Source: Emticicia agri (lineage in GTDB: Bacteria > Bacteroidota > Bacteroidia > Cytophagales > Spirosomataceae). Taken from it: 33,435 nucleotides of DNA. Positions 1 through 33,435 of the stretch are shown here, one piece after another. The translations under genes were made by a program, and so were the position numbers. The DNA lies in contig NZ_SEWF01000056.1 in the NCBI RefSeq assembly GCF_004168285.1, forward strand, positions 1-33,435. Reading direction: 5' to 3'. The notes under the pieces were generated by a model. That model was not told where the DNA came from. It was given only the letters and a program-made list of their open reading frames with translations, and searched no databases. The number at the start of each line of letters is the position of its first letter. Within the stretch, counting starts at the first letter, position 1.

Positions 1-120
1 AGGTCTGAATTTTTCGCCATTTACTCTACAAAAGAATTCTTCTTTGGGTAAAAGAGAATCAAGAAATGAAGAGCCTGTGAGCAGAAAACACAAAAAGCAT
101 GTTAAAATCATGGCTTTCAT
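1..120 (-). pseudogene. Partial lipoprotein-like gene copy, cut by the window edge
   Basis: This is the first 40 codons of another unit of the 525-bp array, identical to the copies starting at 645 and 1170. It begins MKAMILTC, has a hydrophobic leader, and continues into the body through SFLDSLLPK before leaving the window. Its state downstream cannot be seen, but by identity it probably carries the same frameshift. Confidence 0.6.
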
Positions 121-166
121 AAAAATTGAAGCTTTATGATTGAATAGCACTTTTTTCATCAACACA

Positions 167-645
167 TCAGTAATAAGAAATATCGTTAAATTCTCCTTTA
201 GTTATCTTGTACTCTTTACATGTAAAAAAGAAAGTACCCGACAAATTGTAACCATCTATCTTTGTGATGTTTACTTCGCCTATTTCTGAGATTAAATCAG
301 TTGGGAACGAGCTATTGTTATTAGGACTAAATAATCCGACATTTAATAGTTTATTGTTAGTCAACTGGTATTTTCCAATTTCAATTTCTGAATTAGGCAT
401 TAATAGTTTTAACCAACGAGTTTTCCTTTTCCTCTAACATAAATGCTTAAATTTTTACTTTGTCTATTCCAAGAAACTTTTAAAGGGTCAGACCCAATGC
501 CTCCAACAGGAGAATCATCTTTTTCAGGTCTGAATTTTTCGCCATTTACTCTACAAAAGAATTCTTCTTTGGGTAAAAGAGAATCAAGAAATGAAGAGCC
601 TGTGAGCAGAAAACACAAAAAGCATGTTAAAATCATGGCTTTCAT
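167..645 (-). pseudogene. Frameshifted lipoprotein-like gene, array copy 1
   Basis: The N-terminal frame (409-645) and C-terminal frame (167-400) together match the intact 164-aa paralogue at 1706-2200: shared SFxDSLLP, FFC+(V/I)(N/D)GE, KDD(S/A)PVGGIG, and near the end KEYKITKG(E/Q)FN. The frame breaks after GKGKLVG, where a stop follows at once. Adding one base there restores reading into LKLLMPNSEIEIGKY. The leader MKAMILTCFLCFLLTGSS has Ser where the lipobox Cys would be, so the product would not be lipidated. The ATG at 645 is chosen because it gives a signal-peptide-like start; a longer reading from GTG at 690 is possible. No canonical slippery heptamer sits at the break, so a mutation is likelier than programmed frameshifting. 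Confidence 0.75.
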
Positions 646-691
646 AAAAATTGAAGCTTTATGATTGAATAGCACTTTTTTCATCAACACA

Positions 692-1170
692 TCAGTAATA
701 AGAAATATCGTTAAATTCTCCTTTAGTTATCTTGTACTCTTTACATGTAAAAAAGAAAGTACCCGACAAATTGTAACCATCTATCTTTGTGATGTTTACT
801 TCGCCTATTTCTGAGATTAAATCAGTTGGGAACGAGCTATTGTTATTAGGACTAAATAATCCGACATTTAATAGTTTATTGTTAGTCAACTGGTATTTTC
901 CAATTTCAATTTCTGAATTAGGCATTAATAGTTTTAACCAACGAGTTTTCCTTTTCCTCTAACATAAATGCTTAAATTTTTACTTTGTCTATTCCAAGAA
1001 ACTTTTAAAGGGTCAGACCCAATGCCTCCAACAGGAGAATCATCTTTTTCAGGTCTGAATTTTTCGCCATTTACTCTACAAAAGAATTCTTCTTTGGGTA
1101 AAAGAGAATCAAGAAATGAAGAGCCTGTGAGCAGAAAACACAAAAAGCATGTTAAAATCATGGCTTTCAT
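692..1170 (-). pseudogene. Frameshifted lipoprotein-like gene, array copy 2
   Basis: Identical to copy 1, offset by 525 bp: N-terminal frame 934-1170, C-terminal frame 692-925, same break after KLVG and same Ser-for-Cys leader. The C-terminal frame could still be translated alone as a 77-aa polypeptide from ATG at 925, but it would have no export signal. All copies share the lesion, so the frameshift predates the amplification or was spread by gene conversion. Confidence 0.75.
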
Positions 1171-1216
1171 AAAAATTGAAGCTTTATGATTGAATAGCAC
1201 TTTTTTCATCAACACA

Positions 1217-1695
1217 TCAGTAATAAGAAATATCGTTAAATTCTCCTTTAGTTATCTTGTACTCTTTACATGTAAAAAAGAAAGTACCCGACAAATTGTA
1301 ACCATCTATCTTTGTGATGTTTACTTCGCCTATTTCTGAGATTAAATCAGTTGGGAACGAGCTATTGTTATTAGGACTAAATAATCCGACATTTAATAGT
1401 TTATTGTTAGTCAACTGGTATTTTCCAATTTCAATTTCTGAATTAGGCATTAATAGTTTTAACCAACGAGTTTTCCTTTTCCTCTAACATAAATGCTTAA
1501 ATTTTTACTTTGTCTATTCCAAGAAACTTTTAAAGGGTCAGACCCAATGCCTCCAACAGGAGAATCATCTTTTTCAGGTCTGAATTTTTCGCCATTTACT
1601 CTACAAAAGAATTCTTCTTTGGGTAAAAGAGAATCAAGAAATGAACAGCCCGATAGACTTATTGATAATATGAAAGAAATGAATCGCAGTTTCAT
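1217..1695 (-). pseudogene. Frameshifted lipoprotein gene, array-edge copy with intact lipobox
   Basis: This is the copy at the upstream edge of the array. The body is identical to the other copies, including the frameshift (N-terminal frame 1459-1695, C-terminal frame 1217-1450). The leader differs: MKLRFISFILSISLSGCSF, with a proper lipobox (LSGC) like that of the neighbouring intact gene. It starts 10 bp after the stop of that gene, suggesting one transcript. The N-terminal frame alone would give a short 78-aa lipoprotein. Confidence 0.75.
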
Positions 1696-1705
1696 TGTGT
1701 CAGTA

Positions 1706-2200
1706 TTAAAGTTCGTTAAACTGCCCTTTTGTTATTTTGTACTCTTTCCAGGCTCTATTGTTAATTTCAGTTGTAAATTCAAATGTGCCTGAAATTTTGA
1801 ACCCTTCGGATTTTGTAACATTAATATATCCATTTTTTGAATATATTATCTCTTGCTTGTGTGCACGTCTGTCTGGGTTAAAAATTGCGTGGCTATTTTT
1901 ATTATTATTTTTAAGTAAATATTTCCCTACATTAATTTTATCTAATGAACGTGCTTTCAGCGTTAAACCAATAGATTGATTTTCACCATCAACATAAATT
2001 GTGAATAAAGTATCTTTTAGATTCAAATATCTTCTAATTGGACTTGCTCCAATACCCCCAACTGGTGCATCATCTTTTCTTGGTTTGAAATTCTCTCCAT
2101 CTATTTTACAAAAAAACTTTCCTCTGGGTAAAAGAGAATCAAAAAATGAGCAACCCGATAGACTTATGGTTAAAGCAAAAAAAATGAGTAGTAGCTTCAT
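1706..2200 (-). CDS. Small lipoprotein of unknown function (intact paralogue of the array genes)
   Basis: A 164-aa protein with a type II signal peptide: MKLLLIFFALTISLSGC, with the lipobox LSGC at 14-17. The mature part starts with SFFDSLLPRGKFFCKIDGENFKPRKDD and looks beta-rich. It ends ...WKEYKITKGQFNEL, the ending conserved in the array copies. Small Bacteroidota lipoproteins of the DUF6252 kind share this layout (lipobox, short linker, F-x-(A/C)-x-(V/I)-(N/D)-G start), but that assignment is tentative. It is the only full-length reading frame in the family here and is likely the lead gene of the array transcript. Function unknown; surface or periplasmic location is inferred. Confidence 0.75.
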   Translation of the reverse strand: MKLLLIFFALTISLSGCSFFDSLLPRGKFFCKIDGENFKPRKDDAPVGGIGASPIRRYLNLKDTLFTIYVDGENQSIGLTLKARSLDKINVGKYLLKNNNKNSHAIFNPDRRAHKQEIIYSKNGYINVTKSEGFKISGTFEFTTEINNRAWKEYKITKGQFNEL

Positions 2201-2212
2201 AGTTCCAAATAG

Positions 2213-2761
2213 TTAAAACATATATCCTAAATTAATCATTAGCTGCCCGTCAAGATGCACAGGCAGTGCATCACCCGAATATTTTTGTTTCCAACAAACA
2301 ACTCCCAAACCAATTCCAGTCAGAAACTCAATAGACATTCTCTTGAACTGAATTGCTTGTATACCTAAATTTCCTCCGGCACTTATAGATGCAGACTGAA
2401 ACCGAGGTCCACCAAAATACCAGAAACCATCACTATTTACATCCCTGTATATGACTTTTCCGTAAGGAGACCCGAAGAAATATAACTGCTCAAATAAAAA
2501 GGGGAAATAAAACCTTCTGGCATAGCTTGCATAATAACCAGTTCTATCATCTGAAAGCTGATTGTAACCTATAGTATAATTATTGGTTTGCTTAGGCTTT
2601 TTTGTATTTGTTTCTATTAACAATGCCCATTGTTGTATGTCTTTAAAGATTAATACATTTGTTTTAATAATGGCAGTATAATCCTGGGGTAGTTGAGCAA
2701 ATGCCTGCGTAGAGAAAAGGCTTATTGAAATGCAAAACAATAAAAATCTTAGTTTTTTCAT
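2213..2761 (-). CDS. Exported beta-barrel-like protein, unknown function
   Basis: A 182-aa protein from the ATG at 2761. An upstream in-frame start would add 25 residues, but MKKLRFLLFCISISLFSTQAFAQ is a textbook signal peptide with an AFA-Q cleavage site, so the internal start is preferred. The mature protein has alternating hydrophobic/aromatic strands (IIKTNVLIF near the start, SYARRFYFPF, SAGGNLGIQ, FLTGIGLGV) and ends in an aromatic residue (LGYMF), as outer-membrane barrels often do. The opening resembles DUF3575-type barrel proteins. It ends 12 bp before the start of the lipoprotein gene at 2200, so the two may be co-transcribed. Function not recognised. Confidence 0.65.
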   Translation of the reverse strand: MKKLRFLLFCISISLFSTQAFAQLPQDYTAIIKTNVLIFKDIQQWALLIETNTKKPKQTNNYTIGYNQLSDDRTGYYASYARRFYFPFLFEQLYFFGSPYGKVIYRDVNSDGFWYFGGPRFQSASISAGGNLGIQAIQFKRMSIEFLTGIGLGVVCWKQKYSGDALPVHLDGQLMINLGYMF

Positions 2762-2903
2762 TGCATTAGTCACATTTTGAAGAGCAAAAGGAATTATTCG
2801 ACAGCAAAATACTACCAATATTGAAATAAAACGCAAGAAACGGCTAAACTATTTTACTATCCGGTATAGTTTTTTCGGTACTTACCAATAAGGCTATTTA
2901 CTA

Positions 2904-2937
2904 AATAAGGGATTAAAGTTGCCCTTAATCCCTTATT
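2904..2937 (-). terminator. Perfect 13-bp inverted repeat, likely transcription end of the PA14 gene block
   Basis: Arms 2904-2916 and 2925-2937 are perfect complements with an 8-nt loop. It lies 27 bp beyond the stop codon of the 797-aa gene (2965). There is no long T-run on the minus strand after it, so termination is likely but not certain. Confidence 0.55.
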
Positions 2938-2964
2938 GTGCGTATGAAAACTACGTTGCTAAAG

Positions 2965-5358
2965 CTATTTTGTTAAGTCTAACTGCTCTCTAAGTACTTT
3001 ACCCGCATATGCTAATTCTATCCAGTAGATTCCTTTTGGTAACTTGTTGGTCGGCAATAATTTTATCTGTGTACCAAGGTTCTCAAAATAACGGTCTATA
3101 ATACTTACCACTACATTTTCGCTTTTATCTTTCAGCTTAAGTTTTACATACCCGGGTTTATTAATCCTGAAAACAATCTTTTTCAGTTTATTGGTTTCAG
3201 TACTATCTGTCGAAAACTCTGTTACCGACTTATCGTCTGTGGCATTATTTACTCTTTCTTTGTTGTTATTGGCAAAGGCCTGTTGCACACAATCGGCAAT
3301 ATCAGCTTTAAAAACCGCACTGGCATTTACTTCAAAGCCAGGCAATAAAACAATGCTGTTACCTGCGCTAAAAGAAATATCACGGGTGGTTGGCACCAGA
3401 CTCTGAGAGGCAATACCTTTAATTGCCTTAAAAGTTCCGTTACTGATAGGTGAGCGGTCTAATTTAATCGAATCGCTGGCACAATTAATATTAATACCCT
3501 TACAATTGCAATCGTTATCAAATTTATCGTATTGTGTAAGTGGGTCGCCATCGTCACAGGCAGTGCCTTCACTCTCGCATTGTTTGGCATTAAAAGTAAT
3601 TTTACTAAAGCCCGAACAAGTAGCATCGCCCCAGTTATTAATGGCTGAAATAAGAATATAACGAGCCTTCATATTATTAAAATTAGGACCCGTAAAACCT
3701 GCATAGTCTGCATTGCCGGGTGCTTGTGGCCAGGTATAAGTGGCACCTAAAGACTGCCAGATTGTACCATCTAACGAATAATCGACATAAACACTCCTGA
3801 ATCCTTTATTGGTTTCGCCTGTAACATTATAATTCCATACTCTTGAATCCTGAAATCTGTAACGGTCTGAGAAATCATACATAATCCAGTTTTTATTGGC
3901 AGCACGTGCCGGATTAGGATTGGGTTTGAGCGTACCACAGGAAACCCATGCAACCTCAGAAAGCGTAGTGAGGTTATCGGTAGGGCTACAGGAATCATAG
4001 ACTTTATATCTTGCCGAAGCATCGTCGCAGTCAGGCCCCGAACAAGGCGTTCCTACACAATCGCAGGTACCATTAATTTTATCATCGTTTGTAAAAGGAT
4101 TATCATCATCGCACGGCGTACCTTGTGCAATACAGGATACCTCGCACTTGTAATCAAAAAGATAAAATGACGGAACTCTTTTCCAAACCCTGTTTTCATG
4201 GAATGAGGTTTTCCAGTAGAGATTAAAATGGTCTCGCCAGTTGTTTTCCTTATTTCTGAACTCGAAATAATAGTATTTGCCTTTTTCTAAATAAGTAGGC
4301 CCAATTGTCTGAAAAACAGAGTTGTTATGTTCTGTTTCATCTACGCCATACATCACCAATGCCTGATGTGCCTGCTTATTCTCTATGGAATCATTGCTAC
4401 TCAAAAAGAAAAAAGTCTGGTTGTCTCCGGTAATATTAAACTCATAATTACCAGTTACGGGTACGGTCAGAAAACCTTGTACCAGCGTTCCATAATAATC
4501 TTTGGCGTAATTGGGTGAAGTTGGTAATGGTCCATAAGCACCTTTGAGTTTTTCTCTTCTATCAGGCGATAAAGGGAATTTAGGAGAATCTATCAGGTCG
4601 TTTTCAACGGCGCTTCCGGTAATATCATCATAATAGTAGGCTTCTATCAGTCCTCTTTCGCCTACGCAGGCATTGGCTGTTGGTGCAATACCTACACAGT
4701 TACAAAAACCATCTTCCTGGTCGTTTGTAGTAGCTTCGTTGCCATCATTGCACGGAGTTCCTCTTTCGGGGCATACCTGACCGCAGGCATATTCAAAAAT
4801 ATAATTGAAATCGACAATTGCCCACGGTGCATCTGGCGTTGAAACCTTTTTCCAGGATAAGGAAAGATGGTCGCCCCCGCCTCCTTCAAAGTTATACAAT
4901 TCAAAATAATAGTATTGCCCCCCTACTAACTGGATACTTGCAGACGTTTGTCCGGCCTCTTTGTTATGTTCATCTACGCCTGTATAACTGAGAACCTCGG
5001 CTCTTTTCACTTTGTTTGCCGGAGACTGATTTGTACTCAGATAAAAAAAGCCTCTGTCGTCACTCGTAAGATTAAAAATGTAATTTGCCGTCGTCGGAAC
5101 TTTTATGAAACCCCTGATCATTCCGGCGTAATAATCGGTATAATTTACAGGAGCGGCCAATGAACCTAAAATAGAAGAGCCATCGGGTCTGCTCGGAAAG
5201 TTTTCCAGCACCGATAAATCACTCATTTCAGGAAAAGTAGTAAACTTATCCCAATAACTCCACTTAACCTGTCCGGCAGTTCCAATACAGTCTTGTGCCT
5301 GAACAGAAATTATTGAAGAAAGCAGAGTAACTACTACTAACAGTAAACGTGTTTTCAT
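2965..5358 (-). CDS. Secreted multidomain protein: two PA14 domains, F5/8-like domain, T9SS-type C-terminus (paralogue B)
   Basis: A 797-aa protein. Signal peptide MKTRLLLVVVTLLSSIISVQA-Q. Domains in order: PA14-like unit at about 25-190 (YYAGMIRGFIKVPTTANYIF, SDDRGFFYLS, GQYYYFELYNFEGG); a Cys/Asp-rich linker (GTPCNDGNEATTND...CNCVG); a second PA14-like unit at about 230-405; another linker; a discoidin/F5-8-like domain at about 450-600 (KGFRSVYVDYSLDGTIWQSLG, ARYILISAINNWG); a third linker; a short repeat with SAGNSIVLLPGFEV common in Bacteroidota secreted proteins; and a C-terminal domain at about 725-797 ending GIYWIELAYAGKVLREQLDL, which resembles the T9SS type A sorting domain. PA14 and F5/8 domains usually bind carbohydrate. 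No catalytic domain is recognised. Last gene of the block. Confidence 0.85.
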   Translation of the reverse strand: MKTRLLLVVVTLLSSIISVQAQDCIGTAGQVKWSYWDKFTTFPEMSDLSVLENFPSRPDGSSILGSLAAPVNYTDYYAGMIRGFIKVPTTANYIFNLTSDDRGFFYLSTNQSPANKVKRAEVLSYTGVDEHNKEAGQTSASIQLVGGQYYYFELYNFEGGGGDHLSLSWKKVSTPDAPWAIVDFNYIFEYACGQVCPERGTPCNDGNEATTNDQEDGFCNCVGIAPTANACVGERGLIEAYYYDDITGSAVENDLIDSPKFPLSPDRREKLKGAYGPLPTSPNYAKDYYGTLVQGFLTVPVTGNYEFNITGDNQTFFFLSSNDSIENKQAHQALVMYGVDETEHNNSVFQTIGPTYLEKGKYYYFEFRNKENNWRDHFNLYWKTSFHENRVWKRVPSFYLFDYKCEVSCIAQGTPCDDDNPFTNDDKINGTCDCVGTPCSGPDCDDASARYKVYDSCSPTDNLTTLSEVAWVSCGTLKPNPNPARAANKNWIMYDFSDRYRFQDSRVWNYNVTGETNKGFRSVYVDYSLDGTIWQSLGATYTWPQAPGNADYAGFTGPNFNNMKARYILISAINNWGDATCSGFSKITFNAKQCESEGTACDDGDPLTQYDKFDNDCNCKGININCASDSIKLDRSPISNGTFKAIKGIASQSLVPTTRDISFSAGNSIVLLPGFEVNASAVFKADIADCVQQAFANNNKERVNNATDDKSVTEFSTDSTETNKLKKIVFRINKPGYVKLKLKDKSENVVVSIIDRYFENLGTQIKLLPTNKLPKGIYWIELAYAGKVLREQLDLTK

Positions 5359-5380
5359 TCTCGTGTATTTTCTTGTAATG

Positions 5381-5417
5381 ATTATTGCTTATCCTGACAA
5401 AAGTTAAAAGCAATAAT
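5381..5417. repeat. Perfect 10-bp inverted repeat between the two PA14 paralogues
   Basis: Arms 5381-5390 and 5408-5417 (attattgctt / aagcaataat) with a 17-nt spacer, in the 92-bp gap between the stop of paralogue A and the start of paralogue B. Read on the minus strand the spacer contains AACTTTTG, one mismatch from the -7 consensus TAnnTTTG. It could be an attenuating hairpin, an mRNA stability element or an operator. Confidence 0.5.
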
Positions 5418-5450
5418 ATAGGGTAATCTATTAATCCGGCCTGACGGTAG

Positions 5451-7850
5451 CTACTCTTTAATTTCCAGTTGTTCTTTTAATATTTTACCGGAAACTTCAA
5501 GTTCTATCCAGTACAAACCTTTAGCGAGCTTATTAGTGGGTAGTAATTTTATTTGTGTTCCGAGATTCTCATAATAACTATCTATCAGTGTTACTATTTC
5601 CTTCTCGTCATTGTCTTTTAGCTTCAGTTTTACGTATCCCGGTTCGTTAAGCCTGAAAATAATTTTCTTTAATCTGGCAATTTCAGTGCTGTCTGTCCCG
5701 AATTCTGTTACCGCATTATCCTTAGTTGCGCTTGTTGCTTTTTCGTTATTCAGAAAAGCCTGTTGCAAACAGTTGGCAATATCTGCCTTGAATGTAGCTG
5801 TATTTTTTACTTCAAAACCGGGTAGCAATACAATACTATTGCCTGCACTGAACGAAATATCTTTTGTAGCAGGCACAAGGCTTTGTGCCGAAATCGCTTT
5901 AATGGCCTTATAGTCGCCATCAGCTAAAGGCGAGCGGTCTAATTTAAGGGTATCGCTGGCACAATTAAGGCTAATGCCTTTACAATTACAGTTATTATCA
6001 AACTTATCGTCTCTTGTCAATGGGTCGCCATCGTCACAGGCAGTACCTGCAGGCTTACATACAGCCGCATTAAAGGTAATTTTACTAAAGCCTGAACAGG
6101 TGGCATTGCCCCAGTTATTCACAGCCGAGATAAGAATATAGCGTGCCTTTATTTCATTAAAGTTGGGTCCTATAAAACCTGCATAATCGGCATTGCCGGG
6201 TGCCTGTGGCCAGGTATAAGTAGCCCCTAAAGCCTGCCAGGTTGTACCATCTAACGAGTAATCGACGGTTACACTTTTAAACCCTTTATTGGTTTCACCT
6301 GTTACATTAAAATTCCATACTCTACTGTCTAAAAACTTATAACGTTCTGAGAAATCATACATAATCCAGTTTTTATTGGCAGCACGTGCCGGATTAGGAT
6401 TAGGTTTAAGCGTACCGCACGAAACCCACGCAGCATCTGCCAAAGTTGTAAGATTATCTGTCGGGCTACACGAGTCATAAACCTTATACCTTGCCGATTC
6501 ATCATCACAATCAGGCCCTGAACAGGGTGTGCCTACACACTCACAACTATTGTTGTATTTATCATCATTAGTAAAGGGATTATTATCATTACAGGCTGTT
6601 CCGGCCGGAATACAGGAAACCTCGCATTTATAATCGAAAAGATAAAAAGCAGGCACTCTTTTCCATACTCTTGAGGCATGATAAGGGGTTTTCCAGTACA
6701 CATTAAAGTGGTCAACATTGGTATTCTCTTTATGCCTGATTTCATAATAGTAATATTTGCCTTTTTCGAGGGTCATAGGCCCTATGTTCTGGCTCGCATA
6801 TTTATTATGGTCTGTTATTCCCATGCTTTGCGTAACGTCTGCTTTATTATCGTTTTTATTCTGAATGGCATCATTGTTACTCAGGTAAAAGAAAGTCTGA
6901 TTATCACCCGTAAGGTTAAACTCATAAGTGCCTGTAACAGGTACAGTAATAAAGCCCTGCACTAATGTTCCATAGCGTTCGGTTGCATTAATAGGATTAG
7001 CCGGAGTTGGTCCTGCAATGGCCGGCAGTTTTTCTTTTCTATCAGGTGATAGCGGAAATTTAGGGGCATTAATTAAATCGGGTTCAACAAAACTACCCGT
7101 AATATTATCGTAATAATAGGCCTCTACCAATCCTCTTTCTCCTACACAAGTGTTAGCCGTAGCATATACGCCCACACAATTGCATAAGCCGTCCTGTTTG
7201 TCGTCGGTTGTAGCAGCATTGTTATCATTACAGGGTGTGCCTCTGTCGGGGCAAACCTGCCCACAGATATATTCATAAATAAATGGTTCGCCAACAATTG
7301 CCCAGGGAGCATTGGGAGTAGAAGCTTTTTTCCAGAATAAAGTCATGTGGTCGTCGGCTCTTCCTTCAAAATTATACATTTCAAAGTAGTAATACTGCCC
7401 TCCTACCAATTGTATGCTTGCAGAAGTTTGTCCGGCTTCTTTTGTATGCTGGTCAATCAATGTCAATGTCGTTACTTCGGCTCTTTTAACTTTGTTTGCC
7501 GGAGACTGGTCGGTACTTAAAAAGAACAAGCCTTTATCATCGCTTGTGAGATTGAAGATATAACTATCGGTAGTAGGAACTTTTATAAAGCCTCTTATCA
7601 TACCTGCATAATAATCGGTATGATTAATGGGTGACCTTAAAGAGTTTAATATCTGTGTGGCATCCGGTCTGTCAGGATAAGTATCCAAAACAGATAAATC
7701 TTCCAGGTCTACATAGTCGAATAAAACAAAATTTCCCCAATAACCCCATTTTACCTGTCCGGCAGGACCTACGCAGCCTTGTCCCTTGACGGTAGCTGCC
7801 GAGATAGCCAAAACAAATAACAGTAATACTATTTTAAAAGTTATCTTCAC
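5451..7850 (-). CDS. Secreted multidomain protein: two PA14 domains, F5/8-like domain, T9SS-type C-terminus (paralogue A)
   Basis: A 799-aa protein closely similar along its whole length to the 797-aa neighbour at 2965-5358: signal peptide ending TVKG-QG, PA14 unit, Cys/Asp-rich linker (GTPCNDNNAATTDD), second PA14 unit, linker, F5/8-like domain (KGFKSVTVDYSLDGTTWQALG), SAGNSIVLLPGFEV repeat, and C-terminal T9SS-like domain ending GLYWIELEVSGKILKEQLEI. The Asp-rich linker motifs look like calcium-binding loops. The gene starts only 4 bp after the stop of the DUF1501 gene, which supports co-transcription. The two paralogues arose by tandem duplication and have diverged throughout, so the duplication is old. 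Role inferred: cell-surface or released glycan-binding protein. Confidence 0.85.
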   Translation of the reverse strand: MKITFKIVLLLFVLAISAATVKGQGCVGPAGQVKWGYWGNFVLFDYVDLEDLSVLDTYPDRPDATQILNSLRSPINHTDYYAGMIRGFIKVPTTDSYIFNLTSDDKGLFFLSTDQSPANKVKRAEVTTLTLIDQHTKEAGQTSASIQLVGGQYYYFEMYNFEGRADDHMTLFWKKASTPNAPWAIVGEPFIYEYICGQVCPDRGTPCNDNNAATTDDKQDGLCNCVGVYATANTCVGERGLVEAYYYDNITGSFVEPDLINAPKFPLSPDRKEKLPAIAGPTPANPINATERYGTLVQGFITVPVTGTYEFNLTGDNQTFFYLSNNDAIQNKNDNKADVTQSMGITDHNKYASQNIGPMTLEKGKYYYYEIRHKENTNVDHFNVYWKTPYHASRVWKRVPAFYLFDYKCEVSCIPAGTACNDNNPFTNDDKYNNSCECVGTPCSGPDCDDESARYKVYDSCSPTDNLTTLADAAWVSCGTLKPNPNPARAANKNWIMYDFSERYKFLDSRVWNFNVTGETNKGFKSVTVDYSLDGTTWQALGATYTWPQAPGNADYAGFIGPNFNEIKARYILISAVNNWGNATCSGFSKITFNAAVCKPAGTACDDGDPLTRDDKFDNNCNCKGISLNCASDTLKLDRSPLADGDYKAIKAISAQSLVPATKDISFSAGNSIVLLPGFEVKNTATFKADIANCLQQAFLNNEKATSATKDNAVTEFGTDSTEIARLKKIIFRLNEPGYVKLKLKDNDEKEIVTLIDSYYENLGTQIKLLPTNKLAKGLYWIELEVSGKILKEQLEIKE

Positions 7851-7854
7851 TTGC

Positions 7855-9369
7855 TTAGTAGGTTAAACAGGTCTGAGGTCTGTCGTCGGTTGAAATGGTG
7901 GTACCATTAAAATTCATAAATCCTATCGGATAGTTATTTGGAGTATAGCTATAAAAATTGCTCAGATTAGGTAATACATAACATAAATCTGCCGGGCTTA
8001 CACCATACCAAAGAGCCATTTCTGCATATAATTCATCAGTAGAAACTGCCGGAAGGAAGTTTCCTCTGAAAGAAATACTTTGCGTATTATCTGTTAGATT
8101 CATGCTTGGGTAAGCTCCATAAATTTTCCCACCCTTTACACTTCCGCCCATTACCATAGAATTACCTCCCCAACCGTGGTCTGAGCCTAAACCATTAGAA
8201 GTAACTGTACGGGCAAAATCTGAAATGGTAAATGTGGTAACTTTATCTGCTATACCCAACTCTACTGTGGCATCATAAAAAGCCTTGAGTGCATTGCTTA
8301 CTACAGGCAGTTTCTGATTCATTCCTCCTTCAAGGTTATCGTGCATATCCCAACCGCCATAGGTGATAAAGAAAATCTGTCTCTTAGCTCCCAGATTATT
8401 TCTTACACTCATCACCTTTGCCACGGCGGATAAGTCGTTCCCTAAAGAGGTTGTCGGAAACTGGGTAGCAAAACTTGGTACTCTTCTAACTGCATCTTTA
8501 AAAATATCGTAAGACGCAATGGCGCTCTTTGTTATGCCTGAATAGGTTTGTTGCAATAAGTTGGCATAGGTTTGCCCAACCAGGCTATCAATTGCGGCGT
8601 CTCTCAGTTCGTTTACCAGTCCGGCGTTGTTCCACCAGGTAGGCACAGACTCAAGCCCTATGGCAGCAGGTGTTATATTATTACTGATTGAGTATTCTGA
8701 TACTGTATCTCCGGCCTGGAAGGAGTTCTTTCCGCTCAGAGAGATATTCATTGAAATCTTATCGTTTGTATTGCTGGCATTTAAGAGTTCGGCTATTCTA
8801 CCTCCTACTCCAAGAGCCGTGCGGCTTTGAGGAACCGAAGTTTGCCATTGCATAATCTGATCTGAGTGTGAGTAAATGCCTTCCGGTACTTTTTTTATAC
8901 CACTCTGAAACTGCGCAGCAGAAGTAATAGGCTCAACCAGGGTACCTACATTGGCCATAAATGCCAGTTTCCCTGCATTGAACAAATCACGCATGCCCGT
9001 CATAGCCGGATGTATCCCAAAAGCCCCATAGTTACAATTGAAACCTCTGAAACCTGTGCACTGTGGATTGTTTAATGCTAAAAGTGAGGCCTGAGGAACG
9101 GCCAAATCACCTCTTGTAGCGGCATATTCGTTATAACCAATATCTGCTCCCGATGTTCCTCTCGGTACTAATACATTATAAGAGTCTATACCTCCGGCTA
9201 ACAATACACATACCAAGGCTCTATAATCATTAAAAGCAGCGTTTTCTTCTGAGAATTTTTTATGGCTGATTGCTCCATTGACAGCACCCAGACTTGTGAG
9301 CGTACTGAGCATGGTAGTTGCGCCCATAGCAGCACAGCCTGACTGTTTGATGAAATCACGTCTATTCAT
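7855..9369 (-). CDS. DUF1501 family protein, Tat-exported
   Basis: A 504-aa protein. The N-terminus MNRRDFIKQSGCAAMGATTM has a twin-arginine motif (NRRDFIK) followed by a hydrophobic stretch, so export in folded form by Tat is expected. Family hallmarks: ALVCVLLAGGIDSYNVLVP near residue 50, FITYGGWDMHDN, FTISDFARTVTSNG followed by DHGWGGNSMVMGG. DUF1501 proteins belong to the alkaline phosphatase/sulfatase-like fold group; the reaction is unknown. It sits 6 bp after DUF1800 and 4 bp before a PA14 cargo gene. DUF1800/DUF1501 pairing is widespread in Bacteroidota and Planctomycetota, suggesting a joint role in the envelope. Confidence 0.92.
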   Translation of the reverse strand: MNRRDFIKQSGCAAMGATTMLSTLTSLGAVNGAISHKKFSEENAAFNDYRALVCVLLAGGIDSYNVLVPRGTSGADIGYNEYAATRGDLAVPQASLLALNNPQCTGFRGFNCNYGAFGIHPAMTGMRDLFNAGKLAFMANVGTLVEPITSAAQFQSGIKKVPEGIYSHSDQIMQWQTSVPQSRTALGVGGRIAELLNASNTNDKISMNISLSGKNSFQAGDTVSEYSISNNITPAAIGLESVPTWWNNAGLVNELRDAAIDSLVGQTYANLLQQTYSGITKSAIASYDIFKDAVRRVPSFATQFPTTSLGNDLSAVAKVMSVRNNLGAKRQIFFITYGGWDMHDNLEGGMNQKLPVVSNALKAFYDATVELGIADKVTTFTISDFARTVTSNGLGSDHGWGGNSMVMGGSVKGGKIYGAYPSMNLTDNTQSISFRGNFLPAVSTDELYAEMALWYGVSPADLCYVLPNLSNFYSYTPNNYPIGFMNFNGTTISTDDRPQTCLTY

Positions 9370-9375
9370 TTCTTT

Positions 9376-11301
9376 TTACTTATTAATCATATAATCCGGT
9401 GAAGACATTATTAAATATATGGCAATGCGTATCCTTCTGGTAGCATCGTCGGCGTTAATCACACCATTGGTGATGTTGAGTGGCATGCCCAACAGCGCTT
9501 TTTTAATGGTATTCAGTGTTGCCTCTGATAGTCGGCCATGTGCTAAAATAAGGTTATATTTATCCAGTAGTTGAGTCAATCTGTCGTTTCTTGTTAAAGG
9601 ATAGTCAGCAGTATGATCAAATTTGGCATCTTCCTGTACCTTATAAGTCTCACCACCAAAGTAACTGAAATACTCAACGGCATCGTTGTGTATAAGCCAG
9701 TTGTTAATAGCATTCAGATAACCGGTTAAGGTCTGTGAGTTCAGAGTCTGAAATTCAGGCGCATATTTAACTGCCGTTTTTAATGGGCCATCAGGTATAT
9801 AATCAGGCGAGAAAAAATTAAACACACTTGGTGAATTTAATGGAAGTTGCCCCATTTTGTCATAAGCTCTTCTCATGGCGTTCCGATATTTTCCACCCTG
9901 AGCAGTCAATTCCAGACCTTTTACCAGATTAGTGTATCTGATAAATGGTTCTTTTAAAGCTCCTGCAAATTCGGTATTACCATTGTTACAACAATCACGG
10001 GCTTCGGGGTCAACCAGAATAGCTTTGATAACCGCTTTCAGGTCTCCTCTTACACCACTGCCATTATTATTAAAAATAGTAGCTACCCGTTGAATATAGG
10101 CCGGACTCGGATTTGACATCACTAAACGCTGAATAAGCCTTCTTGAGATAAACGGGCCTGTATTAGGGTGGTTAGCTAATATATCTAAAGCATCTTTAAT
10201 ATCCAATTCTCCCTGTGCAACAGGTCTCTGAGGAATCGTTTGTCCTAAAAAAGTTTTAGGACCTACTTCATGGCCATTCACAATTCTATTGTTTGGGCGG
10301 CGGTAAGGTCTTATATAATAATCACTTGAGTCAACGGCATAGAATTTCAGTTTTTTAGTATAACTCCAGTAGTCTTTATATCTCTCCCCTAAATATTGGC
10401 TATCGCCCCAGGATAAACCCGTGAATACTTTTGCAAGGTTGGCAATATCGTTATTATCATAAGTAGGTATCGACTTCCCGGTTCCGTCTTTCATTTCAGT
10501 TCCGTCAAGATTTAATTTAAAGAGGCCTATTGAAAATAACTGCATAATCTCTCTGGCATAGTTTTCGTCGGGGAAACTCAGTTTTCCGTTATTATTATCC
10601 GTAGCATGGTTGTTCATGTAGGTCAGATAAACCGCCATAGAAGGATGGTAAGTAATTTTCTCAATTAAGGTACGATAATTAGTAAAACTATTTTCTAATA
10701 ACATATCGTAATAGCTTGCCAGCGCATAGGGGTTATTCTCAAAAGTAGAAATACGGGAAGTAACAAAAATTTCACTTAAAGCCAATGCTACCCGCCATCT
10801 TAGAATATCCGGCGCAGTCATGTGTCCCTGAAACCAGGTAACATCAAAAATCCAATCGCTTACGGCCACATTATAAATTGTCCTTGAAGGGTCAGTCCGT
10901 CTTAATGAATCGGTCGTAGCCTGATGCAGGTTCTGCAGATAATTAGTCAGATTGAAAGAGTTCGGCAAGGCAAACTGTTGGTCAATCCATTTTTCAACAC
11001 CAAGGGTTGCCACACTCTCAATATCGGCGTAGGTAGTACCTAAGGTTGCCTGAGAAAGCAATCTGGCGGCAGAATTTTTATTGGGCAGATACCCAGAACT
11101 CATCAGGGTTTTGATACCCGTCTGGTTACTGGCATTGGAAGAAGAGGATACTGTTACATTTGTGGCATTCCCTTTACCAAAAGTTATTGTTTTTTGGGCA
11201 TTACCAATGGTACTTATGCCAAAGAAGCCTATCAATACTAACAAATTTACTTCCTGTCGGATTCTAAGGAATCCTCGAAACACATATAAAGGAAAGTTCA
11301 T
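9376..11301 (-). CDS. DUF1800 family protein, exported; first gene of the block
   Basis: A 641-aa protein. After an N-terminal hydrophobic segment (NLLVLIGFFGISTIGNAQ, about residues 19-36) comes the DUF1800 region: AARLLSQATLGTTYADIESV, GVEKWIDQQF, RWRVALALSEIFV, ENYAREIMQLFSIGLFKLN, and FISRRLIQRLVMSNPSPAYIQRV. The length fits the family. The first methionine gives a long n-region; the internal residues around EVNLLVL would also fit a shorter start, but no better start codon is obvious. Function unknown; the family is nearly always next to DUF1501, as here. Confidence 0.9.
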   Translation of the reverse strand: MNFPLYVFRGFLRIRQEVNLLVLIGFFGISTIGNAQKTITFGKGNATNVTVSSSSNASNQTGIKTLMSSGYLPNKNSAARLLSQATLGTTYADIESVATLGVEKWIDQQFALPNSFNLTNYLQNLHQATTDSLRRTDPSRTIYNVAVSDWIFDVTWFQGHMTAPDILRWRVALALSEIFVTSRISTFENNPYALASYYDMLLENSFTNYRTLIEKITYHPSMAVYLTYMNNHATDNNNGKLSFPDENYAREIMQLFSIGLFKLNLDGTEMKDGTGKSIPTYDNNDIANLAKVFTGLSWGDSQYLGERYKDYWSYTKKLKFYAVDSSDYYIRPYRRPNNRIVNGHEVGPKTFLGQTIPQRPVAQGELDIKDALDILANHPNTGPFISRRLIQRLVMSNPSPAYIQRVATIFNNNGSGVRGDLKAVIKAILVDPEARDCCNNGNTEFAGALKEPFIRYTNLVKGLELTAQGGKYRNAMRRAYDKMGQLPLNSPSVFNFFSPDYIPDGPLKTAVKYAPEFQTLNSQTLTGYLNAINNWLIHNDAVEYFSYFGGETYKVQEDAKFDHTADYPLTRNDRLTQLLDKYNLILAHGRLSEATLNTIKKALLGMPLNITNGVINADDATRRIRIAIYLIMSSPDYMINK

Positions 11302-11700
11302 TCAAATTAATAGAAATTAAGTAAATAAAAATTTAAAAAAAATGATTTTTAAATGTAGCAGTTTGCACCTATCTACAAAACCGGATGGCATAGTATCGTA
11401 ATCAGGACATACTTATCCCAGCCTTATTATTTTGTACTTTTGGTGATTTTATAACTTAGAGGTCGTTTCTATTAAAGGAATTAGTAGTGTCATCCACTTT
11501 TAAAAAACTTTAAAAGAAATCTGTTATGCTATTTAACAGATTGAAGGATGATTTACAAGTAAGATTAGGTAGTTTCTTTTCTTCTATCAAACACAAATAT
11601 ATAAAAATTATTGTAACCTCAGCATTAAATTTTTCAATTATTTAGTGAGTGGATATGCGTTGAAATAACAAGCAAAATTTGTTCCAAAAATATAATTATT
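11302..11700. other. 399-bp intergenic region with two hairpins
   Basis: This separates the DUF1800 start from the M48 stop, so it must hold the promoter of the DUF1800 block. No complete TTG plus TAnnTTTG pair is found on the minus strand close to 11301; matches to the -7 alone occur at 11594-11601 and 11685-11692 but without a -33. On the plus strand there is TACTTTTG at 11435-11442, followed by a perfect 8-bp inverted repeat (11497-11504 / 11509-11516) and a perfect 9-bp inverted repeat with a 7-nt loop (11518-11526 / 11534-11542). No coding sequence is credible here. Confidence 0.5.
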
Positions 11701-12789
11701 CTAATATTTATTGTCTACCGTATTCTCTATTTTTTCCCAGACACTATCCAGTTCTTTATGAGCAGTTCCTGTTTTGCCTGCACTATTCTCTCTGATATAG
11801 GTAATTCTATCATCGGTCATCGGGTGCGAGTTCAGATAGGCCAGCATTTTGCTACTGCCCTGCTTTTGTTCTTCTTCGTGCAATCGCTCCATCAGGTGTA
11901 TCATGCCTTGGGGGTCTAATTGGTTGTGGTACATGAGTTGCAACCCTTCCAAATCTGCCTCTTTCTCCATCTCTCTCGAAAAACCCAACTGATAAATATC
12001 ATCGGCCTGACTGGCAAGCACACTCCCTAAAGAACCCATATCGCCAAAAATTACAGAGATAAGTAAGGAGCCCGTCAGACTTCTAGCAAGTCCTTTTAAC
12101 GAATGTCTTTCTTTTACATGCGTAACTTCGTGTGCAAGCAAAGCGGCCAATTCTTCAGAAGATTTAATTTTGTCTAAAATACCACTAAATACCACTACGT
12201 TGCCTCCGGGTAAAGCAAAGGCATTTACCTGATTATCTTTAACTACTGTAAATTTTAAAGGATAAATTGTTTCAAAGTCTATCTTAAGGGCAAAATCATT
12301 CAACAGTTTTGTTTTCTCTTTATCAATTTCGGCGTCGCCTATAAAACTTTCATAGAATTTTTCGCCTAAAGCTATTTCTGTCGATACAGGAATCTTGCTG
12401 GCAATAAAAGACGCTACAAATGGCAATAGTATAAAATAAATAACTGCCGCAATAGCCGAAAAAATAGCAATACCCATCAGAGCGGCTTTCAGTACAGCAT
12501 TATACTCTTTAGTTCTACCTGCCAGCCCGCTTGTGTGTTTGGGTAAATATCCGCTTAATGCCTGTGCCAGAGAGCTATCGTTAGTGTATTCTAAATACTG
12601 ATGAGGGAATACCGCATACTGCAACATAGTTTTACCTTTTCCTGAAAAAGAACCGTATTCAATTTCAGAAATAGCCCAGACTACTTTCTTTTCGTCGTAA
12701 TAGATACTTAACGAATTGCCAAATACCTCAATATGTGCTTGATGAGGCTGGCTAGTCTGCCCGTCATAATAGATTCCGTTATGTTGCAT
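11701..12789 (-). CDS. M48 family zinc metalloprotease, membrane-anchored
   Basis: A 362-aa protein. Residues 1-65 form a small beta domain of the kind found at the N-terminus of bacterial M48 proteins (IYYDGQTSQPHQAHIEVFG). One transmembrane segment lies at about 103-131. The peptidase domain has HEVTH at 220-224 (zinc ligands His220 and His224, catalytic Glu221) and the third-ligand motif EKEADLEG with Glu277. The family acts in envelope protein quality control or proprotein turnover. It has its own promoter overlapping the kdsD stop codon, although it follows kdsD on the same strand. Confidence 0.9.
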   Translation of the reverse strand: MQHNGIYYDGQTSQPHQAHIEVFGNSLSIYYDEKKVVWAISEIEYGSFSGKGKTMLQYAVFPHQYLEYTNDSSLAQALSGYLPKHTSGLAGRTKEYNAVLKAALMGIAIFSAIAAVIYFILLPFVASFIASKIPVSTEIALGEKFYESFIGDAEIDKEKTKLLNDFALKIDFETIYPLKFTVVKDNQVNAFALPGGNVVVFSGILDKIKSSEELAALLAHEVTHVKERHSLKGLARSLTGSLLISVIFGDMGSLGSVLASQADDIYQLGFSREMEKEADLEGLQLMYHNQLDPQGMIHLMERLHEEEQKQGSSKMLAYLNSHPMTDDRITYIRENSAGKTGTAHKELDSVWEKIENTVDNKY

Positions 12790-12815
12790 AAAGACTAATG
12801 TTATCAGGTTCGTTT

Positions 12816-12847
12816 CAAAGATAGAAAATCTATCAGATTTCTTACAA
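12816..12847 (-). promoter_or_regulatory. Promoter of the M48 protease gene
   Basis: On the minus strand TTG (12847-12845), a 21-nt spacer, then TATCTTTG (12823-12816), an exact match to the Bacteroidota -7 box TAnnTTTG. The -7 box lies 26 bp upstream of the ATG at 12789. The -33 element overlaps the kdsD stop codon (12842-12844). Confidence 0.7.
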
Positions 12848-13816
12848 CAAACCCTCTTTCAATAAATCGTGCAAATGCACAAAGCCCATCAGGATATTCT
12901 CTTCCACCACTACCAGTTGGGTAATATTCTTTTCCTGCATCAAAGAGAGTGCCTTTACTGCATACTCATCAGGCGCAATAGTTTTGGGTGTAGTAGTCAT
13001 TATATCTTTTGCCTTCAGCGTCGTAAAATCCTGTTGCTTGTTCAACATTCTTCGCAAATCGCCATCGGTTATAATACCTAACAGTTCATTGTTTTCATTG
13101 GTAACAGCAGTAGCCCCCAATAATTTTGAGGTCATTTCGAGAATTACTGTATGAATATCGGCATCAGGGCCAACTTTAGGCAAGGCATTATTCGGATGCA
13201 CATCACTTACTTTCAGATACATTTTCTTGCCTAAACTTCCGCCGGGATGGTACCGGGCAAAATCTGTGCTGGTAAACCCTCTCATTTCTAACAAGCATAT
13301 AGCCAGGGCATCGCCTAATGCCAAAGCCGCAGTAGTAGAAGTAGTAGGTGCTAAATTAAGTGGACAAGCCTCTCTTTCTACGTGCGCATTCAGCACAAAA
13401 TCAGCATGGGTTGCCAGATACGATTTTTCGTTGCTTACGAGAGCAATCATCTGGTTTCCGTGCATTTTCAACAGTGGCACCAGTACCTTAATTTCGGGCG
13501 TATCGCCACTCTTTGAGATGCACAATACAAGGTCTTCTTTCTGTATCATGCCCAAATCTCCGTGTATGGCGTCTGCTGCGTGCATAAAGAGCGCAGGTGT
13601 GCCTGTAGAGTTCATAGTAGCTACAATTTTCTGACCAATAATTGCACTTTTCCCGATGCCTGTTACTACAAGTCTGCCTTTAGAGGCCAAAATAGCCCTT
13701 ACACACAACTCAAATTCTTCATTAATATAACTTTTCAAAGAAAGAATTGCTTCGGCCTCATCTTGCAAAACTTTTTTCGCTACGCTTTGTAAATTTTTTT
13801 CTAACTTCGTCTTCAC
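12842..13816 (-). CDS. kdsD: Arabinose-5-phosphate isomerase (KpsF/GutQ/KdsD family)
   Basis: Converts ribulose 5-phosphate to arabinose 5-phosphate, the first step towards KDO for lipopolysaccharide. From GTG at 13816 the protein is 324 aa, close to E. coli KdsD. An SIS domain (GRLVVTGIGKSAIIGQKIVATM, LCISKSGDTPEI, TTSTTAALALGDALAICLLE, FARYHPGGSLGKK) is followed by two CBS repeats. The frame is open up to an ATG at 13864, but a consensus -7 box lies inside that extension at 13849-13842, so a transcript from this promoter would not include the upstream ATG. The GTG at 13816 (VKTKLEKNLQSVA) is therefore preferred. Confidence 0.92.
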   Translation of the reverse strand: MKTKLEKNLQSVAKKVLQDEAEAILSLKSYINEEFELCVRAILASKGRLVVTGIGKSAIIGQKIVATMNSTGTPALFMHAADAIHGDLGMIQKEDLVLCISKSGDTPEIKVLVPLLKMHGNQMIALVSNEKSYLATHADFVLNAHVEREACPLNLAPTTSTTAALALGDALAICLLEMRGFTSTDFARYHPGGSLGKKMYLKVSDVHPNNALPKVGPDADIHTVILEMTSKLLGATAVTNENNELLGIITDGDLRRMLNKQQDFTTLKAKDIMTTTPKTIAPDEYAVKALSLMQEKNITQLVVVEENILMGFVHLHDLLKEGLL

Positions 13817-13841
13817 TTTTTCAAACAAGGTATTTTGTCTG

Positions 13842-13872
13842 CAAAAGTAACGTTTGTTTGGCAAGCCTCAAA
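13842..13872 (-). promoter_or_regulatory. Promoter of kdsD
   Basis: On the minus strand TTTG (13872-13869), a 19-nt spacer, TACTTTTG (13849-13842). Both boxes match the Bacteroidota consensus and the spacing is typical. The expected leader before GTG 13816 is about 20 nt. Confidence 0.8.
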
Positions 13873-14299
13873 AGAATAGTGAGGAATGGGTATAAAAACC
13901 CTTGCAGGCAAAAAACCAATTACAACAAAACATTTTATAAACCACCGAATGTATCTATTAAAAAAAAACCGCATTAAAAATTTGTAAAACTCAAGCAAAA
14001 AAATAGTATCTTAGCAAAGGCTTAAGTAATTACCTTAAATTAATTCAAACTTTTATAGTATCTAAAATTCAGGCAATTCATTGCGCTGACCATATAAATA
14101 TCAGAATTATCCGGCTGTAGTTCAGACGATTATCTCAACCAACTATTATTAATCTGTCAACTCAGCAACATTACTCAGCAAAATATTACTTATAGGTGAA
14201 TTTGATGATAGCTTCATCAAAGAAGTCAACATGAAATTGCTCAGATACTGACCTATTTTTAAAAATATTGTAAATTTTCCGTACAGCAATTTTGCGTTT
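13873..14299. other. Intergenic region between divergent kdsD and recQ
   Basis: No convincing gene. A perfect 8-bp inverted repeat with a 5-nt loop occurs at 14201-14208 / 14214-14221. Two weak promoter candidates for recQ are seen on the plus strand: TATCTTAG near 14005 (one mismatch from TAnnTTTG, TTTG 22 nt upstream) and CAATTTTG about 10 bp before the recQ ATG (one mismatch, TTG 16 nt upstream). Neither is strong. Confidence 0.4.
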
Positions 14300-16678
14300 A
14301 TGGTAGAACCAATAATTAAACAATCATTAAAAGAAAAACTCAAAGAAATTTTTGGTTTTGATGCTTTTCGTGGCGAGCAGGAAGTGATTATTCATAACAT
14401 AGTGTCAGGGAAAAACACTTTTGTTATTATGCCCACAGGAGCAGGGAAGTCTCTATGCTATCAGTTACCGGCAATGGTACTCGATGGCACAGCGATTGTT
14501 ATTTCCCCGCTCATTGCCTTGATGAAAAATCAGGTTGACCAGATGACCGCCTTTGGTATTAACGCCCAGTTTCTGAATTCGACACTGAATAAGGCGGAAA
14601 TGACCAAAGTAAAGAACGATGTACTAAGTGGAGAGTGTCGCCTGTTGTATATTGCACCAGAATCTCTTACCAAAGAAGATAATCTATCGTTTTTGCAAAA
14701 AGCCAATCTTTCTTTTGTTGCAGTTGACGAGGCCCACTGTATATCTGAATGGGGTCATGATTTCAGACCTGAGTACCGTCGTATCAGAGGAATTATTGAC
14801 GACATCAATCCGAATTTACCGGTTATTGCGCTTACAGCTACTGCTACCCCAAAAGTACAGCAGGATATTAAGAAAAATCTGAATATGGATGAAGCGATGA
14901 TTTTTAAATCGTCGTTCAACCGTAAGAATTTGTATTACGAGATTCGTCCGAAAATAGATTCCAAGAAACAGCTGATCCGCTATATCTTAAATAATAAAGG
15001 CAAATCGGGTATTGTTTACTGTCTGAGCCGTAAAAAAGTTGAAGAAATAGCGAATTTGTTGAGCGTAAACGGCGTGAAGGCTTTACACTACCATGCAGGT
15101 TTGGATGCTGATACACGTATGAGAAATCAGGATGCCTTCCTGAACGAAGAAGCTGATGTAATTGTAGCTACGATTGCGTTCGGAATGGGTATTGATAAGC
15201 CTGACGTTCGGTTTGTGATTCATTACGATGCGCCGAAATCTCTTGAAGGATATTATCAGGAAACAGGAAGAGCCGGACGTGACGGATTAGAGGGTAACTG
15301 TCTGATGTTCTATAGTTTCGATGATATTCTGAAATTAGAGAAATTCAATAAAGACAAAACCGTTACCGAAAGAGATAATGCCAAAGCCTTATTGATGGAA
15401 ATGGTGGCTTATTCCAATTTAGGTATCTGCCGTCGTCGTCAGTTATTAAGTTATTTTGGCGAATACGCTGAAAAAGATTGCGGTTTTTGTGATAACTGTC
15501 TGAAACCAACCAAGAAATTTAAAATAGAAGACGAAGCCGTACTGGCTTTGAAAGCGATTCAACAGGTAGGCGAAAGATTCGATATTCAGCACATTGCTGA
15601 TGTGCTGACAGCCAATACGGCTAATGCTTATATTCGTAGCTATGAACACGACAAGCTGGAGGTATATGGCAAAGGCAAAGGCATGTTTGTTGAAACAGAT
15701 GAAGAAGAGGATGACGATGAGGAAGAAGAAGAATTAGATGTTGCAACCGACGACGATTCTGATGATGACGATGATGATGCGCCGGTAGCAACCAAAAGCC
15801 CATCGCACCCACCCAAGAAAGCCGAAAAGCCTAAGAAAACTGATAACAAAAGAACACCGAACGATTATTGGGTGTCAATACTGCGCCAGATGATGGCATT
15901 GGGCTATATTGAGAAAGATATAGAGAATGCTTATGGGGTAGTAAGGCTGTCTGAAAAAGGAAAAGGATTTATTCAGGATTCTTATCCGATTACGATTGCC
16001 GAAGACCATAACTACGAAAATACCGAAAGTAGCGACGATGATGATGTGCCAATGAATGGTGGCCCTTCAGGTGGTGGTGGTGCTTTTGACTCAGCCTTAT
16101 TTGAGTTGCTGAAAGCACTTCGTAAAAAAATAGCGAAAGAAAAAAATGTACCGCCTTATGTGGTTTTCCAGGACCCTTCGCTGGAAGAAATGGCAACTAC
16201 CTATCCGACTACCGGGCAAGACCTTGCTCAGATAAATGGCGTTGGTTTAGGGAAAGTTCAGAAATTCGGAAAGCCATTCTTAGAGTTGATTTCGAAATAT
16301 GTAGAAGAAAACGAAATTGAAACAACACAGGATTTAGTTGTAAAATCAGCCGTTAATAAGTCAAAAATCAAGATTTATATTATTCAGCAAATCGACCGCA
16401 AGATTGACCTTGATGAAATTGCAGATTCAAAAGATCTGACAATGGCTGAACTAATCGAAGAGATAGAACACATCTGTTATTCGGGTACCCGCCTGAATCT
16501 TGATTATTATATTAATCAGGTAGTTGATGAAGAACACCAGGAAGAAATTTATGACTACTTTATGACTGCTGAAACCGATAATATCCGTGCTGCACAAAAG
16601 ATTTTTGACGGCGACGAGTATCCTGAAGAAGAATTACGTTTAATGCGTATTAAATTCTTATCGGAAATGGCCAATTAA
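14300..16678 (+). CDS. recQ: ATP-dependent DNA helicase RecQ with an acidic insert
   Basis: A 792-aa 3'-5' helicase of recombination and fork repair. Order: motif 0 FGFDAFRGEQ (about 19-28), Walker A MPTGAGKS, motif II DEAH in VAVDEAHCISEWGHDFRPEY, motif III LTATATP, motif V VATIAFGMGIDKPDVRFVIH, motif VI QETGRAGRDG. The zinc module follows (CRRRQLLSYFGE...CGFCDNC), then a winged-helix region, HRDC domain at about 594-670 (ALRKKIAKEKNVPPYVVFQD) and a C-terminal helical domain. The winged-helix region is interrupted at about 465-515 by a strongly acidic, low-complexity stretch (runs of Asp/Glu) followed by a Lys/Pro-rich segment; a second short acidic patch lies near 577. Longer than E. coli RecQ (about 610 aa) through this insert and the C-terminal domain. 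Confidence 0.97.
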   Translation: MVEPIIKQSLKEKLKEIFGFDAFRGEQEVIIHNIVSGKNTFVIMPTGAGKSLCYQLPAMVLDGTAIVISPLIALMKNQVDQMTAFGINAQFLNSTLNKAEMTKVKNDVLSGECRLLYIAPESLTKEDNLSFLQKANLSFVAVDEAHCISEWGHDFRPEYRRIRGIIDDINPNLPVIALTATATPKVQQDIKKNLNMDEAMIFKSSFNRKNLYYEIRPKIDSKKQLIRYILNNKGKSGIVYCLSRKKVEEIANLLSVNGVKALHYHAGLDADTRMRNQDAFLNEEADVIVATIAFGMGIDKPDVRFVIHYDAPKSLEGYYQETGRAGRDGLEGNCLMFYSFDDILKLEKFNKDKTVTERDNAKALLMEMVAYSNLGICRRRQLLSYFGEYAEKDCGFCDNCLKPTKKFKIEDEAVLALKAIQQVGERFDIQHIADVLTANTANAYIRSYEHDKLEVYGKGKGMFVETDEEEDDDEEEEELDVATDDDSDDDDDDAPVATKSPSHPPKKAEKPKKTDNKRTPNDYWVSILRQMMALGYIEKDIENAYGVVRLSEKGKGFIQDSYPITIAEDHNYENTESSDDDDVPMNGGPSGGGGAFDSALFELLKALRKKIAKEKNVPPYVVFQDPSLEEMATTYPTTGQDLAQINGVGLGKVQKFGKPFLELISKYVEENEIETTQDLVVKSAVNKSKIKIYIIQQIDRKIDLDEIADSKDLTMAELIEEIEHICYSGTRLNLDYYINQVVDEEHQEEIYDYFMTAETDNIRAAQKIFDGDEYPEEELRLMRIKFLSEMAN

Positions 16679-16743
16679 TTGCTTATATTTGAAGTAACAG
16701 AATAAACTTGCCCTTTTGGGCAACAGATATACAACAAAATCAT

Positions 16744-16785
16744 AAAAAAGTGTGAGCAATGCCTACAGGTATTTCACACTTTTTT
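16744..16785 (+). terminator. Rho-independent terminator of recQ
   Basis: A perfect 12-bp stem (16744-16755 / 16774-16785) continues inward through aatgcct / aggtatt with one G-U pair, and is followed by a T-rich tract (16780-16797). The A-run on the left arm means it could also work on the minus strand. It lies 65 bp after the recQ stop. Confidence 0.88.
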
Positions 16786-16931
16786 ATTTTTTTATACGGT
16801 TCAGATTTATTAATTGACAAATAATTAGTTAATTAGTGCCGTTTAAGAACAAAAATAAGGGTCTGAAGTATTATTTTTCATTATTTAACATCAAAAAAAC
16901 CTTTATTAATAGTTATTCAATAAAATAAATA

Positions 16932-16939
16932 TACTTTTG
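16932..16939 (+). promoter_or_regulatory. -7 box of the RRM protein gene
   Basis: TACTTTTG matches TAnnTTTG exactly, 34 bp before the ATG at 16974. No TTG is present at the usual -33 distance; the upstream DNA is very AT-rich, which may compensate. Confidence 0.6.
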
Positions 16940-16973
16940 TATAAATTTATCAATCAAATCATATCAAGTTATC

Positions 16974-17342
16974 ATGAACATTTTTGTTGGAAGTCTTCCA
17001 TTTAGAATTGAAGAAAGTGAATTAAAGCAATATTTTGAAGAATATGGTGAAGTTAGTTCTGTGAAAATTATCATCGACAAAGTTACCGGAAGAAGCAAAG
17101 GTTTTGCTTTTGTTGAAATGCCAGACGATGCAGCAGCACTAAAAGCTATCAGCCAATTAAATGGTGCTGAAATCGGTGGTCGTACAGCTGTTGTAAATCA
17201 GGCTGAAGAGAGAAGAGAAAGACCATCAGGTGGTGGTGGCGGATTTAACCGTGGTGGTGGCGATTTCAACCGCGGCGGCGGTGGTGGTGGCTACAATCGT
17301 GGTGGTGACCGTGGCGGTAACGGCGGCGGACGTAGATATTAA
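16974..17342 (+). CDS. RRM-type RNA-binding protein with Gly/Arg-rich tail
   Basis: A 122-aa protein. A single RNA recognition motif spans residues 1-80, with RNP2 IFVGSL (3-8) and RNP1 KGFAFVEM (42-49) carrying the stacking aromatics Phe44 and Phe46. Residues 84-122 form a low-complexity tail of FNRGGG / YNRGGD repeats ending GGGRRY, similar to eukaryotic RGG boxes and to the tails of cyanobacterial cold-induced Rbp proteins. It is expected to bind single-stranded RNA, perhaps as a chaperone in the cold or in stationary phase (inferred from related proteins). Single-gene unit with its own -7 box and terminator. Confidence 0.93.
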   Translation: MNIFVGSLPFRIEESELKQYFEEYGEVSSVKIIIDKVTGRSKGFAFVEMPDDAAALKAISQLNGAEIGGRTAVVNQAEERRERPSGGGGGFNRGGGDFNRGGGGGGYNRGGDRGGNGGGRRY

Positions 17343-17370
17343 TATCCTTCAAGATACCCTCATATATTTT

Positions 17371-17415
17371 AAGGAAACTGGGCTTCCATTTAATGGTGTG
17401 CCTGGTTTCCTTTTT
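17371..17415 (+). terminator. Rho-independent terminator of the RRM gene
   Basis: A 13-bp stem (17371-17383 / 17400-17412) with two G-U pairs and a 16-nt loop, directly followed by a T-run, 28 bp after the stop codon. Confidence 0.85.
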
Positions 17416-17447
17416 ATATACTCCCTACATATACTATAATACCCCAT

Positions 17448-17478
17448 AAAAAAAGCCCCTTACCAAAAGTAAGAGGCT
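17448..17478 (-). terminator. Rho-independent terminator of the DUF1080 gene
   Basis: Read on the minus strand: a 10-bp stem with one G-U pair (17478-17469 / 17463-17454), a 5-nt loop, then seven T residues (17454-17448). It lies 17 bp after the stop codon at 17496 and converges with the RRM terminator. Confidence 0.88.
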
Positions 17479-17495
17479 CCTCTGTTATAGCATAA

Positions 17496-18128
17496 TCAAG
17501 GTAATGGTTTTACCATTATATCTTTAAAATATACTTTGCTCTTAGGGTCGTGGCCTTGTAGCGCAAAAGTGCCGCTGCTTATTCTTCTGCCTTTTCTGTT
17601 GGCAGGTAATTCGGCCGGCTCATCATATTCTACAGCTACCTTGTCGTTGATTTTAATGGTTACATGTTTATCTTTTACGATAATATGCTCGGTGTACCAT
17701 ATATTGTCTTTTACCAGCGTATCTTTCACATCCTGAATACCGTATAAACTTCCGGTACGTCGCCAGTCTGTATGTGAGTTGTTTACTTGTACCTCGTATC
17801 CTTTATCTGGCCAACTACCTTGTTGAAACTCAGTATGGAAATAAATACCTGAGTTTGAACCCGGTGTAGTCATTACCTGTGCTTTGAACTCAAAATTTTT
17901 CCAGTCATGGTTATTAACCGGGCCTACATAAAACAAGTGCGCCACCGGACCATTAACCGCAATGGTGCCATTTTCAATGCTGAAAGTGCTGGCATTGTCG
18001 CCTACTTTCCAGCCATCAAACGATTTACCATCAAATAAAGAATACCAACCATCTTTCGACTTTTTTTGAGCAAAGCTTACATGAGTTAGCAGAAACAATA
18101 CAAAAGCATAATAACAAATTCGTTTCAT
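17496..18128 (-). CDS. DUF1080 (3-keto-disaccharide hydrolase-like) exported protein
   Basis: A 210-aa protein with signal peptide MKRICYYAFVLFLLTHVSFA-Q. The rest is one DUF1080 domain: GWYSLFDGKSFDGWKVGD at the start, NFEFKAQVMTTPGSNSGIYFHTE, GYEVQVNNSH, GSLYGIQ, and FALQGHDPKSKVYFKDIMVKP at the end. It has a lectin-like jelly-roll fold. Members of the Pfam family PF06439 hydrolyse 3-keto-glycosides, and many Bacteroidota paralogues are uncharacterised. No oxidoreductase that would make a 3-keto-sugar lies next to it. Single-gene unit. Confidence 0.92.
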   Translation of the reverse strand: MKRICYYAFVLFLLTHVSFAQKKSKDGWYSLFDGKSFDGWKVGDNASTFSIENGTIAVNGPVAHLFYVGPVNNHDWKNFEFKAQVMTTPGSNSGIYFHTEFQQGSWPDKGYEVQVNNSHTDWRRTGSLYGIQDVKDTLVKDNIWYTEHIIVKDKHVTIKINDKVAVEYDEPAELPANRKGRRISSGTFALQGHDPKSKVYFKDIMVKPLP

Positions 18129-18221
18129 AAGGTATTTTGTTAGTTTAATAAGGCGAATACGCCGGGATGAATAATTACGACAATTTTACGAAACTAATTT
18201 CAAATCTCAACTGACTCATCG

Positions 18222-21200
18222 TTAAATCCGCATGAGTTTTTTCTGGAGCATAGGCACACGTAAGATAATTTCAGCCCCTTTGCCAACTTCTGATTTAATT
18301 TCGAAGGTTCCTTCTACTTCGGCGGCACGGCTTGTCATGTTTCGTAGTCCGTTACGAGACGAGGGTTTGTGCTTGTCAAAACCTTTGCCATCGTCGTTTA
18401 TTTCAATTACAAGCATGCCTCTCTGCACATATAGTTTTATACCCACGTGCTTTGCCTGTGCGTGCTTAGTAATATTATGCAGAGCTTCTTTCACAATCAA
18501 AAAGATATTTCTACGCACTTCCATCGACAACCCTCCTGCCTGATGGTTAATGGAAAAATCTATATCAACATCTATATCCTGCGCCTGTAGGGTCTGTACC
18601 GAATGGTCTCTCAGACGGACAAAGAAGTTTTCTAAATCATCATTTTCAGGCCGGATATTCCATATCATATCATCAATGGCACTACTCAATCGGCTTACCT
18701 CTTCAGGTATTTGTTTCAATAGTTGATTTGATGGATTCTGCGGGTCAATTTTTTTACTGGCCATTACACTTAAAAGACTGATACTACTCAACGAAGACCC
18801 TATATCGTCATGCAAATCTCTGGATATACGGTTGCGCACCTCCTGCAATTTGAGTAACTGATTGATTCGGAAACGATAGAGCAGGTAAGCAAGACCAATA
18901 ATGAGGGCAATAATCAAAGTCTTAAACCACCAGGTTTCGTAATAATACGGCTGTATTGAGAAATTAACCGATACTTCTTTTAATTGCTTATTCCCTTTTT
19001 CATCGAGTAACCTGACATGAAAGGTATAACTTCCCGGCGATAAATTATTATAAGTAAAAGTGGCATTGTCTCGTGCATCTATCCAGTTATCTTCCAGTCC
19101 TTCAAGGTAATAACTGTAATGATTCTGGTTATCTTTCAGGAAGTTCAGCGCCGATACATAGAAGGTAATCGCATTTTCAGTACGTTTCAGTTCAAAAGGC
19201 TTAGACCAGTCATAAAACCTTTGTTCATTGTTGACAGTTACCGAACTGATGGCAATATTATTTAAAGCCCTGCTTTTCAGTATATTTTCAGTATTGACAA
19301 TGTTGACACCATTTTTCTGTCCAATCAGTAACTCCTTCCCGTTATTCATATAGAAACTGAAAGTAGTATTATCACTCATCAGCCCGTCATTCTGTGTAAA
19401 TCTTAAAAAACGGTTCTGAGATGGAATATACAATTGCAATCCTCCTAAAGTACCTATCCATATATTCCCATGCGCATCTTCGGCTAACTGTCGGCACTCT
19501 ACATCGTAAATCCCATCTTTCGAACTTAAATCCATTTTTACTTTGTAAGTCCGGCTGATTTTTGCCAGAATATCCCAGCCTGTTACCCATACATCGCCTT
19601 GTTTATCTAACAATAGTTTAATAACAGATACTTCTCTGTTATCGTCAGAAAATCTTACCTGTTGAAACTTCCTTGTTGTTTCGTCGAAATAAAAAACGCC
19701 TGCTGTAGTAGCCAGCCAGAAACGCCCTTCTTTATCTTCTACTATATCCATCAGCCATCGGTCTCGCATCAGTTCTGTATGGTCTTTTTTATCCCAGAGC
19801 GTCAGCTCTTTGCCTGTTTTTTTGTCAACCACGTGCATACTCAGGTAGTGATTAATAATCCATAGGCGTTTTTTTGAGTCTTCCATGCCTATCGAATAAA
19901 AAGGCACAGTAAAGAATCCATGATGGGTAGTAAAAGGTATAGGAATGAATTTCTGCTTTTGGGTATCAAAGACAAAAATCCCTTCAAATTCATTGTCTTC
20001 CGGGTTTTCTTTACCATCTGCCCAGGTTTGCCATTGATTGGTAAAAATCCAGATTCTCCCCTCTTCATCCTGTATCATCTGCCTGGTTTCGGCATCAGCC
20101 GGATAATGCGGATATTTAAAAAATTGCTTCGTGTTATCTGTTCTGTTCCATTTCACCATCCCCCATCTCGATAAACCCACATAAAACGTCTGTCCGCTGG
20201 CATCTGTACTATCTTTCAGAATAGCATTAATAGTCAGGTTTTTCTGTGGCATCGCATTTGCAAAACTGACACTCTTAATTAACTGATTATGAGGATTATA
20301 GACAAATATACCATCCTGCATGGTACAAAACCATATTACACCCGTAGAGGGGCTTTTGCAGATATTAAATACCTGAATTTCGTCGGTGTGAATGTCTTCA
20401 TAAAAATAAAATTTTTCTTGTTCAGGTCTGAAAATACCAATGGTTTTTCCGTTGCTTACCCACAGTATATCTTTGCCGTTTTCATCTTTATCTGCACAAA
20501 CAGCCATGATATGGTTATCATAGAATCTGATTTCTTCGGTCTGAGGGTCAAATCGTATCAAGCCTTTCTGATAAGCCGCAATCCAGATAATGCCATGTTC
20601 GTCTATAATAGCCCTACCAACTTCAAAGAAAAATCGTTTTTTAGGGTCAGCAATATTAGGGCCTATGACACAACGTAACTCCTGTTTATCAGGGTTGTAT
20701 TTATAAATGCCTACGTCTAATCCTAATACCCAGAGGTTTTTCTGCTTATCTTCAATAAAATCACCTTTAATATCTTTATAAGTAGTTTTAGGCAGCGGAA
20801 AATATTTGAACTTGAAAGTAGAAGGGTCAAATTTATACACCCCATGAAAATCACTTATCCAACCCTGTTTTTGGTGGTCGAAATAAATATTGCCATAGTT
20901 ACCATCGCTCAATGGTGGTAATTTACTGGTAAAATCATTGATTTTGAATGTCTTGTTGTCGATTCTTCCGAATGGAATAGTACTTGAAGAAAACCAGATA
21001 TTATTCTGCCAGTCAGAACTCACCCCGTGGTTATAGATACCCTCTACCCTTGTAAAATTCTGAAACCGATAGCCATCGTAGCGAGTCAGGTATTTACGGG
21101 TACCTACCCAGATAAACCCTCCTTTATCCTGAATAATATTCAGTACATTATTGCTTGGCAATCCATCTTTCGAGGTCAGATGCTCAAATCTGACCTGCGG

Positions 21201-21260
21201 TAATTGCGCATAGGTAGTGAATGCAATAAATAATAGGAGAAAGAGGGACTTCATGGCCAA
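18222..21260 (-). CDS. Sensor histidine kinase with two-component-regulator propeller
   Basis: A 1012-aa protein. The signal peptide ends TTYAQ. Periplasmic reg-propeller repeats fill about residues 20-690 (FEHLTSKDGLPSNNVLNIIQ, then repeats of the W(V/I)GT type such as GFIWVGTRKYLTRYDG and GNIWIGTLGGLQLY). A Y_Y_Y domain at about 700-770 is followed by a membrane span at about 778-798 (TLIIALIIGLAYLLY). The cytoplasmic part has a HisKA_3 dimerisation helix with His817 (SRDLHDDIGSSLSS) and an HATPase domain (EALHNITKHAQ, DDGKGFD, GKGAEIIL). There is no receiver or AraC domain, so it is not a hybrid kinase. A NarL/LuxR-type response regulator is expected but none is adjacent. Confidence 0.94.
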   Translation of the reverse strand: MAMKSLFLLLFIAFTTYAQLPQVRFEHLTSKDGLPSNNVLNIIQDKGGFIWVGTRKYLTRYDGYRFQNFTRVEGIYNHGVSSDWQNNIWFSSSTIPFGRIDNKTFKINDFTSKLPPLSDGNYGNIYFDHQKQGWISDFHGVYKFDPSTFKFKYFPLPKTTYKDIKGDFIEDKQKNLWVLGLDVGIYKYNPDKQELRCVIGPNIADPKKRFFFEVGRAIIDEHGIIWIAAYQKGLIRFDPQTEEIRFYDNHIMAVCADKDENGKDILWVSNGKTIGIFRPEQEKFYFYEDIHTDEIQVFNICKSPSTGVIWFCTMQDGIFVYNPHNQLIKSVSFANAMPQKNLTINAILKDSTDASGQTFYVGLSRWGMVKWNRTDNTKQFFKYPHYPADAETRQMIQDEEGRIWIFTNQWQTWADGKENPEDNEFEGIFVFDTQKQKFIPIPFTTHHGFFTVPFYSIGMEDSKKRLWIINHYLSMHVVDKKTGKELTLWDKKDHTELMRDRWLMDIVEDKEGRFWLATTAGVFYFDETTRKFQQVRFSDDNREVSVIKLLLDKQGDVWVTGWDILAKISRTYKVKMDLSSKDGIYDVECRQLAEDAHGNIWIGTLGGLQLYIPSQNRFLRFTQNDGLMSDNTTFSFYMNNGKELLIGQKNGVNIVNTENILKSRALNNIAISSVTVNNEQRFYDWSKPFELKRTENAITFYVSALNFLKDNQNHYSYYLEGLEDNWIDARDNATFTYNNLSPGSYTFHVRLLDEKGNKQLKEVSVNFSIQPYYYETWWFKTLIIALIIGLAYLLYRFRINQLLKLQEVRNRISRDLHDDIGSSLSSISLLSVMASKKIDPQNPSNQLLKQIPEEVSRLSSAIDDMIWNIRPENDDLENFFVRLRDHSVQTLQAQDIDVDIDFSINHQAGGLSMEVRRNIFLIVKEALHNITKHAQAKHVGIKLYVQRGMLVIEINDDGKGFDKHKPSSRNGLRNMTSRAAEVEGTFEIKSEVGKGAEIILRVPMLQKKLMRI

Positions 21261-21374
21261 TAAAGGATGCGCACAACCACAGTTTTTTTACCGAAACTAT
21301 GCAAATTCTTTCATAAAACAAATAGAGACACTCATAAGTATTGCTATTATCTGTAAAAGAATTTACTGAGTGGT

Positions 21375-22751
21375 TCAGCATTCGGTAGCACTCAAAGCCA
21401 AACCCGCCTGTGATGTTTCCTTATACTTTTTTGACATATCTTTTCCGGTAGCCCTCATGACTTTAATGACACTATCTAATGAAATTTTCTGATAGCCTGT
21501 ATTGCCCGATGAAGCCAGTAAATAGGCATTATAGGCTTTAATAGCGCCCATCGCATTGCGCTCTATGCAGGGTATCTGCACATAGCCGCCTATGGGGTCA
21601 CAGGTCATGCCGAGGTGGTGCTCAATCGCTATTTCAGCGGCGGCTTCTACTGTTTCTATCGAGCGTCCGGCACAATAGGCCAACATAGCCGCAGCCATAG
21701 CAGAGGCAGAACCTATCTCGCCCATGCAACCCATTTCGGCACCCGATATACTGGCATTGTGCTTAATCAGGAAGCCAACAGCAGCGGCGGCCAGCATGCC
21801 CTCACGCAATTTCTGTTTATCGTAATGGTAATGATTCCGAAGCAGATAGGTGATTCCCGGAATAACCCCTGAGGCACCTGAAGTGGGCGCAGTTACTACA
21901 ATATTGCCTGCAGCGTTTTCTTCTGATGCCGCCATGCAGTAGGCATTCAGAAATACCATGAAGCTATCGGTAGCAGAGGCATGACTTTTGGCTTGTTGGT
22001 ATAAAACCGGAGCCTTCCTCCTCAACCTGATACTACCCGGTAAAACTCCTTTGTGGCGCAAACCTCTTTTAACTGCTTTGTGCATGGTTTCAAGAATATC
22101 ATCTATTTTCTGATAGATTTCTTTGCGTATCAAACCTGTTAAAGCCATTTCGTTGGCTATCATCAGGTCAGTTAAAGAGAGTTTATGCTTCACCATTTGT
22201 TCCATCAACTCGTCCATCGTAGAGAATGGGAAAGCAGGAATCTTATTAGAAGCCGCCTGTGTATCTTCTCCTTTGCGCTGAATAAATCCTCCGCCTACTG
22301 AATAATACTCTTCCTGCAATAAGCTAATTCCATTGCCTGATAATTTAAATACCAGCGTATTCGGGTGCGGAGAATCATATCGACCTCTCTCAAATAGAAT
22401 GCTCTTAGCGGTCAGTGCAACAGGTTTATCCTGAATTCTGATTGAGTAAACATCGTCCGGATTTTTCAGTAAGGCCGTAAAAGCTGTTGGCTCACAGGTA
22501 TCGGGTAACCAACCTAATAGCCCTGCCATTACTGCCCTGTCAGTGCCATGTCCTTTACCGGTGGCACTTAAAGACCCGTATAAATGTATTTTTATCTGTA
22601 GTGGCTCTGTCAATACCGAATCAGGCAAGGACTTGGCTCGCTGCAAGAAGTCATAGGCAGCTTTCATAGGCCCGATGGTATGCGAACTTGAAGGGCCGGG
22701 ACCAATTTTGAATAAATCAAAAATAGAAGTCGTAATGGGTTCTTTAAGCAT
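21375..22751 (-). CDS. sdaA: L-serine ammonia-lyase (L-serine dehydratase), single-chain 4Fe-4S type
   Basis: A 458-aa protein that deaminates L-serine to pyruvate and ammonia. The beta part starts SIFDLFKIGPGPSSSHTIGP (about 9-28). The alpha part has APTSGASGVIPG, SGAEMGCMGEIGSA, and TCDPIGGYVQIPCIERNAMGA, which supply the three cysteines for the iron-sulfur cluster. The last residue is Cys458 (SATEC). In the Legionella enzyme, also a single chain of this class, a C-terminal cysteine reaches into the active site and binds the free iron; the same arrangement is inferred here. The gene stands alone between a histidine kinase and a Fic gene. Confidence 0.95.
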   Translation of the reverse strand: MLKEPITTSIFDLFKIGPGPSSSHTIGPMKAAYDFLQRAKSLPDSVLTEPLQIKIHLYGSLSATGKGHGTDRAVMAGLLGWLPDTCEPTAFTALLKNPDDVYSIRIQDKPVALTAKSILFERGRYDSPHPNTLVFKLSGNGISLLQEEYYSVGGGFIQRKGEDTQAASNKIPAFPFSTMDELMEQMVKHKLSLTDLMIANEMALTGLIRKEIYQKIDDILETMHKAVKRGLRHKGVLPGSIRLRRKAPVLYQQAKSHASATDSFMVFLNAYCMAASEENAAGNIVVTAPTSGASGVIPGITYLLRNHYHYDKQKLREGMLAAAAVGFLIKHNASISGAEMGCMGEIGSASAMAAAMLAYCAGRSIETVEAAAEIAIEHHLGMTCDPIGGYVQIPCIERNAMGAIKAYNAYLLASSGNTGYQKISLDSVIKVMRATGKDMSKKYKETSQAGLALSATEC

Positions 22752-22776
22752 TGTCGTAGATGAAGTATAAGAGTTT

Positions 22777-22796
22777 GTTGTACAATGTGGTACAAC
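22777..22796. repeat. Inverted repeat upstream of the serine dehydratase gene
   Basis: Perfect 7-bp arms (gttgtac 22777-22783 / gtacaac 22790-22796) with a 6-nt spacer, 26 bp upstream of the ATG at 22751 and just after the Fic stop. It could be a regulator site or a weak hairpin; there is no T-run. Confidence 0.35.
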
Positions 22797-22814
22797 TTAA
22801 CTCTAAAAATAGTT

Positions 22815-23552
22815 TTATCTAAGTAATTTTAAATAATGTTCTAAAGATTTCTTTACTTCTACTGCAATAAACTCTATAAAACTATTTTTATTTTCCTCCA
22901 TCTGAACTGTTTCTAAAGCTTCATAATACTGCAATCTGCTTTGGGTATCTCCTTTAATATTGGTAATCGGATAGCCGTTTCTGACTAATAACAGATTCAT
23001 GACTAACCTTGAAGTACGTCCATTGCCATCAATAAACGGGTGAATACTTACCAATCTTTCGTGCATTTCAGCAGCTAATATTACGGGGTGTAAGGTATAC
23101 TTACTTGCTTCATAGAACTCAAAATATTCTTCCATCAGTTTTTCCAGTAAATAAGGCTGTGGTGGAATATGGCTTGCTCCTGAAATCATGACAGGTAATT
23201 TTCTATAAGTACCTGCATTTTCTTTGTCAATACCCCTTAAAATAAGCGCATGTATATCTTTAATTACTCTCTCTGATAAGTCGATATGGCTTTGGGCAAT
23301 TTCTTTGATATAATCAATGGCATCTTTATGATTGATAGCTTCGAGGTGTTCCCGCATGCTCTTGCCGCCAATAGTCAAACCTTTATTGATTACCAAGTCA
23401 GTTTCTCTCAGCGTAAGTGTATTCCCCTCAATCCGATTTGACTCATACGTATATTCAATAGCCAAAGCATCTCTGATACTGTCATTATCAAGAGACCTGA
23501 ATTTATCTAATTCAGCTTTTAATTGCTCTATTTCTGCCAATAATTCGTTCAT
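22815..23552 (-). CDS. Fic family protein (AMPylator-type), class II autoinhibited
   Basis: A 245-aa protein. The Fic core motif HPFIDGNGR begins at His171, followed by TSR; this is the catalytic signature of nucleotidyl transfer from ATP to a hydroxyl side chain. An inhibitory motif (S/T)xxxE(G/N) is present upstream as SNRIEG (Ser38-Glu42-Gly43), so autoinhibition within the same chain is expected (class II). The N-terminal 20 residues are coiled-coil-like (NELLAEIEQLKAELDKF). No antitoxin gene is adjacent and no C-terminal winged helix is seen. The target protein cannot be told from the sequence. Confidence 0.93.
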   Translation of the reverse strand: MNELLAEIEQLKAELDKFRSLDNDSIRDALAIEYTYESNRIEGNTLTLRETDLVINKGLTIGGKSMREHLEAINHKDAIDYIKEIAQSHIDLSERVIKDIHALILRGIDKENAGTYRKLPVMISGASHIPPQPYLLEKLMEEYFEFYEASKYTLHPVILAAEMHERLVSIHPFIDGNGRTSRLVMNLLLVRNGYPITNIKGDTQSRLQYYEALETVQMEENKNSFIEFIAVEVKKSLEHYLKLLR

Positions 23553-23625
23553 TACCTGTATTTAGCCTGAATAGTAATTCTTTCACGAATTAATACCATT
23601 TCAGACAGAATACCAAAATTCCCTT

Positions 23626-24018
23626 TTACTTTCCAACCATAGCAGGGGGTCGGCCACGTAAAGCACTCCAGGTATCATCAATTGCAATTTGTGTAACAGC
23701 CTGCACACCTGCCAGTTCCAGAGCCGTCCAGACTGTCTCTCTTTTAATATCACTTTTGATTTTCCCTGTTCCTTTCGGATAACAAGCCCAGAACAGGCAA
23801 TCGTACTTACCAGCCTCTTTCACCTCCGCACAAAGTCTTTCGAGTGCTGACTGACTGGTAGCAAAAACCTGTACAAAATCATACTTCTTCCCTGCTTCTG
23901 CTGTGGTATCATGAGGAATGTCTTTCAGTATAGCAGTATATTCAGCAGGAGCATTTACTATCAGCAAAGCCCCTGTATCGTTCAATCTGAGTTTTTTGAA
24001 AATAGCGGGTGCGTCCAT
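23626..24018 (-). CDS. DUF3052-like protein
   Basis: A 130-aa protein from the ATG at 24018. An earlier in-frame ATG at 24063 would overlap the end of the VOC gene by about 40 bp; the internal start leaves a 4-bp gap and begins at MDAPAIFKKLRL, where similarity to the family begins. Family-type features: ALLIVNAPAEY near the start, FVQVFATSQSALE, LFWACYPKGTGKIKSD, IDDTWSALRGRP at the end. Biochemical role unknown. It is the last gene of an AraC, VOC, DUF3052-like cassette. Confidence 0.75.
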   Translation of the reverse strand: MDAPAIFKKLRLNDTGALLIVNAPAEYTAILKDIPHDTTAEAGKKYDFVQVFATSQSALERLCAEVKEAGKYDCLFWACYPKGTGKIKSDIKRETVWTALELAGVQAVTQIAIDDTWSALRGRPPAMVGK

Positions 24019-24022
24019 TGTC

Positions 24023-24433
24023 TTACATTTTTTGACCAAGGCTAAACCAATTGCCTGAATCATCTTTAAACAGGGCTTCTATGCCATAAAATTCTTCTTT
24101 TGGTGCTTTGGTAAATTCTACCCCTTTGGCTTTCAGTTCTTCGTAAGTAGCATAAATATCATTGCACTGAAAAACCGCATAACCAAAAGTACCTCTTTTG
24201 ACCAGTTTTTTCATTTGCTCGGCCGACTCATCGTCGAACATCATACCCGAAATGATAGGCATCAGCGTAATTTCAATATCGGGCTGGTCGGGCGGAGTTA
24301 CTGTGAGCCAACGCATACCTGGCCCCATTGGTGCGTCTGTAGCTACCTGAAAACCTAATTTGTTTACATAGAAATCATGGGCGCTATCCTGATTTAAGAC
24401 GTAAATACTTACATGAGAAATTTTTGAAATCAT
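24023..24433 (-). CDS. VOC family protein (glyoxalase/bleomycin-resistance fold)
   Basis: A 136-aa single-domain protein with the babbab VOC layout: ISKISHVSIYVLNQDSAHDFYVNKLGFQV at the start, IEITLMP in the middle, AVFQCNDIYATYEELKAKGVEF, ALFKDDSGNWFSLGQ at the end. Likely metal ligands are His7, the Glu in IEITL and the Glu in GIEALF. Substrate unknown. Lies 46 bp downstream of the AraC regulator and 4 bp upstream of the DUF3052-like gene. Confidence 0.88.
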   Translation of the reverse strand: MISKISHVSIYVLNQDSAHDFYVNKLGFQVATDAPMGPGMRWLTVTPPDQPDIEITLMPIISGMMFDDESAEQMKKLVKRGTFGYAVFQCNDIYATYEELKAKGVEFTKAPKEEFYGIEALFKDDSGNWFSLGQKM

Positions 24434-24479
24434 TGTCGTGTTGGTTTAAATAATTGATAACACAAACTTCGACAATCAT

Positions 24480-24929
24480 TCAGGAAACTACTTCTTCAAA
24501 ATTGCTTTTCTGCTTCCAGCCTTTGGCTTCGGCAAAACAACCGGGTATATAACGTAAGGGTTTCGACAGGATTTCAGCTTGTCTGTTTAATTGCTCCTGC
24601 TGATAAGTTGAGGGAGTTTTACCTACATTTCTTTTGAATAGCCCTGTAAAAGAACTCACACTATCAAAACCAACGTCATAGCATACTTCTGCAATAGGAA
24701 TAGCTGTTTTCAGCAACCCTTTGGCTTTCTCAATCCGTACATAAGTAAGATACTGATGTGGTGTTTTGCCATAAGTATTTTTGAAAAGCCTGATAAAATG
24801 AAACTTTGAGAAAAAAGCTTCATCAGCAATATCATTCAAATCTATGTTTTCCTGATAATGCTTATCAATAAAGAGTTTCGCCTGTACAATTCTGCGATAA
24901 AGATATACTTTAGGGTACTGGGCTTGCAT
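24480..24929 (-). CDS. AraC family transcriptional regulator, DNA-binding domain only
   Basis: A 149-aa protein. Two helix-turn-helix units fill residues about 12-110: LNDIADEAFFSKFHFIRLFK, then IAEVCYDVGFDSVSSFTGLFKRNVGKTPSTY, the AraC signature. There is no N-terminal sensor domain; about 35 residues follow the DNA-binding part. It is the first gene of the AraC, VOC, DUF3052-like cassette and probably regulates it, perhaps with its own expression. Confidence 0.93.
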   Translation of the reverse strand: MQAQYPKVYLYRRIVQAKLFIDKHYQENIDLNDIADEAFFSKFHFIRLFKNTYGKTPHQYLTYVRIEKAKGLLKTAIPIAEVCYDVGFDSVSSFTGLFKRNVGKTPSTYQQEQLNRQAEILSKPLRYIPGCFAEAKGWKQKSNFEEVVS

Positions 24930-24972
24930 TAGTTATACGATAAAGCATTTTGGTTATATAATCATCTCTTAA

Positions 24973-25806
24973 TTAATGGCATTGAACCACAACCTTTACA
25001 TTTTCAAATCTCCTATTGATTAAATCCTCTCTTCTTATCCAGAAATAAAGCCTTCCGCAATCTCCCCACATCATCTTATTTTCTTCATTGCTATCAATTT
25101 GTAAAAGTAATATCCAGTTTTTTGCAATCCTCTCTAATTCATCTCCCTCCGAATGATTAAATACACCTTCACATTCTGATTCCATTTCGCCCTGAATATT
25201 GTCTGAATATCCTAAAAGCTTATTAATGATTATTTCTTCATTAATCTTGCCCCAGAATTTATCCTGTTCCTGGTCGGTAAATTTATTATATACTTTACTT
25301 TCCATATAAGGGAAACTGATTTCTTTCGCCACCTGAATAGCACTTGCTTTAAACTTTGATGTTTCTTTTAAATCTTCCGGGAAATCTGTTCTCTTTAGGG
25401 CTTTCACATTTTTTTCGTAAAAAATAACTTTACAAATGTCAGAATATACCCAATAGAAGAAATACAAAATACCCTTTTCGGGAAGCACATTTTCTGTATC
25501 AAATGGTGCAATCTCTTCAAGATTAATTTGTGCAATAAAAGCAAGTGTTTCAACTCTTATTTCTTCTGTTGACTTGCCAAAAAGCCAGAATCTTTTCTTT
25601 TTTTCTACCACTGATTCTGTAGGCCATACCTGTGTTTCAGACAAGTCAGGTTTTCCGCCTATTTTAGTTTGCCCTATATGTATGTCTTTTTCTTCGCCTG
25701 CTATCGGATAAATCCTGATAGTATCCCGCAGTTCCGGCTCTATTTTTTTAAGGATACTATTTAACTGATGTTTTGTTAATTTATCAATCAGGGTATCTTT
25801 AGTCAT
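24973..25806 (-). CDS. DUF1963 (YwqG-like) protein
   Basis: A 277-aa cytoplasmic protein without signal peptide. DUF1963 features: IGQTKIGGKPDLSETQVWP, LAFIAQINLEEIAPFD, GILYFFYW, NKLLGYSDNIQGEME, WILLLQIDSNEENKMMWGDCGRLYFWI and the final RRFENVKVVVQCH. The family is found scattered in bacteria and often sits near toxin or immunity-like genes; the function is unknown. It starts 25 bp after the end of the unknown 185-aa gene. Confidence 0.9.
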   Translation of the reverse strand: MTKDTLIDKLTKHQLNSILKKIEPELRDTIRIYPIAGEEKDIHIGQTKIGGKPDLSETQVWPTESVVEKKKRFWLFGKSTEEIRVETLAFIAQINLEEIAPFDTENVLPEKGILYFFYWVYSDICKVIFYEKNVKALKRTDFPEDLKETSKFKASAIQVAKEISFPYMESKVYNKFTDQEQDKFWGKINEEIIINKLLGYSDNIQGEMESECEGVFNHSEGDELERIAKNWILLLQIDSNEENKMMWGDCGRLYFWIRREDLINRRFENVKVVVQCH

Positions 25807-25831
25807 TGTAGCACTTTTTTAGCTTTCGGGT

Positions 25832-26389
25832 TTATTCATCATCTACAACATTTCCATCGTAACCGAACTTGTAAATCTCATTATTGAAATCTCTGACTAT
25901 GATATAATCCTTTTCTAACACAAACGCAGGTTTATTATCCATCACAACAAAAATATCTCTTCCCATTCGTTGCCAGATTATATCTCCATTTCTATCCAGA
26001 CAGGTGACATAGATTTCTCCATGAACAATATAATTACTTTGATATTTAAAAATCTCAAAACAGGTTATCTCATCAGCTTTTACTTGCCAGCGTAAAACCA
26101 GATCAGGAATTGATAAACAAAATATAGTATCAGCACAACAGATTAAAAACCTATCCTCTTCAAAAATAACCGCATTTTCATGAAGACCCGTTGCGCCTCC
26201 TGATGCTCCGATAACTACACTATCTGATAATTCTTCATCTTCAAATATTTTTATACCGACAACTGTTGAAGCGCTATATGGAGAGTCAATAAAATATTCA
26301 AAGTCATAAGAAAAGGCATTATCAGCACTACCTCCTGTGAAAGCATGTTCCTGACAAATATCTATCCGGTATTTTCCTACTATATGCAA
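25832..26389 (-). CDS. Hypothetical protein, beta-rich, possible half-propeller
   Basis: A 185-aa protein not assigned to a family. No signal peptide or membrane span. The sequence is nearly all beta-strand pattern with blade-like repeats: SVVIGASGGATGLHENAVIFEEDRFLICC, CLSIPDLVLRWQ, GEIYVTCLDRNGDIIWQRMG, IIVRDFNNEIYKFGYDG. The D-x-x-G-x-I-x-W pattern recalls PQQ/WD-type blades, but only two or three blades are present. It lies 17 bp after the DsrE gene and 25 bp before DUF1963, so it is likely part of that transcript. Confidence 0.65.
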   Translation of the reverse strand: MHIVGKYRIDICQEHAFTGGSADNAFSYDFEYFIDSPYSASTVVGIKIFEDEELSDSVVIGASGGATGLHENAVIFEEDRFLICCADTIFCLSIPDLVLRWQVKADEITCFEIFKYQSNYIVHGEIYVTCLDRNGDIIWQRMGRDIFVVMDNKPAFVLEKDYIIVRDFNNEIYKFGYDGNVVDDE

Positions 26390-26406
26390 GTTTGAGTGTA
26401 TTATTT

Positions 26407-26832
26407 TTAATGCCCCGCTTTCTGATAACTCCAGCCTTCTTCCTGCTTCAATACAGTTTCAGCAATAGCTGAAGGCACAAAAGAGGCTGTTGGCAATAGA
26501 TCTGTGTCTGCTAATTTATATCGTTTCATGGTATTACGGCACACAGCAAATACTACCCCATCTTTTTGTAGTTTTTCTATCTGTAAGGCATAAGGAGAGG
26601 TATCTTTTTTAATAAAGGCAATGGCAGGGCCATGAATCAGTACCTCTACTTGGGTACCAGGCAATTCTTTCCATAAGTTTCTAATCTGGCGCATCATAGT
26701 ACCCTGGTCAGTTGTATCAGCACTATTCAGGTCTATTAATAGTTTATGCGTTTTGGTTTGGGCATAACTGTTTGAGAAAGCCATTAGCATTATTCCGCAT
26801 GCCAAGGTAAAAATCTGAATGAAAGTTTTCAT
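26407..26832 (-). CDS. Exported DsrE family protein
   Basis: A 141-aa protein from ATG 26832. Signal peptide MKTFIQIFTLACGIMLMAFSNSYA-Q. The mature part follows the DsrE/DsrF-like fold: THKLLIDLNSADTTDQGTMMRQIRNLWKELPGTQVEVLIHGPAIAFI, VFAVCRNTMKRYKL with a Cys in the usual loop position, then LPTASFVPSAIAETVLKQEEGW. DsrE-type proteins carry or bind sulfur on cysteine. An upstream in-frame ATG at 26874 overlaps the tsdA stop (TAATG) and would add 14 residues before the signal peptide; this alternative is not excluded. The gene directly follows a thiosulfate dehydrogenase, which supports a role in periplasmic sulfur handling. Confidence 0.82.
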   Translation of the reverse strand: MKTFIQIFTLACGIMLMAFSNSYAQTKTHKLLIDLNSADTTDQGTMMRQIRNLWKELPGTQVEVLIHGPAIAFIKKDTSPYALQIEKLQKDGVVFAVCRNTMKRYKLADTDLLPTASFVPSAIAETVLKQEEGWSYQKAGH

Positions 26833-26873
26833 AGTATATTTTGGTTTAATTTGTTTGCGTGCTATGCAGACCA

Positions 26874-27935
26874 TTACATTTTCTTATCATACCATTGTTT
26901 GATAGGCTTAAATGGGCCATACTTATGCTGTTGTTCGCTGAATGAATCGGTATAAGGGCCAAAAGGATGGTCTATGGGTTTCTTGGCTATATCCGGCCAG
27001 TCAGCACTTAAATCTTTTGTCGGGCGAGGCATCGAGTTGACAAATGCGGCTACATCCCAGGCCTCTTCATCACTTAGTTTAGGTTTCTGGTAGGTTGTTC
27101 CTAAAGGCATGTTGTATTTGACATATCCGGCAAACATGGATACCCTGAACAAACCTGCACCTGTATTATAACTATGCTCGCCCCACAATGGCGGATAAGT
27201 ATAGGTTTTGCCATCTGCCGCCATTACTCCCTGCCCACCAGACTGGTGGCAAGACTGACAGCTATTCTCATATACTATTCGCCCTTTCTCGGGGTCTGCT
27301 GCTCTTACGAGGTATTTCAGCTTAAAAACGCCTGTCCCTTTAGGAGATACTTTCTTGGGTACATCTGTTCCTAACCATTTGATATAAGCCTTTATTGCTT
27401 GCATTTCATAGCTTGTCGAATCCAATGCTTTGCCATTCAGGCTACGCTCCAGACAATCATTTACTCGTTTCACAATACTCTCTTTACTCCCTGACCTTGC
27501 TCGAAATCTTGGATAAGTAGCATAAACAGCAAAATAATTGTTTCCCCAGGGTTGTGTACCTGCCTGTAAATGACAGTTCTGACAATTCATACCATTCGAC
27601 ATATGCCTGACACTTCCATTAGGACCGAGATACCGGGCGGTATGGGCTATCAGTTCACGACCATACTGTACTTTTTCCTTTTCTTCTTTTGTCAACCTAT
27701 CCATTCGCCAATCAGACGGAGCAGTCCAGAGACTTACAAAATTTGTATCAATTTTAATAAATTTCTTGTCAATTGCAGATAAATTTGAAGCAGAATGCGG
27801 AAACTGAAAAAAGCTTTTTACCAAAAGTGCCAACATCAGAAAAACTCCTGTTGCAACTATACCAACAATCCATTGAAGACGGACAAGGATAGTTTCAATG
27901 GTTTTATCAGCAGGTTTTTGCTCTGACGAAGGCAT
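26874..27935 (-). CDS. tsdA: Thiosulfate dehydrogenase TsdA-like diheme cytochrome c, membrane-anchored
   Basis: A 353-aa protein from ATG 27935; the frame is open 43 codons further but that part overlaps the divergent GH9 gene. One N-terminal membrane span at about 21-43 anchors it to the outer face of the inner membrane. Two heme sites: CQNCH (118-122) and CQSCH (226-230). TsdA-type signatures: GRELIAHTARYLGPNGSVRHMSNGMNCQNCH, GNNYFAVYATYPRFRARSGS, then DCLERSLNGKALDS, in which Cys161 matches the cysteine ligand of the catalytic heme in TsdA. A likely methionine ligand of the second heme lies in KYNMPLG (Met276). TsdA joins two thiosulfates into tetrathionate, or runs in reverse; direction cannot be told. 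First gene of a likely four-gene transcript. Confidence 0.88.
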   Translation of the reverse strand: MPSSEQKPADKTIETILVRLQWIVGIVATGVFLMLALLVKSFFQFPHSASNLSAIDKKFIKIDTNFVSLWTAPSDWRMDRLTKEEKEKVQYGRELIAHTARYLGPNGSVRHMSNGMNCQNCHLQAGTQPWGNNYFAVYATYPRFRARSGSKESIVKRVNDCLERSLNGKALDSTSYEMQAIKAYIKWLGTDVPKKVSPKGTGVFKLKYLVRAADPEKGRIVYENSCQSCHQSGGQGVMAADGKTYTYPPLWGEHSYNTGAGLFRVSMFAGYVKYNMPLGTTYQKPKLSDEEAWDVAAFVNSMPRPTKDLSADWPDIAKKPIDHPFGPYTDSFSEQQHKYGPFKPIKQWYDKKM

Positions 27936-28001
27936 TACAATAGTGTTTGTTTTCTTTATGCAAAGTACAAATTTTTCGTTTAACACAATCATCAACCAAT
28001 A

Positions 28002-30473
28002 ATGAAATTTCTGAAAACACTTCTCTTTACACTTATATTTCCTTATATCGGTTTTACCCAGCAATACATTAGGGTCAATCAGTTAGGATATTTGCCTGAT
28101 GCCATCAAAGTAGCTGTATTACTATCGAAAGAAAGTACACCTGTTCATGCTTTTGAAATCAGAGATGCCCTGACAGATAAAACCGTTTTTACCTCTGATA
28201 AAATTCAATCACATGGTGCATTCGGCAATTTTACTACTTCTTACAGGTTAGATTTTTCAGCTTTTCGGAAACAGGGGGCTTATTATATTTATTTACCTAA
28301 AACTCAATCAGTCAAATTCAGGGTAGCCCCTGATGTATATGCCGGGACGGCCGATTTTTTGTTGACCTATATGCGTCAGCAAAGGTGTGGGTATAATCCT
28401 TTTCTGAAAGATTCGTGTCACACGCAGGATGGTTTTATTGTTTATCACCCCGACCCTAAGAAAGATTCTACCTATATCAATGTAGTGGGTGGCTGGCACG
28501 ATGCCTCTGATTATCTGCAATACACTACCACTACCGCCAATGCTATTTATCAGATGTTATTGGCTTATCAGCATAACCCATCGGCTTTTAAAGATGCCTA
28601 TAATGCCAACGGACAAGAAGGAACCAATGGCATACCCGATATTTTAGACGAAGTAAAATGGGGTATTGACTGGCTGTTGCGCATGAATCCTGCCTATGGA
28701 GAAATGTATAATCAGATTGCCGATGACAGAGACCATTCGGGCTTACGCTTGCCGACACAAGATGTTGCTAACTATGGCAAAGGTAAAATGCGACCTGTGT
28801 ACTTCTGTACAGGCAAACCGCAAGGTGCTTTTCAATATAAAAGCAGGGCAACAGGGATTGCTTCTACTGCCGGAAAATACGCTTCAACCTTTGCGTTGGG
28901 TTCAAAAATCTTACAGAAATACTATCCTGATTATGCTAAAACATTAAAAACAAAGGCTGTAGAAGCATACGATTGGGGCAAGAAGAATCCGGGTGCTTGC
29001 CAGACAGCCCCCTGTAAAGCTCCTTATTTTTATGAAGAAGATAACTGGACAGATGATATGGAATTGGCAGGTGCTGAATTAGCCAAACTCACAGCAGATA
29101 AATCTTACCTGAAAGACGCCGTTGGTTTCAGCAAGGAGGAAACTGTTACGCCCTGGATGGTTAATGATACTGCCCGCCATTATCAGTGGTACCCGTTTAT
29201 GAATGCAGGCCATTACCAAATTGCCAGCCAGACTACAGATAAACAGACTTATTTGAGTTATTACGAAAAAGGCCTGGATGCCATACAAACCCGTGCAAAA
29301 AAGAATCCCTTTCTGAATGGGATTCCGTTTATCTGGTGCTCTAATAACTTAGTATCTGCTACCCTTACACAATTGCATTTGTATCGTAAAATGGGTGGCA
29401 AAGGCTTTACTGAAATGGAAGCAGCCCTGAGAGACTGGTTATTTGGCTGTAATCCGTGGGGAACAGCTATGATTGTAGGTTTACCAAAAACTGGTGATTC
29501 GCCCGAAGACCCTCATTCATCATTCAGCATTAAATACAATTATCCTATTGATGGAGGGTTAGTAGATGGCCCCGTGAGAAATTCTATTTTTTCAGGTTTA
29601 AAATATGTCAATCTTCATTCTCCTGATGAGTATGCCGATTTTCAATCAACAATGGCAGTGTATCATGACGATTTCGGTGATTACTCTACCAATGAACCTA
29701 CAATGGATGGTACAGCCTCTTTGACCTATTATCTGTCCACTTTAGAAACGGTAAATCCGGTTGCAATTCCTGCCAGTGCGCAAAAACTGACTTTTACCAA
29801 AGGAGCCATTACCCGTTTCAATCCTCAACAAAAGGTAATTCGGTTGGCTTTTACCGGACATGATTTTTATGAGGGTGGTAACATTATTAGGAATACACTC
29901 AAGAAAAACGCCATAAAGGCTTCTTTTTTCTTTACAGGAGATTTTTACAGAAATCCTGAAACCCAATCACTGATTAAGTATTTACAAGCCGACGGCCATT
30001 ATTTAGGCGGACACTCAGACAAACATTTGTTATACAATGACTGGACCAAGCGTGATTCGCTACTGGTAAATCGTGAAGAATTTGAAAAAGACCTGAAAGC
30101 CAATTATGAAGCAATGGCAGATTTTGGTATTACAAAAGAGAAAGCATTATATTTTATGCCTCCTTACGAATGGTATAATGAAACCATAGCCGAATGGGCA
30201 AAAGCATCAGGTTTGCAACTGATTAATTTTACAAGTGGAACAGGTGCCAACCGTGATTACACTTACCCGGAAATGGGTGCAAGGTATGCCGGTAATCAGA
30301 CGCTCATGAACGATATTCTGAAATACGAAGCCAACGCCAAAGACAAACTCAATGGTTTTGTATTGCTACTGCACTTAGGTACTGACCCACGCCGAAAAGA
30401 AAAGTTTTATAACCGATTAGATGAGTTGATTAAGATTTTGAAGAAGAAAGGTTATCAATTTGAGCGGTTGTAG
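28002..30473 (+). CDS. GH9 cellulase-like glycoside hydrolase fused to a CE4-type deacetylase domain
   Basis: An 823-aa protein with signal peptide [20 protein letters not shown]. Residues 22-105 form the Ig-like domain of GH9 enzymes ([19 protein letters not shown]). GH9 catalytic domain at about 115-585: GGWHDASDY supplies Asp167 and Asp170 (catalytic base pair), and [15 protein letters not shown] supplies Glu565 (acid). From about 600 a polysaccharide deacetylase domain follows: AFTGHDF near 616-622 in place of the usual [20 protein letters not shown] (671-675, metal-binding histidines), PPYEW (720-724) and LLLHLGTD near the end. GH9 plus CE4 in one chain suggests attack on a beta-1,4-glucan or an acetylated plant polysaccharide. 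No susC/susD pair is in the window. Confidence 0.92.
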
Positions 30474-30544
30474 GTTTAAGCAAGAAACTGTTTCAATTCT
30501 TTAACTGTTGTGGTTGTATTATTACCTATCTAAATAATATTCAT

Positions 30545-31012
30545 ATGTCTTTAAAAGCAGGCGACCAGGCACCCGATTTTAAATTATATAGCAGCGATAA
30601 ACAAGAAGTAAATCTTTCGGACTATCGTGGCAAAAACGTAGTAGTCTTATTTTTCCCGTTGGCCTTTACGAGTGTTTGTACAGCAGAACTTTGTGCCATG
30701 CGAGACGATATTGCTACCTATGCAAGATTGAATGCTGATATATTGGCTATTTCGGTAGATTCGCTTTACACACTGAATAAATTTAAAGAAGAACAAAAAC
30801 TGCCTTTCCTTTTACTGTCAGACTTTAACAAAGAAACTTCTTTAGCTTTTGATTCTCTTTATGAAAACTTTGCTTTTGGTATGCACGGCGTATCTAAACG
30901 TTCGGCATTTGTGATAGACAAAGAAGGAATTATCCGTTATGCAGAAGTATTAGAAAAAGCAAGTGAAGTACCCGATTTTGAAGCGATTAAAAGCACTTTA
31001 GAGAGTCTATAA
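30545..31012 (+). CDS. Peroxiredoxin (AhpE/Bcp-like)
   Basis: A 155-aa thiol peroxidase of the AhpC/TSA family. The active site PLAFTSVC places the peroxidatic Cys at 45, with Pro38, Thr42 and the downstream Arg completing the usual site. A second cysteine at 50 (CTAELC) matches the C-x4-C spacing of E. coli Bcp, where it serves as the resolving residue, although the body of the protein ([48 protein letters not shown]) looks closer to AhpE. No signal peptide, so cytoplasmic. Single gene followed by a good terminator. Confidence 0.92.
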
Positions 31013-31039
31013 CCTGACTATACAACATTTATTGGAGCG

Positions 31040-31074
31040 TCCCCCTTTTGACAAAACAAGAGGGGGATTTTATT
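31040..31074 (+). terminator. Rho-independent terminator of the peroxiredoxin gene
   Basis: An 11-bp stem with one G-U pair (31040-31050 / 31057-31067), G/C-rich at the base, followed by ttttatt. It lies 27 bp after the stop codon and just before the end of the converging holin-like gene. Confidence 0.85.
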
Positions 31075-31075
31075 G

Positions 31076-31414
31076 TTAATCCTGAAAACCGCCTACAATA
31101 CCATTTACAATTGACAAAATAAATCCGAATATCAGAGGTTGTAAGAAACCATCTACTGTGAAACCCGGTACTATATAGTCACAGATATAAACCACAAACA
31201 CATTTACAACCAGATAGAAAAACCCTAAAGTAAGAATAGTAATAGGTAATGAAAGCAGTTGAAGAATGGGTTTAACAACAGCATTAAGGATACTCATTAC
31301 AAAAGCTACAATTACTGCGGTTGTAAAAGTATCAACACTAATTTTACTTAAAATAGCAGGCATAAAATACACTGCGGCACCGCAGCATATCAAACGGATG
31401 ATATAATTGAGCAT
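31076..31414 (-). CDS. Phage holin family (superfamily IV-like) small membrane protein
   Basis: A 112-aa protein with four hydrophobic spans: IIRLICCGAAVYFMPAIL, TAVIVAFVMSILNAVV, LLSLPITILTLGFFYLVVNVFVVYI, and LQPLIFGFILSIVNGIVGGF. Pattern and length match the chromosomal 4-TM holin-like family (YvlD-like), which is widespread in non-phage settings, so phage origin should not be inferred. The ATG at 31414 is chosen because an aaggagg sequence lies 10 bp upstream (31431-31425), unusual in Bacteroidota; an earlier start at 31468 would add 18 poorly hydrophobic residues. Follows hisIE on the same strand after about 70 bp. Confidence 0.85.
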   Translation of the reverse strand: MLNYIIRLICCGAAVYFMPAILSKISVDTFTTAVIVAFVMSILNAVVKPILQLLSLPITILTLGFFYLVVNVFVVYICDYIVPGFTVDGFLQPLIFGFILSIVNGIVGGFQD

Positions 31415-31486
31415 AGTAAAAGGTCCTCCTTCCCCGCAGGAGATCAGGTTTAGCGTTAGTAGTAACATTCCCCCGTGGGGTAGCCC

Positions 31487-32107
31487 TTACGGACGAGGGG
31501 CATGCCTTTGTATCAAAACATCGAGTACTTCGTCAAACTCGTAGTTTTTTTGTTCTAAAAGTACTAAATAATGATAGAATAAATCAGCCGCTTCTCCTAA
31601 AAATAATTCTTTATTATCATCTTTAGCTTCAATCACTAATTCTACTGCCTCCTCTCCTACTTTCTGTGCTACTTTATTAATGCCTTTTCTGAATAAATGG
31701 CTGGTATAAGATTCGTCTGTCGGGTTTTGCTTTCTGTTTTTAATAACACTTCGCAAATGATTCACAAACAAAACTTTCTTATCCCCTATGGTATTTACCT
31801 CATTAAAACAAGTATCTGCTCCGGTATGGCAGGTAGGGCCATCAGGCGAGGCATGAATCAGAATGGTATCGCCGTCACAATCAACAAGCATTTCTTTTAC
31901 ATGCAAAAAATTATCAGAAGTTTCGCCTTTAGTCCAGAGTCTTTGTTTACTTCTGCTGAAAAACGTTACAATATTTTCTTCCCGGGTTTTTTGGTAGGCT
32001 TCTGCATTCATATAGCCTAACATCAATACCTTACCAGTCTGATAATCTTGTATAATGGCAGGCACGAGTCCATCAGGAGATTTTTCAAAATCAATTTTCT
32101 TATCCAT
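31487..32107 (-). CDS. hisIE: Bifunctional phosphoribosyl-AMP cyclohydrolase / phosphoribosyl-ATP diphosphatase
   Basis: A 206-aa enzyme of histidine biosynthesis, steps 2 and 3. The HisI part (about 1-115) has LGYMNAEAYQKT, FFSRSKQRLWTKGETS, VDCDGD (magnesium/zinc site) and CHTGADTCF. The HisE part (about 120-206) has the KVGEEAVELVIEAKD and EAADLFYHYLVLL helices of the MazG-like fold. ATG 32107 (MDKKIDFEKSPDGL) is preferred over the TTG at 32128, because a -7 box at 32133-32126 would put the transcript start inside the longer version. No other his genes are in the window. Confidence 0.96.
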   Translation of the reverse strand: MDKKIDFEKSPDGLVPAIIQDYQTGKVLMLGYMNAEAYQKTREENIVTFFSRSKQRLWTKGETSDNFLHVKEMLVDCDGDTILIHASPDGPTCHTGADTCFNEVNTIGDKKVLFVNHLRSVIKNRKQNPTDESYTSHLFRKGINKVAQKVGEEAVELVIEAKDDNKELFLGEAADLFYHYLVLLEQKNYEFDEVLDVLIQRHAPRP

Positions 32108-32125
32108 TCCAACCGTAGTTTTCCA

Positions 32126-32133
32126 CAAAAGTA
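32126..32133 (-). promoter_or_regulatory. -7 box of hisIE
   Basis: TACTTTTG on the minus strand, an exact TAnnTTTG match 18 bp before the preferred ATG. No clear -33 TTG at the usual distance. Confidence 0.55.
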
Positions 32134-32311
32134 CAGATGTTCAAAACTAATACCTATAAAACCCTGAAAATTTGTCAATATCGTATGAGTTCATGTTTCG
32201 GTTAAAATATGAGCAGAAAATTTTTCAAAAAAATTTCTGTTATAAAGAAACTTATAATCAGGTATTTATACGTAAGCGCAAAAAAAATATTGATTTTTTT
32301 TCGTCAGGGTC

Positions 32312-32342
32312 TTGACATATATAAAAACTCCTGCTACCTTTG
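32312..32342 (+). promoter_or_regulatory. Promoter of the tRNA genes
   Basis: TTG (32312-32314), a 20-nt spacer, TACCTTTG (32335-32342). Both boxes are exact matches to the Bacteroidota consensus and lie 32 bp upstream of tRNA-Gly. Confidence 0.85.
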
Positions 32343-32374
32343 CAGTCCCATTCAACACCAAATGAATGTGATAC

Positions 32375-32447
32375 GCGGAAGTAGCTCAGTTGGTAGAGCG
32401 TAACCTTGCCAAGGTTAAGGTCGCGAGTTCGAGACTCGTCTTCCGCT
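32375..32447 (+). tRNA. tRNA-Gly(GCC)
   Basis: 73 nt, full cloverleaf: acceptor GCGGAAG / CTTCCGC, D-arm GCTC / GAGC, anticodon stem TAACC / GGTTA around the loop TTGCCAA (anticodon GCC at 32408-32410), T-arm GCGAG / CTCGT (last pair G-U) with TTCGAGA loop, discriminator T. The CCA end is not encoded. Confidence 0.97.
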
Positions 32448-32457
32448 CGAAAAGTTC

Positions 32458-32485
32458 AGCACCCATTAAAAGGTGCTTTTTTTTT
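32458..32485 (+). terminator. Terminator-like hairpin between tRNA-Gly and tRNA-Leu
   Basis: A 6-bp GC-rich stem (agcacc / ggtgct, 32458-32463 / 32472-32477) with an 8-nt loop, followed by a run of nine T residues counting the last stem base. It looks like a full terminator, yet only 16 bp separate it from tRNA-Leu, leaving no room for a separate promoter. Confidence 0.8.
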
Positions 32486-32501
32486 CAGAAATACACCATC
32501 C

Positions 32502-32825
32502 GCCGGGGTGGTGGAACTGGTAGACACGCAGGACTTAATAATGTAAATTTGAGTGCCTTGATGGAAACATCAAGAGTAGAATCGCTTAAATTCGGGGAAT
32601 CCTTCACAATGAAAATTGCAAATGGCAATCCCGAGCCAAGTCTCACGAAAAGTGAGAAAGGTGTAGAGACTTAATAGGCGATACCTAAAGTTCATTAAAC
32701 TGAACCACGGTAAAGAGAAAGTCCAGACCACAAATCCATTAATGAATGGAGCGGCGAAAGTCGTAGTTGGTAAGAAAATCCTGTGAGCCGAAACGCTCGT
32801 ACGGGTTCGATTCCCGTCCCCGGTA
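32502..32825 (+). tRNA. tRNA-Leu(UAA) interrupted by a group I intron
   Basis: Exon 1 is 32502-32536 and exon 2 is 32775-32825, giving an 86-nt mature class II tRNA. Acceptor GCCGGGG / CCCCGGT (G1-U72 wobble), D-arm GTG / CAC, anticodon stem CAGGA / TCCTG, loop CTTAAAA with anticodon TAA split as T | AA, long variable arm GAGC / GCTC, T-arm ACGGG / CCCGT with TTCGATT loop, discriminator A. CCA is not encoded. Without removal of the insert the anticodon loop is not formed, so splicing is required for a working tRNA. Confidence 0.95.
32537..32774 (+). ncRNA. Group I intron in the tRNA-Leu anticodon loop (238 nt, ORF-less)
   Basis: Lies between U34 and A35, as in cyanobacterial/plastid tRNA-Leu introns (subgroup IC3). 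Exon 1 ends in U; the last intron base is G (32774). Helices traced: P1, exon GGACTT (32531-32536) with guide gagt(g)cc (32551-32557), U-G at the splice site; P2 cttgatg / catcaag with GAAA loop (32557-32574); P3 32581-32587 / 32676-32682; P4 tcggg / cccga (32592-32596 / 32630-32634); P6 32641-32646 / 32652-32657; P7 gact / agtc (32668-32671 / 32720-32723); P8 gttca / tgaac with acc / ggt outside (32683-32711); P9 tccatt / aatgga (32735-32750) plus a GAAA-capped hairpin at 32751-32764. Core strings such as CCGAGCCAAG, GTAGAGACT and GGTAAAGAGAAAGTCC closely resemble cyanobacterial introns. No endonuclease gene. Confidence 0.93.
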
Positions 32826-32861
32826 CAAGTTATGCAAAAAACAGCATAACAAAAGTAAAAC

Positions 32862-32907
32862 AAAAAGAGTATAAGAAGCTGATTACTAGCAACTTATACT
32901 CTTTTTT
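32862..32907 (+). terminator. Rho-independent terminator after tRNA-Leu
   Basis: A perfect 14-bp stem (32862-32875 / 32893-32906) with a 17-nt loop and a T-run on the right arm; the A-run on the left arm would make it work on both strands. A smaller perfect 7-bp hairpin (32829-32835 / 32844-32850) precedes it, directly after the tRNA 3' end, and may mark the site of 3' processing. Confidence 0.9.
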
Positions 32908-33017
32908 GTTTTTGTTAGTGCTTTTATTTTCTTCTTGTTTTAAAAAACTGCAAAAATGTAATTAACTTAAGAATATGTTTTGATCGCTTCTAATAAACTT
33001 TGGATCAGTCCCAAAAG

Positions 33018-33048
33018 TTGTGGGGAGGTAAAATAATTTCGACCTTTG
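33018..33048 (+). promoter_or_regulatory. Possible promoter of the transposase gene
   Basis: TTG (33018-33020), a 20-nt spacer, GACCTTTG (33041-33048), one mismatch from TAnnTTTG; 19 bp before the ATG. Confidence 0.45.
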
Positions 33049-33067
33049 CATTTTACTAAAAGAACAG

Positions 33068-33424
33068 ATGCAAGGAAATTACGAAGAATTATTAAAGTTA
33101 TTGCTACCAGCTATCATTATTGAAAATTTTGAACTTACTTCTAATAAGACTACAGAGGAGGTGAAGCATTTATATCTACAGGAATTTAATCATATACCCA
33201 AAGAATTTGAATCTCAGAAGTTGGAATCCAAAGGTTTCTTTGATGAGATTACAGTTCAGGATTTTCCAATCAGAGGGCATAAAGTTTTTCTACACATTAA
33301 GCGCCGTAGGTGGTTTAGTCATACGCTTGGCAAAGTAGTATATCGGAACTGGGAATTAGTAGCGGACGGCACTCGAATGACACAAGAGTTTGCCGCTTTT
33401 TTAAAAGCTATCAATCGATTCTAA
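33068..33424 (+). CDS. ISAon1-type transposase, N-terminal region ORF
   Basis: A 118-aa protein: MQGNYEELLKLLLPAIIIENFELT at the start, KGFFDEITVQDFPIRGHKVFLHIKRRRW in the middle and GTRMTQEFAAFLKAINRF at the end. This matches the separately encoded N-terminal protein of ISAon1-type elements, a helical DNA-binding-like region with a basic patch (HIKRRRW); the catalytic part is encoded by the following ORF. Its stop overlaps an ATG (TAATG at 33422-33426), and a second ATG lies six bases on, so the catalytic ORF probably starts there and continues beyond the window, with translational coupling. Confidence 0.85.
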   Translation: MQGNYEELLKLLLPAIIIENFELTSNKTTEEVKHLYLQEFNHIPKEFESQKLESKGFFDEITVQDFPIRGHKVFLHIKRRRWFSHTLGKVVYRNWELVADGTRMTQEFAAFLKAINRF

Positions 33425-33435
33425 TGCAGATGCTA

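Follow-up and report, generated by a model that had tools for sequence, protein, structure and literature searches.

The tRNA-Leu(UAA) gene of Emticicia agri (assembly GCF_004168285.1) is interrupted within its anticodon by a 238-nt insert that was confirmed as a group I intron. Very probably, it is a group I ribozyme that interrupts the only tRNA-Leu(UAA) gene detected in this genome, belongs to a non-cyanobacterial lineage, and represents a nuclease-free descendant or recipient within the family Spirosomataceae. The gene lies on contig NZ_SEWF01000056.1, whose whole analyzed stretch of 33,435 nt is referred to here as the window. The initial annotation of this DNA had been right in naming a group I intron, its insertion site, and the phylum Bacteroidota.

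Gene, fold, and predicted splicing of the intron

With introns allowed, ARAGORN called tRNA-Leu(taa) at 32502-32826 with a 238-nt intron at 32537-32774 splitting the anticodon U|AA, the same coordinates at which the initial annotation had placed the split; run without introns, it missed the gene. The search with the group I model RF00028 that had been proposed as a check matched at 32527-32749 (64.1 bits, E 3.2e-14), above the gathering score of 50. Helices P1, P2, P3, P4, P5, P6, P7, P8, P9, P9a, and P9b can all be drawn using standard pairs only, and the P3-P8 core of the window intron includes the P3/P7 pseudoknot (Table 1). The core previously read as P1 to P9, with a U at the 5' splice site and a terminal G, is also supported by covariation, and the GAAA loops described on P2 and P9 are present, the latter sitting on P9b. 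P10 is possible by eye between TTT (32548-32550) and AAA (32775-32777). By resemblance, the intron most likely belongs to subgroup IC3.

Covariation was scored in an alignment of 25 tRNA-Leu introns, i.e., the window intron plus 24 hand-picked among the 60 best listed nhmmer matches, all non-cyanobacterial. Of the structure cells, 92.2% were paired compared to 29-44% with partners slid, a contrast that favors the scored fold because it was drawn from the window sequence. Two-sided changes were seen in 43 of 68 pairs against a mean of 30.7 in shuffles, with a covariation score of 0.414 versus 0.141, the shuffles ignoring relatedness. Neither the splice-site U.G pair nor the terminal G varies (25/25), and P7 is 100% paired in the 25 sequences, with four invariant pairs and one with two-sided changes. 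The outermost P3 pair of the window intron is broken in 20 of the 25. The precursor folds 4.1 sd better than its shuffles (z -4.1).

Table 1. Coordinates of the interrupted tRNA-Leu(UAA) gene, its intron helices, its surroundings, and a second intron-bearing tRNA of the same genome (window positions, except in the last row)
Feature	Position	Strand	Detail or basis
TAnnTTTG motif upstream of tRNA-Gly	32335-32342	+	promoter-like
tRNA-Gly(GCC), just upstream of tRNA-Leu	32375-32448	+	ARAGORN
Hairpin and T-run between tRNA-Gly and tRNA-Leu	32458-32477	+	hairpin scan; terminator-like
5' exon of tRNA-Leu(UAA)	32502-32536	+	ends GGACTT (anticodon U); ARAGORN and alignment to empty sites L101-L108
Group I intron, 238 nt, no nuclease gene	32537-32774	+	terminal G at 32774; RF00028, ARAGORN, covariation
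P1	32533-32554	+	32533-32538 (ACTTAA) with guide 32549-32554 (TTGAGT); U.G pair at splice site
P2, GAAA loop	32557-32574	+	two-sided changes in 7/7 pairs
P3	32581-32682	+	32581-32587 with 32676-32682; two-sided changes in 5/7 pairs
P4	32592-32634	+	TCGGG 32592-32596 with CCCGA 32630-32634
P5	within 32592-32634	+	32601-32602 with 32624-32625
P5a	within 32592-32634	+	32607-32610 with 32615-32618; window-specific, 38% paired in relatives
P6/P6a	32635-32662	+	drawn fold, covariation
P7, guanosine-binding helix	32668-32723	+	32668-32672 with 32719-32723
P8/P8a	32683-32711	+	drawn fold, covariation
P9, P9a, P9b (GAAA loop on P9b)	32727-32771	+	drawn fold, covariation
3' exon of tRNA-Leu(UAA)	32775-32826	+	begins AAAATCC (anticodon AA); ARAGORN and joined-exon search
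Terminator-like inverted repeat and T-run 3' of tRNA-Leu	32862-32906	+	read by eye
tRNA-Gln(CUG) intron loci	L001 (G000:C31:65932-66182), L032 5487-6226		same genome as window (G000)

A tRNA-Gly(GCC) gene also adjoins the Leu gene in several other Spirosomataceae loci, and the hairpin with T-run between the two genes recurs in all eight intronless loci of the same genus. No separate promoter for tRNA-Leu was seen; the motif upstream of tRNA-Gly is promoter-like for Bacteroidota. The inverted repeat 3' of tRNA-Leu is missing from the hairpin-scan listing because its loop exceeds the limit of the scan.

An intact second tRNA-Leu(UAA), the caveat raised in the initial annotation, was not found in the assembly (99.93% complete, in 174 contigs). 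A genome search with the joined exons returned only the two gene halves above 37 bits, and among 51 RF00005 hits 50 received an ARAGORN anticodon, none of them UAA, with a single weak hit (on contig C25) uncalled; a tRNA on contig C10 proved to be tRNA-His. The other Leu anticodons of the genome are CAA, UAG, and GAG, plus CAG in a tRNA array. Among the Leu codons of 20 window open reading frames (ORFs), UUA is the most frequent (228/685). Since the sole UUA decoder found is interrupted, the gene should be spliced for the cell to read UUA. In the predicted precursor, the 5' exon would pair with the guide TTGAGT to form P1, a guanosine bound at P7 would cut 3' of the anticodon U, and the freed 5' exon would then attack after the terminal G, joining U to AA and restoring the tRNA. 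Catalysis and splicing in the cell are predicted. A gene killed by an insert that does not splice could be suspected from the hairpin with T-run upstream of tRNA-Leu, but the core helices of the intron are intact and the only UUA decoder found would be lost from a genome in which UUA ranks first among the Leu codons of these ORFs, so we regard this as extremely improbable.

Distribution of the lineage

Under strict filters, RF00028 matched 36 of 150 family genomes, spread over 16 of 36 genera, and 30 of 395 genomes of the phylum. Intron hosts in the family include tRNA-Leu(UAA), tRNA-Gln(CUG), tRNA-fMet, and tRNA-Arg(UCU), some loci having been miscalled by ARAGORN and reassigned from the exon sequence. 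Exact copies of the Leu introns of two family genomes (G029 and G091) are present in sequences deposited for Arsenicibacter rosenii and Larkinella punicea, both Spirosomataceae. A tRNA called Arg(UCU) by ARAGORN bears group I introns of ~190-250 nt in loci L286, L288-L290, L293-L295, and L307, which are from other Bacteroidota families and have the intron at another anticodon-loop position.

The survey of tRNA-Leu(UAA) in related genomes that the initial annotation had recommended uncovered empty sites close to E. agri. Eight of the 10 congeneric genomes compared carry an uninterrupted 87-nt tRNA-Leu(UAA), identical to the joined exons in two, with the same exon junction in all eight; at the best empty site the flanks align up to the junction (87% upstream, 94% downstream). 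The remaining two genomes, G128 and G123, gave no exon match at E 1e-6, and at a looser limit G128 gave two weak matches and G123 none. Across the 150 family genomes, E. agri included, 143 matched the exons and 7 did not; counted from the listing, the 143 comprise 120 with a full-length uninterrupted gene, 19 with a Leu intron, and 4 unclear.

Genome contigs were searched with a pattern for the short-P1 Leu(UAA) intron, the guide of which (TTGAGYNC) makes it blind to the usual cyanobacterial TTGAGCCTT. At least 118 stretches were obtained, of which 102 were called tRNA-Leu(UAA) with an intron, 100 with clean borders; among 80 stretches checked singly, 4 proved to be false matches without an intron, and another 5 could not be called clearly. 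The 100 clean-border introns among the matches listed, 3 of which repeat family loci, were distributed over Alphaproteobacteria (31), Bacteroidota classes (28), Gammaproteobacteria (22), Betaproteobacteria (7), other Pseudomonadota (6), Bacilli (4), Blastocatellia (1), and Cyanophyceae (1). At least 99 Leu introns lie in named Pseudomonadota, Bacteroidota, Bacilli, and Acidobacteriota records. In viral contigs the pattern matched 56, 51 with an intron, 2 intronless, and 3 undecided; 48 of the viral Leu introns have clean borders and 38 of these are distinct. A distribution outside cyanobacteria wider than usually stated, one of the two origins offered in the initial annotation, is supported by the presence of these introns in several phyla.

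Loci L110, L134, and L144 are among the viral contigs having a tRNA-Leu(UAA) with a group I intron, many of these introns being ~190-200 nt long. L110 is identified as a phage by the RNA polymerase, primase/helicase, DNA polymerase, and amidase genes beside the intron.

An HNH nuclease family at tRNA-Leu(UAA)

In 8 of the 150 family genomes the Leu intron measures 722-745 nt and carries an HNH-like gene in the P1 loop. The product, ~175 residues in the six intact copies, has a helix-turn-helix-like N terminus, and CxxC, HH, N, and CPNCH motifs can be read in its core. A profile of six sequences gave nine hits in 8 of the 150 genomes, all within a Leu intron, one with an internal stop and one in two frames. 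The window copy encodes no such endonuclease: there is no ORF of this kind in its 238 nt, and the E. agri genome gave no profile match. The nuclease ORF continues into the ribozyme, with the guide, P2, and P3 encoding its C terminus. All 16 family introns tested, the window intron among them, have this C-terminal frame open for at least 21 codons, which RNA constraint alone could explain. Two introns (L016 and L042) retain at their 5' end what appears, by eye, to be the beginning of the long form.

The same nuclease family was found in 21 of 25 Leu introns longer than 420 nt (5 from the family, 20 others). The 21 comprise 5 introns of the family, 7 gammaproteobacterial plus 1 from Muproteobacteria (antisense), 3 from Bacilli (sense), and 5 viral, of which 4 have the gene antisense and 1 sense. 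One of the Bacilli introns, L272, has the N-terminal part only, and the nuclease was not found in the long viral introns L123, L132, L140, and L150. The nuclease of family intron L043 matched those of L136, L187, and L270 with E values of 3e-42, 3e-29, and 3e-27. All 12 Leu-intron nucleases of alignment A3 matched PHROG 10822 (HNH endonuclease), and a Pfam scan of 12 members returned HNH; for one family nuclease, the Pfam match was weak (HNH_3, E 0.0015) and below the cut-off. The AlphaFold model (pLDDT 73.7) gave no fold match at E <= 0.001, the best being McrA at 1.5e-3, and searching solved structures by profile yielded a single weak match (E 0.15).

The E. agri genome has a second group I intron, 665 nt long, in tRNA-Gln(CUG), which contains an HNH-like ORF close to the 5' end of the intron; in family genomes, introns at this site occur with and without such an ORF. 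The tRNA-Gln ORF and the Leu-intron nuclease are alike over 64 core residues only (30%, E 0.005). Elsewhere in E. agri, a segment of contig C5 (L096, 3755-10020) contains 15 densely packed tRNA genes of many types, some of odd length, resembling the tRNA array of a mobile element or phage.

Outside the family, nuclease hits were obtained in 11 of 369 genomes from the class of a Thiotrichaceae record, 6 strong and 5 weak. Five of the strong hits are in a Leu(UAA) intron and the sixth is decayed and lies directly after an intact tRNA-Leu(UAA), the five weak ones being elsewhere. The decayed copy (L471, in the gammaproteobacterial genome G983) is perhaps the remnant of a lost intron or of a free-standing copy. 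In viral contigs at least 557 nuclease relatives were confirmed, and the best 80 were analyzed; as the query was taken from tRNA-Leu introns, these 80 lean towards tRNA-Leu. Fifteen are inside tRNA-Leu(UAA) introns, counting four that ARAGORN labeled Phe or Stop but whose exons identify the tRNA as Leu. Among the other 65, a tRNA was present within 250 nt in 39, compared to 98 of 868 random places in the same loci. The nearest tRNA is an uninterrupted tRNA-Leu(UAA) next to a free-standing nuclease in 33 of the best 80, another tRNA is adjacent in 6, and 26 have no tRNA within 250 nt, some of these having a tRNA-Met, Thr, or Ile 300-480 nt away. When the best 80 were clustered at 80% identity, 33 of 46 representatives were tied to tRNA-Leu(UAA), 13 inside and 20 beside it. 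Confinement of the family to tRNA-Leu introns had been considered and failed, only those 15 of the best 80 viral relatives being inside one.

These associations suggest that the nuclease may cut at tRNA-Leu(UAA). Tentatively, and giving it slightly less than even weight, we propose that tRNA-Leu(UAA) would be the address of a dedicated homing system in which one HNH family, either free-standing beside the gene in phages or intron-borne, would have brought introns into this gene in Bacteroidota, Pseudomonadota, Bacilli, and phages while moving from one intron loop or strand to another; the window intron would then be a nuclease-free stage.

Origin of the intron and relation to known systems

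The best nhmmer matches after the window intron itself were Leu introns of the family, the nuclease-bearing L043 and L023 first, followed by introns of Saprospiria, Proteobacteria, and Bacteroidota tRNA-fMet. The cyanobacterial comparison set comprised 26 Leu introns among the 30 best-scoring loci, 108 of 194 genomes having a match. A quick tree of 185 cores retained 12 of the 48 viral Leu introns and omitted the nuclease-bearing L028, L033, and L035, duplicates, and long introns that could not be trimmed. In it, the window intron is sister to L023 (95, starred), a nuclease-bearing Leu intron of the same family, inside a clade of 13 family introns (97, starred). A careful tree of 69 rows recovered the same pair (95/93, starred). 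The window intron also has the other traits of the non-cyanobacterial Leu(UAA) lineage, i.e., the U|AA site and the guide TTGAG followed by T or C. The tRNA-Gln introns moved between trees, from the cyanobacterial side in the quick tree (97, starred) to beside the family Leu introns in the careful one (99/96, starred).

Transfer from a cyanobacterium, the other origin offered in the initial annotation, is disfavored by these data and appears very unlikely. The site and the general core are the same, and an AU test of the window intron joined with cyanobacteria was marginal (p 0.0699, not below 0.05), so that the phylogeny proposed earlier does not reject such a grouping. However, both trees place the window intron outside the cyanobacterial clade, formed by all 26 cyanobacterial Leu introns in the quick tree (93, separated from the window intron by a starred branch) and by 13 rows in the careful tree (100/100); its sister is a family intron, and no cyanobacterial intron is among its 60 best nhmmer matches listed. 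The placement of the cyanobacterium Myxacorys (L244) among gammaproteobacterial introns in the quick tree (99, starred), i.e., within the non-cyanobacterial lineage, looks like transfer the other way. The P4 contrast with cyanobacteria drawn in the initial annotation stood for the sample, with TCAGG/CCTGAG in 25 of 26 cyanobacterial Leu introns and TCGGG/CCCGAG in 13 of 16 family introns, but not as a clean lineage marker, since other Bacteroidota families have the CCTGAG form too, in 4 of their 5 Leu introns, a point in favor of a cyanobacterial donor. So is the position of one Leu intron from another Bacteroidota family, the long-branched L299, on the cyanobacterial side of the quick tree. 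The shared site across phyla could also mean that unrelated group I introns independently entered an anticodon loop that is a convenient target; fMet and Arg tRNA introns do fall among the Leu introns in the quick tree, and uniting all Leu introns in a single clade does not give the best tree, although the AU test does not reject it (p 0.218; family Leu introns p 0.421). We consider this improbable, given that the non-cyanobacterial Leu introns have guide, 3' end, and core sequence in common and that the nuclease genes at the site are homologous across Bacteroidota, Pseudomonadota, Bacilli, and viral contigs.

Within the non-cyanobacterial lineage, the intron may have been gained recently by E. 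agri or inherited from an ancestor of the genus and a neighboring genus, with precise loss in the sister species. A RecQ tree was built from 29 of 30 chosen genomes, 18 of them intron-bearing by choice, G105 being left out for having remote matches only. E. agri (G000) groups with the intronless G027 and G085 (100/98) and then G062 (100/99), and G025, the host of the sister intron L023, stands next to this subclade (82/77), a position that also fits descent with repeated loss. The intron and RecQ trees further agree in outline (G000 near G025; G048 with G091; g31; the g5/g3 groups), as expected under inheritance, and the six state changes that explain all intron states cannot tell gain from loss. 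Yet with E. agri nested among these intronless species, and five more in the sister group, loss would need several events and gain one, and 120 of the 143 matched family genomes are uninterrupted. Ancestral descent is therefore a real possibility that we nevertheless lean against, recent transfer into E. agri being the history that would take fewer events. Phage and plasmid records were rejected as direct donors, the best phage matches, in two records of uncultured 735-kb phages, reaching 70.9% across the entire gene and the best plasmid matches (Bradyrhizobium) 66% over 98%. The record of the jumbo phage Atu_ph07 (490,380 bases) was also among the phage matches. Plasmid matches H52-H58 (Acinetobacter, Salmonella, E. 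coli, and Klebsiella), unannotated, cover 75-85% of the query at ~65% identity and are perhaps group I introns.

The window intron resembles the cyanobacterial tRNA-Leu(UAA) intron in its tRNA, U|AA position, general fold, and, as predicted for the window, splicing chemistry. The cyanobacterial introns nevertheless form a separate clade, mostly with guide TTGAGCC and P4 TCAGG/CCTGA, where the window intron has TTGAGTGC and TCGGG/CCCGA. In Microcystis/Nostoc, Rudi (2002) reportedly described a divergent tRNA-Leu(UAA) intron with closer kinship to the tRNA introns of proteobacteria, and Vepritskiy (2002) is said to have described one in a gammaproteobacterium; neither is from Bacteroidota, and neither is known to contain a nuclease gene. 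The cyanobacterial intron is generally thought ancient, according to PMC4476775.

The premise of the initial annotation that this site is only cyanobacterial or plastid does not hold, as PMC4853749 reports an interrupted tRNA-Leu-TAA, with a putative group I intron, in Candidatus Thiomargarita nelsonii and Beggiatoa BOGUAY. There, as in the window, the same tRNA is interrupted outside cyanobacteria, but the hosts are Gammaproteobacteria, and that study did not establish the structure or type of the intron. Group I introns are also described in tRNA-fMet and Ile2, in other tRNAs and with other guides (PMC8450103), and fMet and Arg(UCU) introns are present in the family of E. agri too. The PHROG 10822 entry, matched by Leu-intron nucleases, is silent on tRNA-Leu, and the window itself has no nuclease gene. 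The phage homing endonuclease SegB is implicated in breaks within tRNA-containing sequences (PMC13096335); it is a GIY-YIG enzyme near tRNA-Tyr, whereas the nuclease described here is of the HNH type and near tRNA-Leu(UAA).

No report of a Bacteroidota or Cytophagales tRNA-Leu(UAA) intron, or of a nuclease tied to tRNA-Leu(UAA), was found in the open-licence literature, and the word "Bacteroidetes" is absent from the main texts of PMC6125680, PMC3984707, and PMC11835236. A 2014 review (PMC3984707) placed all phage introns observed by then in protein-coding genes and noted little evidence that bacterial introns move horizontally from one species to another; the phage contigs with tRNA-Leu(UAA) introns do not fit the former statement.

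The window intron is of an already known group I type, and its background is mobile and phage-linked. A second, wider lineage at tRNA-Leu(UAA), partly with a nuclease and partly in phage contigs, makes the mobility of tRNA introns across phyla directly testable. The part that merits experiment is a nuclease and an intron having tRNA-Leu(UAA) as their common address in bacteria and phages.
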